DNA of 64,000 nucleotides, from positions 2,418,001-2,482,000 of the forward strand of contig NZ_CP102592.1 in the NCBI RefSeq assembly GCF_025666195.1. The letters are read 5' to 3'. The position numbers were made by a program, and so were the translations under genes. The DNA is from Xanthomonas sp. CFBP 8443 (lineage in GTDB: Bacteria; Pseudomonadota; Gammaproteobacteria; Xanthomonadales; Xanthomonadaceae). Shown here one piece after another: positions 1-64,000 of the stretch. A model generated the notes under the pieces. That model was not told the origin of the DNA, searched no databases, and worked only from the letters and a program-made list of their open reading frames with translations. Numbering within the stretch: the first letter of the stretch is position 1; every line of letters starts with the position of its first letter.

Positions 1-10
1 GGGGAGAATT

Positions 11-16
11 TCCTCC
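11..16 (-). promoter_or_regulatory. Shine-Dalgarno of a gene beyond the left edge
   Basis: The minus strand reads GGAGGA here, ten bases before the window ends. With normal spacing the start codon would fall at or just beyond the edge. It lies downstream of the FliA-type promoter at 85-111. Inference only: the coding sequence is not visible. Confidence 0.4.
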
Positions 17-84
17 GGCGGTGGTGGCGTCGTCGTACATGGCATTCGGGCAGGCGATGCGCCGACATTCACCGGCTCTTCACG

Positions 85-111
85 TTATCGACGGGAAGGG
101 GTGGGGCTTTA
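85..111 (-). promoter_or_regulatory. FliA (sigma-28) type promoter for a gene left of the window
   Basis: Minus strand reads TAAAGCCC, an 11-base spacer, then GTCGATAA. This is close to the sigma-28 consensus TAAAGTTT-N11-GCCGATAA. It points out of the window to the left, towards the GGAGGA at 11-16, so another flagellar/chemotaxis gene probably follows. Confidence 0.6.
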
Positions 112-396
112 GGATCGGTGACGCTTTCGAGGCAAATGCGTTACCTGCCTGCACATAAGCGTAAGGTAACGCGAGGAATCTCATGGCGATTAGCGACAGG
201 GTCGAAGAGAGTCGGTCGTGCCCTGGATGTATGCATTCGATGCCGGTGCAGCGCCCAGATTTGCGCGCAGCTTGGGCGGAGCGGCAGCCTGCAGGTGCCG
301 CTATGCGCGGGGATCTCCGATTCCATGCCGGAGGCCGTGACCGGCGTTGGCGCTATGCCATTGCGTCCGGTCCGCCCACCGCGGTTGCCGGCGTTG

Positions 397-436
397 GCGA
401 AAACGACATCGGCCGCGAAATGCTCCGCGGCCGATG
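397..436 (-). terminator. Rho-independent terminator of chemoreceptor 1
   Basis: A perfect 11-bp GC-rich stem (407-417 with 426-436, 8-base loop) lies 26 bases after the stop codon. On the minus strand it is followed by TCGTTTT. The spacing and T-run fit an intrinsic terminator. Confidence 0.65.
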
Positions 437-462
437 CTGGTCAGCGTACTGGCATGGCGCCG

Positions 463-3054
463 TCAGAACTCGTGCCACTGCGACTCGGCCACGGCCCCGC
501 CACCGTGGCCGGCGCGCGCCGGCTGCGGCTTGCGCTTGGTCGCCGCTGCCGGTGCGCTCGCCGGCGCCTTGGACAGCGGGGCGGGGCGGGGCCGCTGCGA
601 CGGCGCGGCAGGGGCGGCATCGATCTTGAACAGGGCGACGGTTTCGGTGAGCTGCCCGGCCTGTTCTTCCATCGAGCGCGCGGCGGCGGTGGCTTCCTCG
701 ACCAGGGCGGCGTTCTGCTGGGTGGCCTCGTCCATCTGGGTGACGGTCTGGTTGACCTGCTCGATGCCGGCGTACTGTTCCTGCGAGGCGGCCGAGATCT
801 CACCCATGATGTCGGTGACGCGCTGCACCGAGGACACGATCTCCTGCATGGTCTGGCCGGCCTGGCCGACCAGCACCGAGCCTTCGCTGACCCGGGTGAC
901 CGACTCGTCAATCAGGCCCTTGATCTCCTTGGCCGCGCCGGCCGAGCGCTGGGCGAGGGTACGTACCTCGCTGGCGACGACCGCGAAACCGCGGCCCTGT
1001 TCGCCGGCGCGTGCCGCTTCCACCGCGGCGTTGAGCGCCAGGATGTTGGTCTGGAAGGCGATGCCGTCGATCACGCTGATGATGTCGGCGATCTTCTTCG
1101 ACGAGGTTTCGATGCCGCTCATCGTGGTCACCACCTGGCTGACCACGTCGCCGCCTTGCGAAGCAACCGCCGCGGCGCCGACCGCCAGCTGGTTGGCCTG
1201 GCGCGCGTGTTCGGCATTCTGCTTCACCGTGGAGGTCAGTTCCTCCATCGAGGCAGCGGTTTCTTCCAGGCTCGCCGCCTGCTGCTCGGTGCGCCGCGAC
1301 AGGTCGTCGTTGCCGGTGGCGATCTCGCTGGACGCGGCATTGATGCTGACTGCCGCGGTCTGGATGCGGCCGACGATGTCGGCCAGTTGCGCGGTGGTGG
1401 CATTGGCGTCGTCGCGCATGGTCGCGAACACGCCATGGAACTCGCCGCGCATGCGTGCGGTCAGGTCGCCGGCGGCGATGGCCTGCAGCAGCTTGGACAG
1501 CGCGTCGAGGTTGCCGTCGGCGGTGGCCATCAGTTGGTTGAGGCTGTCGACCATGGCGCGGAAGTCGTACTGGAAGCGCTGCGCGTCGCCGCGCACGCTG
1601 AAGTCGCCGGCGGCCGCGGCGGTGGCCAACTGGCCGATCTCGCGGTTCATCGCGGTCAGGTTCTGCTTGACGGTGTCCATGGTTTCGGCCAGCACGGCTT
1701 TTTCGCCGGGCAGTCGGTCCATGTCCTCGCTGAGGTCGCCGATCGCGTACCGACCTACGATTTGCGCCAGACGCAGCGTGACCGCGATATGCGCCGCGGC
1801 CAGCGCATTGCTGTCGCGGATCATGCGCCCGTACTCGCCGGGAAAAGCGCTTTCGTCCATGCGGTAGCTGATCTGGCCAGCCTCGTGGCGCTGCGCCATC
1901 TCGACCTGCGCCGACAGCACATGCTGCAGCTGCTGCTGCATCTGTCGCATGTTTTCCAGCAATTGGCCGCTTTCGTCGCGGCTGGACACCACGATCGCGG
2001 TGTCCAGGCGCCCCTGCGCAATCTGCGCGGCGGCGTCGGCGGCACGGCGTACGTTGCGGGTCAATGCCGACAGGGTATGCACACACAAGGCCATGATCAG
2101 CAGTGTCAGCAGGCTCAGTCCGGCGATCGTCCGCCACATCGCGCTGCGTGCGTCCGCCAGGTGCCGCGCCGACTGGCGCTGCAGGGCTTGCAGCGAGGTC
2201 GTGCTCAGCGATTGCAGCGCCTGGCCCCAATCGTCAAGCGCACGGTTCCAGTGCCGGTCGGCATCGGGCGCGCCGCTGTCCAACGCGGCGGACAGTTGCA
2301 GCAAGGCCTGGTCGGCGCGGCCCGCCTCGCCGGCGACGGCCTGGGCCAGCGCTGGATCCGCTTGCTCTAGCAGGCCGATCGCTTTTTCCAGTTCGTTGCG
2401 CAGCCTGGCATGGTTGCGCGCGATCTGCGCGATCTGCTCGCGCAGCACCGGTGTCTGCGCAGCGGCCTGGGACGGATCGGCGGCCGCGTCCAGGCGCGTC
2501 AGTGCCTCGCTGGTATCGGGGCCGTAGATCAGGCTGGCCACGACCAGGTGGTAGCTCTCCACATAGGGGGTATAGACCAGTTGGCTGTCGTCGCGCATCG
2601 CATCCAATGCGGCAGAAGCCTGCTCGGCGACAGCGCCGCTGTCGCCCTGCGCGTCGGTCAGCGCCTGGCGCAGGCGCGCCAGCGCCTTGGCACTGTTTTC
2701 GAAGCCGGGCAACGTGGCGACGCTGCGTTGCAGATCGGTCAGGGCGCGGTCCGCGCGCCGCGCCGACGCTGCGGCGGCAGCGCCGGTTTCGACGCGTTGC
2801 GCCTGCAGCGCAGCCAGCAGCGACAACATTTCGTGCAGTGGTGCATAGCTGCGCAGTTCGTTGCGGCTGATGCCCACGCTTTCGTCGAGCTTGTCGCGGT
2901 AGAGCAACACCGGGATCACCAGCCCGAGCAGGGCGAGGATGCCGATGATGCTGAGCTTCCTGGCGATGGCCAGATCGTGCCAGCCACGCAGCAGCCGGCG
3001 CGGTCCGGTGGAGGGAAGGGGATGGTCGGACGCTGTATGGATGGACGGGGTCAT
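463..3054 (-). CDS. Methyl-accepting chemotaxis protein 1 (helical sensor, poly-HAMP)
   Basis: An 863-residue membrane chemoreceptor. Membrane segments are at about 35-52 and 307-330. They enclose a roughly 250-residue, mostly helical Ala/Gln/Leu-rich periplasmic sensor that I cannot assign to a named ligand domain. A canonical HAMP (about 331-385) is followed by further HAMP-like units and the signalling hairpin, whose tip with [16 protein letters not shown] spans 679-694. The protein ends in a Pro/Ala-rich tether and W-H-E-F, matching the CheR/CheB-docking pentapeptide type (NWETF). From the first HAMP linker onwards it is almost identical to receptors 2, 3, 5 and 6. It is the last gene of the array in this window, with a 472-bp leader. 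Start 3054 has only a weak Shine-Dalgarno (AGAG). Confidence 0.93.
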
Positions 3055-3527
3055 GGAAAATCTCTGAGCGTCATCGTGGATGACGGATCAGGCGGTCCGT
3101 GACTGCAGGCGTCGGGCATCCGCTGCCGGCCGTTGCAGAACGGCCGCCAATGGCAGCGTGACAGACGGTCCCAGCGCGGTCGGAAGATGTCCCATGGCGA
3201 TGGCGGCCTGCGTAACGTTTTGGAAGTAAGGCTTTAGCGGCACGCCTGCGGGATTGCTGAAGCGTTGCCGACGTACGCGCCAGCCGGCGATCGACTTTGT
3301 CGCCTGAGCGTGATGGGGGCATTACAGCGTGCTTGCGTTATCGCCACTGGCGCAATGCCCGCCCGGCGCGGCAGCCGCTTTAGCCCGCAACCGCAACCCG
3401 CAATTGGCAACCGGCAGCGTGGCTGCCGGCATTCGCATGATCGGTGTGTTTGCGCGGAGGAGAAGCGGCCAAGCTGCGGCCGCCTCAACATGATCGCCAC
3501 GCCCGAGTCGGCTTGGCGACGGCTGGC
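3055..3527. other. Intergenic region between chemoreceptors 2 and 1
   Basis: No gene seen. A nested hairpin at 3121-3158 (inner 8-bp stem 3127-3134/3139-3146, outer 7-bp stem) would form in the leader of chemoreceptor 1. A TAAAGCCT box (3229-3236, minus strand) is followed after only 9 bases by AACGTTAC, a poor FliA-type match. I treat it as a weak promoter candidate. Confidence 0.4.
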
Positions 3528-5765
3528 TTAGAACTCGTGCCAGCTGGTGTCGCCGCCGGTGCTGGCCACGCGCTTGGGCGGAGTGCTGCGCGCGGCGCGG
3601 GTCGCCGCCGCCACCTGCGCCTTGACCACGGCGACCACCGCCGGTGCGTTGGCCGCCTGGCGCCGGCTCGCGCTCACGGGAGCATCGTCGATCCTGAACA
3701 CCGCGACCGTCTCGGTGAGCTGGCGTGCCTGCTCTTCCATCGAGCGTGCGGCCGCGGTGGCTTCCTCGACCAGAGCGGCGTTCTGCTGGGTGGCCTCGTC
3801 CATCTGGGTGACGGTCTGGTTGACCTGCTCGATGCCGGCGTACTGTTCCTGCGAGGCGGCCGAAATCTCGCCCATGATGTCGGTGACGCGCTGCACCGAG
3901 GACACGATCTCGGTCATGGTCTGGCCCGCCTGGCGCACCAGCGCCGAGCCGTTGGACACCTGACTCACCGAGTCGTCGATCAGGCTCTTGATTTCTTTGG
4001 CCGCATTGGCCGAGCGCTGGGCGAGGGTACGCACCTCGCTGGCGACGACCGCGAAGCCGCGGCCCTGTTCGCCGGCACGCGCCGCTTCCACCGCGGCATT
4101 CAAGGCCAGGATATTGGTCTGGAAGGCGATGCCGTCGATGACCGAGATGATGTCGGCGATCTTCTTCGAGGAGGTCTCGATGCCGCTCATCGTGGTCACC
4201 ACCTGGCCGACCACCTCGCCACCCTGCGAAGCCACCGAGGCCGCGCCGACCGCGAGCTGGTTGGCCTGACGCGCGTGTTCGGCGTTCTGCTTGACGGTGG
4301 AGGTCAGCTCTTCCATCGAGGCGGCGGTTTCTTCCAGGCTCGCCGCCTGCTGCTCGGTGCGGCGCGACAGGTCGTCGTTGCCGGTGGCGATCTCGCTGGA
4401 GGCGCTGTTGATGCTCAGTGCGGCGGTCTGGATGCGGCCGACGATGGCCGCCAGTTGCTCCGAGGTGGCGTTGGCGTCGTCGCGCATCTTGGCGAACACG
4501 CCTTGGAACTCGCCGTTCATGCGCGCGGTCAGGTCGCCGGCAGCGATGGCCTGCAGCAGCGTGGACAAGGATTCCAGGTTGCCGTCGGCAGTAGCCATCA
4601 GCTGGTTGAGGCTGTCGACCATGGCGCGGAAGTCGTACTGGAAGCGCTGCGCGTCGCCGCGCACGCTGAAGTCGCCGGCGGCCGCAGCGGTGGCCAGCTG
4701 ACCGATCTCGCGGTTCATCGCGGTCAGGTTCTGCTTGACCGTGTCCATGGTTTCGGTCAGCACGGCTTTTTCGCCGGGCAGGCGGTCCATGTCGTCGTTG
4801 AAGTCGCCGATCGCGTAGCGGCCCATGATCTGCGCCAGGCGCATCTTGACCGCGATGTGCGAAGCGGCCAGTTCGTTGCTGTCGTGGACCATGCGGCCGT
4901 ATTCGCCGGGGAACGCCTTGGCGTCCATGCGATAGCTGATCTGGCCGGCATCATGGCGCTTGGCCATCTCGGTCTGCGCCGCCATGACTGCCTGCAACTG
5001 GCCCTGCATCTTGTCCATGCTGATTAGCAGCCGGCCGGTTTCGTCGCGCGACTGGGTGTCGATGGCGTTGTCGAGCTTGCCCGAAGCGATGGCGTCGGCG
5101 ACCGTGATGGCCTGGCCCAGGCGCTTGAGCAGCTGGCGGCGGATCATCAGGCCCATGCCCACGGCGACCAGGATCGCGATCAGGCTGCCGATCAGCACCG
5201 ACCATTTGCCGCGGGCACGCACCGCCTCCAGCTCCGCGGCGCGCTTGATCAGCAGCGTGCGCTCTTCGTTGGAGAACTCGCCGAGCAGCGAGCGGATGCC
5301 CGCCATCGCGGCGCGGTCGCGGCCTTCCAGGAACATGGGCACGACCTGCTCGGCACTGGCGGCGGTGTCGCGCAGTGCGATGGCGTCCTTCTCGACCGCC
5401 AGCAGCTGCTGGTAGGCCTTTTCCAGTCCGGCCAGGCGTTGCTGTTGCCCGGCGTTGTCCGCCGTCAGCTGCTTGGCTTCGGCGTAGCTCTTTTCGAATC
5501 CTGCCTGGCCATTGTTGAAAGGCTGCAGATGCTTCTTGTCGCCGGACAGCAGGTAGCCGCGCGTGCCGGTCTCGATATTCAGGGCGTTCGCCTGCATCGT
5601 TTCGCCGGTCGCCAGCACCTTGTAGGTATGCTCGTTGATCTCCATCGCCTTGCTCAATTTGGATTGGCTGCTCAGGCTGACGGCGCCGACGATGAGCATG
5701 ACCAGCACCACGGCGCCGAAGCCGAGCGCGAGCTGCGTGGAGATAGTCAGATTTTTTGATTTCAT
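3528..5765 (-). CDS. Methyl-accepting chemotaxis protein 2 (CHASE3 sensor, poly-HAMP)
   Basis: A 745-residue chemoreceptor. The start is the ATG at 5765, giving [20 protein letters not shown], the typical amino end of this group; an upstream in-frame start would add 42 residues of non-membrane sequence. TM1 is about 8-31 and TM2 about 188-208. Between them is a helical CHASE3-type sensor with the [13 protein letters not shown] block at 65-77. HAMP, two further HAMP-like repeats and the signalling hairpin follow. The end is T-S-W-H-E-F, a CheR/CheB-docking pentapeptide. Its closest relative here is receptor 6, whose sensor is clearly paralogous. Ligand unknown. Confidence 0.94.
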
Positions 5766-5957
5766 TTGGCTGTACCGGTCAGGTGAACGACGATCGAACT
5801 GTGAACGTAGGTGCGGTGCCGGCGGGACAGCGGGCCAGGCAGGGAGAGCGGTCCACGCGGCGCTGGAGCCGGCAGACGTGAAAGCACACACAGGTGGAAG
5901 TCGTTGGTGCTGTTCACCTAGCCGCAGGGCGGTGTCGATGCGTCGGGCAGCGACCGC

Positions 5958-5982
5958 CTAACAGGGAGAAGCTAAAACTTTA
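5958..5982 (-). promoter_or_regulatory. Candidate FliA-type promoter of chemoreceptor 2
   Basis: Minus strand shows a perfect TAAAGTTT (5975-5982), but the best -10 match (CCTGTTAG, 5958-5965) comes after 9 rather than 11 bases. It sits in the only AT-rich patch upstream, about 195 bp before the start codon. Confidence 0.35.
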
Positions 5983-6129
5983 GTAGTATTTTTTAGACAA
6001 ATTCCCATACTGAGACTTGTAGCGGCATTGACCGGTCGGACTTTAGGGCGCGATCGGAAAAAAGTTCAGTTCACGATAGCGATCCCAGAATCGCTGGAGG
6101 CGCCCGTAGCCCATGGGTTTACGCGTGAC

Positions 6130-6148
6130 GCGAGAATGATTCTCATGC
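6130..6148. promoter_or_regulatory. Fur-box-like palindrome
   Basis: The 13-bp near-palindrome GAGAATGATTCTC lies inside a 19-mer resembling gammaproteobacterial Fur sites. No iron-related gene flanks it, so it may be a relic or a chance match. Confidence 0.3.
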
Positions 6149-6515
6149 CTCGGTTTATCGCAATGCGTGCTGCTCGCCAACGCCTGTGGGTCTGTGCATT
6201 CAGCGGTGCGATTGCAGCGATGTGAGGGATGCCGGTCTCTTCGGAGCATCGTTGCAGGTAACGCCACGCCGGCGTTGTGTGGCGTCCCAGGGGCGCGGCC
6301 ATGTCCGACCGTGTTAGAGCCTGCGACCGATGGGCCGCACCAGGCTGATCGCTCGCAACTATGGACGCTATGGGTGAGCGATCGCATCCAATGCGATGCC
6401 AGGCTCCGGACAGCGGCGCTGCGGAGCGGAAGCCGCGGCCGATGAACTACCTGGCGGGATGTTCCAAGGCCGATGCTTTTCAGGACAGGCCGGGCCTACC
6501 GTTTCTAGGAACGCG

Positions 6516-6545
6516 CGGTCGCCACGCCATGCGGCGTGGCGACCG
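6516..6545 (-). terminator. Terminator-like hairpin after chemoreceptor 3
   Basis: A perfect 13-bp stem (6516-6528 with 6533-6545) with a 4-base loop begins six bases after the stop codon of receptor 3. No strong T-run follows on the minus strand, so it may stabilise the 3' end as well as, or instead of, terminating. Confidence 0.55.
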
Positions 6546-6551
6546 TAATGC

Positions 6552-8795
6552 TCAGAATTCCTGCCAGCTTGCGTCGTTGCTGCTGGTGGCCGACGGCTTG
6601 GGGGCGTTGCGCACCGCACGCGTCGCGGCGGCGACCTGTGCCTTGACCACGGCCGCGACAGAGGCCGGAGCCGGGGCCGGGCGCTTGTGCGACGCGGCGG
6701 TGGCGTCGATCTTGAACACGGCGACCGCGCTGCGCAGCTGCACCGCCTGCTCTTCCATCGAGCGCGCCGCGGCAGTGGCTTCCTCGACCAGCGCGGCGTT
6801 CTGCTGGGTGGTCTCGTCCATCTGGGTGACGGTCTGGTTGACCTGTTCGATGCCCGCGTATTGTTCCTGCGAGGCGGCGGAGATCTCGCCCATGATGTCG
6901 GTGACGCGTTGCACCGAGGCCACGATTTCCTGCATCGTGCGGCCAGCCTGGTCGACCAGCACCGAGCCTTCGGCGACGCGGGTGACCGACTCGTCGATCA
7001 ATCCCTTGATCTCCTTGGCCGCACCGGCCGAGCGCTGGGCGAGGGTGCGCACCTCGCTGGCGACCACCGCGAAACCGCGGCCCTGTTCGCCGGCGCGCGC
7101 CGCTTCCACCGCGGCGTTCAAGGCCAGGATGTTGGTCTGGAAGGCGATGCCGTCGATGACCGAGATGATGTCGGCGATCTTCTTCGAGGAGGTCTCGATG
7201 CCGCTCATCGTGCTCACCACCTGGCTCACCACGTCGCCACCCTGCGAGGCCACCGCCGCGGCGCCGACCGCCAACTGGTTGGCCTGGCGCGCGTGCTCGG
7301 CGTTCTGTTTCACCGTGGAAGTCAGTTCTTCCATCGACGCGGCGGTTTCCTCCAGGCTCGCCGCCTGCTGTTCGGTGCGCCGCGACAGGTCGTCGTTGCC
7401 GGCGGCGATCTCGCTGGCCGCACCGTTGATGCTGACCGCCGCGGTCTGGATCCGGCCGACGATATCGGCCAGCTGCTCGGCGGTGGCATTGGCGTCGTCG
7501 CGCATCCGCGCGAACACGCCCTGGAACTCGCCGTGCATGCGTGCGGTCAGGTCGCCGGCGGCGATGGATTTCAGCAGCTTGGACAGGGCGTCGAGGTTGC
7601 CGTCGGCGGTGGCCATCAACTGGTTGAGGCTATCGACCATGGCGCGGAAGTCGTACTGGAAGCGCTGCGCATCGCCGCGCACGCTGAAATCGCCGGCCGC
7701 GGCGGCGCCGGCCAGCTGGCCGATCTCGCGGTTCATCGCGGTCAGATTCTGCTTGACCGTGTCCATGGTCTCGGTCAGCACCGCCTTTTCGCCGGGCAGG
7801 CGGTCCATGTCCTCGCTGAAGTCGCCGATCGCATAGCGGCCCATGATCTGCGCCAGGCGCAGCTTCACCGCGATGTGCGAGGCAGCGAGAGCGTTGCTGT
7901 CGTGGACCATGCGCCCGTACTCGCCGGGGAACGCCGCGGCATCCATGCGATAGCTGATCTGGCCGGTGTCGTGGCGGCGGGCCATCTCCAGCTGCGCGGT
8001 CAGCACCGCCTGCAACTGGCTCTGCATCCGCTTCATGCTGGCGAGCAGGCGGCCGGTCTCGTCGCGGGCGTCGCTGTGGATCTCGTCGTCCAGCTTGCCG
8101 GCAGCGATGTTTTCGGCCACGCGGGTGGCCAGGCTCAGCGGCTGGGTCAGGCTGCGGGTGATCAGCCAGGCCAGCAGGCTGCTGATCACCACCACCGCGA
8201 TACCGCCGGCGATCAACGCGTTGCGACCGGTCGTCATCGCCGTCACGGCCGCAGCGTAGGCCTGCTGGCTCACCCTGCGCTGCATCGCGACGTTGGCGCG
8301 GATAGCGTCCTGCCAGCTGTCCATCGCCGGGCCGGCTTCGCTGATCAGCAGCGCCTGCGCCTGGGCGTTCTGATTGCTCTCGGAAAGCGCCATGACCCGA
8401 TCGTTCAGCACGCGCGCCTTTTCGCGGCGCACGTTGATCGTGTCGCGAATCTTCTGGCCCTCGGCATTGGCCGCGGTCGCATACAGCGCGTCGCGGCTTT
8501 CGTTGTAGCGTTGGCGCTGCTCGGCGATGGTGGCCAGCGCCTTGCGGTTGTCCTCGGGCGAGGTGACGATGGTGGCGTTGCGCAAGGCCACGGCAATGCC
8601 CGAGTTCGCGTCCAGCATCTCCGACGACAGGCGGATCTTTTCCATGTTCGTCTTGACGATGCCGTCCAACTGCTTGCGGGCGCTGGACATCGACGACAGG
8701 CCCGCTGCGACCAGCAGGACGGACAGCAGGATCAACAGGCCGAAGGCCGCGGCCAGGCGGCGTCCGACGTTGTAGCGTTGCAATAGCGAGTTCAT
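6552..8795 (-). CDS. Methyl-accepting chemotaxis protein 3 (four-helix-bundle sensor)
   Basis: A 747-residue chemoreceptor. I choose ATG 8795 ([10 protein letters not shown]) over an ATG four codons upstream because GAGGT sits five bases before it and the paralogue receptor 7 starts [12 protein letters not shown]1 is about 13-33 and TM2 about 192-212. The region between resembles the 4HB_MCP sensor, with the typical ARKQLDGIV(K)TN start. HAMP, HAMP-like repeats and the common signalling hairpin follow. The end is A-S-W-Q-E-F, a docking pentapeptide. The pair receptor 3/receptor 2 repeats the order of receptor 7/receptor 6, which suggests duplication of a two-gene block. Confidence 0.94.
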
Positions 8796-8840
8796 GGCTG
8801 ACCTCATTGGTTACCGGAGATGGCGATGTCGCTCCAGTGC

Positions 8841-8866
8841 GCAACGCCTCTGCGGAGAGGCGTTGC
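8841..8866. repeat. Perfect 11-bp hairpin between chemoreceptors 4 and 3
   Basis: The arms 8841-8851 and 8856-8866 are exact complements around a GCGG tetraloop. No T-run follows on the minus strand, and the hairpin lies about 45 bases upstream of the receptor 3 start. It could be a leader structure or a weak terminator for receptor 4. Confidence 0.5.
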
Positions 8867-8950
8867 CTGGAACGACGCGACGTGGCGGTAGGCGAATGAA
8901 GGAAAGGGACTCGACTGCGTTGCAACGTTCTATGCCTTCGCCTGAATGTT

Positions 8951-8977
8951 GTATCGGCGCGGCTGGGCAGTTATGGA
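8951..8977 (-). promoter_or_regulatory. Candidate FliA-type promoter of chemoreceptor 3
   Basis: Minus strand reads TCCATAAC, 11 bases, then GCCGATAC. The -10 box is excellent and the -35 box poor. The site lies about 155 bp upstream of the start codon. Confidence 0.4.
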
Positions 8978-9032
8978 TGGGACGTTGGGCTCAGGGCGGG
9001 GCGCCGACCTGAACGATTGTCTTTCTGCAGGG

Positions 9033-11393
9033 TCAGGATGTCTGCCATTGCGCATCGATCGCATCGGCGATGGCTTGCGCGTCCGCCTGGGCGTGGCTTC
9101 GCCGCGCGGGTTCGGCAACCGCGGCATGGTGCGCCGGGAGCGCAGAAAGCGCGGAGACGCCGGCCTTGCGGGCGGTGGTGTCCTGGACCAGCCGGAACAC
9201 CGCGACCGCATCGCTCAGCTGCGCCGACTGCTCTTCCATCGAGCGTGCCGCGGCGGTGGCTTCTTCCACCAGCGCAGCGTTCTGCTGGGTGGTTTCGTCC
9301 ATCTGGGTCACGGTGCGGTTGACCTGCTCGATGCCCTGCGACTGCTCCTGCGAGGCGGCGGAGATCTCGCCGATGATGTCGGTGACGCGCTGCACCGAGG
9401 ACACGATTTCCTGCATGGTCTGGCCGGCGCGGTTGACCAGCACCGAGCCCTGGGCGACGCGGCCGACCGACTCGTCGATCAGGCCCTTGATCTCCTTGGC
9501 GGCATTGGCCGAGCGCTGGGCGAGGGTACGCACCTCGCTGGCGACAACCGCGAAGCCACGGCCCTGTTCGCCGGCGCGCGCGGCTTCCACCGCGGCGTTG
9601 AGCGCCAGGATATTGGTCTGGAAGGCGATGCCGTCGATCACCGAGATGATGTCGGCGATCTTCTTGGACGAAGTCTCGATGCCGCTCATCGTGGTCACCA
9701 CCTGGGCGACCACCTCGCCGCCCTGCGAGGCGACAGCCGCCGCGCCCACCGCCAGCTGGTTGGCCTGGCGCGCGTGTTCGGCGTTCTGCTTGACGGTGGA
9801 GGTCAGCTCTTCCATCGACGCCGCGGTCTGCTCCAGGCTGGTGGCCTGCTGCTCGGTGCGGTGCGACAGGTCGCTGTTGCCTTGCGCGATCTCGCTGGCG
9901 GCGGTGTGGATGTTGCCGCTGGCTTCCTGGATGCGGCCGACGATGCCGGCGAGCCGTTCGGCGGTGGCGTTGGCGTCGTCGCGCATGCGGGCGAACACGC
10001 CATGGAACTCGCCGCGCATGCGCGCGCCCAGGTCGCCGTCGGCCAGCGCGCTGAGCAGGCGCGAGACTTCGGCGATGCTGACCGCGTTGGCGTCGAGCAG
10101 GCCGTTGAGCTGCTGCGCCAGCAACAGGAAGAAGCCCTGCTTGCCGTCGCTGTCGATGCGCTGGGACAGGTCGCCGGCGGCGGCGCTGCGCACGACTTCG
10201 GCCACTTCCACTTCGACCTTGGCCTCGGCGGTGCGGTCGCGCCATTCGCAGACGAATCCGACGTGGGCGCCGGCCTCGTTGCGGATCGCGGAAATCTCCT
10301 GGGAGATGCAGGCGCCGCGGTAACGCACTTCGCGCTGTGCCGCGCCCTGGCGGTCGAGCCGCTGGTAAATCTCCGCGTCCTGCGAATTGCCCACTTCCAG
10401 CAGCGACACCGACTGGCCGATCACGGCCGCCGAACCATCGAAGGCCGGCGCGCAGGCGCGGATGTCGTCAGCATAGGTGTGCAGCAGTTTCTGCAGCGCG
10501 CCATTGGCGTAGACGATGGTCAGGTCGGGATCGGCGATGTACATGCCGGTCGAGGCGTTGTCCAGCGCGGTGCGGATGCGCAGGTTCTCGGCGGCGACGC
10601 TGCGCTCGCGTTCGATCCGTTCGCGCAGTTCGCGCTGCATCCGCGCCAGCGCCGCCATCAGGCTGTGCGCGTGCTTGGCCGCGACCGGGATCGGCTGGTC
10701 CAGGCGGCCTTCGGCGATGTGCTGCGCGGCGGCCATCGCCACGCGCGGCTCGCCGCCGAGCAGGCGCGACACCGAGCGCAGGATCCAGACCGCGGCCAGG
10801 CCCAGGCACAGCACGGCCAGCACCACCGCGCTGGCCTGCTGCCAGGTGGCGCGGCGGCTGTGCTGTTCGGCGGCGCTGCGGCTGGCCTGGTTCAACCCCA
10901 GGATGTGTTCGCTGATCGCGCCCATGCGCGTCTCGAGCTGTTCGAAGCTCTCGCTGAAGGCGGCATAGGCGGCGGCGCTGTCCCCCTGCGCTTCGACCAG
11001 GGTCACCACCTGGTCCGCGGCGGCGATGTAGCTCTGCAGGGCGGGCGCGACCGCCTCCAGCTCGGTGCGCAAGCTGGGATCCAGCGGCAGTTTGCGGCTG
11101 TCGGCCAGGGCCTGGCGGAACTCCGCCGCGTGCTCGACCAGCGAGGCGCGCGCGGCCTTGATGCCGGCGTCGTCCTGCCGCGAGCCGGCCAGCAGCGCGG
11201 TGGTGACGTCGCCGCGCAAGGCGTCGTGCATCATGTCCGCCTGCATGTGGTTGCGCAGCGCATCGGAGGAGGTGACCTGCGCGGCGACCGCGCTTAGCAA
11301 CCCGTGCTGTGCGCTGTAGCCGACGCCGCCCAGCGCGAGCAGCGCGAGCACCGCCACCAGCACCAGGATTGCGAGCATGTGCATGATCTTCAT
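9033..11393 (-). CDS. Methyl-accepting chemotaxis protein 4 (periplasmic helical sensor plus cytoplasmic PAS)
   Basis: A 786-residue chemoreceptor starting at ATG 11393, 14 bp after the stop of the outer-membrane protein gene; a longer upstream frame only reads that gene out of frame. TM1 is about 4-24, TM2 about 187-207, with a helical periplasmic sensor between. After HAMP there is a PAS-like domain (about 272-390, with the [19 protein letters not shown] block), which the other receptors lack. It then joins the common HAMP-like/signalling module. The protein ends Q-W-Q-T-S: the Trp remains but the Glu-Phe of the docking pentapeptide is lost. It probably integrates periplasmic and cytoplasmic (redox or metabolite) cues; the PAS cofactor cannot be read from sequence. 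Confidence 0.93.
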
Positions 11394-11407
11394 CGGCGTC
11401 GCCTGGT

Positions 11408-12172
11408 TCAGAAGCGGAGGGACAGGCCCACGCCGAGCGCGTGATCCGGCGAACGGTCGTTGAGACCGTAGCTGTAGACCGCGTCCAGCTGCACGTCGTT
11501 GCTCAGCAACCAGGCCGAGCCGACGTCGAGCAGGGCGATGGTGCCGCCGTCGTCGCTGTTGGCGATCTGCGGCAACGCCAGTTCGACGAACGAGCGGCTG
11601 TGTTCGGTCCATGCCTTGCCGACCACGACGCCGAAGATGCCGGCGGCGTAGCGATGGCCGTCGCCGTCGTCGTCCCAGATCACGCCGGGCATCACTCCGG
11701 CCGAGAGCGTCTCGCTGAGGTCCCATTCGGCGACCAGCCGGAACGATGGCCGCGCGCCATGGCCGCGCAGGGCGCGCGCGCCGCTGGGCAGGTCCACGTG
11801 CAGCAGCCAGGCCAGCGAGGCGCTGCCGTCGTCGGAACTGGCCAGGTGGTGCTTGATCCCGAGCGAAACGTCGGCGAAGCCGGAGACGTCGGCCCCGCCT
11901 GGCGCATCGAACTGCTGCCAGCCGTCGGTTTCCAGGCGCAGTTCCCAGGTCGGGCCGAGGCCGTAGCGGAACAGGGTGGGCGTGGAGTAGCCATCGACAT
12001 CGCCATCGCGCTCCCAGGCAACGCTGGTCTCCACCTGCAGCCGGCGGTCGCCGACGGTGAGGCTGGATTCGACGAAGTCAGGGCGATCGGTGGCGATCGG
12101 ATCCTCTTCGGCGTGAGCGAGGCTGGCGATGCCGAACAAGGTCAGGCAGCTGGCGAGAACGATAGGCTTCAT
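11408..12172 (-). CDS. Outer-membrane beta-barrel protein, phenol-degradation meta-pathway (MetA-type) channel-like
   Basis: A 254-residue protein with a clear signal peptide (residues 1-21, ending AHA), many alternating aromatic/polar strands and a C-terminal Phe typical of outer-membrane barrels. It resembles the family annotated as meta-pathway phenol-degradation-like transporters, with the early block [18 protein letters not shown] six bases upstream supports ATG 12172 over the ATG at 12184. It is followed 14 bp later by chemoreceptor 4 and preceded by a FliA-type promoter (12297-12323), so the two are probably one late-flagellar transcription unit. Substrate unknown; family assignment is by resemblance. 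Confidence 0.75.
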
Positions 12173-12296
12173 TGCGATCCCCATGAACGGTCAATCCTGA
12201 AACGCAGGTGCTTGGCTGCCCTGTCCGCCGACTGGCCGCATGGTGCGTTCGGCCGGCTGTCGCGCTTCGTGATGCAGCTAGCAGAATGTCTTCAAG

Positions 12297-12323
12297 CTAA
12301 CGGCCCCGTCCGGGTTTTCTTTA
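12297..12323 (-). promoter_or_regulatory. FliA (sigma-28) type promoter of the outer-membrane protein/chemoreceptor 4 unit
   Basis: Minus strand reads TAAAGAAA (12316-12323), an exact 11-base spacer, then GCCGTTAG (12297-12304). Both boxes match the sigma-28 consensus well. It is 125 bp upstream of the ATG at 12172. Confidence 0.75.
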
Positions 12324-12444
12324 AACGTGTCCGACCAGTGGCTTGGAGCGGACATCGAAAAGCCAATCGAGCAGCGCTCGGCATCGCGTCGTTGTCGCGC
12401 CGCAACATGCTGTGCGGGCGGCGACGGTGCTGCGCATGTCGTAA

Positions 12445-12478
12445 CGGCGCGTTCCCGGCGCGATGCGGGAACGCGCCG
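12445..12478 (-). terminator. Terminator-like hairpin after chemoreceptor 5
   Basis: A perfect 13-bp GC-rich stem (12445-12457 with 12466-12478) with an 8-base loop lies 10 bases after the receptor 5 stop codon. The T-run after it is short. Confidence 0.55.
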
Positions 12479-12488
12479 AATCAGCCGC

Positions 12489-15161
12489 TCAGAACTCGTG
12501 CCATTGCGCCTCGTTGGCGCTTGCCGGCGTGCTCGGCACCGCGCGTATCGGCGCCTGGTTGCGCTTGGCCGGCGTGCTCCTGGTTTTCGCAGCAGGTGCT
12601 TTTGCGTTCGGCGTGGCGTCCGCGATGCCGGGCCTGGCCACGGCTGCCACGGAGGAGGCGAGCGTGTTGTCGAGCTTGAACAAGGCCACGGTCGCGGTGA
12701 GCTGTCCGGCCTGTTCTTCCATCGAGCGCGCGGCCGCGGTGGCTTCCTCGACCAGGGCGGCGTTCTGCTGGGTGGCCTCGTCCATCTGGGTGACGGTCTG
12801 GTTGACCTGCTCGATGCCGGCGTACTGCTCCTGCGAGGCGGCCGAGATCTCGCCCATGATGTCGGTGACGCGTTGCACCGACGCCACGATCTCCTGCATG
12901 GTCTGGCCGGCCTGGCCGACCAGCACCGAGCCTTCGCTGACCCGGGTCACCGACTCGTCGATCAGGCCCTTGATCTCCTTGGCCGCGCCGGCCGAGCGCT
13001 GGGCGAGGGTACGCACCTCGCTGGCGACGACCGCAAAGCCGCGGCCCTGTTCGCCGGCACGCGCCGCTTCCACCGCGGCGTTGAGCGCGAGGATGTTGGT
13101 CTGGAAGGCGATGCCGTCGATCACCGAGATGATGTCGGCGATCTTCTTCGACGAGGTCTCGATGCCGCTCATCGTGGTCACCACCTGGCTCACCACGTCG
13201 CCACCCTGCGAGGCGACCGCCGCGGCGCCGACCGCCAACTGGTTGGCCTGGCGCGCGTGCTCGGCGTTCTGCTTGACGGTGGAGGTCAGTTCCTCCATCG
13301 ACGCGGCAGTTTCCTCCAGGCTTGCCGCCTGCTGCTCGGTGCGCCGCGACAGGTCGTCGTTTCCGGCGGCAATCTCGCTGGCCGCGCCGTTGATGCTGAC
13401 CGCCGCGGTCTGGATGCGGCCGACGATGCCGGCCAGCTGTTCGGCGGTGGCATTGGCATCGTCGCGCATCCGCGCGAACACGCCGTTGAACTCGCCGTGC
13501 ATGCGTGCGGTCAGGTCGCCGGCGGCGATGGCCTGCAGCAGCTTGGACAGCGCGTCGAGGTTGCCGTCGGCGGTGGCCATCAGCTGGTTGAGGCTGTCGA
13601 CCATGGCGCGGAAGTCGTACTGGAAGCGCTGCGCGTCGCCGCGCACGCTGAAATCACCGGCGGCCGCGGCGGAAGCGAGCCGGTTGATCTCGCGGTTCAT
13701 GTCGCTGAGGTTCTGCTTGACCGTATCCATGGTCTCGGTCAGTACCGCCTTCTCGCCGGGCAGCCGGTCCATGTCCTCGCTGAAGTCGCCGATCGCATAG
13801 CGGCCCATGATCTGCGCCAGGCGCAGGGTGACCGCGATGTGCGAGGCAGCGAGCGCGTTGCTGTCGTGGACCATGCGCCCGTAGTCGCCGGGGAACGCGG
13901 CCTCGTCCATGCGGTAGCTGGTCTGGCCGGCGTCGTGGCGCTGCGCCATTTCCTTCTGCGCATCGAGCACCGCGCGCAGCTGTTGCTGCATGCGCTGCAG
14001 CGCGCCGAACAGCCGGCCCAGCTCGTCGTTGCGCGGGTACTGGATGCGGCTGTCCAGGCGCCCGGCAGCGACCGCGCCGGAGACCTCGACGGCATCGGCC
14101 AGCGGCTTGACCACCAGCCGCCGCAACAGGAGGTAGAGGCCGCCGCTGAGCAGCAGCGCCGCGCACAGGCCGACCGCGATGATGGTCCACAGCAGCGAGC
14201 GCGCCTGCGCCATCAGCACCGTGCGCGGGACCACCACGCCCAACGCGAAGCGCTCCTGCGCCTGGCCGATCTGCAACGGCACATAGACCTCGACATCGGT
14301 GGCGCCGGTCTGCGCATCGGCGACTTCGCGGGTCACGTTCTGGCCCTTGGCGATGTCGGCCAGCAACGCGCGCGTGCCCGGGTCTTCCAGTTTCTTGCCG
14401 ACCAGGGCCGCATCGCGATCGGCGATGACCGCGCCGCCCGGCGACAGCAGGCGCACGTGGCCTTCGCCGAGCGGGCGCAGCTTGGCCAGGCGCTGCTGCA
14501 GCTTGTCCAGGCCGAAATCGGTATTGATGATGCCGAGGAACTTGCCGTCCTCCATGATCGGCGTGGTCAACGTGGTCATCAGCACCTTGGTGCCGCCGAT
14601 CTCGTACACGTAGGGCTCGACCACGGTCGGGCGGTGCTGCTGGCGCGCCTTCAGGTACCAGTCGCCTACGCCGGGCACGTCGTAGTCGCGCAGCGGCTCG
14701 CGCACCTGCTTGTCGCCCTGCCAGGCCCAATACACCATGTAGCGGCCGCTGGCGTCGTGGCCTTCGGCGTCGCTGTAGGCGGTGTCCTTGCCGTCGAACG
14801 CCTGCGGTTCCCACAGCGTGCCCAGGCCGGTCCAGTCCGGGTGCTGGCGCAGTTCGCGCAGCACGACCTCGCTGAACGTCTCGCGCATCCTGTCGTGGTG
14901 GCGCTGCGCCAGCAGGCTGTTGGCGAAGACCTGGTTGGAAACGAAGGCCGCGCCGACGTCGCTGGAAATGCGCTGCGCTTCCAGGTGCGCGGTCTCGGTC
15001 ATGCCGGTCTTGGCCGAGGCCAGCAGCGTATCGCTGCTGCGCACGTAGATGATCGCGGCGGTGACGCCGAAGCAGAATACGGCGATCGCCGCCACGCCGA
15101 GCATCAGGCGGGTCGCGACACTGGTGGAGCGGGAGGCTGGAGTCGGGCTCATGGCATTCAT
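12489..15161 (-). CDS. Methyl-accepting chemotaxis protein 5 (double Cache sensor)
   Basis: An 890-residue chemoreceptor. TM1 is about 18-41 and TM2 about 329-350. The periplasmic part of nearly 290 residues looks like a dCache_1 domain: DWYLKARQ, the [17 protein letters not shown] block and [12 protein letters not shown] are characteristic. Such domains often bind amino acids, amines or organic acids directly. HAMP, HAMP-like repeats and the shared signalling hairpin follow, and the end is A-Q-W-H-E-F, a docking pentapeptide. Two starts are possible (15161 and 15152), neither with a strong Shine-Dalgarno. A FliA-type promoter lies 113 bp upstream. It is the only receptor of the array with a large globular alpha/beta sensor. 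Confidence 0.94.
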
Positions 15162-15273
15162 CGGCTGGCGGAAGTGGGGAGCGCCCGCAGACCGGTGCGC
15201 ACGCCGGCGATGCTGGATTGGCGGCGTCGATCGCTGGCGCGACGCAGCGTCTGTGCTGTCTGCGTCTGGGTTC

Positions 15274-15300
15274 TTATCGGCAGCGTGTCGCGCAAATTGA
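15274..15300 (-). promoter_or_regulatory. FliA (sigma-28) type promoter of chemoreceptor 5
   Basis: Minus strand reads TCAATTTG (15293-15300), an 11-base spacer, then a perfect GCCGATAA (15274-15281). The -35 box directly abuts the terminator stem at 15301-15324. Confidence 0.7.
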
Positions 15301-15324
15301 ATCGGCCGCAGGGGTGCGGCCGAT
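15301..15324 (-). terminator. Intrinsic terminator of chemoreceptor 6
   Basis: A 10-bp perfect stem (15301-15310 with 15315-15324) around a GGGG loop is followed on the minus strand by TCAATTT. The T-rich tail is also the -35 region of the next promoter, so one gene's terminator and the next gene's promoter overlap. Confidence 0.6.
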
Positions 15325-15357
15325 CGGAATGACGCTATGCGGAGCGGATGCCCGGGT

Positions 15358-17568
15358 TCAGAATTCCCGCCATTGCGTTGCGCTGCCGGCTACGGCTGCC
15401 CCCCGCGATGCCTGCGCCACGCGCACGTGCGCAGGCGAAGCCGGCACGCCGCGCAGGGTAGGGCGGACCGGCGCCACGGTGTCGGTCGCCTCGATCTTGA
15501 ACACCGCCACGGCCCCGAGCAGCTGGCCGGCCTGTTCTTCCATCGCGTGCGCGGCGGCGCTGGCTTCCTCGACCAGCGCGGCGTTCTGCTGGGTGCTCTC
15601 GTCCATCTGGTTCACGGTCTGGTTGACTTGCTCGATGCCGGCATACTGTTCCTGCGAGGCGGCGGAGATCTCGCCCATGATGTCGGTCACGCGCTGCACC
15701 GAGGCCACGATTTCCTGCATGGTGCGGCCGGCCTGATCGACCAGCACCGTGCCTTCGGCGACGCGGGTGACCGACTCGTCGATCAGACCCTTGATCTCCT
15801 TGGCCGCGCCGGCCGAGCGCTGGGCGAGGGTACGCACTTCCGAGGCGACCACGGCGAAACCGCGGCCCTGTTCGCCGGCACGCGCCGCTTCCACCGCGGC
15901 GTTGAGCGCCAGGATGTTGGTCTGGAAGGCGATGCCGTCGATCACCGAGATGATGTCGGCGATCTTCCTGGAGGATGCCTGGATGCCGCTCATCGTGGTC
16001 ACCACCTGGCCGACCACCGCGCCGCCTTGCGAGGCGACGGCGGCTGCGCCGACCGCGAGTTGATCGGCCTGGCGCGCGTGTTCGGCATTCTGCTTGACGG
16101 TGGACGTCAGTTCTTCCATCGAGGCCGCGGTTTCTTCCAGGCTGGCCGCCTGCTGCTCGGTACGCCGCGACAGGTCGTCGTTGCCGGCAGCGATCTCGCT
16201 GGCCGCGCCGTTGATGCTGACCGCCGCAGTCTGGATCCGGCCGACGATGTCGCCCAACTGTTCGGCGGTGGCATTGGCGTCGTCGCGCATTCTGGCGAAC
16301 ACGCCGTTGAACTCGCCGTGCATGCGCGCGGTCAGGTCGCCGGCGGCGATCGCCTTCAGCACCGTGGACAGCGATTGGAGATTGCCGTCGGCGGTACCCA
16401 TCAACCGGTTGAGGCTGTCGACCATGGCGCGGAAGTCGTACTGGAAGCGCTGCGCGTCGCCGCGCACGCTGAAGTCGCCGGACGCCGCGGCGGAGGCGAG
16501 TTGGTTGATCTGGCCGTTCATCGCGGTCAGGTTCTGCTTGACCGTGTCCATGGTCTGCGCCAGCACGGCCTTCTCGCCGGGCAGCCGGTCCATGTCCTCG
16601 CTGAGGTCGCCGATCGCGTAACGGCCCATGATCTGCACCAGGCGCATCTTCACCGCGATATGCGCCGCGACCAGCGCGTTGCTGTCGCGGACCATGCGTC
16701 CGTAGTCGCCGGGAAACGCGGTTTCGTCCATGCGGAAGCTGATCTGGCCGGCCTCGTGGCGCTGCGCCATTTCCGTCTGCGCCGCCAGGACGTCGCGCAA
16801 CTGGGTCTGCATGGTGCTCATGCTGGCCAGCAGGCGTCCGGTCTCGTCGCGCGACTGGGCATCGATGTGGTTGTCCAGCTTGCCCGCGGCGATGGCATCG
16901 GCGACGCCGATCGCCAGGCCCAGGCGCTTGAGCAACTGGCGGCGGATCAGCAGGCACATGCCCACCGCGACCAGGACCGCGATCAGGCTGCCGAGCAGCA
17001 CCGACCATTTGCCTTGCGCGCGTACGATCTCCAGCTGTTGGCTGCGCTTGACCAGCAAGCCGCTTTCCTCATCGGCGAACGCGCTCAGCAGTGAACGGAT
17101 CTCCCCCATCGTCTTGCGGTCGCGGCCTTCGGCGAACCCGGACAGGACCTGTTCCTGGCTATCGGGACGCTCGCGCAGGGCGATGATCCGCTGCTCGATC
17201 TGCAGAAACTCCTGATACACGGTCTGCAGCTGCGCCAGGCGCGCCTGCTGCCGCGGGTTGTCCGCGGTCAGGCGCTTGGCTTCGGCGAAGTTCTTTTCGA
17301 AGCCGGCCTGGCCGAGGGCGAACGGCTGCAGATAGTCCTTGTTGCTGGACAGCAGATAGCCGCGGGTGCTGGTCTGTACGTTCAGCGCATTGGCCTGCAT
17401 CAGTTCGCCGGTGGCGAGCACCTTGAAGGTGTGTTCGTTGATGGCGACCGCGTCGTTGAGCTGGAACTGGCTGCGCAGGCTGATCGCCCCGACGATGAGC
17501 AGCACCAGCACGACGGCGCCGAAGCCCAGGGCGAGTTGCGTAGACAGGGGCAGATTCTTGGTCTTCAT
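15358..17568 (-). CDS. Methyl-accepting chemotaxis protein 6 (CHASE3 sensor, poly-HAMP)
   Basis: A 736-residue chemoreceptor starting at ATG 17568 ([20 protein letters not shown]); the in-frame ATG 21 codons upstream lies in leader sequence. TM1 is about 8-31 and TM2 about 188-208, flanking a CHASE3-type helical sensor with [22 protein letters not shown]-like repeats and the shared signalling hairpin follow. The end is T-Q-W-R-E-F, a docking pentapeptide. The sensor is paralogous to receptor 2 with many substitutions, whereas the signalling half is almost the same, pointing to uneven divergence or gene conversion. A FliA-type promoter lies about 70 bp upstream. Confidence 0.94.
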
Positions 17569-17638
17569 CGTGATCCCGGAGCTGAGAGGAATGGCTATGG
17601 ATAGGCGGAGGCCACGTGGCGTGGCATCCATGTCCTCT

Positions 17639-17665
17639 GTAACGGCCGGGACATCGTTAAGTTCA
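17639..17665 (-). promoter_or_regulatory. FliA (sigma-28) type promoter of chemoreceptor 6
   Basis: Minus strand reads TGAACTTA (17658-17665), an 11-base spacer, then GCCGTTAC (17639-17646). It lies 71 bp upstream of ATG 17568. Confidence 0.55.
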
Positions 17666-17847
17666 ATCTATTTTTAGACGCCGATAGATAGGCGTGGCCA
17701 ATGGAGATGTGCGAACCCGGCGGGTAGATACGTTGGAGAAGGTCACGCCTGGGTCGCCCGTCGCCCTCGACCTGTCGCCTGTATTCCACAGTTGTCGCGA
17801 GCGATGAGCCGACATGGCAATGTAGGCAGCCGGCTTTCGCGTCGCAA

Positions 17848-17880
17848 AGCAAAGGGCCGCGGAAGTCGCGGCCCTTTGCT
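17848..17880 (-). terminator. Terminator of chemoreceptor 7
   Basis: A perfect 13-bp stem (17848-17860 with 17868-17880) with a 7-base loop; the distal arm ends in TTTGCT followed by TTGC on the minus strand. It lies 82 bases after the stop codon. Confidence 0.65.
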
Positions 17881-17962
17881 GTCATGTCGGAGCGTTACGC
17901 GCGGCTTGACCTGGATCTTTGTCGTCTCCGCAGATTCTGGCCGCGCCGGCTGTGCCGGCGCA

Positions 17963-20086
17963 CTACGCGGCCCGGCGTGTCGCCGCGGCGTTGCTCGGCT
18001 CGATCTTGAAGACCGCCACCGCCTCGGTGAGCTGCCCGGCCTGGTCCTCCATCGAGCGCGCGGCGGCAGTGGCTTCCTCGACCAGCGCGGCGTTCTGCTG
18101 GGTGGCCTCGTCCATCTGGGTCACGGTCTGGTTGACCTGCTCGATGCCCGCGTACTGCTCCTGCGAAGCGGCCGAGATCTCGCTCATGATGTCGGTCACG
18201 CGCTGCACCGAAGACACGATCTCGGTCATGGTCTGACCCGCCTGCTGGACCAAGGTCGCCCCTTCGGCGACGCGCGTCACCGACTCGTCGATCAAGCCCT
18301 TGATTTCCTTGGCCGCGCCGGCCGAGCGCTGGGCCAGGGTGCGCACCTCGCTGGCGACGACCGCGAAACCGCGGCCCTGTTCGCCGGCACGCGCGGCTTC
18401 CACCGCGGCGTTGAGCGCCAGGATATTGGTCTGGAAGGCGATGCCGTCGATCACCGAGATGATGTCGGCTATCTTCTTGGACGAGGTCTCGATGCCGCTC
18501 ATCGTGCTCACCACCTGGGCGACCACCTGGCCGCCCTGCGAGGCGACAGCCGCCGCGCCGACCGCCAGCTGGTTGGCCTGGCGCGCATGCTCTGCGTTCT
18601 GCTTCACGGTGGAAGTCAGCTCTTCCATCGACGCGGCGGTTTCTTCCAGGCTGGCCGCCTGCTGCTCGGTGCGGCGCGACAGGTCGTCGTTGCCGGTGGC
18701 GATCTCGGTGGCGGCCGCATTGATGCTGACTGCGGCGGTCTGGATGCGGCCGACGATGCCGGTCAACTGATCGGCGGTGGCGTTGGCGTCGTCGCGCATG
18801 GTCGCGAACACGCCCTGGAACTCGCCGCGCATGCGTGCGGTCAGGTCGCCGGCGGCGATGGCTTGCAGCAGCGCCGACAGTTTTCCCAGGTTATGGTCGC
18901 TGACTTCCATCATCGCGTTGAGGCCTTGCACCATCAGCCGGAAATCGTGCTGGAAGTGCGCCGCATCGCCGCGGGCGCTGAAATCGCCGGCAGCGGCCGC
19001 GGCGGCCAGGCGCTTGATCTCGGTGTTGATCGCCAGCAGGCTGGCCTTGGCCGCATCCATGGATTCGTGCAGTACAGCACGGCTGCCGGGCAGGCGCCGC
19101 GCGTCGCGGCGCAGGTCGCCGTTGGCGTACTCGTTGAGCACCGCGATCGCGTCGACGATCGCATCCAGGTGCTCGAACATCATCGTGTTGATGCCCTGGC
19201 TCAGCTCGCCGTACACGCCGGGGAAGTCCTGCGGCATGCGATGGGTCATGTCCTTGTCCGCATGCAATTCGATCATCTGCGCGGTCTCGCGGGAGAAGCG
19301 TTGCAACTGCGTCTGCATCCGGTCCATCGCGTTGAGCAGGCGGCCCGGCTCGTCGCGCGCGTCGGTATGCACGTTGTTGTCCAGGCGACCCTCTGCGATC
19401 GCCTCGGCGGCGCGGGTGGCGCGGTTCAGCGGCTGGGTCAGGCTGCGGGTGATCAGCCACGCCAGCAGGCTGCTGGCCAGGACCGCGGCGATGCCGCCGC
19501 CGATCAGCATCCTGCGGCCGCGGTCGGTATGCGCGATCGCGGTCGCATAGGCTTCCTGGCTGAGTTCGTTCTGCAGGACGACGTTGCTGCGGATCTTGGC
19601 TTGCCATGCAAGCGTGGCGGGCCGCGACTTTTCGTGGAAAATCTTCTGCGCCAGGGCGTAGTCGCCGGCCTTGACCGCGTCGATCACCGCGTTGTTGAGC
19701 GGCCTTGCCGTCTCCAGCAATTGTTCGATCTCCGCGCGCGTGCGCTTGCCTGCCTCGTTGGTCGGCATCGCGTAGAGCTTGGCGCGCTCCTGGTCGTAGT
19801 GAGCGCGTTCGCTCTGGATCAGCGCCAGGGCCTTTTCGGCTTCGGTTTCGCCGACCTGCATCGCGTAGGTTCCCAATGCGCCCAGGATGGCGGAATTGGC
19901 GTCCAGCATGCTGTTGGACAGGTTGATCTTCTGGATGTTGGAGTTGACGATGCCGTCCAGCTGCTTGCGCGCGCCGGACATCGCGAACAACCCGGCGGCG
20001 ACCAACATGCCGGAAATCAGGATCAGGATGCCGAATGCGGCGGAAAGTCGATTGCCAACGCTGTAGCGCTGTAGAAATGCGTTCAT
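17963..20086 (-). CDS. Methyl-accepting chemotaxis protein 7 (four-helix-bundle sensor, no docking pentapeptide)
   Basis: A 707-residue chemoreceptor. ATG 20086 ([19 protein letters not shown]) follows GGAG and matches receptor 3; an upstream in-frame ATG would add 14 residues. TM1 is about 13-33 and TM2 about 190-212 around a 4HB_MCP-type sensor with [26 protein letters not shown]. The segment between HAMP and the signalling hairpin is the most divergent of the array (for example [24 protein letters not shown]), so it is an outgroup to the homogenised copies. The hairpin tip is the usual one. It ends in ATRRAA, with no W-x-E-F tail. It is the first receptor after cheA1, 378 bp away. Confidence 0.93.
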
Positions 20087-20343
20087 TTGGTTGGCTCCGT
20101 TGAATGTTCGATTCGATTCATTTCGCAATAGTATTTATTTGAAATTGTGACTTTCGCCACGATTTGTCTACTTCGTAGCGGCGGCGCTGCCGGGATCTTT
20201 AATCGTTCAGCCCTGTTTTGGGATCCACCTGCGGACCGGCATCCGGTTGCGATGCGTCGTCGGGTTGTGTCGCGGCCCTTTGGCGAGCGCAGCCTCGCGC
20301 ATCCGCTTCAGCGAGACGCTTTCGCGCCGTACCCTCACCCCAA

Positions 20344-20366
20344 CCCCTCTCCCGCTGGGAGAGGGG
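20344..20366. repeat. REP-like palindrome in the cheA1-receptor 7 gap
   Basis: A perfect 10-bp inverted repeat (CCCCTCTCCC / GGGAGAGGGG) around a GCT loop, preceded by CCCTCACCCCAA. The sequence has the form of dispersed intergenic palindromes common in Xanthomonadaceae genomes. Confidence 0.55.
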
Positions 20367-20382
20367 CTAAGGCACGGCATCC

Positions 20383-20416
20383 AAAAAAAGAAAGCCCCGG
20401 CATCGCTGCCGGGGCT
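20383..20416 (-). terminator. Rho-independent terminator of cheA1
   Basis: A perfect 10-bp stem (20393-20402 with 20407-20416) with a 4-base loop is followed on the minus strand by TTCTTTTTTT. This is the clearest intrinsic terminator in the window and separates the cheA1 operon from the receptor array. Confidence 0.85.
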
Positions 20417-20464
20417 CGGTTTTCCTTGCTGACCGCGCGATGCGCGGCGCGGTGGGAGGAGCGA

Positions 20465-22465
20465 TCAGGCGGCCTGCGGTACCCGCAGCGAGCGCACCAG
20501 TCCGCCGATGTCCACGATCAGCGCGACGCGGCCGTCGCCGAGGATGGTGGCGCCGGAGATGCCGCCGATGCGCCGGTAGTTGTTCTCGATGTTCTTGACC
20601 ACCACCTGCTGCTGGCCGACCAGTTCGTCCACTTCCAGCGCGATCTTCTGGCCGTCGGCTTCCACCACCACCACCAGCGGCTCGGCCTGCTCGGTGCGGC
20701 CGTAGCCGTAGGAGTCGCTGAGCGAGAGGATCGGCAGGTACTCGCCGCGGACCCGCAGCACGCGGCCTTCGCCGGCCATGGTGCGGATGTCGTCGGGCTG
20801 CGGCTGCAGCGCCTCGAGCACGTAGGCCAGCGGCAGGATCAGGGTTTCGCCGGCGACCGACACGGTCATGCCGTCCAGGATCGCCAGGGTCAGCGGCAGC
20901 CGGATCAGCACGCGGGTACCGCGGCCGGAATTGCTTTCCAGCTGCACTTCGCCGCCCAGGCCCTGGATGTTGCGGCGGACCACGTCCATGCCCACGCCAC
21001 GGCCGGACAGGTCAGTGACCGCGTCGGCGGTGGAGAAGCCCGGGGCGAAGATCAGGTCCCACACCTGCGCGTCGGTCGGGTTGTCCGGCACGCTCAGGCC
21101 GCGCTCGGCGGCCTTGGCCAGGATCCGCTCGCGGTTCAGGCCGGCGCCGTCGTCGCTGACTTCGATGACGATGTGCCCGCCCTGGTGCGAGGCGGCCAGG
21201 GTGATGGTGCCGGTCTCGTCCTTGCCGGCGGCGCGGCGCGCTTCGGGCATTTCCAGGCCGTGGTCGATCGAATTGCGCACCAGGTGCACCAGCGGATCGG
21301 CGATCTTCTCGATCAGGCCCTTGTCCAGCTCGGTGCCTTCGCCGATGGTGCGCAGCCGCACCTGCTTGCCGAGGCGGCTGGACAGGTCGCGGACCAGGCG
21401 CGGGAAGCGGCGGAACACCGCATCCACCGGCAGCATGCGCACGCCGATCACCGCTTCCTGCAGGTCGCGGGTGTTGCGTTCGAGCAGGTCCAGGCCGGCG
21501 AACAGGCGTTCGGCATGGGCCGGGTCGAGATCGCCGGAGACCTGCTTGAGCATGGCCTGGGTAATGACCAGTTCGCCGACCAGGTTGATCAGCGCATCGA
21601 CCTTGTCGACGCTGACCCGGATCGAGCTTTCCGCTTCGTGCGCGGCGGCGGCATTGCCGGCCGGCGCATTGGCGGCCACGGCGGCGGCCGGTGCGGCGGT
21701 GGCGCTGGCCGGAGCCTGCGCCAGCACCGGTGCCGGCGCGCTGGCCAGGCTCGGCGGCGGCACCGCGCGGATGTCCAGTTCGCAATCGTCGATCACCCAG
21801 GCGAAGGTGTCCTCGATCGCGCTGCGCGGCACCTTGGCGACCAGGCCCAGGTCCCACGCCAGGTAGGCCTCGAGCGGGTCGAGGTCGTTGAAGCCGGGCA
21901 GGCGGCCGCTGCGGCAGGCGATCTGCAGCGGGCCGAGGTGTTCGAGTTCGCGGATGATGCGCAGCGGGTCGTTGCCGCTCATGAACAGCGACGGCGCGGG
22001 GGTGAAGCCGATCTGCCAGGCTTCCGGCTCGGCCGGCTGGTTGGCGGCCGGGGTCGCCGCGGGCGCGGCGGCGGCGGTGCCGTTCAGGGCCTGCTGCAGG
22101 CGGTCGTGCACGGCCTTGACCGCGACCGGATCGGCCAGGGTGCCGTGCTCGGCTTCGCGCAGCAGCGCGCGCAGCACGTCCACCGAGCCCAGGATCGCAT
22201 CGATCGCGTGCGCTTCCACTTCGCGCTTGCCCGAGCGCAGCTCGTCGAGCAGCGTCTCCAGCACGTGGGTCAGCCCGGCCATCGCCTCGAAGCCGAAGGT
22301 GGCGGCGCCGCCCTTGATCGAGTGCGCGGCGCGGAACACCGAGTTGATCACTTCGGGATCGCGGTTGCCTTCTTCCAGCGACAGCAATCCGGCTTCCATC
22401 GCGTCCAGCCCTTCGCGGCTTTCCTCGAAGAAGGTGGCGTGGAAACGTTGCAGGTCCATGCTCAT
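20465..22465 (-). CDS. cheA: Chemotaxis histidine kinase CheA (first copy)
   Basis: A 666-residue CheA. The Hpt (P1) domain has AAHSIKGGA with the phosphorylatable His48. A Pro/Ala linker and a P2-like domain (about 130-235) follow, then the dimerisation domain (ESSIRVSVDKVDALINLVGELV), the ATPase with LVHLVRNSIDHG, DDGAG and GRGVGMDVV, and a C-terminal CheW-like domain (about 530-666). The start MSMDLQRFHATFFEES parallels E. coli CheA. It autophosphorylates in response to receptors and passes phosphate to CheY. It lies 34 bp after cheY1, in one unit with the STAS gene and cheY1, and ahead of the receptor array it probably serves. Compared with cheA2 it has the extra P2-like domain. Confidence 0.96.
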   Translation of the reverse strand: MSMDLQRFHATFFEESREGLDAMEAGLLSLEEGNRDPEVINSVFRAAHSIKGGAATFGFEAMAGLTHVLETLLDELRSGKREVEAHAIDAILGSVDVLRALLREAEHGTLADPVAVKAVHDRLQQALNGTAAAAPAATPAANQPAEPEAWQIGFTPAPSLFMSGNDPLRIIRELEHLGPLQIACRSGRLPGFNDLDPLEAYLAWDLGLVAKVPRSAIEDTFAWVIDDCELDIRAVPPPSLASAPAPVLAQAPASATAAPAAAVAANAPAGNAAAAHEAESSIRVSVDKVDALINLVGELVITQAMLKQVSGDLDPAHAERLFAGLDLLERNTRDLQEAVIGVRMLPVDAVFRRFPRLVRDLSSRLGKQVRLRTIGEGTELDKGLIEKIADPLVHLVRNSIDHGLEMPEARRAAGKDETGTITLAASHQGGHIVIEVSDDGAGLNRERILAKAAERGLSVPDNPTDAQVWDLIFAPGFSTADAVTDLSGRGVGMDVVRRNIQGLGGEVQLESNSGRGTRVLIRLPLTLAILDGMTVSVAGETLILPLAYVLEALQPQPDDIRTMAGEGRVLRVRGEYLPILSLSDSYGYGRTEQAEPLVVVVEADGQKIALEVDELVGQQQVVVKNIENNYRRIGGISGATILGDGRVALIVDIGGLVRSLRVPQAA

Positions 22466-22499
22466 GGGCGGGGAATCCGGAAAAAGGGGTGGAAAGGAA

Positions 22500-22865
22500 T
22501 CAGCCCAGGACTTTCTGGACGGTGGCGATCAGCTGTTCCGGGTTGAACGGCTTGACCAGCCAACCGGTGGCGCCGGCGGCCTTGCCTTCGGACTTCTTGT
22601 CCGCCGCCGACTCGGTGGTCAGCATCAGCATCGGCGTGAACTTGTAGTCCGGCAGCTGGCGCAGCGCGCGGATCAGCGAGATGCCGTCCATGTTCGGCAT
22701 GTTGACGTCGGTCACCACCGCGTTGAAGCGCTGGCCCTGCGCGCGGCCGAGGGCGACCTGGCCGTCTTCGGCTTCCTCCACCGCGAAACCGGCCGAGGTA
22801 AGGGCAAAGGCGACCATCTGGCGCATCGACGCCGAATCGTCCACCACCAAGATACGTGCGCTCAT
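22500..22865 (-). CDS. cheY: Chemotaxis response regulator CheY (first copy)
   Basis: A 121-residue single receiver domain. The acidic pair is Asp9-Asp10, the phospho-acceptor Asp53 (in VTDVNMPNMDG), the switch Thr83/84 and the conserved Lys105. It overlaps the STAS gene by 4 bp (ATGA) and is followed by cheA1. It lacks the DWNMPGM motif of cheY2, so it may be a phosphate sink or feed a different output; this is inference. Confidence 0.95.
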   Translation of the reverse strand: MSARILVVDDSASMRQMVAFALTSAGFAVEEAEDGQVALGRAQGQRFNAVVTDVNMPNMDGISLIRALRQLPDYKFTPMLMLTTESAADKKSEGKAAGATGWLVKPFNPEQLIATVQKVLG

Positions 22866-23173
22866 GCGGCGTTCTCCACAGATTTCAGGTTGTCAGAGGT
22901 TGCAGGAAGGCCCAGCGATTCGCTGACCCCCAGTAGGCGTGCCGCATCGCGGAACGTGTCGTTGCAGGCGTCGAACACGGTGCGTTTGCCGTCCTGGCGA
23001 CGTGCATCGACGAATGCGCACAGCACCTGTACGGACGCGGTGTGGATGCGGCGGACCTCGCCGGCGTCCAGCCGCAGCTCGTCGTCCGACGCCAGGAACG
23101 GGGTCAGCCGTTGTTTCAGGTCGGCGCTGGTCTCGATGCCGAGATCTTCGCCAAGGGTGACTGTGCTCATCAT
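22862..23173 (-). CDS. STAS-domain protein (anti-sigma-factor-antagonist type)
   Basis: A 103-residue protein made of one STAS-like domain: TVTLGEDLGIETSADLKQRL at the amino end and an ELRLDAGEVRRIHTASVQVLCAFVDA core. The Ser/Thr in RIHTASVQ lies where STAS antagonists are phosphorylated. Two adjacent start codons are possible; 23170 has GGAG at better spacing than 23173. It is the first gene of a FliA-promoted unit with cheY1 and cheA1 and overlaps cheY1 by 4 bp. Similar small STAS genes accompany chemosensory operons elsewhere. What it binds is unknown. Confidence 0.85.
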   Translation of the reverse strand: MMSTVTLGEDLGIETSADLKQRLTPFLASDDELRLDAGEVRRIHTASVQVLCAFVDARRQDGKRTVFDACNDTFRDAARLLGVSESLGLPATSDNLKSVENAA

Positions 23174-23200
23174 TGCTCCGCACGAATGGTTCTAGGGCAG

Positions 23201-23227
23201 ATAACGGCCAATGCGCGGGAAGCTTTA
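23201..23227 (-). promoter_or_regulatory. FliA (sigma-28) type promoter of the STAS-cheY1-cheA1 operon
   Basis: Minus strand reads TAAAGCTT (23220-23227), an exact 11-base spacer and GCCGTTAT (23201-23208), a near-perfect sigma-28 promoter 28 bp upstream of the first start codon. Confidence 0.82.
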
Positions 23228-23440
23228 GCGGCGCATCGGGAAAATGCTGCGGGGTTGGCAGTCGCCGCGCGGCCGGGCCGCGGCGCGCGGGGCATGCGGC
23301 GGCGCCATGGCGGTCCGCGGCGAGCCTGGACGCCGCCGTGGCGACCTCGCCGCACGCGCTGCGTTTGCTGGGTTCCTGGTGCCCGCGCGCGCACCGAGGC
23401 GCGGGCGAGGAGCCTTGCCGGCGGCGACGCGTCGGGCGCG

Positions 23441-24808
23441 TCAGTGCAGCAGCTGCTCGGCGTCGAGCAGGATCATCGGCTGCGCCCCCAGCCGCGCCAC
23501 GCCGCGGAACAGATGGTTGGAGATGCGGCAGATGCGGGCGTTGTCCGGCGGCTCGATCTGCTGGTCGGTGAGGCTGGCCACGTCCTCGACCGCGGACACG
23601 CGCAGGCCCAGGGTCTCGCCGTTCTCTTCCAGCACCACCACCCGGGTGAGCATGTCCATCTCGATCGGCGCGGCGCCCAGATGGATGCCCAGGTCGATCA
23701 CCGGCACCACCTGGCCACGCAGGTTCATGATCCCCAGCATCGCGGTCGGGGTGCCGCGCAGTGCCAACAGCGGCACCGGCAGCACCACTTCCTGCACCTT
23801 CAGCAGTTCCAGCGCGTAGGCCTGTTCGCCGCAGCGCAGGCGCAGCCAGCGGGTGCTGCGGTCCGGCGCGCGGCGCTGGTGCGGGGAGGCTTCGTGCGCC
23901 GCGCTCGGGGCCATGAACGCCTCCAGGTTGGGCGGCAAGCGCGAGGCTCCGCCGGCCAGTGCGCGCTCGGCCTCGGCGCGACGCTCCGGCGGCACCGCCA
24001 TCGGCGCGCGCTTGATCGCACGCGCTTCGGCGGCATCGTCCTCGGCGGCCAGGTTGCGCGGCGTGGTGACGGCGCGTTCCATCTCCATCGCCGCGACCAC
24101 TTCCAGGTCGGCCTGGCGCTCGGCGTCGGGCTGCGCCTGCTGCGACATGATGCCGGCCAGGGCCGGGTCGGAATCGGCTTCGGCCAGCACCGCGGCGGCG
24201 ATCTCTTCCGGAGTGGGGCCGGCCACGGCAGGCTTCGGTGCCTGCTGCGACATGATGCCGGCCAGGGCCGGATCGGAATCGGCTTCGGCCAGGACCGCGG
24301 CAGCGATTTCTTCCGGGGTGGGGCCGGCCGGCGCGGGCTTCGGCGCCTGTTGCGACATGATGCCGGCCAGGGCCGGATCGGAATCGGCTTCGGCCAGCAC
24401 CGCGGCGGCGATTTCTTCCGGGGTGGGGCCGGCCGGCGCAGGTTTCGGTGCCTGTTGCGACATGATGCCGGCCAGGGCCGGATCGGAATCGGCTTCGGCC
24501 AGCACCGCGGCGGCGATTTCTTCCGGGGTGGGACCGGCCGGCGCAGGTTTCGGCGCCTGCTGCGACATGATCCCGGCCAGGGCCGGATCGGAATCGGCTT
24601 CGGCCAGCACCGCGGCGGCGATTTCTTCAGGTGTAGGGCCGGCCGCTGCGGGCGCCTCGGCGACCGGTTCCGCTTGCGGCGCCGGCGTCGGCGTCGGCGC
24701 GGCGCTGGCCGCGGCCAGCGCTGCCAGCCGTTCGGCGTTCTGCTCTTCGGCGATCACGTCGTGCAGCAGGCCTTCCAGATAGTCGTCGATCACGCCGGGC
24801 GTGTTCAT
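23441..24808 (-). CDS. CheW-domain protein with five tandem repeats (ParP-like)
   Basis: A 455-residue protein. A short amino end (MNTPGVIDDYLEGLLHDVI) is followed by five consecutive 35-residue repeats at 56-230. Their core is AGPTPEEIAAAVLAEADSDP, then ALAGIMSQQ and a PKPAPA linker. A low-complexity linker and a CheW/AIF-type domain (about 317-455, with AMLGIMNLRGQVVPVIDL) follow. It overlaps the ParA-like gene by 4 bp. In Vibrio and Pseudomonas the equivalent pair (ParC with ParP) tethers receptor arrays at the flagellated pole; ParP has a Pro-rich region that meets ParC and a CheW-like domain that meets CheA. I infer the same role. Repeat number is probably variable. Upstream in-frame sequence lies inside the ParA gene. 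Confidence 0.85.
   Translation of the reverse strand: MNTPGVIDDYLEGLLHDVIAEEQNAERLAALAAASAAPTPTPAPQAEPVAEAPAAAGPTPEEIAAAVLAEADSDPALAGIMSQQAPKPAPAGPTPEEIAAAVLAEADSDPALAGIMSQQAPKPAPAGPTPEEIAAAVLAEADSDPALAGIMSQQAPKPAPAGPTPEEIAAAVLAEADSDPALAGIMSQQAPKPAVAGPTPEEIAAAVLAEADSDPALAGIMSQQAQPDAERQADLEVVAAMEMERAVTTPRNLAAEDDAAEARAIKRAPMAVPPERRAEAERALAGGASRLPPNLEAFMAPSAAHEASPHQRRAPDRSTRWLRLRCGEQAYALELLKVQEVVLPVPLLALRGTPTAMLGIMNLRGQVVPVIDLGIHLGAAPIEMDMLTRVVVLEENGETLGLRVSAVEDVASLTDQQIEPPDNARICRISNHLFRGVARLGAQPMILLDAEQLLH
24119..24643 (-). repeat. Five tandem 105-bp coding repeats in the CheW-domain gene
   Basis: Five units of 105 bp (35 codons) stand head to tail in frame. Differences between units are mostly single synonymous bases, and the last unit diverges over its final five codons. 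The near-identity shows recent expansion or homogenisation. Gain or loss of a unit keeps the frame. Confidence 0.93.
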
Positions 24809-25587
24809 GCGGCCTGCTCCATCGGCGTGGCGTCGCTGGCGATCAGCCATTCCAGCGCGCGGCGGTAGGCGGCCAGGCCGCGGCCGGGGTAGTCGCCGGG
24901 CACGCCGGCGACCGTCAAGGCCTTGACGTTGCAGATCTTGGTGTCGACCGGGATCGCGTCTTCCCAGACCCGCTCGCCGTAGCTGTCCTGCATGTGCCGC
25001 AGGCTGTCGTTGCCGGCGCGGGTGCGCTTGTCGAACAGGGTCGGCAGGATCGAGGCGGGCAGGGGCCGGCGGCGCGAGCGCTCGACCATGTCCACGGTGC
25101 GGACCATGCTGGCCAGGCCGTGCAGCGCGAGCGGTTCGGCCTGGGTCGGGATGATCACCCGGTCGGCCGCGGCCAGCGCGTTGATCATCAGCAGGCCCAG
25201 GGTCGGCGGGCAATCGAGCAGGATGTAGTCGTGCTGGCCGACGTGGCGGGCCATGGCCTGTTGCAGCGCCAGGCCGAGCCCGGGCTGGTTGGCGCTGCGC
25301 CGCTCCAGCGTGGCCAGCGCGGTCTGCCCGCAGACGTAGCTGAGGCGGTCGATGGGGCTGTTGTGGGCCAGCGACGCCAGGTCGCCCGGCGGGGTCGCGA
25401 ACAGGTCGAGCACGCCGCTCGGCGGCGGGTCCTGCGGCACGTCGAAGGCGCGGGTCAGCGAGGCGTGCGGATCGAGATCCAGCATCAGCACCCGGTGGCC
25501 GAGCATGGCCAGGCCGCGGCCCAGCGCCAGCGTGGTCGTGGTCTTGCCCACGCCACCCTTCTGGTTGGCAATCGCCCAGATGCGCAT
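24805..25587 (-). CDS. ParA/MinD-family ATPase of the chemotaxis locus (ParC-like)
   Basis: A 260-residue ParA-type ATPase starting MRIWAIANQKGGVGKTTTTLALG, with a deviant Walker A (KGGVGKT), the Walker A' LDLDPHASLTRAF and a YILLDCPPTLGLLMINAL Walker B. There is no amino-terminal DNA-binding extension as in plasmid ParA. It overlaps motD by 1 bp (TGATG) and the CheW-domain gene by 4 bp. In polar flagellates this position is taken by ParC-type ATPases that recruit chemotaxis arrays to the old pole and ensure inheritance at division. It is a chemotaxis placement factor rather than a chromosome-partitioning gene. Confidence 0.88.
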   Translation of the reverse strand: MRIWAIANQKGGVGKTTTTLALGRGLAMLGHRVLMLDLDPHASLTRAFDVPQDPPPSGVLDLFATPPGDLASLAHNSPIDRLSYVCGQTALATLERRSANQPGLGLALQQAMARHVGQHDYILLDCPPTLGLLMINALAAADRVIIPTQAEPLALHGLASMVRTVDMVERSRRRPLPASILPTLFDKRTRAGNDSLRHMQDSYGERVWEDAIPVDTKICNVKALTVAGVPGDYPGRGLAAYRRALEWLIASDATPMEQAA

Positions 25588-26591
25588 CAGTTCACTCCTT
25601 CAATTGCGGCAGGTACGGCGCGGGGCCCGCCGGCAGCGCCGGCAGCCGCCGCGGCGGGTTGGATCGGGGACGCCGGCGCGGTGCCGGCACTGCTGAATCG
25701 GTCTTGCGGCGACGGAGTACCGGCCGCCGCGGCGACGGGCGCGGTGCCGCGGCCGGCGTCGAGGCTGTCGGCCTCGGCGCCGCCGGCATCGGCCAGGATC
25801 ACCAGCACCACGCGGCGGTTGGCGTTGCGGCCGGCCTGGCTGTCGTTGTCGGCGAGCGGGCGGAACTCGCCGTAGCCGATCATCGACAGCCGCGACGGCT
25901 GCAGGCCCTGGTCGGCGAACAGGTGCACCACGCTGGCCGCGCGCGCCGCCGACAGCTCCCAGTTGGACGGGAACTGCAAGGTGGCGATCGGGCTGTTGTC
26001 GGTATAGCCCTCCACGCGCACGCCGTTGGGCACCGGCACCAGCACCTGCGCCAGTTGCGTCAGGGTAGCGCGGGCGCTGTGGTCCAGCGACGCGGAGCCG
26101 GAGCCGAACAGGATGTCGCTGTTGATCTCCACTTCGATCCACAGCCCAGCATGGCGCACGCTGATCAGCTTCTTGTCGATCAGCGGCGCCAGGGCGGCGC
26201 CGAGCCGGGCGGCGATGCCGTCGAGCTGGCGCTGCGCGCGCCGCAGTTGTTCTTCGTTGCGCAGCGCGTCGGCCGCGCGCAGCGGCGAGGCCGACGGCAG
26301 CCGGTTCGGGTCGGGCAGGGACAGCGCCGGGCTGGACTTGATCGGGGTCGGACGCGCGCCGCCCTGGCCCTGCATCAGGCGCTCGCCGACCTGCACCGGG
26401 CTCATCGTCCGCGGCGCGCCGCCGAAGGCGGTGCTCATCGCGTCGGCCATGACCCGGTACTTGGCCTCGTTGACCGTGGACAGCGCGTACATCACCACGA
26501 AGAAGGCGAGCAGCAACGTCATCAGATCGGCATAGGGGATGGCCCATGCCTCATGGTTGACGTGATCTTCGTGCTGACGCTTGCGGGCCAT
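25587..26591 (-). CDS. motD: Flagellar stator protein MotD (MotB family)
   Basis: A 334-residue MotB-family stator subunit. One membrane helix (about 19-40, AIPYADLMTLLLAFFVVMYALS) carries Asp22, the ion-binding aspartate. The carboxyl half is an OmpA-like peptidoglycan-binding domain with VEGYTDNSPI and GRNANRRVVLVIL. A low-complexity Pro/Ala tail follows. It lies 10 bp after motC and overlaps the ParA-like gene by 1 bp. With MotC it forms a stator that drives the polar motor and anchors to the cell wall. Confidence 0.94.
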   Translation of the reverse strand: MARKRQHEDHVNHEAWAIPYADLMTLLLAFFVVMYALSTVNEAKYRVMADAMSTAFGGAPRTMSPVQVGERLMQGQGGARPTPIKSSPALSLPDPNRLPSASPLRAADALRNEEQLRRAQRQLDGIAARLGAALAPLIDKKLISVRHAGLWIEVEINSDILFGSGSASLDHSARATLTQLAQVLVPVPNGVRVEGYTDNSPIATLQFPSNWELSAARAASVVHLFADQGLQPSRLSMIGYGEFRPLADNDSQAGRNANRRVVLVILADAGGAEADSLDAGRGTAPVAAAAGTPSPQDRFSSAGTAPASPIQPAAAAAGAAGGPRAVPAAIEGVN

Positions 26592-26601
26592 AGTGGTCGG
26601 G

Positions 26602-27342
26602 TCAATGCAAGAAGCCGGCCAGCTTCGATTCGATGTTGCGCGGGTTCTCGCCCTGGGCGATGGCGATGAGCCCTTCGATGATCATTTCGCGCTCGCCGCT
26701 GCTGTGCTTGATCACACTCTTGAGCTTGCTGGCCATCGGCAGGAACAGCAGGTTGGCCGAGGCGATGCCGTAGATGGTGGCGGTGAACGCGGCGGCGATG
26801 CCGTGGCCGAGCTTGCTCGGGTCGGCCAGGTTCTTCATCACCGCGATCAGGCCCAGCACCGCGCCGATGATGCCCAGCGTCGGCGCGTAGATGCCCATGC
26901 CTTCGAACACCTTGGCCGCGGCCAGGTCACAGTGCTCCTGGCCGTCGAGGTCGATCTCCAGCATGTGCCGGATCGACTCCGGCTCCACGCCGTCGACCAG
27001 CATCTGCAGGCCCTTGCGCACGAACGGGTCGCTCTGGTGCTGGACCTGGTTCTCCAGCCCGAGCAGGCCCTGGCGGCGGGCGATGTTGCTCCACTCCACG
27101 ATCTGCTGCAGCAGCTGCTGCCGATCGCTGGCCGGCGGATGCAGGATCCACTTGGCGATCTGGAACGCGCGCCGGAACACCGCCGGCGGCGTGTGCACCA
27201 GGATCGCGGCGACGGTGCCGACGATCACGATCACGAACGCGGCCGGCGACCACAGCGCCGAAATGCCGGCGCCCTTGAGGATGCTGCCGCCGACCAGCGA
27301 GGCGATCGCCAACAGCAGACCGATGAGACTGAGTTTGTCCAT
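26602..27342 (-). CDS. motC: Flagellar stator protein MotC (MotA family)
   Basis: A 246-residue MotA-family protein with four membrane segments (about 5-22, 30-50, 148-170, 182-203) and the cytoplasmic loop carrying the torque-generating charges. The GIYAPTLGIIGAVLGLIAVMKNL segment is characteristic. The start MDKLSLIGLLLAIASLVGG fits the family. No Shine-Dalgarno precedes it, and the FliA-type -10 box ends only eight bases before the ATG, so its mRNA may be nearly leaderless. First gene of motC-motD-parA-cheW. Confidence 0.94.
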   Translation of the reverse strand: MDKLSLIGLLLAIASLVGGSILKGAGISALWSPAAFVIVIVGTVAAILVHTPPAVFRRAFQIAKWILHPPASDRQQLLQQIVEWSNIARRQGLLGLENQVQHQSDPFVRKGLQMLVDGVEPESIRHMLEIDLDGQEHCDLAAAKVFEGMGIYAPTLGIIGAVLGLIAVMKNLADPSKLGHGIAAAFTATIYGIASANLLFLPMASKLKSVIKHSSGEREMIIEGLIAIAQGENPRNIESKLAGFLH

Positions 27343-27349
27343 GCAGGAT

Positions 27350-27376
27350 CTATCGGCAGATGGGGGAGGGACTTGA
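27350..27376 (-). promoter_or_regulatory. FliA (sigma-28) type promoter of motC-motD-parA-cheW
   Basis: Minus strand reads TCAAGTCC (27369-27376), an 11-base spacer and GCCGATAG (27350-27357). The -10 box ends eight bases before the motC ATG, which predicts an almost leaderless transcript. Confidence 0.6.
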
Positions 27377-27446
27377 TGGTGGAGCTCGGGACTCGGGACT
27401 GGGCACCCGGGACTCGGAGGGTGGTCGCGAGTGCGCTGCGTTTTTG

Positions 27447-27522
27447 CTTTTCTGTGGGAGGGGCTTCAGCCCCGAGGCGTTATCGGTACGGCGTCGGGGC
27501 TGAAGCCCCTCCTACAGAAAAG
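27447..27522. repeat. REP-like 29-bp inverted repeat
   Basis: Arms 27447-27475 and 27494-27522 are complementary with one mismatch, around an 18-base loop. The core (CTGTRGGAGGGGCTTCAG) has the form of the dispersed GGAGxGGCTTCAGCC elements of Xanthomonas and Pseudomonas. It would fold into a very stable hairpin between the cheA2 and motC transcripts. Confidence 0.75.
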
Positions 27523-27550
27523 CGGCTGGGTTAAAAAAAAGCCGCTTTTT
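27521..27550. terminator. Bidirectional terminator between cheA2 and motC
   Basis: A 7-bp stem (AGCGGCT 27521-27527 with AGCCGCT 27540-27546) encloses an A-rich loop. T-runs follow on both strands (TTTTTCTT on plus, TTTTCTG on minus). On the minus strand it would end the flhB-to-cheA2 transcript about 135 bases after cheA2. Confidence 0.6.
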
Positions 27551-27613
27551 CTTCAGAAAAATCGGCACTTTTTTCATCAAATCGCTTGACAGCGATTTGG
27601 CCCGGGACATCAT

Positions 27614-27683
27614 CCCGAGTCCCGAGTCCCGAGTCCCGAGTCCCGAGTCCCGAGTCCCGAGTCCCGAGTCCCGAGTCCCGAGT
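27614..27683. repeat. Ten tandem heptamers (CCCGAGT) abutting the cheA2 stop codon
   Basis: Ten perfect head-to-tail copies of CCCGAGT (minus strand ACTCGGG) end two bases from the cheA2 stop codon. Units of the form GGGAC plus two bases recur in inverted form at 27385-27417, at the flhA/flhF border and at the fliQ/fliR border. A perfect heptamer array of this length is likely to vary in copy number. Confidence 0.92.
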
Positions 27684-27685
27684 CC

Positions 27686-29422
27686 TCAGCTCTTCAACCC
27701 ATCCACATCCAGGATCAGCGCCAGTCGGCCGTCGCCGATCAGGGTCGCGCCGGCGTAGCCGGGCAGGCCGCGCAGGGCGCGCGGCAGCGGTTTGATCACC
27801 ACTTCCTCGCGGCCGCGGACCTGATCCACGACCAGGCCCATGCGCGATTCGCCGGCCTGCAGCACCACCACGGTGAGCAGCGGCAATTGCGGCGCCTCGA
27901 TGTTCAGCCACTGGCGCAGGTCGACCAGCGGCAGGGTGTGCGATTGCCGGTCGAGCACGGCGCGGCCGTCGAACCAGCCCAGCGAGCGGCTCGGCGCGTG
28001 CAGCACTTCCACCACGCGCGCCAGCGGCAGCGCATAGACGGTGTCGCCGGCCTGCACCAGCAGGGTCGGCAGGATCGCCAGGGTCAGCGGCACGCGGATC
28101 AGGAAGCGGCTGCCGCGGCCCAGTTCGGACTGGATCTGGATCTGCCCGCTGAGTTCGCGGATGCGCGACTGCACCACGTCCATGCCGACGCCGCGGCCGG
28201 AGATGTCGGTGACTTCGGACTTGGTCGAGAAGCCGGGCAGGAACACCAGGTGCAGGCATTCCTCGGTGGTCAGGCGCGCGGCGGCTTCCGGATCGATCAG
28301 GCCCTTCTCGCGCGCTTTCTGGCGCAGGCGTTCGGGGTCGATGCCGGCACCGTCGTCCTGCACCTCGATGCTGACGTAGTCGCCTTCCTGCTGCGCCGAC
28401 AGGCGCACGTGGCCGCCGCGCGGCTTGCCGGTGGCCTCGCGCAGCGCCGGGGTTTCGATGCCGTGGTCGATCGCGTTGCGCACCAGGTGCACCAGCGGAT
28501 CGGCCAGCGCCTCGACCAGGTTGCGGTCCAGTTCGGTTTCGGCGCCGATCAGTTCCAGGTCCACTTCCTTGTTGAGGGAGCGGGCGACGTCGCGCGCCAC
28601 CTTCGGGAAGCGCGAGAACACCTTGCCGACCGGCTGCATGCGGGTGCGCATCACCGCCGACTGCAGGCGCGCGGTGGCGATGTCCAGGCTGCTGACCGCG
28701 CGGTCCAGTTCCTCGTCGCGCAGGCGCACGCGCAGGGTCTTGAGCCGGTTGCGCGACAGCACCAGTTCGCCGATCAGGTTGACGATCGCGTCCAGGCGCT
28801 TGGTGTCCACGCGCACGGTGTGTTCGGGTTCGGCGGCCTTGGCCGGCGCGCCGGCGGGCTTGGCGCTGGGTGCCGGCCGCGGCGCGGCGGCCGGTACCGG
28901 CAGCGCGGCCGGTGCGGCACCGCCGTGCAACTGGTCGAGCAACGCTTCGAATTCGTCGTCGTCGATCATCTCGCTGTTGCCGCCCGCGGCCGCTGCCGGC
29001 GCGGCGACCGCAGCGGCCTTGGCGCTGGGTGCGGCGGTCTCTTCGCCGCTGGTCGCGAACTGCGCGATCAACTGCTGCGGCGCGCGCGGCGGCTCGTTGC
29101 CGCTGCCGAACGCGTCGAGCATCGATTGCAGGTAGTCCAGCGACTGCTGCGCGGCGTCGAAGTGCCGCGCCTGCAACGTGGCCTGGCCGGCGCGGGCCTG
29201 GCCCAGGGTGTCCTCGGCGGCGTGGCACAGCTCGACCATGGCGTTGATCGCCAGGAAGCCGGCGCCGCCCTTGAGCGTGTGGAAGCCGCGGAACACCGCG
29301 TTGAGCTGGTCGCTGTCCTCGGGCGCCTGCTCCAGCGACACCAGCTGCTCGCCGAGCCGGTCCAGGATTTCCTGGGCTTCGATGATGAAGTCGGCAGCGA
29401 TGTCGTCGGGTACGGCGCTCAT
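27686..29422 (-). CDS. cheA: Chemotaxis histidine kinase CheA (second copy, flagellar operon)
   Basis: A 578-residue CheA with the Hpt phospho-site His48 in FRGFHTLKGGAG, a Pro/Ala-rich linker without a recognisable P2 domain, the dimerisation helix pair (EHTVRVDTKRLDAIVNLIGELVL), the ATPase with LVHLVRNAIDHG, DDGAG and GRGVGMDVV, and a CheW-like end. It is shorter than cheA1. It lies 4 bp after cheZ in the flhB-fliA-cheY-cheZ line, the usual place of the motility cheA in polar flagellates. With cheY2 and cheZ it is the likeliest direct controller of motor switching. Confidence 0.95.
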   Translation of the reverse strand: MSAVPDDIAADFIIEAQEILDRLGEQLVSLEQAPEDSDQLNAVFRGFHTLKGGAGFLAINAMVELCHAAEDTLGQARAGQATLQARHFDAAQQSLDYLQSMLDAFGSGNEPPRAPQQLIAQFATSGEETAAPSAKAAAVAAPAAAAGGNSEMIDDDEFEALLDQLHGGAAPAALPVPAAAPRPAPSAKPAGAPAKAAEPEHTVRVDTKRLDAIVNLIGELVLSRNRLKTLRVRLRDEELDRAVSSLDIATARLQSAVMRTRMQPVGKVFSRFPKVARDVARSLNKEVDLELIGAETELDRNLVEALADPLVHLVRNAIDHGIETPALREATGKPRGGHVRLSAQQEGDYVSIEVQDDGAGIDPERLRQKAREKGLIDPEAAARLTTEECLHLVFLPGFSTKSEVTDISGRGVGMDVVQSRIRELSGQIQIQSELGRGSRFLIRVPLTLAILPTLLVQAGDTVYALPLARVVEVLHAPSRSLGWFDGRAVLDRQSHTLPLVDLRQWLNIEAPQLPLLTVVVLQAGESRMGLVVDQVRGREEVVIKPLPRALRGLPGYAGATLIGDGRLALILDVDGLKS

Positions 29423-29426
29423 AAAA

Positions 29427-30035
29427 TTACAATCCCAGTCCGGACAGCAGGTCGTCGGCGTCGTTCTGCGACACGCCGTGACGGTCCAGTCCGGCCAGTG
29501 CGGGGCCGGCCAGGCTGCCGTCGGGTTTCTTGTCTTCCTTCGGCGGCAGGCCGAGCGCGCCGAAGCCTTCGTGGACGCGGCGCACGATGGTCGCGACGCG
29601 GCGGATGATCTGCCCGGTCAGGTCCTGAAAGCTCTGCGCCAGGGCCATCTCGGTGAGGTTGTGGCGGATCTTGTCGAGGATCTCGCCCTGGTCGCCGGTC
29701 AGCCCGCCGGCGCGCAGCTGTTCGGCCAGCGCGCGGCATTCCTCGGCCAGGTCCAGGGTGCGGTGGCTGGCCTCTTCGGTCATCGCCACCACGTGGTCCA
29801 GGCGCGAGCAGGCATCGTCCAGCTCGCCGGCCTCGGTGGGCACGGTCGGCAGTTCGCCGAGCGCCTGGCCCAGGTCGCGCGCCAGCCGGCTCAGGCCCTG
29901 CATCATCGGCCGCGTGCGCCAGGCGGCGAGCGTGTCGATTTCCTTGCGCCAGCCGGCTTCGTCGCCTTTTTCCAGTGCGTCCAGCGCACCTTGCAGGCGT
30001 TCGATCAGGGCGCTGCGTTCGGCGGTGGCTTCCAT
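29427..30035 (-). CDS. cheZ: Chemotaxis protein phosphatase CheZ
   Basis: A 202-residue CheZ. ATG 30035 shares one base with the cheY2 stop (TGATG); longer upstream frames run inside cheY2. The signature AQSFQDLTGQIIRRV holds Asp138 and Gln142, equivalent to the catalytic Asp143/Gln147 of E. coli CheZ. The extreme carboxyl end NDADDLLSGLGL matches the CheY-binding peptide. The helices between form the dimeric four-helix bundle. It removes phosphate from CheY-P, most probably CheY2, encoded just before it. Confidence 0.96.
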   Translation of the reverse strand: MEATAERSALIERLQGALDALEKGDEAGWRKEIDTLAAWRTRPMMQGLSRLARDLGQALGELPTVPTEAGELDDACSRLDHVVAMTEEASHRTLDLAEECRALAEQLRAGGLTGDQGEILDKIRHNLTEMALAQSFQDLTGQIIRRVATIVRRVHEGFGALGLPPKEDKKPDGSLAGPALAGLDRHGVSQNDADDLLSGLGL

Positions 30036-30427
30036 CAGGCGGTCGCTCCCAGGCGCTCGAAGATCTTGCCCAGCTTTTCCTGCAGGGTCTGCGCGGTGAA
30101 CGGCTTGATGATGTAGCCGTTCACGCCGCACTGCGCCGCCTCGATGATCTGCTCGCGCTTGGCCTCGGCGGTCACCATCAGCACCGGCAGGTGCTTGAGC
30201 TTGTCGTCGGCGCGGATGTTGCGCAGCAGGTCGATGCCGGTCATGCCGGGCATGTTCCAGTCGGTGACCACGAACTCGAACGGTGCCGAGCGCAGTGCAG
30301 CCAATGCACTGTTGCCGTCTTCGGCCTCTGCAGTGTTGGTGAAGCCGAGATCGCCGAGCAGGTTCTTGACGATGCGCCGCATCGTCGAGAAATCGTCCAC
30401 GATCAAAATCCGCATGTTCTTGTTCAC
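30035..30427 (-). CDS. cheY: Chemotaxis response regulator CheY (second copy, motor-type)
   Basis: A 130-residue receiver protein with Asp11-Asp12, phospho-acceptor Asp56 in [10 protein letters not shown] as in E. coli CheY, Thr86 and Lys108. It sits 17 bp after fliA and overlaps cheZ by 1 bp. The DWNMP context and the neighbouring cheZ make this the copy that should bind FliM and reverse the motor. Confidence 0.96.
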
Positions 30428-30444
30428 CGCTAACTCCTTGGGTC

Positions 30445-31194
30445 TTATTCTTCGTCTTCCAGGCCGGCGTCGGCCGCTTCGAACGCTTTCAAGCGCCCGC
30501 GCAACCGTACCGTGGCCTGGCCGTGGATCTGGCAGACGCGCGACTCGCTGACACCGAGCACCGCGCCGATTTCCTTCAGGTTCAATTCCTGTTCGTAGTA
30601 CAGCGACAGCACCAGCTGCTCGCGTTCGGGCAACTGCGCGATCGCCTTGCCCAGCTCGCGGCCGAATTCGCTGCGTTCCAGCATCTGCTGCGGATTGGGC
30701 CCGCCCTTGGCGATGGTGTCCAGCTCGCCGTGGTCCTCGACCCGCGATTCCAGGCTCAGCACCTGGCCGCGCGCGGCATCTTCCATCAAGCGCAGGTATT
30801 CGGGAAGCGGCATGTCCATCGCCGCGGCCACTTCGTTGGCGGCGGCGGCGCGGCCGGTGCTCTGCTCGATCTTGCGGATCGCCGAGGCGGCGTCGCGGGC
30901 GCGGCGGTGCACCGAGCGCGGCACCCAGTCGCCGCGGCGGATCTCGTCGATCATCGAGCCGCGGATGCGGATCGAGGCGTAGGTCTCGAACGAGGCGCCC
31001 TGGTCGGCGTCGTAGCTGCGCGAGGCCTCGATCAGGCCGATCATGCCGGCCTGGATCAGGTCGTCGATCTCGACGCTGGCCGGCAGCCGCGCGGCCAGGT
31101 GGTGGGCGATGCGCCGCACCAGGTCCGAGTGCTGGGCGATGTAGTCGTTGGAGCTGTTGCGCTGCACGGCGCGGTATTGGGCGGCGACGTTCAT
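30445..31194 (-). CDS. fliA: Flagellar sigma factor FliA (sigma-28)
   Basis: A 249-residue sigma-70-family factor of the FliA type: region 2 with [36 protein letters not shown], then region 3 and region 4 with the helix-turn-helix [21 protein letters not shown]. It starts inside the flhG stop (4-bp ATGA overlap). It would read the TAAAG/TCAA-N11-GCCG(A/T)TA promoters in this window ahead of motC, the STAS-cheY1-cheA1 operon, several receptors and both diguanylate cyclases. No flgM is in the window. Confidence 0.97.
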
Positions 31195-32075
31195 GCGGCG
31201 ACCCCCCGCTGGATGATCCGTTCGACGAAGAACTCGACGTTGCCGCGCGGTGCGGTCGGCGCCTGCCAGCGCGCGGTGCGCCGGGCGATCTCGGCGATCG
31301 CCTGCGCCGACGGGCTGGACGGGTAGGCCTTGACCACCGGCTGCTGGCGCTGCACCGCCAGGCGCAGCCAGTCGTCCTGCGGCACGCAGCCCAGGTAGTT
31401 CAGCGACACGTCGCCGAGGAACTTCTCGCAGACCCGGCTCAGCTTGTCGTACAGCAGGCGGCCTTCGTTGAGGTCGCGGACCATGTTGGCGACGATCTGC
31501 ACCCGGTCCACGCCGCGTTCGCGCGACAGCACCTTGATCAGCGCGTAGGCGTCGGTGATCGAGGCCGGCTCGTCGCAGACCACCACCACCGCGTCCTGCG
31601 CGGCCTGGCAGAAGGTCAGCACGCTGTCGGTGATGCCGGCGGCGGTGTCGATGACCATCACGTCCAGCTCGCGCTGCAGCTCGGAGAACACGTTGACCAG
31701 GCCGACGTGCTGGGCCGGCGGCAGCTCGGCCATGTGCCGGCGGCCGGAGGCGGCGGGCACCACCATCAGGCCGTTGGGCATGTCGATGATCACCTCTTCC
31801 AGCGTGCAGCGGCCGGCTACCAGGTCGCCAAGGGTGAACTTGGGGGTCAGCCCGAGCACCACGTCGACGTTAGCCAGGCCCAGGTCGGCGTCCAGCAGCA
31901 GGGTGCGCTTGCCCATGTCGGCCAGCGCCATCGACAGGTTGACCGAGATGTTGGTCTTGCCGACGCCGCCCTTGCCGCCGGTCACGGCGATGGTACGCAC
32001 CGGGCCGAGCGGTTCGCTGCGGGTGGCCGACAGGGGGAAGGCATTGGTCAGATTGGCGTAATCACGCGACGGCAT
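31191..32075 (-). CDS. flhG: Flagellar number regulator FlhG (FleN)
   Basis: A 294-residue MinD/ParA-type ATPase. ATG 32075 ([10 protein letters not shown]) overlaps the end of flhF by 14 bp and has GGAG upstream; the longer frame is antiphase flhF sequence. The deviant Walker [12 protein letters not shown] spans about 31-41, with [13 protein letters not shown] and [10 protein letters not shown] following. The amino end lacks the DQAxxLR FlhF-activating motif of some FlhG proteins, like Pseudomonas FleN. It restrains flagellar number together with FlhF and, in Pseudomonas, by binding FleQ. Followed by fliA with a 4-bp overlap. Confidence 0.95.
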
Positions 32076-33714
32076 GGTTCTGCTCCGGAGTACAGGGCTT
32101 ATCGGCAGCGCGCCGCAAATCTTCAAGGCGCAATACCAGGCTGGCGGCGTTGGCGCGGTGCAGGTCGTCCGGCACGCGCTGACCATCGGTCACCCAGGTG
32201 ATGGGAAGCCGGTGGTCTGCGACCACCGACAGAGCACTGCCAAAACGCCCGGTTTCATCCAGCTTGGTCAAGATCACCCCCTGCGGATCGGCGCCGGCGA
32301 ACCGGCGCACCACCTCGTCCAGGTCGGAGAAATGCGCGTTGGCAGGGAGTACTAGCAAGGACCGGACCACTCGCGAGGCGCGCAGCCAGTGCAGCTGCGC
32401 GACCAGCGCGCGGTCGCGCTGGCCCATGCCGGCGGTGTCGATCAGCACCAGTTTGTAGTCGCGCAGGCGCTCCAGCAGCTGCTGCAGGGCGGCGTCGCTG
32501 TCGGCCTCGTGCACGGCGATGCCGAGCTGGCGGCCATAGCTGTGCAGCTGTTCGCGGCCGCCGACGCGGATGGTGTCGGTGGTGACCAGGGCCACGTCGC
32601 GGGCGGCGTGGCGTTCCAGGAAGCGCGAGGCCAGCTTGGCGATGGTGGTGGTCTTGCCGGCGCCGGTGGGGCCGATCAGGGCGATCACGCCGCCTTCCTC
32701 GATCGGGTCCAGCGGGGCGATCGGCAGGCGCTTGGACAGCAGCCCCAGCATCAGCCCGCGGCCGCGGTGCAGCTCCAGGTCGGCGGGGATCTGCATGACC
32801 ACGTCGCGGGTCAGGCCGCTGTCGAAGCCGTAGTCGTCCATCAGCTCCAGCGCCTGGGCGCGTACCGGCGAGCCGCGCAGGCGTTCGTCGGTGAGCCGGT
32901 TCATCTCGCGCTCGATCATCTGCCGCATCAGCGCCAGTTCGTCGCGCAGCTGAGTCAATTGTTCGTCGTTCTGCACGGCCGGGAAACTCGGCACCGGCGT
33001 CAGCGTGGCCGGCGCCGGGATCCCGGCGCTGGCGGCTGCCGCTGCCGGCGCCGTGGTGGCCGCGGCCGACGCGGCGGCCGCTGCGACCGGCGCCGCCGGG
33101 GTCAGCGACACCGCGGCGATGTTTTCGAGCCAGCTCGGCACCGCCGCGGCGCTGGCGGCCGCTTCGGCAGCGGCGGCCGGGGCGGCGAACGGGCTCGGCA
33201 TCGGCACGCTGATCGGCGCGTTGCGGAACACGTCCTCGGGAATGCGGAATTCGGCAGGCGCCTGGGCCGCGGCCGGGGCCGGGGCACGCGGTGCGGCGGC
33301 GGGTCGGCTCGGCGGGGTCGCCGCGCCGGCCGGCATCGCCGAGGCGGCGATCGCGGCCGGCTGGGTCAGCGGCCGCGCCGGGGCGGCCTGCGCCGCCGTC
33401 GCCGGGCTGGCGGCCGGCGCGCGGCGGTCGCTGATCGCGGCCATCATCGCCATCGCCGAGTTGCCTGCGGCGCCGGCCTTGGCCGCACGCGGCGCCGGGT
33501 TGGCGGCCGACACCGGCAGCCGCGCCGTCTCGTCCGGCCGCACCGCGTCCAGCGCCTGCTGCACCAGCGCCTCGTCGTAGTTGCTGGCGGCGACGATCTC
33601 GATGCCCTCGTCGGTGCGACGGTTGGACAGGATCACCGCATCCGGGCCGTGCTCGTCGCGCACCATGCGGAACGCGGTGCGCATGTCGGGGGCTACGAAG
33701 CGTTTGATTTTCAT
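32062..33714 (-). CDS. flhF: Flagellar biosynthesis GTPase FlhF
   Basis: A 550-residue SRP-type GTPase. The amino end MKIKRFVAPDMRTAFRMVRDEHGPDAVILSNRR is typical. A long Ala/Pro-rich segment (about 90-240) follows, then the NG domain with GPTGAGKTTT (348-357), DTAGMGQRDR (426-435) and TKLDETGRFG (483-492). FlhF marks the pole where the flagellum is built. GGAGAA lies seven bases upstream of the ATG, and that Shine-Dalgarno directly touches a 32-bp inverted-repeat arm (33726-33757). flhF is separated from flhA by a 189-bp repeat-containing gap, unlike the overlapping genes around it. Confidence 0.96.
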   Translation of the reverse strand: MKIKRFVAPDMRTAFRMVRDEHGPDAVILSNRRTDEGIEIVAASNYDEALVQQALDAVRPDETARLPVSAANPAPRAAKAGAAGNSAMAMMAAISDRRAPAASPATAAQAAPARPLTQPAAIAASAMPAGAATPPSRPAAAPRAPAPAAAQAPAEFRIPEDVFRNAPISVPMPSPFAAPAAAAEAAASAAAVPSWLENIAAVSLTPAAPVAAAAASAAATTAPAAAAASAGIPAPATLTPVPSFPAVQNDEQLTQLRDELALMRQMIEREMNRLTDERLRGSPVRAQALELMDDYGFDSGLTRDVVMQIPADLELHRGRGLMLGLLSKRLPIAPLDPIEEGGVIALIGPTGAGKTTTIAKLASRFLERHAARDVALVTTDTIRVGGREQLHSYGRQLGIAVHEADSDAALQQLLERLRDYKLVLIDTAGMGQRDRALVAQLHWLRASRVVRSLLVLPANAHFSDLDEVVRRFAGADPQGVILTKLDETGRFGSALSVVADHRLPITWVTDGQRVPDDLHRANAASLVLRLEDLRRAADKPCTPEQNHAVA

Positions 33715-33725
33715 GCGTGAGTTCT

Positions 33726-33896
33726 CCGGGACCGGGGACCGGGGACCAGGGACCCGGCAAGAGCCGATGTCCCGGTGCCCAGCGATTGCCTATGTGCTGC
33801 CAAGTTCATAAGTGCCTAACCATCCAATCGTTGCGTCGGTACCGCTGTGTCGCTCTTCGCTTTTCCGGGTCCCTGGTCCCCGGTCCCCGGTCCCGG
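33726..33896. repeat. Perfect 32-bp inverted repeat of heptamers between flhA and flhF
   Basis: Arms 33726-33757 and 33865-33896 are exact reverse complements of each other, 107 bp apart, built of GGGGACC-like heptamers. One arm touches the flhF Shine-Dalgarno; the other begins seven bases after the flhA stop codon. The 37-bp stretch 33859-33895 is identical to 44358-44394 at the fliQ/fliR border. Confidence 0.93.
33787..33803 (-). promoter_or_regulatory. Candidate RpoN (sigma-54) promoter of flhF
   Basis: Minus strand reads TGGCAGC-N4-AGGCA with correct GG/GC spacing, 74 bp upstream of flhF, inside the loop of the inverted repeat. The -12 box is a poor match (AGGC for TTGC). Confidence 0.35.
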
Positions 33897-33903
33897 CAAT
33901 CCA

Positions 33904-35988
33904 TCAACTAATCGTTCCCACCAACTTCAGCCGCTTGTCTTCCGGTACTTCGCTGTAGGACAGCACCGACAGCGAGGGGACGCTGTGGCGGACCAGCCTG
34001 GCCAGCGCGGCGCGGACCTGCGCCGGGACCAGCACCACGGCCGGTTCGTTGCGCGCTTCCTGCTTGCTGACGCATTCGGCCAGGCTCTGGTGCAGTCGCT
34101 CGGCCAGGCCGGGTTCCAGCGCGGCACCGTTGCCTTGGGTAGAGTCTTGCAAGACACGTTCCAATTGCGGGGCCAGGGTGAACACCGGCAGTTCGGCGGA
34201 CATGCCGGCGATTTCCTGGACGATGAACCTGCCCAGCGCATTGCGCACCGCGGCGGTGAGTACGCCGGGTTCCTGACTCTGCGGGGCCTGTTCGACCAGC
34301 GCCTCGACGATCTTGCGCAGCTGCCGCACCGGGATCTTCTCGATCAGCAGGTTCTGCAGCACGCGCACCACCACCGACAGCGGCAGCGCCTTGGGGGTGA
34401 GGTCCTCGACCAGCTTCGGCGCGCTCTTGGCCAGGGTGGCCAGCAATTGCTGCACTTCCTCGTGGCCGAGCAGTTCCGGGGCGTGTTCGCGGATCAGGTG
34501 CGACAGGTGGGTGGCGATCACCGTGGCCGGGTCGACCACGGTGTAGCCCATGGTCTCGGCCTGGGCGCGCTGGTGCGGCTGGATCCAGATGGCGTCCAGG
34601 CCGAAGGCGGGGTCCTTGCCGGCGATGCCGTCGATCTTGCCCAGCGCGCCGCCCGGGTCCAGCGCCAGTGCGCGGTCCGGATGGATGTCGGCGGTGGCCA
34701 CCGGCACCCCGTGCACCAGCAGGCGGTAGGCGTTCGCCGGCAATTCCAGGTTGTCGCGGATGTGCACCGGCGGTATCAGGAAGCCGATGTCCTGGGTCAG
34801 CTTGCGCCGCACGCCCTTGATCCGCGCCATCAGCTCGCCGCCCTGGGCCTTGTCCACCAGCGGGATCAGCCGGTAGCCGACCTCCAGGCCCAGCGGATCG
34901 ATCGGGCGCAGTTCGTCCCAGCCCAGTTCGGCATTGGCCTGCGCGCCGGCGCTGGCCGCCTGCTGCACCGGATCGGGCGTGGCCTCTTCCGGCAGCAGGC
35001 TGCGCTTCCACATCTTCCAGGCCAGCAGGCCCAGGATCAGCGCCAGCGTCAAGAAAGCGACGTTGGGCATGCCCGGGACCAGGCCGACCAGGCCCATGAT
35101 CGCCGCGGCCACCGCCAGCGCTTTGTGCTGGCCGAACACCTGGCCCATCATCGAGGCGCCCATGTCCTGCGAGCGCGAAGCGCGGGTGACCAGCATCGCC
35201 ACCGCCGAGGACACCAGCAGCGCCGGCAGCTGCGCGACCAGGCCGTCGCCGATCGACAGCAGCGTATAGGTGGACGCGGCCTGGGCGACCGGCATGCCGT
35301 GCTGCAGGACGCCGACCGCCATGCCGCCGATGAGGTTGATGAACAGGATCAGGATGCCGGCGATGGCGTCGCCGCGGATGAACTTGCTGGCGCCGTCCAT
35401 CGAGCCATAGAAGTCCGCTTCCTCGCGGACCTCCTCGCGCCGGGCCTTGGCTTCCTCGCGGGTCAGCAGGCCGGCGTTGAGGTCGGCGTCGATCGCCATC
35501 TGCTTGCCGGGCATGGCGTCGAGGATGAAGCGCGCGGTCACTTCCGACACGCGCCCGGCGCCCTTGGTGATGACCACGAAGTTGATGATGGTCAGGATCG
35601 CGAACACCACGATGCCGACCGCGTAGTTGCCGCCGATCACGAACTCGCCGAAGGCCTCGATGACCTTGCCGGCGGCGCCGTGGCCGTCCTGGCCGTTGAT
35701 CAGGATCACGCGGGTGGAGGCCACGTTCAGCGCCAGGCGCAGCATCGTGGTCATCAGCAGCACGATCGGGAAGATGCTGAACTCCAGCGGCCGCTTCACG
35801 TAGACCACGGCCAGCAGCACCATCAGCGAGATCGCGATGTTGAAGGTGAACAGGGCGTCCAGCACCGGCGCGGCCAGCGGCACCACCACCATCGCCAGCA
35901 TCGCCATCACGATCACCGGCGCGCCCAGGCCGTGCTTGATCATGTCCATCATCTTGCGCGTGTTCATCTGCGCGGCCGGCTGGCTCAT
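33904..35988 (-). CDS. flhA: Flagellar type III export protein FlhA
   Basis: A 694-residue FlhA. About eight membrane helices fill the first 330 residues, with the conserved FHIPEP-family block VYVKRPLEFSIFPIVLLMTTMLRLALNVASTRVIL and the cytoplasmic loop with DADLNAGLLTREEAKARR. The soluble carboxyl domain (about 360-694) forms the export-gate ring that receives chaperone-substrate complexes. It overlaps flhB by 4 bp (ATGA). The start MSQPAAQMNTRKMMDMIKHG is supported by that overlap; a second in-frame ATG at codon 8 is possible. Confidence 0.97.
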   Translation of the reverse strand: MSQPAAQMNTRKMMDMIKHGLGAPVIVMAMLAMVVVPLAAPVLDALFTFNIAISLMVLLAVVYVKRPLEFSIFPIVLLMTTMLRLALNVASTRVILINGQDGHGAAGKVIEAFGEFVIGGNYAVGIVVFAILTIINFVVITKGAGRVSEVTARFILDAMPGKQMAIDADLNAGLLTREEAKARREEVREEADFYGSMDGASKFIRGDAIAGILILFINLIGGMAVGVLQHGMPVAQAASTYTLLSIGDGLVAQLPALLVSSAVAMLVTRASRSQDMGASMMGQVFGQHKALAVAAAIMGLVGLVPGMPNVAFLTLALILGLLAWKMWKRSLLPEEATPDPVQQAASAGAQANAELGWDELRPIDPLGLEVGYRLIPLVDKAQGGELMARIKGVRRKLTQDIGFLIPPVHIRDNLELPANAYRLLVHGVPVATADIHPDRALALDPGGALGKIDGIAGKDPAFGLDAIWIQPHQRAQAETMGYTVVDPATVIATHLSHLIREHAPELLGHEEVQQLLATLAKSAPKLVEDLTPKALPLSVVVRVLQNLLIEKIPVRQLRKIVEALVEQAPQSQEPGVLTAAVRNALGRFIVQEIAGMSAELPVFTLAPQLERVLQDSTQGNGAALEPGLAERLHQSLAECVSKQEARNEPAVVLVPAQVRAALARLVRHSVPSLSVLSYSEVPEDKRLKLVGTIS

Positions 35989-37115
35989 GGCTTGCTCCCG
36001 GGGGCGAATTCATCGACCTCCAGCGGCGGCAGCGGCGGCATCGGGCCAGTGCGCCAGGCGCGCAGCTGGTACACGTAGGAGAGGATCTGCGCCACCGCCG
36101 AATACAGTCTCACGGGAATTTCCTTGCCGAGTTCCCCTTCCCGATACAAGGCGCGTGCCAAAGGTGGCGCAGACACCACTGCGACGCGGTGCTGCTCGCC
36201 GATCTCGCGGATGCGGAAGGCCAGCTCGTCCACGCCCTTGGCGACCACGGTCGGCGCGCGCATGCGCCCGCCCTCGTACTTGAGCGCCACCGCGTAGTGG
36301 GTGGGGTTGACCACCACCACGTCGGCGCTGGGCACCGCCTCCATCATCCGCCGCTGCGACAGCTGCATCTGCATCTGCCGGATGCGGCCCTTGACCTCCG
36401 GGCTGCCCTCGCTCTCCTTCATTTCCCGGCGCACTTCGTCGCGGGTCATCATCAATTTGCGGATGTGGTTCCACTTCTGGTACGGCGCGTCGATCGCGGC
36501 CAGCAGCGCCAGCGCGCCGGCGGTGTACAGCAGCAGGCGCAGGGTGAAGCCCAGGCCGTCGCCGATGGCCTGTTCCAGCGGCTGCCGCATCAGGTTGCGC
36601 AGGCCGTCCACGTTGTTGGAGATGCACAGGGCGGCGGCGCCGCCGACGAAGCCCATGCGCAGGATCGACTTGAACAGCTCGGCCAGGCTCTCCATGCCGT
36701 ACAGCCGGGTCAGCCCGGCCATCGGGTTGAGCCGCTCGAGCTTGGGCACCAACGCGCTGCCGGAGAAGCGCAGGCTGCCCATCAGGATCGGCGCGACGAA
36801 GCCGGCCGCCAGGCAGATGCCGACCAGCGGCAGCGCCACCCACAGCAGCCCCAGCAGCAGCTCGCCGAAGTGGCCGAACAGGGCGTCGGGGTGCCCGTAC
36901 AGGCTCGGGTCCGGGCGCAGCGCGCCCTTCATCCAGTTCACCGCGCCGGCCGTCAGCGAGCCGGACATGCCCATCAACGCGAAGATGCCGGCGCTGAACA
37001 CCGCCGCCGTGGCCAGTTCGCGCGAGCGCGGGATGTTGCCCTGCTCGCGCGCTTGGCGCAGCCGTTTTTCGGTAGGTTGTTCGGTCTTTTCGGTGCCTTC
37101 TTCGTTTTCGGACAT
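35985..37115 (-). CDS. flhB: Flagellar type III export switch protein FlhB
   Basis: A 376-residue FlhB starting MSENEEGTEKTEQPTEKRLRQAREQGNIPRSREL, the family's characteristic amino end. Four membrane segments (about 30-210) are followed by the cytoplasmic domain with the self-cleaving NPTH at 270-273, which switches export specificity from hook to filament proteins. A longer frame upstream is antiphase cyclase sequence. First gene of flhB-flhA-flhF-flhG-fliA, with a candidate RpoN promoter about 40 bp upstream. No clear Shine-Dalgarno. Confidence 0.97.
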   Translation of the reverse strand: MSENEEGTEKTEQPTEKRLRQAREQGNIPRSRELATAAVFSAGIFALMGMSGSLTAGAVNWMKGALRPDPSLYGHPDALFGHFGELLLGLLWVALPLVGICLAAGFVAPILMGSLRFSGSALVPKLERLNPMAGLTRLYGMESLAELFKSILRMGFVGGAAALCISNNVDGLRNLMRQPLEQAIGDGLGFTLRLLLYTAGALALLAAIDAPYQKWNHIRKLMMTRDEVRREMKESEGSPEVKGRIRQMQMQLSQRRMMEAVPSADVVVVNPTHYAVALKYEGGRMRAPTVVAKGVDELAFRIREIGEQHRVAVVSAPPLARALYREGELGKEIPVRLYSAVAQILSYVYQLRAWRTGPMPPLPPLEVDEFAPGSKP

Positions 37116-37156
37116 GGCGGTGGGACGAGCCGGGCAGGGGGTTCGACCCAGCCTCT

Positions 37157-37172
37157 TGCAAGGACCGTTCCG
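37157..37172 (-). promoter_or_regulatory. RpoN (sigma-54) type promoter of flhB
   Basis: Minus strand reads CGGAACG-N4-TTGCA with the GG and GC doublets at the required 10-base separation. It lies about 42 bp upstream of the flhB start. Confidence 0.6.
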
Positions 37173-37297
37173 TTCGTCGCGGCCTGGCGGGCGCTGTGCT
37201 GTTGCGTGCCGCCGCGCGCACGGCCTACGGCATGGCGCTGCCGCCGCACCGCGCGGATGCCGGCCTGCGCGGCCGGCCGGCAGGACAAGCGCAAGCG

Positions 37298-40243
37298 CTA
37301 CTGCTGCAGTTCGACCCGGTTGCGGCCCAGGTGCTTGGCCCGGTACAGGGCCTCGTCGGCGCGGGTCAGCAGTTGCTGCAGGCTTTCGCCCGGGCGGTAC
37401 CAGGCCACGCCGATCGAGGCGGTGACGGCCAGCTGCTGCGTGCCGATCTGCAAGGGCCGGCTGCCGATCGCGCTGCGCAGGTGCTGCAGCCGCTCCTGCG
37501 ACGGGATCGGCAGGCCCGGCAGCACGCCCAGCAGTTCCTCGCCGCCGTAGCGGCCGATCAGGTCCGAGCCGCGCAGGTTGGCGTTCAGGCGCCGCGCGAC
37601 CTTGATCAGCACCGCGTCGCCGACCAGGTGGCCGTGCGCGTCGTTGATGCGCTTGAAATGGTCCAGGTCGATCATCGCCACCGCCAGCGGCTGGCCCTCG
37701 GCCTGGCTGCGCTGCATCTGCGCGGCCAGTGCATCGAGGATGCCGGCGCGGTTGAGCAGGCCGGTCAGGGAGTCGTGCGAGGCCTTCACCGCCAGCGCGG
37801 CGCGGGCGATCTCCAGCTCGCGCTTGTCGTGTTCCAGCTCCTGAGTGCGCAGCGCGACCAGGTCGGCCAGTTCGCGCTGGCGCTGGCGCAGGCGGCGCTC
37901 GCGCCAGTGCAGCGCGGCGATCGCCAGCCCGCCGCCGAGCAGCGCGTACAGCGCCAGCATGGCCTGGCTGCGCCACCACACCGGCGCCACCGAGAACGCC
38001 ACCCGGGTCGGCGCCGAGGCGCTGCGCCGGTAGGCATCGAGCATCTGGATCTCGAACACGTAGTCGCCCGGCGCCAGCGGCGGGTGCTCGATCTCGAAGT
38101 TGGGGGTGTGGATCCAGCGCGTGTGCGCGCCCTGGAAGCGATAGCGGAACGAGACCCGGTTGCGGTCGTCGTAGAGGTTCGGCGAGGCCACTTCGATGTG
38201 CAGCGGCTCCTCGCTCCAGGGCAGTCGCGCGCCGGCGGCGATCGGATGGCCGCCGCGGGTGAATTCGGTCAGCGCCACCTTCGGCACGTGCGCCTGGAAC
38301 AGGCGCTGCGGCGCCAGCACATGGCTGACGCCCTTGCTGTTGCCGATCCACACCGAGCCGTCGTCGTCCTCGAAGAACGCCGCCTCGGAGATGTCGTCCC
38401 ACAGCAGCCCCTGCGACTGGGTCAGGCGCGACCAGCGGGGTCCGTCGTGGACGTCCACGCCCTGGCTGTGGCCGATCCACACGCGGCCGTCGCGGGTCGC
38501 CCGGATCAGGTAGACCTGCAGTTCGCGCAGCTGCGGCTCGGCCGCCGCCTGCAGGTGCAGGGTGTCGCCGTCGAGCCGGCCCTGCCAGAGGCCCGGATGG
38601 TAGAGCGCCGCCCACACCTGGCCGTCCTCCTGGATCAGCAGCTTGCTGACCCAGGGGTGCGCCGGCGCACCGTTCAGCAGCAGCCGGATCGGGGTCCAGG
38701 TGCTGCCGCGCAGCCGGAACACGCCGGCCGCGCCGGACAGCCACAGGCTGCCGTCGCGGCGCTGCTGGATGTCCGAGAACTCGCTGGCCGGCAGCGCCTG
38801 CACCCGCTGCGGCAGCGCGTCGGACTGCGGCCGCGCCAGCAGGTACAGGCCGTCGATCGCCAGGATCCAGACCCGGCCTGCGGCATCCAGGTACAGCCGC
38901 TTGATCGCGCTGCCGAGCCGCGGATAGGCGCGCAGCAGGCGGCCGTCGCGGTCGTGGTGGTGCAGTTCGCCCAGCGAGCCGATGCTCCACAGCGAGCCAT
39001 CGGCGGCGCTGCGCATGGCCACGATCTGCAGCCCGGCGTCGGCCAGCCAGGGCTGGAAGCGCTCGCCGTCGCGGCGCTGGCGGTTGATGCCGCCTTCGTT
39101 GCCGATCAGCAGCGCGCCGGCACCGTCGCGGTGGATGGTCCAGGTCGGCGCGGTGCTCATGCCCTGCGCGGCGTCCCAGTTCTCGATCCAGCCGTAGCCG
39201 TTCCAGCGCACCACGCCTTCGCCGTCCACGGTCATCCACAGGTCGCCGGCGTGGTCGAACGCGAGCGCGACGATGCCGCCGTCGGGCAGGCCGTTGCCGC
39301 GGTCGAAGCGCCGCCAGCGGTCGCGTTCCCAGCGCGCCAGGCCCTGGTTGGTGCGCATCAGCACGCGCCCCTGCGGGTCGAGCAGGAGCTGCGCCTGGAC
39401 CATGACCTTGTCCAGGCCGACGTCGGGCGGGTTCTGCGCGAGGAAGCGCGCGGCGCCGGCCGGCAGCCGCATCACGTGGCGATCGCCGCGCACCCACAGC
39501 GCGCCGTCGCGGTCGCGCAGCACGCTGCGCCAGCGCTCCGGCGGCAGCCCCTGGGCCTGGCCGTACACCGTCACCGCGCCGTCGGCGTCGACCCGGCACA
39601 GCTCCTTGGCGCAGCCGAGCCACAGGTACCCGGCCTCGCCCTGGATCGCGCCGATCTGCCCCAGCTGCGGCAAGCGCGCCAGGGTCGCCGGGTCGAACAG
39701 CGGCCGCAACCGCCAGCGACCGCCGCCGACGGCGACCGCGCGCAGCACCTGCGTGCCGTTGAGCAGCGCCATGCCCCATTGCGTGCCGGCCAGGCGCAGC
39801 GCGTTCTTGCGCAGCGGGCCGGTCTCCTCCGGCGCGAGCCGGCGCAGCTGCGTGCCGCTGCCGACGAAGACGGCGTCGAAGGAGGCCACCCACAGCCGCT
39901 GCCCGGCATCCTCGGCAGCGGCGCTGATGAAATGGCCGCGCTGTCCCTGCAGCGGGATCTGCTGGAACTGGTGGCCGTTGAAACGGTACAGGCCGCTCTC
40001 GGTGCACACCCACAGGCCGCCGTCGCGGGTCTGCAGCAGGCAGGTGCCGGCCAGGCCGAGCAGGCCCTGGTCGTGGGCATAGCGGCGCAGCGGAATCGAC
40101 TGGGCGCGGGCGCCATCGCCCAGCGCCAGAACCAGCAGCAGCCCCAGGCCCAGCCACAGCAGCAGCACGCAGCGCGTCGGCCAGTGGCACCGACGCGCGC
40201 GCAGGCCCGGCAGCTCAGCCGCCGCGAATGCCGCGACGGTCAT
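37298..40243 (-). CDS. Membrane diguanylate cyclase with periplasmic propeller (ReG_prop/Y_Y_Y-GGDEF), copy 1
   Basis: A 981-residue protein. A signal/anchor segment (about 20-45) is followed by a long periplasmic part with repeated W-(V/I)-G/GLYRF blades of the two-component-regulator propeller type and a Y_Y_Y-like domain (about 680-755). Then come a membrane helix (about 760-778), a coiled coil and a GGDEF domain with GGEEL at 900-904. RGSD five residues before it is an intact inhibitory I-site, so it should make c-di-GMP with product inhibition. Start 40243 is chosen because it gives the signal peptide; upstream in-frame sequence is antiphase. A FliA-type promoter lies 122 bp upstream. 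It is a paralogue of the next gene. The periplasmic ligand is unknown. Confidence 0.9.
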   Translation of the reverse strand: MTVAAFAAAELPGLRARRCHWPTRCVLLLWLGLGLLLVLALGDGARAQSIPLRRYAHDQGLLGLAGTCLLQTRDGGLWVCTESGLYRFNGHQFQQIPLQGQRGHFISAAAEDAGQRLWVASFDAVFVGSGTQLRRLAPEETGPLRKNALRLAGTQWGMALLNGTQVLRAVAVGGGRWRLRPLFDPATLARLPQLGQIGAIQGEAGYLWLGCAKELCRVDADGAVTVYGQAQGLPPERWRSVLRDRDGALWVRGDRHVMRLPAGAARFLAQNPPDVGLDKVMVQAQLLLDPQGRVLMRTNQGLARWERDRWRRFDRGNGLPDGGIVALAFDHAGDLWMTVDGEGVVRWNGYGWIENWDAAQGMSTAPTWTIHRDGAGALLIGNEGGINRQRRDGERFQPWLADAGLQIVAMRSAADGSLWSIGSLGELHHHDRDGRLLRAYPRLGSAIKRLYLDAAGRVWILAIDGLYLLARPQSDALPQRVQALPASEFSDIQQRRDGSLWLSGAAGVFRLRGSTWTPIRLLLNGAPAHPWVSKLLIQEDGQVWAALYHPGLWQGRLDGDTLHLQAAAEPQLRELQVYLIRATRDGRVWIGHSQGVDVHDGPRWSRLTQSQGLLWDDISEAAFFEDDDGSVWIGNSKGVSHVLAPQRLFQAHVPKVALTEFTRGGHPIAAGARLPWSEEPLHIEVASPNLYDDRNRVSFRYRFQGAHTRWIHTPNFEIEHPPLAPGDYVFEIQMLDAYRRSASAPTRVAFSVAPVWWRSQAMLALYALLGGGLAIAALHWRERRLRQRQRELADLVALRTQELEHDKRELEIARAALAVKASHDSLTGLLNRAGILDALAAQMQRSQAEGQPLAVAMIDLDHFKRINDAHGHLVGDAVLIKVARRLNANLRGSDLIGRYGGEELLGVLPGLPIPSQERLQHLRSAIGSRPLQIGTQQLAVTASIGVAWYRPGESLQQLLTRADEALYRAKHLGRNRVELQQ

Positions 40244-40364
40244 GAGCGGGAACTGGCAAGGAGTCGGACATGGCGGCAGGCACGTGGCGAGGAATGGAGA
40301 GGAGCGGGCGGCGGGCGGCGCGCGGTTGCGCGGGCGCTCCGCGATTGTGCTGCCGACGCTGTCT

Positions 40365-40392
40365 GTATCGGCTGCGATGCGCTCGCGCTTGA
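40365..40392 (-). promoter_or_regulatory. FliA (sigma-28) type promoter of diguanylate cyclase copy 1
   Basis: Minus strand reads TCAAGCGC (40385-40392), a 12-base spacer and GCCGATAC (40365-40372). The boxes are near-copies of those in front of cyclase copy 2; the spacer is one base longer than ideal. Confidence 0.58.
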
Positions 40393-40403
40393 GCCGCCGC
40401 CGT

Positions 40404-43352
40404 TCAAGACGGCAGCGCTTCTCCCTGCGCCGGGTCCAGGTGCAGCTCGACCCGGTTGCGGCCGCCATGCTTGGCCCGGTACAGCGCGTCGTCGGCGCGG
40501 CTGAGCAATTGCTGCACGGTCTCGCCCGGGCGGTACCAGGCCACGCCGATCGAGGCGGTGACCTCGAGCATGCCGGCATCGGTCAGGAACGGCGTGGCGC
40601 CGACCACCTGGTGCAGGGCATGCAGCCGGGTCCGTGCCGGCGGCGCCAGGCCCGGCAGCACCGCCAGCAGTTCTTCGCCGCCGTAGCGGCCGATCAGGTC
40701 GGCGCCGCGCAGGTTCGCGTTCATGCGCCGGCCGACCCGCGCCAGCACCGCATCGCCGACCAGGTGGCCGTGCAGGTCGTTGACGTGCTTGAAATGGTCC
40801 AGGTCGATCATCGCCACCGCCAGCGCGCTGCCGTCGCTGCGGCTGTGCTGCATCTGCGCGGCCAGGGCATCGAGGATGCCGACGCGGTTGAGCAGGCCGG
40901 TCAGGTCGTCGCGGACTGCCTTCAGCGCCAGCGCGGCGCGGGCGACCTCCAGTTCGCGCTTGTCGTGTTCCAGTTCGCGGGTGCGCTCGGCGACCAGCCG
41001 CGCCAGGGTGCGCTCGCGCGCCAGCAACTGTTTCACCCGCCAGCGCCACACCGCGGTCACCAGCAGCGCGGCGGCCAGCGCGTACGCCATCCACGCCAGC
41101 GGGCTGCGCCACCATGGCGGCAGGATCACGAACTCCAGGCGCGCCACCTCGCTGCGCGCGCGCTGGCGCTCGTCCAGCGCCTGCACCTCCAGTGCGTAGC
41201 GGCCCGGCGACAGCAGGGTATAGGTCAGATGTGCCTGTTCGGTGTCGGCCCATTGCTCCTGCAGGCCCTCGAGGCGGTAGCGGAAGCGCAGGGTGTCGTT
41301 GCCGCCGACCGCGCCGGGCACCGCGAAGGCGATCTCGATCGGCTGCTGCGACCACGGCAGCTGCGCGCCGGCGGTGACCGCGCGGCCGCCGCGGGTGGCG
41401 TGCAGCAACTGCAGGTGCAGCGGCCGCGCGGCGAACAGCCGCGCCGGGTCCAGCACCTGGCTGAGGCCCTTGCTGTTGCCGATCCAGACCGAGCCGTCGG
41501 CATCCTCGAAGAACGCCGATTCGGAGGTGTCGTCCCACAGCAGGCCCTCGGCCTGGGTCACGCGGATCCAGCGTCCGTCCGACCACAGGTCCAGGCCCTG
41601 GCTGCTGCCGACCCACAGCCGTTGCTGCCGGTCCTGCCGCAGCACGTAGGGCACGATCCGCGCCAGCAGCGGATCGTCGACCTTGCGCACGAACAGGGTG
41701 GCGCTGCGCGGGTCGAAGCGCCCATGCCACACCCCGACGTCGCCGAACGACAGCCAGGCCTCGTCGCTGGCGTTGATGGTGAACTTGTCCAGTTCCGCGT
41801 CCGGCACCGCGCCGCGCAGGCGGACCGGTTGCCAGCCCTGCGCCTGGTGCAGGTACAGGCCGTGGTCGCCGACCAGCCACAGGCGGCCGCGCGCGTCGTA
41901 GCCGCCGCTGCTGAAATGGTCGCGCGGCAGGTCGGGCGCCGGCCGTGCCTGGCGTTCGCCCGGCGCCAGCAGGAACGCGCCGCGGGTGGTCAGCAGCCAC
42001 AGCGTGCCGGCGTCGTCGAAGAACATCCACTTCAGCGACGCCGACACCCTGGCGATCTCGTGCATGCGGCCGCTGCCGCGGTCCAGGCGCAGCACCCGGC
42101 CGGACGACTGGCCCAGCCACAGGGTGCCGTCGGCGGCGTCGACCAGCTGCACGGTCTGGCGCAGCGGTTGCCCGTCGCGGTCGGTCAGCGGGCGCATGCG
42201 GCCGCTGCCGGCGTCGAGCACGTTGGCGCCCATTTCGCTGCCGACGTACAGGCGGCCGTCGCCGCGGCTGCGCATGACCGCCCAGGTCGGCCCGGTGGCC
42301 AGCCCCTGCGGTTCCTCCCAGTGCTGGATCACGCCGTAGCCGAGCCAGCGCTGCACGCCGCGGCCGCGGGTGCCCATCCACAGGCGGCCCTGGCGATCGC
42401 TGAGCAGGGCGCAGATATTGGCCGCCAGCGCGCCCAGGCCCTGGGTGCGGTCGAAGGCGCGCCAGCGTCCGTCTTCCCAGCGCAGCAGGCCGGTATCGCT
42501 GCGGGTCAGCACCCGGCCGTGGGCGTCCTCCACCAGATTGATGCCGACCGCGACCGTGGACAGCTCGCTGCCTGGCGGCGGCGCGCGTTCGGCGAAGCCC
42601 GTCGCGCCGGCCGGCCAGGCCAGCACATGGTGGACGCCGCGCGCCCACAGCGTGCCGTCGCGGCCGCGCAGCAGCGCCAGCCAGCGGTCCTCGGGAACGC
42701 CCTCGGCGCGGCCGAGCCGGCGCAGCCGGCCCTGCGCATCCAGCCGGCACAGTTGCCGGCCGCAGCCCATCCACAACGCGTCGCCGATCGCGGCGATGCT
42801 GGAAATCTCGGCCAGGGCGGTGCCGTCGGCGCTGCGCAGCGGCGCGACCAGCCAGCGGCCGTCGGCGCCGGCGGCGATCCGCAGCGGCCGCTTGTCGCTG
42901 AGCGCGACGAGCCCGTCGCCGAATGCGGCCAGGGAGCTGCCCTGGTCGATCGGCAGGCGCCGGCCGTCGGCGCCGGGGACCGCGGCAAAGCGCCGCCCAT
43001 CGCCGACGTACAGCGCATTGGAGGCGCCGACCCACATGCGCTGGCGGCGGTCTTCGGCGATCGCATAGACCAGCGGACTGCCGAGGCCGGCATCGGCGCC
43101 GACCTGCTCGAAGCGTTCGCGCTCGTAGCGGTGCAGTCCCAGTTCGGTGCAGGCCCAGACCACGCCCTGCCGATCGGCGTACAGGCAGTTGACGCTCAGG
43201 CCCTGCAGGCCGTCGGATTGCGCGTAGTCGCGGAAGCTGTACTCCTGCGCCAGCGCGGCGCCGGCCCAGGCGCACAGCGCGAGCACGGCGGCGAACCGCC
43301 ATGCGCGAGCGCGCGGCGGGGAGGGCGACGACGGCGGGTGGCTGATCGGCAC
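40404..43352 (-). CDS. Membrane diguanylate cyclase with periplasmic propeller (ReG_prop/Y_Y_Y-GGDEF), copy 2
   Basis: A 982-residue paralogue of the neighbouring cyclase with the same layout: signal peptide (about 18-36, ending ALA), propeller blades to about 670, Y_Y_Y-like domain, membrane helix (about 750-770), coiled coil and GGDEF with GGEEL at 891-895 and RGAD as I-site. The end (LDPAQGEALPS) differs from copy 1. Most change is in the propeller, the least in the cyclase. It stands between fliR and flhB in an otherwise purely flagellar region, with its own FliA-type promoter. It probably links an external signal to c-di-GMP in motile cells; this is inference. Confidence 0.9.
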   Translation of the reverse strand: MPISHPPSSPSPPRARAWRFAAVLALCAWAGAALAQEYSFRDYAQSDGLQGLSVNCLYADRQGVVWACTELGLHRYERERFEQVGADAGLGSPLVYAIAEDRRQRMWVGASNALYVGDGRRFAAVPGADGRRLPIDQGSSLAAFGDGLVALSDKRPLRIAAGADGRWLVAPLRSADGTALAEISSIAAIGDALWMGCGRQLCRLDAQGRLRRLGRAEGVPEDRWLALLRGRDGTLWARGVHHVLAWPAGATGFAERAPPPGSELSTVAVGINLVEDAHGRVLTRSDTGLLRWEDGRWRAFDRTQGLGALAANICALLSDRQGRLWMGTRGRGVQRWLGYGVIQHWEEPQGLATGPTWAVMRSRGDGRLYVGSEMGANVLDAGSGRMRPLTDRDGQPLRQTVQLVDAADGTLWLGQSSGRVLRLDRGSGRMHEIARVSASLKWMFFDDAGTLWLLTTRGAFLLAPGERQARPAPDLPRDHFSSGGYDARGRLWLVGDHGLYLHQAQGWQPVRLRGAVPDAELDKFTINASDEAWLSFGDVGVWHGRFDPRSATLFVRKVDDPLLARIVPYVLRQDRQQRLWVGSSQGLDLWSDGRWIRVTQAEGLLWDDTSESAFFEDADGSVWIGNSKGLSQVLDPARLFAARPLHLQLLHATRGGRAVTAGAQLPWSQQPIEIAFAVPGAVGGNDTLRFRYRLEGLQEQWADTEQAHLTYTLLSPGRYALEVQALDERQRARSEVARLEFVILPPWWRSPLAWMAYALAAALLVTAVWRWRVKQLLARERTLARLVAERTRELEHDKRELEVARAALALKAVRDDLTGLLNRVGILDALAAQMQHSRSDGSALAVAMIDLDHFKHVNDLHGHLVGDAVLARVGRRMNANLRGADLIGRYGGEELLAVLPGLAPPARTRLHALHQVVGATPFLTDAGMLEVTASIGVAWYRPGETVQQLLSRADDALYRAKHGGRNRVELHLDPAQGEALPS

Positions 43353-43424
43353 GGCGATGACTGGCGTCCCCGGAAGGCGCTGCGCGACGGTGGGCGCTGC
43401 ACCTGCAACACCCCTGGAACAAGG

Positions 43425-43451
43425 GTATCGGCGCAGCGGGGCGGGGCTTGA
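43425..43451 (-). promoter_or_regulatory. FliA (sigma-28) type promoter of diguanylate cyclase copy 2
   Basis: Minus strand reads TCAAGCCC (43444-43451), an exact 11-base spacer and GCCGATAC (43425-43432), 73 bp upstream of the start codon. Confidence 0.68.
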
Positions 43452-43482
43452 ATGGCGCGCGGACCCGCTTGCGCGAGTGCGC

Positions 43483-44274
43483 CTAGGCGGTCACTTGCCG
43501 GGCGGCGTCGAAGGCGGCATCGAACAGGCGCTGCACCGGCGGTCCCATTTCCCCGACCAGCACCGCCAGCAGCGCCAGGCCGAGCACCACCGCCACCGGC
43601 AGGCCGAGCTGGATCGGGTTCAGCGCCGGTGCGGCCTTGGCCAGCGCGCCGAAGGCCAGGTTCACCGCCAGCATAGCCACCATCACCGGCAGCGCCAGGG
43701 TCACCGCGCCGCGCATCATGCTCATGAAGAAATCCGGCGCCACCGAGGCCATCGCCTGCGCGTCCGGCAACGCATTGCCGATCGGCAGCGCCTTGTAGCT
43801 GTCCACCAGCAGCTGCACCACGGCCAGGTGGCCGTTGGCGGTGAAGAACAGCAGGCCGAAGGCCAGGTAGAACCATTGCCCGATCACCCCGGAGGTGACG
43901 CCGCGCAACGGATCGGCCATCTGCGCGAAGCCCAGGCCGGTGCTCTGCGACACCAGTTCCCCGGCCAGCGCGCCGGCCTCGAAGATCAGCCGCAGCATGA
44001 AGCCCATGCTCGCCCCGACCGCCAGCTCGCGCGCCACGCTCAGCACCACCGCGGCATCGAATCCGTCCCAGTCCGGTACCGGCGGCAGCAGCGGCGCCAG
44101 CGCCATCGCCAGCGTCGCCGCCAGCATCACCCGGATCCGCGCCGGCACCGCGCGGGTGCCGACCAGCGGCATCACCATCAGCATCGCGCCGATGCGCAGC
44201 ATGGTCCACAGGATCGCGCCGACCATCGCGAAGGCCTGTTGGCCATCGATGACCATCTGGGTTGCCGAATCCAT
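43483..44274 (-). CDS. fliR: Flagellar export protein FliR
   Basis: A 263-residue membrane protein of the FliR type with about six hydrophobic segments and conserved blocks GTRAVPARIRVMLAATLAMALAP and SQSTGLGFAQMADP. With FliP and FliQ it forms the core export channel. It is separated from fliQ by a 136-bp gap made largely of heptamer repeats, and its start codon follows the repeat with no other Shine-Dalgarno visible (upstream CCTGGTCCCCGCCTG). Last gene of fliLMNOPQR. Confidence 0.95.
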   Translation of the reverse strand: MDSATQMVIDGQQAFAMVGAILWTMLRIGAMLMVMPLVGTRAVPARIRVMLAATLAMALAPLLPPVPDWDGFDAAVVLSVARELAVGASMGFMLRLIFEAGALAGELVSQSTGLGFAQMADPLRGVTSGVIGQWFYLAFGLLFFTANGHLAVVQLLVDSYKALPIGNALPDAQAMASVAPDFFMSMMRGAVTLALPVMVAMLAVNLAFGALAKAAPALNPIQLGLPVAVVLGLALLAVLVGEMGPPVQRLFDAAFDAARQVTA

Positions 44275-44279
44275 CAGGC

Positions 44280-44394
44280 GGGGACCAGGGCGGGGACCGG
44301 GGACCGGGGACCGGGGACCCGAAGAGCGCGTATCGGGAAAGCCCCGAGGCTGCCCCTGCTTTTCCGGGTCCCTGGTCCCCGGTCCCCGGTCCCG
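44280..44394. repeat. Heptamer inverted repeat between fliQ and fliR
   Basis: GGGGACC heptamers at about 44280-44321 face a complementary arm at 44364-44394; the match is about 30 bp with one indel and one or two mismatches. The 37 bp at 44358-44394 are identical to 33859-33895 at the flhA/flhF border. One arm reaches to six bases from the fliR ATG. Confidence 0.88.
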
Positions 44395-44410
44395 TTCTCG
44401 CCAGCCACGC

Positions 44411-44683
44411 CTAGCCCCCGATCAGATGCGGAATGCGCTGGAACAGCATGGTGGTGTACTCGACCAGGTGCGCCAGCAGCATGCTGCCGGTGGCGAACAG
44501 CATCGCGGTCAGGGCGACCACCTTGGCGACGAAGGCGATGGTCGGCTCGTTGAGCTGGGTGGCGGCCTGGAACACGCCGATCACCACGCCCACCACCAGC
44601 ATCGACAGCAGCAGCGGGCCGGCCACCCATAGCACCGTGATCAGGCCGCCGCGCAGTTCGGTCAAGGCCAGTTCGGGACTCAT
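44411..44683 (-). CDS. fliQ: Flagellar export protein FliQ
   Basis: A 90-residue protein with two membrane helices (about 15-40 and 52-75) and the family start SPELALTELRGGLITVLWVAGPLL. It lies 4 bp after fliP. Four copies of FliQ join FliP and FliR in the export gate. Confidence 0.96.
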   Translation of the reverse strand: MSPELALTELRGGLITVLWVAGPLLLSMLVVGVVIGVFQAATQLNEPTIAFVAKVVALTAMLFATGSMLLAHLVEYTTMLFQRIPHLIGG

Positions 44684-44687
44684 CGGC

Positions 44688-45524
44688 TCAGACTCCGTTG
44701 AAGCTGGCGGCGAGGGTGCCGACGGTCAGCACCCAGCCGTCGACCAGCACGAACAGCAGGATCTTGAACGGCGCCGAGACCAGCATCGGCGACATCATCA
44801 TCATGCCCATCGACATCAGCACGCTGGCCACCACCAGGTCGATGATCACGAACGGGATGAAGATCAGGAAGCCGATCTCGAAGGCGGTCTTCAGTTCCGA
44901 GGTCACGAACGAGGCCACCAGCACCGGGAACGGGATCGCGTCGGGACCGCTGTAGGTGCCGTTGCCGGCCATGCCGGCGAAGGTCATCAGGTCGGCCTCG
45001 CGCACCTGCGCCAGCATGAACGCGCGCAACGGCTGGGTGGTCAGGGTCCATGCGGTCTGGAAATCGATCTGGCCGTTGAGGTAGGGGCTCATGCCCTGGC
45101 CCCAGGCCTTTTCCCACACCGGCATCATCACCAGCGCGGTCAGGAACAGCGCCAGCCCCATCAGCACCTGGTTGGACGGGGTCTGCCCGGTGCCCATCGC
45201 CTGGCGCAGCAGGCCGAGCACGATGGTGATGCGGGTGAACGCGGTCAGTACCAGCAGCATCGATGGCAGCAGGGTGATCGCGGTCATCAGCAGCAGCGTC
45301 TGCAGCGGCAGGCTCACCGGTTGCGCGCCGACCTTGCCGACGTTGACCTGCGGCAGCGACGGCAGGGTCGGCGCGGCGTTCTGCGCGGCCGGTGCCGGCG
45401 TGGCCGGCGCCGCGGCGGGTGCGGCCTGGGCCCAGCCCAGCGCCGGCAGCAGGCTCAGCGTCAGCAGGATCAACAGCAGGCGCAGGCCGCGCGCGTAACG
45501 GTTCCAACGAAGCAACATGATCAT
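44688..45524 (-). CDS. fliP: Flagellar export protein FliP
   Basis: A 278-residue protein with an amino-terminal signal peptide (about 12-32, ending GWAQ), an Ala/Pro-rich spacer, and the FliP core with LLMTAITLLPSMLLVLTAFTRITIVLGLLRQAMGTGQTPSNQVL and four membrane helices. It overlaps fliO by 4 bp. FliP forms the main ring of the export channel. Confidence 0.97.
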   Translation of the reverse strand: MIMLLRWNRYARGLRLLLILLTLSLLPALGWAQAAPAAAPATPAPAAQNAAPTLPSLPQVNVGKVGAQPVSLPLQTLLLMTAITLLPSMLLVLTAFTRITIVLGLLRQAMGTGQTPSNQVLMGLALFLTALVMMPVWEKAWGQGMSPYLNGQIDFQTAWTLTTQPLRAFMLAQVREADLMTFAGMAGNGTYSGPDAIPFPVLVASFVTSELKTAFEIGFLIFIPFVIIDLVVASVLMSMGMMMMSPMLVSAPFKILLFVLVDGWVLTVGTLAASFNGV

Positions 45525-45937
45525 TTGTCCTTGCGCAGCTTCTGCGCCAGCAGCTGGGCGAAATCGGGGAGGTTCTTGAGCTGCTTGAGGTTCGGCAGCG
45601 ACGGCGCCGGTGCCTGCGGCAGCGGCTCGGGCAAGCGATGCAAGGTACGTACCCCGCCGGCCGACACCCCGAGCAGCAACTGCTCGCCGTTGACGTCGAC
45701 CACCACCACGCGCTCCTTGGCGCCGACCGCCAGGCTGGCCACCACGCGCAGCCCTTCGGCCGGGCGGAAGCCGCTGCCGGGCAGGCGCTTGAGCACCCAG
45801 GCCATGCCCAGGATCAGGCCGAGCACCAGCAGCAGGGCCAGCACCGCACCGAACAGGCTGGGCGGCGACGGCGCGGCGCTGCCGACGCCCGAGGCGGACT
45901 TGGCCGCCTGGGTGGCGGCCGCGAGCAATAGGCTCAC
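45521..45937 (-). CDS. fliO: Flagellar export accessory protein FliO
   Basis: A 138-residue protein with one membrane helix near the amino end (about 27-50) and a cytoplasmic part with VVASLAVGAKERVVVVDVNGEQLLLGV, the FliO signature. It assists FliP ring assembly. 4-bp overlaps on both sides show tight translational coupling with fliN and fliP. Confidence 0.93.
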   Translation of the reverse strand: MSLLLAAATQAAKSASGVGSAAPSPPSLFGAVLALLLVLGLILGMAWVLKRLPGSGFRPAEGLRVVASLAVGAKERVVVVDVNGEQLLLGVSAGGVRTLHRLPEPLPQAPAPSLPNLKQLKNLPDFAQLLAQKLRKDK

Positions 45938-46275
45938 CGCAGTCTCCGGATGCGTTCGGTGGGGCTGACCACGTCGGTCAGGCGCACGCCGAAGCGGTCG
46001 TTGATCGTCACCACCTCGCCGTGCGCGATCAGGGTGCCGTTGACGTACACGTCCAGCGGTTCGCCGGCGCCGCGCTCCAGTTCCACCACCGAGCCCTGGT
46101 TGAGCTGCAGCAGGTTGCGGATCGGGATGCGGTTGCGGCCGACTTCCAGCGACAGCGTCACCGGCACGTCCAGGATCATGTCAAGGTTCAGGTCGTTGCC
46201 GATGCCGCCATGGGACTCCGGCTGCAGGCTGTCGAACTGGGTCGGGATCGGCTCGGGGATGTCGTTCTGGCTCAT
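45934..46275 (-). CDS. fliN: Flagellar motor switch protein FliN
   Basis: A 113-residue FliN. The SpoA domain fills about 35-113 with LDVPVTLSLEVGRNRIPIRNLLQLNQGSVVELER and ending VVSPTERIRRLR. It starts inside the fliM stop (ATGA); the longer in-frame extension is antiphase fliM sequence. With FliM and FliG it forms the C-ring. Confidence 0.96.
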   Translation of the reverse strand: MSQNDIPEPIPTQFDSLQPESHGGIGNDLNLDMILDVPVTLSLEVGRNRIPIRNLLQLNQGSVVELERGAGEPLDVYVNGTLIAHGEVVTINDRFGVRLTDVVSPTERIRRLR

Positions 46276-47279
46276 GACGCGTCTTCCTGGAAGGCGGGGC
46301 GGCGGCGCAGCGCGCCCGGGGGTTGGTTCGAAGTGATCTTCACGGCGTTCTGGCCGCGCGAGATGCCGAATTCGCCGGTGAACAGCGGGATGTTCTCCAC
46401 GCACAACGGCACCTGCTTGGGCAGGTCGATCGGCAGCACGTCGCCGATCTTCAGCCGGGTCAGCTCGCGCAAGGTCATCTGCTTTTGCGCCAGCACGCTG
46501 GAGATGGTGACCTCGGCGGTATTGAGCTGCTCGCGCAACATCACGTTCCAGCTCTCGTCGCGGTCCACGCGGTCGCTCTGGATGCCGGCGTCGAGCAGTT
46601 CGCGGATCGGCTCGAGCATCGAATACGGCAGGGTGATGTGGATCTCGCCGCCGCCGCCTTCCAGTTCCACATGGAAGCGGCTGACCACCACGTACTCGCG
46701 CGGGGTGACGATGTTGGCGAAGTGCGGGTTGACCTCGGAATTGAGGTACTCGAACTCCACTTCCATCACCGGCGCCCAGGCCTCGTGCAGGTCGGCGAAG
46801 GTCTGCTTGAGCATCAGCTGGATCACCCGCATCTCGGTCGGGGTGAATTCGCGGCCTTCGATGCGGGTGGGGTAGCGGCCATCGCCGCCGAAGAAGTTGT
46901 CGACCACGGTGAACACCAGGGTCGGCTCGAACACGATCAGGCCGGTGCCGCGCAGCGGCTTGAACTTGATCAGGTTGAGGTTGCTGGGCACGTACAGCGA
47001 GTGCATGTAGTCGTTGAACTTGATCAGGTCGATGCCGCGCACCGACAGGTCGGCCGAGCGCCGGATCAGGTTGAACAGGCCGATCCGCCACAGCCGCGCG
47101 AAGCGCTCGTTGACCATCTCCAGGGTCGGCATGCGCCCGCGGATGATCCGGTCCTGGCTGGAGAAATCGTACTGGCGCGCTTCGCCCGGCGCCGGCGGTG
47201 CCGGCCCGGTGTCCACCGCGCCGGCATCGACGCCATGCAGCAGCGCATCGATCTCGTCTTGGGAAAGCAGGTCGGTCAT
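46272..47279 (-). CDS. fliM: Flagellar motor switch protein FliM
   Basis: A 335-residue FliM. The amino end MTDLLSQDEIDALLHGVD carries the CheY-P-binding peptide (EIDALL, residues 9-14). The central CheC-like domain (about 50-230) and a carboxyl SpoA domain follow. It lies 12 bp after fliL. It receives CheY-P, presumably CheY2, to reverse rotation. Confidence 0.97.
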   Translation of the reverse strand: MTDLLSQDEIDALLHGVDAGAVDTGPAPPAPGEARQYDFSSQDRIIRGRMPTLEMVNERFARLWRIGLFNLIRRSADLSVRGIDLIKFNDYMHSLYVPSNLNLIKFKPLRGTGLIVFEPTLVFTVVDNFFGGDGRYPTRIEGREFTPTEMRVIQLMLKQTFADLHEAWAPVMEVEFEYLNSEVNPHFANIVTPREYVVVSRFHVELEGGGGEIHITLPYSMLEPIRELLDAGIQSDRVDRDESWNVMLREQLNTAEVTISSVLAQKQMTLRELTRLKIGDVLPIDLPKQVPLCVENIPLFTGEFGISRGQNAVKITSNQPPGALRRRPAFQEDAS

Positions 47280-47291
47280 CGCGGCGGCGCC

Positions 47292-47819
47292 TTACTGGGT
47301 CACGAAGCTGGTGAACAGCAGTTCTTCGACGCACTTCTTGCCGGTCTCGGCGGTCATCAGCTTTTGCGCGTCGGCCAGCGCCGCGGCCTGCAGCTTCTTG
47401 CGCCCGGCGAGGTCGGCGATGTCCTGCGCCTGCACCTGCGAGAACAGCATCAGCAGGTGCGCGCGGATCGCCGGGGCGTTCTCGGTGATCAGCTTCAGTT
47501 CTTCCGGGTCGCGGGTCATCAGCTGCACTTCCATCTGCAGGTAGTGCGGGCCGTCTTCGGCGCTGCCGTTGAGGTTGACCACGAACGCCGGGTCCATCGC
47601 GAAGTACTGCGCCGGCTTGGGCAGTTCGGCGGTCTTGGCCGCGGCCTTGGCGTGGGCGTCGTCGGGCTTCTTCAGGAAGAACCAGGCGCCGGCGCCGCCC
47701 CCGCCGAGCACCAGCACCGCGGCGGCGAGGATGATCAGCAGCTTCTTCTTCGACTTGCCGCCCTCGGGGGCATCCTTGGCGTCGGCGGGTTTCTTCGATT
47801 TGTCGGCTGCAGCTGCCAC
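47292..47819 (-). CDS. fliL: Flagellar basal-body protein FliL
   Basis: A 175-residue FliL, read from GTG 47819: AAGGAG stands seven bases upstream and the protein then starts MAAAADKSKKPADAK. An upstream ATG would add 135 residues of leader sequence that includes the promoter. A Lys-rich amino end, one membrane helix (about 24-47) and the periplasmic FliL domain ending FTSFVTQ follow. It stabilises the stator-rotor assembly. First gene of fliLMNOPQR, 38 bp after an RpoN promoter. Confidence 0.93.
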   Translation of the reverse strand: MAAAADKSKKPADAKDAPEGGKSKKKLLIILAAAVLVLGGGGAGAWFFLKKPDDAHAKAAAKTAELPKPAQYFAMDPAFVVNLNGSAEDGPHYLQMEVQLMTRDPEELKLITENAPAIRAHLLMLFSQVQAQDIADLAGRKKLQAAALADAQKLMTAETGKKCVEELLFTSFVTQ

Positions 47820-47856
47820 GGATTGGCTCCTTGAAGGGGGACTCTGCCCCCAGGGA

Positions 47857-47872
47857 TGCAATCGGTGTGCCG
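47857..47872 (-). promoter_or_regulatory. RpoN (sigma-54) type promoter of fliLMNOPQR
   Basis: Minus strand reads CGGCACACCGATTGCA: GGCAC and TTGCA with the required 10 bases between the GG and GC doublets. It differs from the fliE promoter by only two bases and lies 38 bp upstream of the fliL GTG. Confidence 0.82.
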
Positions 47873-48048
47873 AAACGGCAGCAGTGGCTTGCCGGATATT
47901 TGACGGGGGCCGCGACGGCCGGTTGCCGAGGCCGGTTTTCAGGAGGAACTCCAGTCCCGAAGGGCCTTGTCGGCGATGCCCGTCGCGGCCGAAGCCGCTC
48001 CGGGCGGGGAGCGGTTCGCGCCGCGGCGACCGCGGCGGTGCGGCCGGA

Positions 48049-49332
48049 TTACGCGTAGGCGTCGAGCAGGCCGCGCTGGCGCAGGACCGCCGACGGAATC
48101 CCGACGCTGCCCAGCAGCTCGTCGCTGCCGGCTTCGCCGCCGCCCGGCGCGGTGCCTTGCGGGGCGTTCTGCGCGGCGTGCTGGTGCTGCTGGCCGACGT
48201 CGGCCTGGCCGAGCTGGAAGCCATGCTGGCCGAGCATCTCGCGCAGCCGCGGCAGGCTGTTCTCCAGCGCCTGGCGCACGTCGGCCTGGGCGCTGCTGAA
48301 GCTGGCGTTGACCTGGTCGCCGTTCAGATGCAGGCGCACCTCGACCGGGCCGAGCTCGGCAGGACTGAGCTTGATGTGGGCGTGGCCGATCTTCTGGTCC
48401 GCCAGCCAGCTCATGCGCGCGCCCATCGCGTCGTCGAAGTTGTCGCCGTGCAGCTGCGGGGTCGGGGTCGGCGAGCCGGTGAACGGCGCGGCCGCGTCCG
48501 CGGTGCGCGACGGGGCGTGGATTCCCGCCGGTCCCACGAGGTTGACCGGATCGGTGCCGGTGCCGGCGGCAGCGCCGCCGTTGTCGGTGGCCTTGTCCGC
48601 GACCGCGCTGGCCAGCGCCGCCACCGGTGCCGCGGCATCGCCGCCGCCCGCCGCCTGTGCGGCGGCACCGGCGACCTGCGCCAGCATGCCGCCGAAGCTG
48701 CCGGCGGCGACCGCGGCGCTGGCCCCGGTCGCGCCCGGCGTGGCCGCGGTCGTCGCGCCCGCAGCGGCGGCTGCGGGGTCGGTGCCGGCGGCCAGGGCGT
48801 CGCCGCCGAGCAGCGCGGCCACGCCCTTGGCCGCGGCGCCGGCCACGCCGATCGCCAGCCCGGCGGCCGCGCCCAGCGGGCCGGCACTGACTGCGGGCAG
48901 CGCCGCGCCGAGCACGGGCAACAGGCCCAGGCCGATGCCGGCCAGGCCGGCCGGCGGCCAGCCGGCGTCTTCCTCGCTGTCCTCGCCCTGCTTGGCGTCG
49001 GCCTTGGCGCTCTTGGCCGGCGCCTTGGTCTCCTCGCTGCTCTTCTCGCTGTCGCCCGCGGCCTGCGCGCCGGCCTGCGCGCTGCGCGCCGGCTCGCTGG
49101 CGGCGTCGTCCGCCGCCTCGGGCCGCTTGGATGCGGCGTCCTTGTCGGCAGAGGCCTGCTGCGACTTGGTGCTGGGGCGCGGCGCCGGCTTCGGCGCTGC
49201 GTTCGCGTTGTCGTTGCCGAGCAGCGCGGCGAAATCCTGGCCACCGTTGCGGTCCGGGCCCTGCGCGTCGGCGCCGCCGCCGGGGATGCTGGCGCGGCCG
49301 CTGCCGCCCAGTGCGGAAAGTGCGGTGTTCAT
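48049..49332 (-). CDS. fliK: Flagellar hook-length control protein FliK
   Basis: A 427-residue FliK. Most of the protein is Ala/Pro/Gly-rich low complexity, as usual for the ruler segment. The conserved carboxyl domain (about 305-395) has ADQKIGHAHIKLSPAELGPVEVRLHLNGDQVNASF, which binds FlhB to switch export. It overlaps fliJ by 4 bp; an extended in-frame amino end would be antiphase fliJ sequence. A hairpin (48019-48037) follows the stop codon. Last gene of the fliE operon. Confidence 0.93.
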   Translation of the reverse strand: MNTALSALGGSGRASIPGGGADAQGPDRNGGQDFAALLGNDNANAAPKPAPRPSTKSQQASADKDAASKRPEAADDAASEPARSAQAGAQAAGDSEKSSEETKAPAKSAKADAKQGEDSEEDAGWPPAGLAGIGLGLLPVLGAALPAVSAGPLGAAAGLAIGVAGAAAKGVAALLGGDALAAGTDPAAAAAGATTAATPGATGASAAVAAGSFGGMLAQVAGAAAQAAGGGDAAAPVAALASAVADKATDNGGAAAGTGTDPVNLVGPAGIHAPSRTADAAAPFTGSPTPTPQLHGDNFDDAMGARMSWLADQKIGHAHIKLSPAELGPVEVRLHLNGDQVNASFSSAQADVRQALENSLPRLREMLGQHGFQLGQADVGQQHQHAAQNAPQGTAPGGGEAGSDELLGSVGIPSAVLRQRGLLDAYA

Positions 49333-49796
49333 CGGTTGTCTCCGTGTTCGGTGTCGCTGTCGGCTGCGGCCACCGCCAGGCGCACCCGGCGCGCGCCGAG
49401 GTCGTCCATCTCGCGCTGGCTGCGGCGGTCGTCGACCTTGCGTTCCTGGGCGCGGTAGCTGGCCGCCAGCTGTTCCAGCACCTGCTTGTCGCGGCTGGCC
49501 AGCAGCAGCCGGCTGCGTTCCATCTCCACCTTCTCGCGGTTGCGGTCCACGGTCTGGCACTGCTGCTGCACCGCGCTCTCCAGGCGGTCCAGGAACGCGC
49601 GGCGGTTGGCCAGCTGCGCCAGGCTGGTCGCGGCCATCTGGCTGTTGGCGTATTCCTCGGCGTAGCGGCGCAGTTCTTCCAGCCGCGATTCGTGGGTCTC
49701 CAGCGCGCGCTGGCGCTCGGCCAGGTCGCGGGCGACCTCGTCCTCGTGCTGCTGGGCGCGGCGGAGCAGGGGATCGATACGCTGTGATTGCATCAT
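49329..49796 (-). CDS. fliJ: Flagellar export chaperone FliJ
   Basis: A 155-residue, almost wholly helical protein rich in Glu, Arg and Gln, predicted as a long coiled coil. It resembles the stalk subunit that couples the FliI ATPase to FlhA. It lies 3 bp after fliI and overlaps fliK by 4 bp. Sequence signatures are weak, as usual for FliJ; position decides the call. Confidence 0.92.
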   Translation of the reverse strand: MMQSQRIDPLLRRAQQHEDEVARDLAERQRALETHESRLEELRRYAEEYANSQMAATSLAQLANRRAFLDRLESAVQQQCQTVDRNREKVEMERSRLLLASRDKQVLEQLAASYRAQERKVDDRRSQREMDDLGARRVRLAVAAADSDTEHGDNR

Positions 49797-49799
49797 GGC

Positions 49800-51176
49800 T
49801 TAGTTCTCACGTTCGACCAGGCGCTTCAATGCGGCCTGGCTGTGGGGCAGATCTGCGGCCTTGGCGACATCCTGTCCGAGGAATTCCATGATCTCCGGCC
49901 ACCGCTCCAGCGCCTCGTCCACGGCCGCATCGTTGCCGCGCTGGTAGGCGCCGATGGTGATCAGGTCGCGGTTGGACGAGTACGCCGAGACCAGCCGCTT
50001 CAGCGCGCGGATGCGCAGCCGCCACGGTTCGTCGGCGATGTCCTGGACCACGCGGCTGACCGAGGATTCGACGTCGATGGCCGGGTACAGGCCGCTGTCG
50101 GCGACGCGGCGCGAGAGCAGGATGTGGCCGTCGAGGATGGCGCGCGCGGCGTCGGCGATCGGATCCTGCGGATCGTCGCCTTCGGTCAGCACGGTGTAGA
50201 AGGCGGTGATCGAGCCGCGGCCCTTGGCGCCGTTGCCGGCGCGCTCGACCAGCGCCGGCAGCTTGGCGAACACCGACGGCGGATAGCCGCGGGTGGTCGG
50301 CGGTTCGCCGACCGACAGGCCGATCTCGCGCTGCGCCTGGGCGAAGCGGGTCAGCGAATCCATCAGCAGCAGCACGTTCAGGCCCTGGTCGCGGAACCAT
50401 TCGGCGATCGCGGTGGCGCGGTAGGCGCCATGCAGGCGCGCCAGCGGCGGGCGGTCGGCCGGGGCGGCGACGACCACCGCGCGGCGCAGGCCTTCCTCGC
50501 CCAGCGTGGTCTCGACGAAATCGCGCACTTCGCGGCCGCGTTCGCCGATCAGTCCGACCACGATCACGTCGGCGGCGGTGTAGCGGGTCATCATCCCGAG
50601 CAGGGTGGACTTGCCGACGCCGGAGCCGGCGAACAGGCCCACGCGCTGGCCGCGGCCGATCGGCAGCAGCGCGTTGATCGCACGCACGCCGACGTCCAGC
50701 GGGGTGGTGATCGGCTCGCGCGCCAGCGGGTTGATCGACACGCCGGCCATGCCCACCGAGCCCTCGGCGCGGATCGGGCCCTTGCCGTCCAGCGGCACGC
50801 CGTCCGAGTCGATGACCCGGCCGAGCAGGCCTTCGCCCACTTCCACGCCGCCGCGGCGGCGCACCGGCACCACCCGCGCGTTGGGCAGCAGGCCATGGGT
50901 TTCGGCGCTGGGCATCAGCGAGGTGCGCTCGCCGGAGAAGCCGACCACTTCGGCATCGACCCAGCCGCCGTCGACCTCGACCTTGCAGGTGGCGCCCATC
51001 GGCGCTTCGCAGCCGACCGCTTCGAGGGTCAGCCCGACCGCGCGGCGCAGGATGCCCTCGCGGATCAGGCCGCGGCCGGCGGCGGCGTCGAGGTCGAGCT
51101 GGCCCAGGCGCGAGGCCAGGCGCAGGTTGCGCGCGTCCAGCCAGTCGGCCGGGTGGGTGCCGGACAGCGCGCTCAC
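49800..51176 (-). CDS. fliI: Flagellum-specific ATPase FliI
   Basis: A 458-residue F1-beta-like ATPase with Walker A GSGVGKST at 184-191, catalytic GERGREV around 211 and Walker B LLLMDSLTR with Asp273. It begins with GTG 51176, which overlaps the fliH stop by 4 bp (GTGA). A longer frame upstream would run through fliH in the wrong phase. It powers unfolding and release of export substrates with FliH and FliJ. Confidence 0.95.
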   Translation of the reverse strand: MSALSGTHPADWLDARNLRLASRLGQLDLDAAAGRGLIREGILRRAVGLTLEAVGCEAPMGATCKVEVDGGWVDAEVVGFSGERTSLMPSAETHGLLPNARVVPVRRRGGVEVGEGLLGRVIDSDGVPLDGKGPIRAEGSVGMAGVSINPLAREPITTPLDVGVRAINALLPIGRGQRVGLFAGSGVGKSTLLGMMTRYTAADVIVVGLIGERGREVRDFVETTLGEEGLRRAVVVAAPADRPPLARLHGAYRATAIAEWFRDQGLNVLLLMDSLTRFAQAQREIGLSVGEPPTTRGYPPSVFAKLPALVERAGNGAKGRGSITAFYTVLTEGDDPQDPIADAARAILDGHILLSRRVADSGLYPAIDVESSVSRVVQDIADEPWRLRIRALKRLVSAYSSNRDLITIGAYQRGNDAAVDEALERWPEIMEFLGQDVAKAADLPHSQAALKRLVEREN

Positions 51177-51796
51177 AGGCCCGCTCCGGACTTGCGCATC
51201 ACCGTTTCCAGCGCCGCGCGCAGGCGCGCTTCCAGGGTGCCGTCGATGCGCACCGCTTCGGCGTGCACGCGCAGGTCGCCGCGGCTCAGGGTCAGGTCCG
51301 GCACCAGCCGGGTGCCGTCGGCCATCAGCGCCAGCAGCGGGGTCAGCGCGGCGATGTCGTCCGGGTGCAGGCGCACCTCGACCTCGCGGCGCGCGCCGCC
51401 GACCGCGTCCAGCGCTTCGCCGACCAGGTCCGCCAGCAGCGCCGGATCGGCCTCGTAGGCGCGGCCGACCAGGCTGCCGGCGATGCGCACGGCCAGCTCG
51501 CCGAGCGCGCCGACCACTTCGTTCTCCAGCCGCGCCAACGGGCGCGAGAAATTGTCCAGGATGCCTTCGATCTGCGCGGTCAGGCGACGGATCTCGGCCT
51601 GGCCCTGGGCCAGGCCCTCGGCATGGCCGCGCTCGAAGCCCTCGTGTTGCGCGGCGGCCTCGATCGCCTGGATGTCCTCCAGGCTCGGCGGGCGCAGCAC
51701 CGGTTCCTCGGGCAGCGACGGCTCCTCGAACTGCGGCTCCGACGGCGGTGCCACGTTGAGTTCCGGCGCCAGCCAGCGCACCACGTTGCCGCTCAT
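51173..51796 (-). CDS. fliH: Flagellar export regulator FliH
   Basis: A 207-residue protein: Glu/Pro-rich amino part, a helical segment with GFERGHAEGLAQGQAEIRRL, and a carboxyl FliH/VirB-like domain (ELAVRIAGSLVGRAYEADPALLADLVGEAL). It holds FliI near the C-ring and restrains its ATPase. It overlaps both fliG and fliI by 4 bp. Confidence 0.95.
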   Translation of the reverse strand: MSGNVVRWLAPELNVAPPSEPQFEEPSLPEEPVLRPPSLEDIQAIEAAAQHEGFERGHAEGLAQGQAEIRRLTAQIEGILDNFSRPLARLENEVVGALGELAVRIAGSLVGRAYEADPALLADLVGEALDAVGGARREVEVRLHPDDIAALTPLLALMADGTRLVPDLTLSRGDLRVHAEAVRIDGTLEARLRAALETVMRKSGAGL

Positions 51797-52803
51797 ACCA
51801 TCGCCTCCGCACCGGCGCCGCCGAGGCTGATCACGCCTTCATCGGCCAACCGCCGCACGATCGCCAGGATTTCCTTCTGCGCGCCTTCCACGTCGGCCAG
51901 GCGCACCGGGCCGCGCGCTTCCATGTCCTCGAGCAGGATCTCGGCCGCGCGCTGGGACATGTTCTTGGTGATCTTCTCGCGCACCTTGATGTCGGCGCCG
52001 CGCAGGGCCAGGCCGAGGCGGTCGCCGCTGACTTCGCGCAGCAGGGTCTGCAGCGCGCGGTCTTCCAGCTCGACCAGGTTGTCGAACACGAACATCAGGT
52101 CCTGGATGCGGGTGCTGAGCTCGGCGTCGATCTTGCCGATCGCCGCCAGCACGCCCTGGTCCTGGCCGCTGTCCATGAAGTTGAGGATGTTGGCGGCGAC
52201 CTTGACCCCGCCGACGTTGGACGACTTCAGGTTCTGGTTGCCGGAGAACTGCCGTTCCATGATCTCGTTGAGCTCGCTCAGCGCGTTCGGCGGGATGCCG
52301 TCGAGCGTGGCGATGCGCATCAGCACGTCGGCGCGGGTGCGCTCGGGCAGCAGCTTCAGCGCCTCGGCGGCCTGGTCGCTGTCCAGGTGCGCCATGACGA
52401 TGGCGATGATCTGCGGATGCTCGTTGCGCACCAGGTCGGCGACCGCGCGCGGGTCCATCCACTTCAGCGTGTCCAGGCCGGTGGTGTTGCGGCCGAGCAG
52501 GATGCGGTCGATCAGCCCGCCGGCCTTGTCGGCGCCCAGCGCCTGCACCAGCACGTTGCGGATGTAGTCGTCGGCACCCACGCCCAGCGAGGTCTTGCTG
52601 CCGAGTTCGGAATTGAACTCGTCCATGACCTGCTCGACCTGGTCGCGCGAGATGCCGCTCATGGTCGCCATGGCGATGCCGATCTTCTGCACCTCCTTGG
52701 GATCCATGTGCTTGAGCACCTCGGCCGCGTCGGCTTCGCCGAGCGACAGCAGCAGCACGGCGGCGCGCTGGGTACCGTTCATCGCGCTTGCATCAGGCTT
52801 CAT
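51793..52803 (-). CDS. fliG: Flagellar motor switch protein FliG
   Basis: A 336-residue FliG with amino, middle (EHPQ motif at 128-131, in RNEHPQIIAIVMAHL) and carboxyl domains. The last has the charged torque helix with LRGADIKVREKITKNMSQRAAEIL. It overlaps the end of fliF by 11 bp. An internal ATG at codon 8 is possible, but only the first start has a purine-rich upstream stretch (GGGATGGG). Confidence 0.97.
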   Translation of the reverse strand: MKPDASAMNGTQRAAVLLLSLGEADAAEVLKHMDPKEVQKIGIAMATMSGISRDQVEQVMDEFNSELGSKTSLGVGADDYIRNVLVQALGADKAGGLIDRILLGRNTTGLDTLKWMDPRAVADLVRNEHPQIIAIVMAHLDSDQAAEALKLLPERTRADVLMRIATLDGIPPNALSELNEIMERQFSGNQNLKSSNVGGVKVAANILNFMDSGQDQGVLAAIGKIDAELSTRIQDLMFVFDNLVELEDRALQTLLREVSGDRLGLALRGADIKVREKITKNMSQRAAEILLEDMEARGPVRLADVEGAQKEILAIVRRLADEGVISLGGAGAEAMV

Positions 52804-54499
52804 TGGCGACCCATCCCTTCACGACTTGCGCAACACGCTTGGAATCCACTTTGACCGCTTCGCGCGCCAGGCGCAGACGCTCCTCGTAGGCGTCGGGCAG
52901 GGCGATCGCCGGACGCGCGCCGCCGGCGATGCGGGCGGTGTCCTCGGCCAGCGACGGCAGCAGCGGGTCTTCGTCGTCGAGCATCGAGACGTCGGCGCTG
53001 TGCGGTTCGGCCTTGTCCTTGCTCTTGGCCGGCGCCGGGCCGGCGATCTGGCGCAGCGCCGGGCGCAGCACGCCGAACAGCAGGGCCAGCACCACCGCCG
53101 CGCCGAGCAGCAGGCGCAACCCGTTCATCACTCGCGGATCTTCCCACCAACCCGGCTTGTCCGCCGCTTCCGGCGCTTCGCGCACGAACGGGGCGTTCAT
53201 CACCGACACGGTGTCGCCGCGCTCGGCGCTGAAGCCGACCGCCTGCTTGACCAGGCCTTCGATGCGGGTCAGTTCGGCGGCGCTGAGCGCCTGCTCGACG
53301 GTCTTGCCCTTGGCGCCCGGCCGCGGCACGTGGTCGACCAGCACCGCCACCGACACGCGCTTGATCCGGCCCGGCGGCTGCCGGGTGTGCTGCAGGGTGC
53401 GGTCCAGTTCGTAGTTGCGGGTGGCGCTCTTGGAGCTTTCGGTCGGGGTCGCGGCGGCGGCCTGCTGGGTGTTGGCCGGGGTCGCGCCCGGGGTGCCGGC
53501 GGCGCCGGGCTGTCCTGGCGCGGCGGCGCCTGGCGGGGTGTTGCTGGTCGCGCCGGGCACGCCCTGCGGGCCGGCCGCGGCGGTGCTGCTGTCGCTGACC
53601 TGCTCGCTGCGCAGCTTCGGCGGCTCGCCGTTGTACAGCTCGCGCGCTTCCTCGGTGACCGAGAAATCCATGTCCACGCTGACTTCCGGATTGACCCGGC
53701 CGGGGCCGGTCATCGGCTCCAGCAGTTCGCGGATGCGCTGGTTGTAGGAGGCTTCCTGGCGCCGCACCTGCTCGAACTGGGCCGCGTTCAGCGCCGCGTC
53801 GCTGTTCGGATCGGCGATGGTCAGCATGCGCCCGCTCTGGTCGACCACGGTGACCCGCTCCGGGGTCAGGTCGGGGATGCTGGAGGCGACCATGTTGACG
53901 ATCGCATCGACCTGGTTGCGCTCCAGGGTGGTACCACCGCGCAGTTCCAAGACCACCGAGGCGCTGGCCACTTCGCGCTGGCGGGTGAACGCGCTGGGCT
54001 TGGGAATGGCCAGATGCACCCGCGCCTCGCGCACCGGGCGCAGGCTGGCGATGGTGCGTGCCAGCTCGGTCTCCAGCGCGTGCTGGTAGCGCGCGTTCTC
54101 GACGAACTGGCTGACGCCGAAGCCCGGGTCCTTCTCCATCACCTCGAAACCCATGTTGCCGGTGTCGGTCAGGCCGGCGCCGGCCAGCTTCAGCCGCGCG
54201 TCGTAGAGCTTGTCCTCCGGCACGGTGATCGCGCCGGTGGTCGGGTCGAGCTTGAACGGGATCTGCGCGGTGCGCAGCAGGTCGGTGGCCTCGGCCGTGC
54301 CCTTTTCGTCCAGGCCGGTGTACAGCGGGGTGAAGGCGGGCTTCTGCGACCAGAAGAACACGAACAGGCCGGCGGCCACAGCCACCGCGATCATCGCCAT
54401 CAGGCCGAGGCGACGGGTGATCTGCAGGCTCTGCAGGCGATCGAACCAGGCACCTGCCTTTTCGCCGTTGAGGGTTTCTTTGCTGAGCGCAAGGGCCAT
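52793..54499 (-). CDS. fliF: Flagellar MS-ring protein FliF
   Basis: A 568-residue FliF. The first membrane helix is about 31-50, the ring-building motifs lie in the periplasm (GFEVMEKDPGFGVSQFVENARYQHALETELARTI), there is an Ala/Pro/Gly-rich loop (about 300-350), the second membrane helix is about 450-470, and the cytoplasmic tail that binds FliG ends in VKGWVANEA. It lies 11 bp after fliE. Confidence 0.97.
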   Translation of the reverse strand: MALALSKETLNGEKAGAWFDRLQSLQITRRLGLMAMIAVAVAAGLFVFFWSQKPAFTPLYTGLDEKGTAEATDLLRTAQIPFKLDPTTGAITVPEDKLYDARLKLAGAGLTDTGNMGFEVMEKDPGFGVSQFVENARYQHALETELARTIASLRPVREARVHLAIPKPSAFTRQREVASASVVLELRGGTTLERNQVDAIVNMVASSIPDLTPERVTVVDQSGRMLTIADPNSDAALNAAQFEQVRRQEASYNQRIRELLEPMTGPGRVNPEVSVDMDFSVTEEARELYNGEPPKLRSEQVSDSSTAAAGPQGVPGATSNTPPGAAAPGQPGAAGTPGATPANTQQAAAATPTESSKSATRNYELDRTLQHTRQPPGRIKRVSVAVLVDHVPRPGAKGKTVEQALSAAELTRIEGLVKQAVGFSAERGDTVSVMNAPFVREAPEAADKPGWWEDPRVMNGLRLLLGAAVVLALLFGVLRPALRQIAGPAPAKSKDKAEPHSADVSMLDDEDPLLPSLAEDTARIAGGARPAIALPDAYEERLRLAREAVKVDSKRVAQVVKGWVANEA

Positions 54500-54510
54500 C
54501 GTCGTCTACC

Positions 54511-54873
54511 TTACAGCGGCATGTTCATCACGTCCTGGTACGCCTGGACGAGTCGGTTGCGGACTTCCACGGTGGCGCGGAACGCCACCTGGGACTGTTG
54601 CGCGGCCATCATCACCTTGGCCAGGCCGGCGTTGGGGTCGCCCATTTCGAAAGCCTTGGCCAGATTGCCGGCCTTCTGCTGGGTTTCGTTGACCCCGCTG
54701 AGCGCGCTGCGCAGGGTCTCGCTGAAGCTAGGTCCCTGCGTGCCCTGGGTCCCGGTCAGGCCCTCGATCGCATTGCTGCGCCCGGCATCGGCCACCTGCG
54801 CGGGCGCGGCCTGGCCGACCTGGCTCTGGTAGCTGCGGATCTGCGAGAGGATGGAACTGATGGAGTCGCTCAT
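54511..54873 (-). CDS. fliE: Flagellar hook-basal-body protein FliE
   Basis: A 120-residue FliE with the conserved carboxyl part ANLAK-type block (KAGNLAKAFEMGDPNAGLAKVMMAAQQSQVAFRATVEVRNRLVQAYQDVMNMPL). It joins the MS ring to the rod. First gene of fliEFGHIJK; an RpoN promoter lies about 40 bp upstream. Confidence 0.96.
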   Translation of the reverse strand: MSDSISSILSQIRSYQSQVGQAAPAQVADAGRSNAIEGLTGTQGTQGPSFSETLRSALSGVNETQQKAGNLAKAFEMGDPNAGLAKVMMAAQQSQVAFRATVEVRNRLVQAYQDVMNMPL

Positions 54874-54911
54874 ACGGGGATGTCCATGCCAGGGCGGCTA
54901 CCCGGGATGGA

Positions 54912-54927
54912 TGCAAGCCGTGTGCCG
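54912..54927 (-). promoter_or_regulatory. RpoN (sigma-54) type promoter of fliEFGHIJK
   Basis: Minus strand reads CGGCACACGGCTTGCA: GGCAC, five bases, TTGCA, with the GG/GC doublets correctly spaced. It lies about 40 bp upstream of the fliE ATG. Confidence 0.85.
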
Positions 54928-55006
54928 AAATCCGGCGGGTGCCGATCGGCTACCCGGACGGACGGGCGAATGCGTGGCTGCGTCGAATGGCACGAGGCTT
55001 CGCCCG

Positions 55007-55054
55007 TACCCTCATCCGCCCCTTCGGGGCACCTTCTCCCGGGGGGAGAAGGGA
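55007..55054. repeat. Dispersed double-palindrome repeat
   Basis: Two adjacent perfect hairpins: GCCCC-TTC-GGGGC (55018-55030) and CCTTCTCCC-GGG-GGGAGAAGG (55032-55052), preceded by TACCCTCATCC. The layout is that of widely dispersed intergenic palindromic units in proteobacteria. Confidence 0.6.
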
Positions 55055-55215
55055 GCGCGTGCCGTGCGATGGCCGGCGGCGCCGGCGTCGGCTTCCCGAC
55101 GCCGCCCGGCCGCAGCGGTCGGTCCGCGGGTGCCGGCCGATTGACGCGCCGCGCCGGCGCGGGTCCCGGCCAGGATCAGGATGCAATGTCGGTGCCGGCC
55201 CGACGGCCGCTGTGC

Positions 55216-58200
55216 TCAGTCCGGCAGCCAGGCGCTGCGCCAGGCCTGCAGGTGTGCGCCCTGCAGCATCCAGTCGTGGCGGACTGCCTCGCGCAGCGCA
55301 TCACCGGCGGCGGCGCGGCCCGGCGCATCGGCCAAATGCATGCGGATCGCCTGGATCCAGTCGCGGTAGCGGTTCTTGACCCGGGTCACCGGCAGCGCGC
55401 CTGCATAGCAGCGCAGGTCGCTGGCGACCACCGGGTAGCCGCAGGCGCCGTACTCGAGCAGGCGCAGGTTGCTCTTGCACTCGTTGAACAGGTTCTGCTC
55501 CAGCGGCGCCAGCGCCAGGTCCAGGTCCAGCGCGGCGAGCGCGCGCGGGTAGCGGGCCAGCTCGACGCCGGCATGGACCTCGTGCACGTAGGGACGCAGC
55601 TTGTCCGGGCACAGGCCGAAGAACACCCAGGTGACTTCGTCGGCCAGGTCGCGCACCACGTCGGCCAGCAGTTCCAGATCGCCGGTGTGGCTGGAGCCGC
55701 CGGCCCAGCCGACCCGCGGCTTGGCGCCGGCGTTGCGCCGCGACGCCGGCAGCGCGCCCCACCACTGCGGGCTGAGCCGGTTCTCGACCACGCGGATGTC
55801 GGCGTGGTAACCGGCATAGGCCTCGGCCAGCGCCGCGGTCGAGACCACGAACCGGTCCATGTACGACAGCGCCTTGCGCACCGAGCGCGCGATGTCCTTG
55901 GGCATGTGTTCGCGGTGCACGCTCTTGGGCGGCAACTTGGGCAGGAAATCGTCCAGCTCGAAGACTTTGAACGCGCGCGAATGTCGGTGCATGCGCTGCA
56001 TCAGCCGCAGCGCGTCGTCGCCGACCCGCCGCAGCACCACCGCGTCCGGGGCGAAGCGTTGCAGTTCCACTGTGTCCAGCAGCCTGGCGTGGTACGCGCC
56101 GTCGATCAGGCCGGCATCGCGCAGCGCCAGGAACGGCTGGATCACCCGGTAGTGGCCGCTGCCGAACGCGTCGTCCGGATGCGCCAGCACCACCGGCAAC
56201 GGGCGCCCGGGCAGCGGCCGCCACGAGAACTCCGATTCGTCCAGCCTGAAGCCGCCGGCACGGTCCAGGCGCAGGTTCGGGTTGTAGGCCGGATCGTGCG
56301 CCAGCTGCGGCAGCCAGCGCTCGAACAGGCGTTCGTGCACCGCGTCGGGCGCGCGCTCGGCGGCTTCGCCGCGCAGCAGCAGCGCGTGCGGGGTCCACAC
56401 GGTCAGGTAGCCGAGGGCGCCCGCGCGCAGGCACAGGTCGATGTCCGCGCCCTGCTGCGGGAACGTCTCGGCGTCGAAGCCGCCCAGTTCGGCGAACAAG
56501 GCACGGCGCAGCAACAGACAGGCGTCGGACACCGCGCTGTAGTTCTGGTCCACCTGCAGCCGGCCCATGTAGCCCGGCGCGGTCATCGCCTCGCCGACGA
56601 ACGCGTGGCCGCCGCCTTCGAGCAGGCCCGGCAGCAGCCCGGCATGGGTGATGGCGCCGTCGCCGGACACGGTGCGCGCGCCGACCACGCCCACTTCCGG
56701 GCGCTGGCCGTGGTTGAGCAGCGCGTCCAGCCACTGCGCCTGCACGACCGCGGTGTCGGCGCGCAGGAACAGCAGGTAGTCGCCTTCGGCCTGCGCGGCA
56801 CCGAGATTGCAGGCCGGGGCATGGCCCAGCGGCTGCTCGGTGCAGATCACCCGGATCCGCCCGCCGGCGAGCCCGGCGACCGCGTGCAGCCACTGCCGGG
56901 TATCGGCGCCGGCGCTGGCGTTGTCGACCAGCAGCACCTCGTAGTGGGGGTGGGCGGTCTTTTCCAGCAGGCCGACCACGCAGCGCTGCAACCGCGCCAG
57001 GTCGTCGTGCACCACCAGCACGATCGACACGCTGGGGCGCTGCCCGTGCGCATAGTCGATGCGGTACAGGCCGGGTTGGATCGCCGCCACCAGCGCGTCG
57101 TGGTAGCCGCGCTGCTGCAGGTGCTGCTGGATCGCGCGCATCTGCGCCTGCGGGTCGTCGCGCAGCGTGGCATCGCAGGTCAGCAGCGGCTCGGGCAGGT
57201 GGCCCAGGCCAGCGAGGCCGCCGCGCTGGATCAGCTGCAGGATCAGGGCCAGTTCCAGCGCGCCGGGATGGTCGGTGGAAAAGCCGCCGGCCGCGAGCAC
57301 CGCGTCGCGGCGGAACACCCAGTGCCGCGCCATCGCCGCCGGGTTGCTCAGCAGCAGGTCCAGGTTGACGTCCGGGCGGAACACCGCGCCCAGGCCGCCG
57401 TCGCCGCCGCGCTGCCACTCGTCGGCGTAGAGCGCGCGCAGCGGCGGCTGCGCCTGCTGCAGTTCGAGCAGCAGCCGCAGCAGGCCGCTGGCGGCGAATT
57501 CGGTGCCGGCGTCGACGCGCACCAGCCAGTCCACGTCCCACGCGCCGATCGCCGCGTTCAGCGCGTCGGCCGGATAGGCCGGGTCGAACGCGACGCTGCC
57601 CAGCTCGCCGCTGCCGATCGCCACGCTTGGCGGCACCGCCGCGCCGAGCAGCCAGACCGACAGGTTGGCGTACAGCGCGCCGGGCAGCGCCAGGCTGGCC
57701 AGCGTACGCTGCAGCGCGGCGGCGTCGCCATCGCGTGGCGCCGACACCAGCACGCCCAGGCGCGGGCCGGGGCCGGCCTGGCGCAGGTGCGCGTCGAGCA
57801 GGGCCTGCTGCGCCGGCAGCAGCGTGCGCCGCGCCTGCCAGTCGCGCAGCTGGCGCTGCGCCAGGTCGCGCGTCAGCGCGGCGCGCAGCGCCTGCAGCAG
57901 GTCGACCCGGGCGAAGCCGGCGCTGCCGTCCAGCGGCGCCACCGCCACCTCGCCGGCAGTGCCGTCGTCGCGGCTCCAGCCCAGGTCGTGGATCGCGCGG
58001 CGCAGCGCTTCGTGCCCGGGCGTGCCGATGCCGGGCCGGTCGCGGCCGAGCTGGCTGAACTGCTCGCGCGAGATGCGGAAATCCAGCAGCGGCCGCGCCA
58101 GCATCGCCAGCGGCCCGTCGCGCAGCAGCTTCACGTACAGCGCCAGGTCGGCGACCCAGGTGATGCGCACGCCGTTGAGCGTGGCCAGCCCGTCGCCGAG

Positions 58201-58764
58201 CGCCAGCAGCGGCGCGCGCCGGCACAGCACCGCGCTGGGTTCGCCGATGAAGTTGACCGTGTGCTCGGCGAGGAACGCGGTCAGCTCGCGGCCGTCGATC
58301 AGCACGTCGTGCGCGAACGGGAAGCTGGTGCTCAGTTCGTCCGGCAACGGCGCGCCGTCCGCATCGACCAGGCGCCGCCGAGCCGCCGCCAGCGCGGCGC
58401 TGGGCGCCGCGCGCAGCGCCGCCAGCAGCGCGGCGATGCAGTCCGGGTGCAGCACGTCGTCGTCGTGCAGGAACTTGATGTAGTCGCCCGAGGCCAGCGC
58501 CACGCCGCGGGTGGTGCTGCGCACCTCCCACAGCCGGGTCGGGTTGCGCCGGTACAGCACCGGGAAGTCGACCTCGGCGGCGAAGGCCTCGACCATCGCC
58601 TGGATCTGGCTGTCGCGCGAATCGTCGCAGACCACCAGCTCCAGCGGGCGGTGGGTCTGCGCGCGCACGCTGTGCAGCGCCTGCGGCAGGAAGCGCGCCT
58701 TGTAGGCCGGCATCACCACGCTGACCAGCGGCGCTTCGGGGGAGGAGGAGGGGGCGTGGCTCAT
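55216..58764 (-). CDS. Large multi-domain glycosyltransferase (candidate flagellin glycosyltransferase)
   Basis: An 1182-residue protein with several glycosyltransferase units. An amino-terminal GT2 domain has VSVVMPAYKARFLPQAL and a DDD metal motif (101-103). A degenerate GT2-like segment (about 330-560) and a second GT2 domain from about 578 (VSIVLVVHDDLARLQ, LVDNAS, LRADTAV) follow. The carboxyl part (from about 840) is GT-B-like with VGWAGGSSHTGDLELL near 1013. No signal peptide, so cytoplasmic. It overlaps the preceding gene by 4 bp and ends 342 bp before fliE. Proteins of this size and place (for example Fgt1 in Pseudomonas syringae) glycosylate flagellin; I infer the same here, but an O-chain role is possible. 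Confidence 0.8.
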   Translation of the reverse strand: MSHAPSSSPEAPLVSVVMPAYKARFLPQALHSVRAQTHRPLELVVCDDSRDSQIQAMVEAFAAEVDFPVLYRRNPTRLWEVRSTTRGVALASGDYIKFLHDDDVLHPDCIAALLAALRAAPSAALAAARRRLVDADGAPLPDELSTSFPFAHDVLIDGRELTAFLAEHTVNFIGEPSAVLCRRAPLLALGDGLATLNGVRITWVADLALYVKLLRDGPLAMLARPLLDFRISREQFSQLGRDRPGIGTPGHEALRRAIHDLGWSRDDGTAGEVAVAPLDGSAGFARVDLLQALRAALTRDLAQRQLRDWQARRTLLPAQQALLDAHLRQAGPGPRLGVLVSAPRDGDAAALQRTLASLALPGALYANLSVWLLGAAVPPSVAIGSGELGSVAFDPAYPADALNAAIGAWDVDWLVRVDAGTEFAASGLLRLLLELQQAQPPLRALYADEWQRGGDGGLGAVFRPDVNLDLLLSNPAAMARHWVFRRDAVLAAGGFSTDHPGALELALILQLIQRGGLAGLGHLPEPLLTCDATLRDDPQAQMRAIQQHLQQRGYHDALVAAIQPGLYRIDYAHGQRPSVSIVLVVHDDLARLQRCVVGLLEKTAHPHYEVLLVDNASAGADTRQWLHAVAGLAGGRIRVICTEQPLGHAPACNLGAAQAEGDYLLFLRADTAVVQAQWLDALLNHGQRPEVGVVGARTVSGDGAITHAGLLPGLLEGGGHAFVGEAMTAPGYMGRLQVDQNYSAVSDACLLLRRALFAELGGFDAETFPQQGADIDLCLRAGALGYLTVWTPHALLLRGEAAERAPDAVHERLFERWLPQLAHDPAYNPNLRLDRAGGFRLDESEFSWRPLPGRPLPVVLAHPDDAFGSGHYRVIQPFLALRDAGLIDGAYHARLLDTVELQRFAPDAVVLRRVGDDALRLMQRMHRHSRAFKVFELDDFLPKLPPKSVHREHMPKDIARSVRKALSYMDRFVVSTAALAEAYAGYHADIRVVENRLSPQWWGALPASRRNAGAKPRVGWAGGSSHTGDLELLADVVRDLADEVTWVFFGLCPDKLRPYVHEVHAGVELARYPRALAALDLDLALAPLEQNLFNECKSNLRLLEYGACGYPVVASDLRCYAGALPVTRVKNRYRDWIQAIRMHLADAPGRAAAGDALREAVRHDWMLQGAHLQAWRSAWLPD

Positions 58765-60089
58765 CGTTGGGCTCGTTGCGCGATCGCCGCGCGCAGCCGC
58801 TGTACCAGCCGCTGCGCGTTGTGCGCGTCGCGATGGTTGAAGAACATCCGCTGCGCGGCGCGGTAGCGCGCGTCCGGCGCTTGTCCGCGCTGCTTCAGCG
58901 TCGCGTCCAGCGCCTCCAGCAGCGCGTCGAAATCGGTCGCCACCGGCCCGGGGAAGGCCAGCGCCATGTCATACAGCAGGCCGTTCTGGCGCGTGCGGTA
59001 ATGCTCCAGGTCCCAGGCGAAGCTCAGCACCGGCAGGTCCAGGTACATCGCGTCGATGTATACCGACGAGTAGTCGGTCAGCACCACCGCCGCTTCGCGC
59101 AGCAGCGGCGCGATCTCCGGGAAACGCTCGTGTTCCAGGTCCAGCAGCACGTCGTCGTCCAGATGGCGCTGCGGGTCGAACGGCGGCGCGGCATTGCGCA
59201 GATAGTGCCCGCGCACACCGAGCACCGCGCCGGCGCCCTGCAGCAGTTCGCGCAGTCGCGCCACTTCGCCGTCGCTGAAGACATGGCCTGGCATGGCGGC
59301 CACGCGGGTGTCGCGGTAGGTCGGCGCGTACAGCACCAGCGGCCGCCCGCGCCGCAGCTGCCGCAGCCGCTCGGTCTGCTCGCGCAGTGCGGCCGGCAGC
59401 GCGTCCTCGGGCATGCGCAGGAAGTCGTTGCGCGGCAGGCCGGTCACCCACACCCGGTCGGGCGGCAGCGGATGGAAGATCGCCGCCATCGCGTAGCTGT
59501 CCACGTCCGACGACGCCACCAGCCCGGCGTAGTGGCGGCGTTCGCGACGCCGCGCCGCGTTGCGGTCGCCGTGCCGGCGCTGCTCGGGGTTGGCCAGCGC
59601 GAACAGCCGCTTGAGCGGGATGCCGTGCCACAGGTTGACCACCACGCGGCGGCGCAGGCTCGCGCGCGGCGCGTCGTAGCTGCCGTCGCGCCAGCGCAGC
59701 GACAGGTCCATGGCCACCGAATTGGTCAGCAACAGCACGCCGCAGCGCGCCAGCGCGAGCAGGCCGGCGATGCTGCCCAGTTCGAGCACGCGCGTGTTGC
59801 AGGCCGCATCCAGGGGGAACTGCGCGGCGCTACGCACGAATACGATCTTATGGACACCCGGATCGGCGCCGACCTGCTCGAACACGGCGCGCGCGTTCTC
59901 GACGAACTGCATCGGCTTTAGCGGATGGGTAAAGAAAGCCCAATGGTCATCGCGCTTGGGCAGCAGTCTGTCCAAGCACCACCACAGTGCCAACACTGCG
60001 CGTCCCAGCCAGGCGCTGGCGATCTCGCGCCGCCACCATGGCACATCGGGCTGCGCCGCCAGCGTCGTGAGCGGATGCCGTTGGGTCAC
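58761..60089 (-). CDS. CDP-glycerol glycerophosphotransferase-like protein (TagB/TagF family)
   Basis: A 442-residue protein starting with GTG 60089, which overlaps the aminotransferase stop by 4 bp (GTGA). It carries VNLWHGIPLKRLF (about 153-165), LVLYAPTYRDTR and DYSSVYIDAMYLDLPVLSFAWDLEHYR (about 333-359), the conserved blocks of the family that adds glycerol phosphate (or, in some members, other polyol phosphates) to glycans. In Gram-negatives such proteins occur in capsule and O-antigen loci. Here it is coupled to a sugar aminotransferase and a large glycosyltransferase, so it may decorate the flagellar glycan. Substrate not shown by sequence. Confidence 0.82.
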   Translation of the reverse strand: MTQRHPLTTLAAQPDVPWWRREIASAWLGRAVLALWWCLDRLLPKRDDHWAFFTHPLKPMQFVENARAVFEQVGADPGVHKIVFVRSAAQFPLDAACNTRVLELGSIAGLLALARCGVLLLTNSVAMDLSLRWRDGSYDAPRASLRRRVVVNLWHGIPLKRLFALANPEQRRHGDRNAARRRERRHYAGLVASSDVDSYAMAAIFHPLPPDRVWVTGLPRNDFLRMPEDALPAALREQTERLRQLRRGRPLVLYAPTYRDTRVAAMPGHVFSDGEVARLRELLQGAGAVLGVRGHYLRNAAPPFDPQRHLDDDVLLDLEHERFPEIAPLLREAAVVLTDYSSVYIDAMYLDLPVLSFAWDLEHYRTRQNGLLYDMALAFPGPVATDFDALLEALDATLKQRGQAPDARYRAAQRMFFNHRDAHNAQRLVQRLRAAIAQRAQR

Positions 60090-61213
60090 GCCGCGCGGCG
60101 CCGGACCGGGGCCAGCAGCAAGTCGCAGATCCGCTCCACGTCGCTTTCGCTCAGGTCCGGGTAGATCGGCAGGCACAGCACCCGGCGCGCGGCGGCATGC
60201 GCGACCGGCAGATTGGACGGCAGCGCCGACGACAGCCCACGGTACATCGGAAACTCGCTGATCAGCGGGAAGAAGTAGCGCCGCACCAGAATGTCGTGGT
60301 CGCGCATGCGCTGGAACAGCTCGTCGCGCGACAGCGGGTACTCGTCCTGGACCATGATCGGGAAGTAAGCGTTGTTCGGACTGACGTGGTCGCTGGCGCG
60401 CAGGCAGTGCAGCCCCGGCACGCCCGCCAGCCGCTGCCGGTACAGCGCGTCGATCTGCGCGCGGCGCGCCAGCGCCTGGTCGATGTGCTGGAGCTGGAGC
60501 AGGCCGAACGCGGCGCAGACTTCGTTCATCTTGCCGTTGATGCCGGGGGCGACCACGGTGACCTCGTCGACGAAGCCGAAGTTCTTCAGGTGGTTGATGC
60601 GCTGGCGGGTCCGCGCGTCCGGACAGATGATCGCGCCGCCTTCGAAGGTGTTGAAGACCTTGGTGGCGTGGAAGCTGAGCACCGACAGGTCGCCGTGGCG
60701 CAGCACACTGCCGCCGGCGTCGCGCACCGAGAACGCGTGCGCCGCGTCGTAGATCACCCGCAGGTTGTAGGTGTCGGCGATGCGCTGGATCTCGGCCACG
60801 TCGCACGGGGTGCCGTAGCAGTGCACCGGCATGATCGCGGTGGTCTTGGGGGTGATCGCCGCCTCGATCCGGGCCGGGTCCAGGTTGAGGGTGACCGGGT
60901 CGATGTCGACGAACACCGGCTTGATCCCGTTCCACAGCAGCGAATGCGCGGTGGCCACGAACGAATACGGCGTGGTGATGACCTCGCCGGTGACGCGCAG
61001 CGCCTGCAGCGAGGTCACCAGCGCCAGCGTGCCGTTGGCGAACAGGGCGATGTGCTCCACGCCCAGGTAGTCGCACAGCGCCTTCTCCAGCGCCTGGTGC
61101 ATGCTGCCGCCGTTGGTCAGGATGCGGCTGTCCCAGATCCGCTGCAGGTACGGGATGAACTCCTCCAGCGGAGGCAGCAACGGGCTGGTGACGGGAATGG
61201 GCAGCTGGGTCAT
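60086..61213 (-). CDS. PLP-dependent sugar aminotransferase (DegT/DnrJ/EryC1 family, VioA-like)
   Basis: A 375-residue aminotransferase starting at ATG 61213 (MTQLPIPVTSPLLPPLEEFIPYL); the in-frame codon at 61243 falls inside the promoter. PLP lysine Lys185 is in SFHATKVFNTFEGG and the cofactor-stacking segment is YDAAHAFSV (Asp156, His159). The layout PLLPPLEEF...RILTNGG is that of VioA, which makes dTDP-4-amino-4,6-dideoxyglucose (viosamine), a sugar on Pseudomonas syringae flagellin. An RpoN-type promoter stands 30 bp upstream, so it is probably co-expressed with the flagellar genes. The exact nucleotide sugar cannot be read from sequence. Confidence 0.87.
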   Translation of the reverse strand: MTQLPIPVTSPLLPPLEEFIPYLQRIWDSRILTNGGSMHQALEKALCDYLGVEHIALFANGTLALVTSLQALRVTGEVITTPYSFVATAHSLLWNGIKPVFVDIDPVTLNLDPARIEAAITPKTTAIMPVHCYGTPCDVAEIQRIADTYNLRVIYDAAHAFSVRDAGGSVLRHGDLSVLSFHATKVFNTFEGGAIICPDARTRQRINHLKNFGFVDEVTVVAPGINGKMNEVCAAFGLLQLQHIDQALARRAQIDALYRQRLAGVPGLHCLRASDHVSPNNAYFPIMVQDEYPLSRDELFQRMRDHDILVRRYFFPLISEFPMYRGLSSALPSNLPVAHAAARRVLCLPIYPDLSESDVERICDLLLAPVRRRAA

Positions 61214-61242
61214 GGATTTCTGCTCGTGGCAATGACAAGGCA

Positions 61243-61258
61243 TGCAAGTGGCGTGCCT
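61243..61258 (-). promoter_or_regulatory. RpoN (sigma-54) type promoter of the sugar aminotransferase operon
   Basis: Minus strand reads AGGCACGCCACTTGCA, a near-perfect TGGCACG-N4-TTGCA. Predicted transcription starts about 19 bases before ATG 61213. It lies in the 56-bp gap after the GT2 gene. Confidence 0.8.
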
Positions 61259-61269
61259 GACGCCAGCGC

Positions 61270-62787
61270 TCAGTCCACCGCAAAACCTACACCGCCGGCC
61301 TCCGGCGAATGCAGCAGGCGGCCGCGACTGTTGAGCAGCGGCAACTGTAGCAGCACCTCGGGCAGCATCATCTTAAGCCCGATGCGATAGCGCCCTTGAA
61401 TGCCGCCGCTGCGGAACTGCAGGATCAGTCCGTACAGTCCGCCCGGTTCCCAGGCCTGGTCCAGCGGCAGCTCAAACCCGTAGACATGGGCGCGCAACCG
61501 CCCCATCGGTCGCAGGGTGATACCGCCTTCGCCGTACAGCGAATGCAGTTCCAGCTCCAGGTCATCGCAGCGAGTCGTGATCCAATCGTGCATCTCAAGC
61601 TCGATAAGCAGTCGTTGCTCGATTAACTGCACGCCGCACAGACGGAAAAATCCGATGGTGGGAAAGTCGATCCGCATCACCTCGCGCGCAATCGGCACCT
61701 CAGGATTGTCCAGGAATGGCTGCCGCCAATAGCAGGCACCGTCGATCTCGGCGATCCAGCAGTTCTCCATGGTCACACCGAGCAGAAAGCACAAGCCTTC
61801 GATTTGATCGGTCTTGATCAGCTCAAGGTAAAGCGAACGGCGCGCCCCCAGTGAGCGATAGTCCAAGTCCCCATACAGTGCCAGCAGCTGCTGCATCGCC
61901 GGCACGAACACTTTCCGAAATGATGGCGAGGACACCACGCCGATCGCCGTGTATAGCGCACGTTGCAGGTTGGTAACCGCGATCGCGCGGCGATACGTCT
62001 CGCCGGCGGGAACGTGGGCGAAATCGTCCCATTCTATCGCCACCGAACGCATCCGGTCGCTGAAATTAGCCGCCGTACTGATTGACTGCGTGATAGATGC
62101 CTGGCCGCCGGCCGCGCGAACGCGCCATAGATATACCAGTTCGGGGATGATCGCGGTGCGTCGGCTTAGGAAGTAGGCTTTATGCACGAACGGGCGATCC
62201 GCATAGAGCAGGCCGGGAACCATGCCCAGCTGGTGTTCACGCAAGAACGTGGTGCGGAACACCTTGTTCCAATAAAAGCCGTCGTGAATGATGTCGGGGA
62301 ACTCTGTCACCGAATCGATCACCCTGCGCCGGCTCCACACGAACGGCTCGTATAAGAATGCGACAGAAGAGTGAGCGCCATCATCGGTGAGTCGCGCGGC
62401 GCGTCCGATGACGATGTCGGCGTCACAGCGCAGCGCCTCGGCGATCAGCAGTGCATAGCCATCGGACGTCACCACATCGTCCGAATCGACCAGCGCCACG
62501 TACTCACCGCGCGCCATCGCGATGCCTAGGTTGCCCGACACTGCGCCGCCTTCGTTGTCTTTGGTCAGGCAGCGGAAGTTTGGATGGCGTGCCTCGTAGT
62601 CGCGGCAGATCGCCAGGCTGTCGTCGCTGCTGGAGTCGTCGATTGCCAGGATCTCGATGTTGGTGTAGCGCTGCGTCAGTAGCGAGTCGAAACATGCCGG
62701 AAGGTAGGGGGCCGTGTTGTAGACCAGCACCACAAGCGAAAGCAGCGGCGTAGCATCGGGTTCAGATGCCGCTTGGATCGGGTTCAT
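61270..62787 (-). CDS. GT2-family glycosyltransferase with carboxyl extension
   Basis: A 505-residue protein. A GT2 domain (about 15-240) has LSLVVLVYNTAPYLPACFDSLLTQRY, IDDSSSDDS and the DSDD metal motif in YVALVDSDDVVTS. About 260 further residues include a beta-rich tail that I do not recognise. ATG 62787 overlaps the upstream gene by 4 bp (ATGA). The DNA is visibly less GC-rich than the flagellar genes, suggesting acquisition. The acceptor is unknown; it may act on a surface polysaccharide or the flagellar glycan. Confidence 0.83.
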   Translation of the reverse strand: MNPIQAASEPDATPLLSLVVLVYNTAPYLPACFDSLLTQRYTNIEILAIDDSSSDDSLAICRDYEARHPNFRCLTKDNEGGAVSGNLGIAMARGEYVALVDSDDVVTSDGYALLIAEALRCDADIVIGRAARLTDDGAHSSVAFLYEPFVWSRRRVIDSVTEFPDIIHDGFYWNKVFRTTFLREHQLGMVPGLLYADRPFVHKAYFLSRRTAIIPELVYLWRVRAAGGQASITQSISTAANFSDRMRSVAIEWDDFAHVPAGETYRRAIAVTNLQRALYTAIGVVSSPSFRKVFVPAMQQLLALYGDLDYRSLGARRSLYLELIKTDQIEGLCFLLGVTMENCWIAEIDGACYWRQPFLDNPEVPIAREVMRIDFPTIGFFRLCGVQLIEQRLLIELEMHDWITTRCDDLELELHSLYGEGGITLRPMGRLRAHVYGFELPLDQAWEPGGLYGLILQFRSGGIQGRYRIGLKMMLPEVLLQLPLLNSRGRLLHSPEAGGVGFAVD

Positions 62788-64000
62788 GCGCGCCACTCCA
62801 GCAGTTGTTCTATGGCGTCCACGTCGAAAACCGGGATGCCATGGGTATCGAGTACGTCGCATCGCTCGCGGTAGGAGTCGTCGATGAACAAGGCTCCTTT
62901 GGTGTGCGTGACGTACCGGCTCTTTGGCGCGCCATCCTCGATATGCAGTATTTCGTCGAACAGTTCGGCGCTGATGCGGTAGTGCGCCAGCGTCTGTCGC
63001 GGACAGTGCGCATGGCGGGTGATCAGGCTGACCCTGACGCCGCGGTTGGACCACTGGTAAAGCAGCGCCATCAGCAGCGGGTTGACCCGGTCATCGATTA
63101 TCAAAGTATCATCCAGATCCAGGTATACCCGCTCGTAGCGTAGCCCGGTACGGAACCGGCTGTGCAGGGCGCGGTCCATTTGGATTGGGTAGTTTTGCGC
63201 GCAGACACTGAAAGGCATGCTCAAGTGCGCATAGATGCTCAGTAGCGGGTAGTTGACGCCGAGGTTGCGTGACAGTCCCATCGAACCTGCTATGCGCGGC
63301 GCCACTTCGAGCAACTTGGGCACGCCTTGCGCATCTCGGCGCGCTTGGAAGAACCATGCGCCGCGCAGCCTCAGTTCTGCAGCGATCGAAGCGGCCATCG
63401 CGTCGATCGACGGATCGGTAGCGACCGGCTCGGTGCGCACGCTGATGCCACCCTTGATCCGGCTACGCACGCGCGGGGCGGCATGCAGCAGAGCGCCGGC
63501 GTGGTCGGAGATGCAGTCCACGGTATATTCTGCGCCAGGAAGATATTCGCTGAAAACGTACTCGATGGGGCTGTCGCGCAGTTGGCGATGGCGGGCCGCG
63601 TTGTCTACGCGTTCCGCGCCCTGGCTGCCTTGGCCGACCGCTGGCTTGGCGAAGATCGGATAACCCGGCGTTGCACTATCGATATCGGCAGGCACTATGC
63701 CCAGCGGACGTAGCCGTGCGTAGGCGAGGTTCTTGTTGCGGCATAGTGCTGCGGTTTCGGCGTCTGGGACCATTGCCGCGGCCCGCAATTTCGAATGATG
63801 CTGGGCCAGCACTGGAATCACGCTGTCATGTGCGGGAAGCACGATGTCGATTTTCCATTCATCGATCAGCTGATTGAGCTGCTCGATGAAGTCGGTCGAT
63901 GCGACATGTGCGTCTATCTGCCGATAGCGCGCGTAGACGAACTCCCCGTGATCGGATACCGACGAAGCGCCGTGAACGCGCACAACCTTGCTGTACTTCA
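62784..64000 (-). CDS. ATP-grasp protein fused to a HAD-like domain (5' end outside the window)
   Basis: The frame is open to the window edge (residues before the first possible start, GTG 63983, read KYSKV), so the amino end is missing; at least 405 codons are visible. The first part resembles carbamoyl-phosphate-synthase-like ATP-grasp enzymes (YPIFAKPAVGQGSQG, EYLPGAEYTVDC, LLEVAPRIAGSMG). From about 285 residues on there is a HAD-like domain with LDLDDTLIIDD, LITRH and KGALFIDDSYRER. Such fusions occur in polysaccharide and capsule loci; the ligated molecule is unknown. It overlaps the GT2 gene by 4 bp and shares its lower GC content. Confidence 0.78.
   Translation of the reverse strand, partial: KYSKVVRVHGASSVSDHGEFVYARYRQIDAHVASTDFIEQLNQLIDEWKIDIVLPAHDSVIPVLAQHHSKLRAAAMVPDAETAALCRNKNLAYARLRPLGIVPADIDSATPGYPIFAKPAVGQGSQGAERVDNAARHRQLRDSPIEYVFSEYLPGAEYTVDCISDHAGALLHAAPRVRSRIKGGISVRTEPVATDPSIDAMAASIAAELRLRGAWFFQARRDAQGVPKLLEVAPRIAGSMGLSRNLGVNYPLLSIYAHLSMPFSVCAQNYPIQMDRALHSRFRTGLRYERVYLDLDDTLIIDDRVNPLLMALLYQWSNRGVRVSLITRHAHCPRQTLAHYRISAELFDEILHIEDGAPKSRYVTHTKGALFIDDSYRERCDVLDTHGIPVFDVDAIEQLLEWRA

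What the first reader, a model, noticed from the sequence alone, without database searches (positions are those of the whole stretch)
24119..24643. Five near-identical 105-bp repeats inside a chemotaxis-array placement protein
The CheW-domain (ParP-like) gene carries five in-frame 35-residue units between its amino end and its CheW domain. Units differ by a few mostly synonymous bases, so the array is young or being homogenised. If these units are the contact for the ParA-like partner, copy number would tune polar tethering of receptor arrays and could be a reversible motility switch.
Basis: partly seen in the sequence, partly recalled or inferred. Interest (0 to 1): 0.75.

Follow-up and report, generated by a model that had tools for sequence, protein, structure and literature searches.

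The report
Repeat-bearing tether in chemotaxis-array anchor protein
A protein thought to anchor the chemical-sensing machinery of a Xanthomonas carries five near-identical repeats in its middle, and relatives carry three to six, so this looks like a variable multi-point docking strip rather than the part that grips the pole-marking partner.

Summary
In detail: five in-frame 105-bp units (24119-24643, minus strand) in a 455-aa ParP-type gene beside a ParC-type ATPase gene. Unit number varies (3 to 6) over the 20 genus genomes searched, this one included, and units resemble each other more within than between genomes, so the array turns over. It is not simply young: core synonymous sites differ by 21% while core residues are identical in all five units, so the core is under purifying selection. 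Unit changes keep the frame, so on/off switching is unlikely; within-species variation could not be tested. The likely ParC contact is the N-terminal YLxxLL helix: it is in 108 of 110 family ParPs and 42 of 46 ParC-adjacent ORFs elsewhere in the class, whose linkers show no strong repeats (0 of 41 scorable). Strong linker repeats recur in the family (66 of 110) with different motifs; in four genera they are copies of a motif that other gammaproteobacteria carry in tandem in CheA. CheA and ParP-linker copy numbers are inversely related (79 genomes), but independent contrasts are too few to prove it. Best reading: a multivalent docking array, partner unknown.

The parts
23441..24808 (-). ParP-type gene, 455 aa: N-terminal helix, repeat linker, CheW-like domain
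   Evidence: ORF and Pfam CheW match; single full-length match in the genome
24743..24790 (-). N-terminal conserved motif IDDYLEGLLHDVIAEE, likely ParC contact
   Evidence: coordinates; motif in 108 of 110 family ParPs and 42 of 46 class ORFs next to ParC; role by homology with Vibrio ParP (PMC5706961)
24539..24643 (-). repeat unit 1
24434..24538 (-). repeat unit 2
24329..24433 (-). repeat unit 3
24224..24328 (-). repeat unit 4 (last residue P to V)
24119..24223 (-). repeat unit 5 (core kept, last five residues diverged)
23447..23845 (-). CheW-like domain, residues 322-454; lacks the WLAG-type tryptophan motif of most other gammaproteobacterial ParPs
24805..25587 (-). ParC-type ParA/MinD ATPase gene, overlapping the ParP start by 4 bp
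27686..29422 (-). CheA gene of the same cluster
28922..28966 (-). single copy of the CheA LID-region motif IDDDEFEALLDQLHG

Best explanation
The gene encodes a ParP-type adaptor that links chemoreceptor arrays to the ParC ATPase. Its N-terminal helix (IDDYLEGLL...) most likely binds ParC, and its C-terminal CheW-like domain most likely sits in the array baseplate. The linker between them carries a tandem array of a conserved short, probably helical motif (PEEIAAAVLAEADSDPALAGIM) on a variable Pro/Ala spacer. I read each unit as one docking site, so the array is a multivalent strip whose valence and length change by whole units through recombination between repeats. The most likely partner is an array component (a CheW-like domain or CheA), with the strip taking over part of the work that tandem LID-region motifs in CheA do in other gammaproteobacteria. 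Shown: architecture, unit conservation and turnover, copy-number variation between species, recurrence of linker repeats in the family, and the raw inverse relation to CheA motif number. Inferred: helix, docking, partner, recombination as the route, and valence effect.
For: Core under purifying selection: within the window array pS 0.21, pN 0; over 98 units of 20 genomes pN/pS is 0.07 in helix 1 and 0.11 in DPALAGIM, against 0.49 in the spacer (78 units, last unit of each array left out). The same motif is found in other genera: 15 of 16 genomes of g17 (unit spacing 26-30 aa in the two g17 genomes searched), 1 of 1 in g44, 3 of 5 in g45; in 7 genomes searched it gave no strong match outside ParP. 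In genera g9, g16, g27 and g33, 13 of 15 ParP linkers instead hold 1-4 copies of the CheA LID-region motif, with profile scores of 45-56 against shuffle maxima of 3.5 or less in those listed. Copies in CheA and in the ParP linker are inversely related: of 48 genomes with two or more in CheA, 2 have two or more LID/DP units in ParP; of 31 with none or one, 25 do. CheA-LID binds ParP's array domain in Vibrio (PMC5706961, passages; PMC7534058, passage). That ParA-type ATPases meet their partners through the partner's N-terminus is stated in PMC10241942 (passage), which supports leaving ParC to the N-terminal helix.
Against: The repeat motif of this window is not detectably similar to the LID motif (score at shuffle level), so 'takes over for LID' rests on position and count alone. 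The inverse relation has only 3 well-supported independent contrasts (sign test median p 0.5). It weakens if any strong linker repeat is counted: 4 of 28 genomes with two or more CheA copies have one (all g29), against 28 of 31, and with a looser motif a third genome (G262) joins the 2 of 48. Six genomes (g22 twice, g4, g26, g27, g52) have one CheA copy and fewer than two LID/DP units in ParP. The tryptophan motif that probably holds V. cholerae W305, the CheA contact, is absent from 110 of 110 family ParPs (the match to W305 is my inference), so an AIF-LID type contact may not exist here. Synonymous divergence is itself lower in the core (0.22-0.29) than in the first seven codons (0.59), unexplained. 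AlphaFold2 gave low confidence (mean pLDDT 42.7); the helices it drew in the units are only a hint.
Confidence: 0.4

Rival explanations
1. The repeats are a length-setting tether: they hold the ParC-binding end and the array domain apart, and helical units serve only for stiffness and solubility.
For: Position matches the long proline-rich linker of Vibrio ParP (PMC5706961); linkers differ widely in length and motif between genera; 44 of 110 family linkers and all 41 scorable class linkers lack strong repeats.
Against: Residue-level conservation of the core (pN/pS 0.07-0.11) against a free spacer (0.49), and the same core in other genera, are more than a tether needs.
Confidence: 0.25
2. One reading: each unit contacts the ParC ATPase, and copy number tunes polar tethering.
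For: Tandem sites on a ParA partner would raise avidity; ParC and ParP genes overlap.
Against: No strong repeats in 41 scorable ORFs beside ParC elsewhere in the class (5 of 46 too short to score; three reach z 3.2-3.3; 4 of 46 lack the N-terminal motif and two of those, L198 and L220, are CheW proteins). ParC stays conserved (54-89% identity to the window's in 15 other family sequences) while the linker motif changes between genera. Units do not resemble the N-terminal motif (0 of 102 scorable).
Confidence: 0.13
3. The units bind another polar factor, such as a FimV/HubP-type landmark or a bridging protein between it and ParC.
For: A review says a yet-unidentified factor must link ParC and HubP in V. 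cholerae (PMC7534058, passage).
Against: Nothing in the sequence points to such a partner; not tested here.
Confidence: 0.12
4. A minisatellite with no selected function, kept alike by recombination alone.
For: Strong within-genome homogenisation and one genome (G012) with two adjacent identical units.
Against: Homogenisation acts on synonymous and non-synonymous sites alike, yet pS is 0.21 and pN 0 in the core; at least three units in 20 of 20 genus genomes.
Confidence: 0.05

Closest known systems
Vibrio ParC/ParP system (ParP with AIF domain)
   Same: ParC-type ATPase gene overlapping a gene for a protein with a conserved N-terminal segment, a long Pro/Ala-rich linker and a C-terminal CheW/SH3-like domain, in a chemotaxis-flagellar cluster
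   Different: Linker carries 35-aa tandem units; the C-terminal domain scores as CheW and lacks the WLAG-type tryptophan motif; STAS and CheY genes follow, with no CheW gene directly after ParP in 26 of 26 family loci examined
CheA LID (localisation and inheritance domain)
   Same: Tandem short motifs in a linker of the same array system; in four genera of this family the LID-region motif itself sits in the ParP linker (13 of 15 genomes)
   Different: The window's motif is a different sequence, on ParP rather than CheA
Polar organisers with variable tandem repeats (Legionella fimV)
   Same: Variable repeats in a protein of cell-pole organisation; known to me here only from a reference-list entry (Coil and Anne 2010, cited in PMC12918733)
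   Different: Unrelated protein and partner

Membership tests
ParP | gene directly downstream of and overlapping parC in a chemotaxis cluster | tested here: met
   4-bp overlap at 24805-24808; MotB, MotA, CheA upstream
ParP | N-terminal ParC-interaction segment shared with other ParPs | tested here: met
   IDDYLEGLL; related YLxxLL motif in 42 of 46 class ORFs. Binding itself not tested
ParP | C-terminal AIF domain forming its own clade apart from CheW | tested here: inconclusive
   Best tree puts 26 family domains on the CheW side of a long branch; AU test does not reject a clade with AIF (p 0.566)
ParP | AIF tryptophan (V. cholerae W305) needed for CheA binding | tested here: not met
   with one pattern for both groups: WLAG-type motif in 0 of 110 family ParPs and 37 of 46 class ORFs in the ParP slot (38 with G or A at the last place); 0 of 43 class CheW. 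Equating it with W305 is inference
ParP | CheA with LID encoded with the ParC/ParP system | tested here: inconclusive
   one LID-region motif copy in the window's CheA; that this motif is the LID rests on position, no Vibrio sequence was compared
ParP | tethers arrays to the pole through ParC | not testable with these tools
   needs cell biology
ParC | ParA/MinD Walker ATPase, chemotaxis-specific group | tested here: met
   Pfam AAA_31/CbiA; listed class matches fall in two groups, ParC-type (E 1.4e-68 or lower) and about 1e-51 to the 1e-45 cut-off, taken as chromosomal ParA
CheA LID motif | sequence profile of LID-region units from other gammaproteobacteria | tested here: not met
   window linker best score -10.8 against shuffle mean -11.4
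on/off phase-variable locus | repeat unit whose gain or loss shifts the frame | tested here: not met
   105 bp = 35 codons, unit spacing 35 in all 20 genus genomes
on/off phase-variable locus | reversible change within one strain | not testable with these tools
   one genome per species in the collections used

The most novel reading that the evidence does not exclude
In the Xanthomonadaceae the docking motifs that hold ParP and CheA together have moved between proteins: CheA lost tandem LID-region motifs while ParP's linker gained a tandem array (LID copies in some genera, a new motif in Xanthomonas), joined to a CheW-type rather than AIF-type domain. ParP would then crosslink the baseplate itself, with valence set by a fast-evolving unit number.
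Probability: 0.25. Interest if true: 0.75.

Novelty: new variant of a known kind. Interest (0 to 1): 0.5.

Why it matters
The ParC/ParP mechanism has been worked out in Vibrio (PMC5706961). If the reading is right, one family has rebuilt the link between ParP, CheA and the baseplate several times, and unit number is a natural series (3 to 6, or other motifs) for testing how valence sets array size and position. Even the plain result is useful: ParP linkers in this family are not featureless, and in four genera the CheA motif sits on ParP.

Tried and rejected
Units as LID homologues: rejected for this window, profile score at shuffle level (up to four members per genus listed; g22 units scored weakly above all 60 shuffles, two g45 genomes were matched by 1 of 60). 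Units as copies of the N-terminal motif: 0 of 102 scorable above all shuffles (8 of 110 too short). Units used elsewhere in the genome: none convincing; apart from ParP the best in 7 genomes was E 0.0057 in G005. Fold search: not run, because the model was too poor (mean pLDDT 42.7, pTM 0.15). Descent of the C-terminal domain from CheW by fusion: suggested by gene order and best tree, not decided (AU p 0.566). Phylogenetically corrected CheA/ParP trade-off: too few contrasts. Within-species unit number: no collection with several strains. first looked in the wrong ORF (cheW) for class ParPs; one search put this right. Rows dropped: L053 and L062 (cut by contig ends) from the 110 family ParPs; G034 (CheA cut) and L198 (its ParC-adjacent ORF is a CheW) from the CheA/ParP table; no CheA found in L224, L232, L131, L132, L167, L170 (the genomes of L131 and L132 were covered). 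Of 135 family genomes with a match I parsed 110. The patterns for motifs were written after seeing the sequences; shuffles and profiles are the controls. The LID profile was built from 44 units of class CheA, so class CheA counts are not independent of it. My first tryptophan count used slightly different patterns for the two groups; one search repeats it with one pattern.

Full report
What is there. The array is real: five in-frame units of 105 bp on the minus strand at 24119-24643. They span residues 56-230 of a 455-residue protein (23441-24808) with a CheW domain at its C-terminus (PF01584, E 2e-30). The start of this gene overlaps by 4 bp the end of a ParA/MinD-type ATPase gene (24805-25587), and MotB, MotA and CheA lie upstream; STAS-domain and CheY-type genes follow. 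The genome gives one full-length match. The four named relatives found by protein search are all Xanthomonas, so I take this to be a Xanthomonas; the species was not identified.

Age and turnover. In the window, 30 core residues are identical in all five units, while synonymous sites differ by 0.21 (pN 0). Over 98 units in 20 genomes, pN/pS is 0.07 in the first helix, 0.11 in DPALAGIM, 0.15 and 0.14 in the codons before and after, and 0.49 in the spacer. So the core is kept by selection. Synonymous divergence is also lower in the core than in the first seven codons (0.22-0.29 against 0.59), which I cannot explain. Units are more alike within than between genomes (pS 0.21 against 0.36 under permutation; nearest unit in the same genome for 64% against 4% expected). 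All 20 genus genomes searched have the gene, with 3 units in 3, 4 in 2, 5 in 9 and 6 in 6. Close relatives differ: G002, G005, G015 and G008, with CheW-domain pS 0.04-0.05 between them, have 5, 3, 6 and 6 units. On a poorly resolved tree (11 of 17 inner branches open) at least 9 changes are needed, and one genome (G012) has two adjacent identical units. Copy number therefore changes on the time scale of species. Whether it changes within a species could not be tested.

Comparison across the family and class. Of 297 family genomes, 135 matched at E 1e-25; I parsed 110 ParP proteins. The N-terminal motif is in 108 of 110. Linkers have strong internal repeats (z above 5, my threshold) in 66 of 110 (one of these, G113, is a short Pro-rich linker). 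Elsewhere in the class I took the ORF directly after ParC in 46 of 47 loci: 0 of 41 scorable linkers pass, though three reach z 3.2-3.3 with no shuffle as high; five are too short. 42 of the 46 have the N-terminal motif; of the other four, two are CheW proteins. The repeated motifs differ by genus: the window's motif (also in g17, g44 and part of g45), the LID-region motif EFEALLDxLHG (g9, 7 of 9 g16, g27, g33), WDDLPAEVIYET (g29) and DELEAVFEQAHAEAK (g22).

CheA. In CheA of other gammaproteobacteria the region between the phosphotransfer part and the kinase core carries two or three copies of EFEALLDxLHG (17 of 17, by a profile built from class CheA; 12 of 12 further genomes of the order outside the family). 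In the window's CheA there is one, and in six of six g17 genomes none. Over 79 genomes, two or more LID/DP units in ParP occur in 2 of 48 with two or more CheA copies and in 25 of 31 with fewer. Fisher p is 8e-13, but genomes are related: only three well-supported independent contrasts exist, and the sign test is not significant (median p 0.5). If any strong linker repeat is counted, the split over the 59 genomes is 4 of 28 against 28 of 31; the four are g29. By position, and by the printed statement that the LID occurs only in species with ParC and ParP (PMC7534058, passage), I take this region to be the LID; no Vibrio sequence was compared.

The C-terminal domain. Family ParPs lack the WLAG-type tryptophan motif found in 37 of 46 class ORFs in the ParP slot (0 of 110). 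In the class a CheW reading frame is found within 43 of the 47 fetched loci. In 26 of 26 family loci examined no CheW frame follows ParP directly; STAS and CheY frames follow within about 0.6 kb in 25, in one (L286) the STAS frame begins 1.2 kb on, and two have a CheW about 2.9 kb on (only 1.5 kb downstream was held for two loci). The domain may be CheW-derived, but an AU test does not reject common descent with AIF (p 0.566).

Mechanism. In Vibrio, ParP's N-terminal domain binds ParC, its C-terminal AIF domain binds receptors and CheA-LID, and a proline-rich linker joins them (PMC5706961; outline with abstract, section 13 and passages read). One sentence in a review says instead that ParP's C-terminal domain binds ParC (PMC7534058); I follow the primary paper. 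The repeats occupy the linker, so the homology argument puts ParC contact outside them. Their conservation and recurrence favour docking sites over an inert spacer. The partner is not known; an array component is my first choice because the CheA motif can sit in the same place and because CheA and ParP copy numbers trade off. The window's own motif is not LID-like, which is the main weakness.

Print. Searches for ParP with ParC, CheW and chemotaxis; CheA with LID and ParP; Xanthomonas with CheW, ParA and tandem repeats; ParP with tandem repeat and chemosensory array; Xanthomonas with cell pole and ParA-like; Xanthomonas with ParP; ParP with FimV and Pseudomonas putida; and Xanthomonas with CheW and minisatellite listed no paper that I could see describes these repeats, judged from capped listings and starts of abstracts. 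The library is open-access only, so this is weak evidence of absence.

Noticed in passing
window 27613-27685, with an inverted copy at 27385-27398: A perfect 7-bp repeat (TCCCGAG, 10.4 copies) directly after the cheA stop and about 270 bp upstream of motA; a related 7-bp array lies next to the cheA match in L242.
   Followed up: partly
L097, L098, L100 (g9), L111, L114 (g33), L082, L083, L086, L087 (g16): ParP linkers carry two or more copies of the CheA LID-region motif; in g9 and g33 the CheA itself has none.
   Followed up: yes
L067, L069, L070, L072, L075 (g29) and L099, L113 (g22): Other linker repeats: WDDLPAEVIYET and DELEAVFEQAHAEAK.
   Followed up: partly
L273-L292, L007-L010, L039, L041: In the family ParP is followed by STAS and CheY genes rather than directly by cheW as in most other gammaproteobacterial loci fetched.
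   Followed up: yes
window 20465-22465: A second CheA gene lies about 1 kb downstream of the ParP gene; its translation shows no EFEALLD motif.
   Followed up: no
papers PMC12410967 and PMC12918733: One says Pseudomonas aeruginosa has no genes related to ParC/ParP, the other that potential orthologues exist in Pseudomonas (passages).
   Followed up: no
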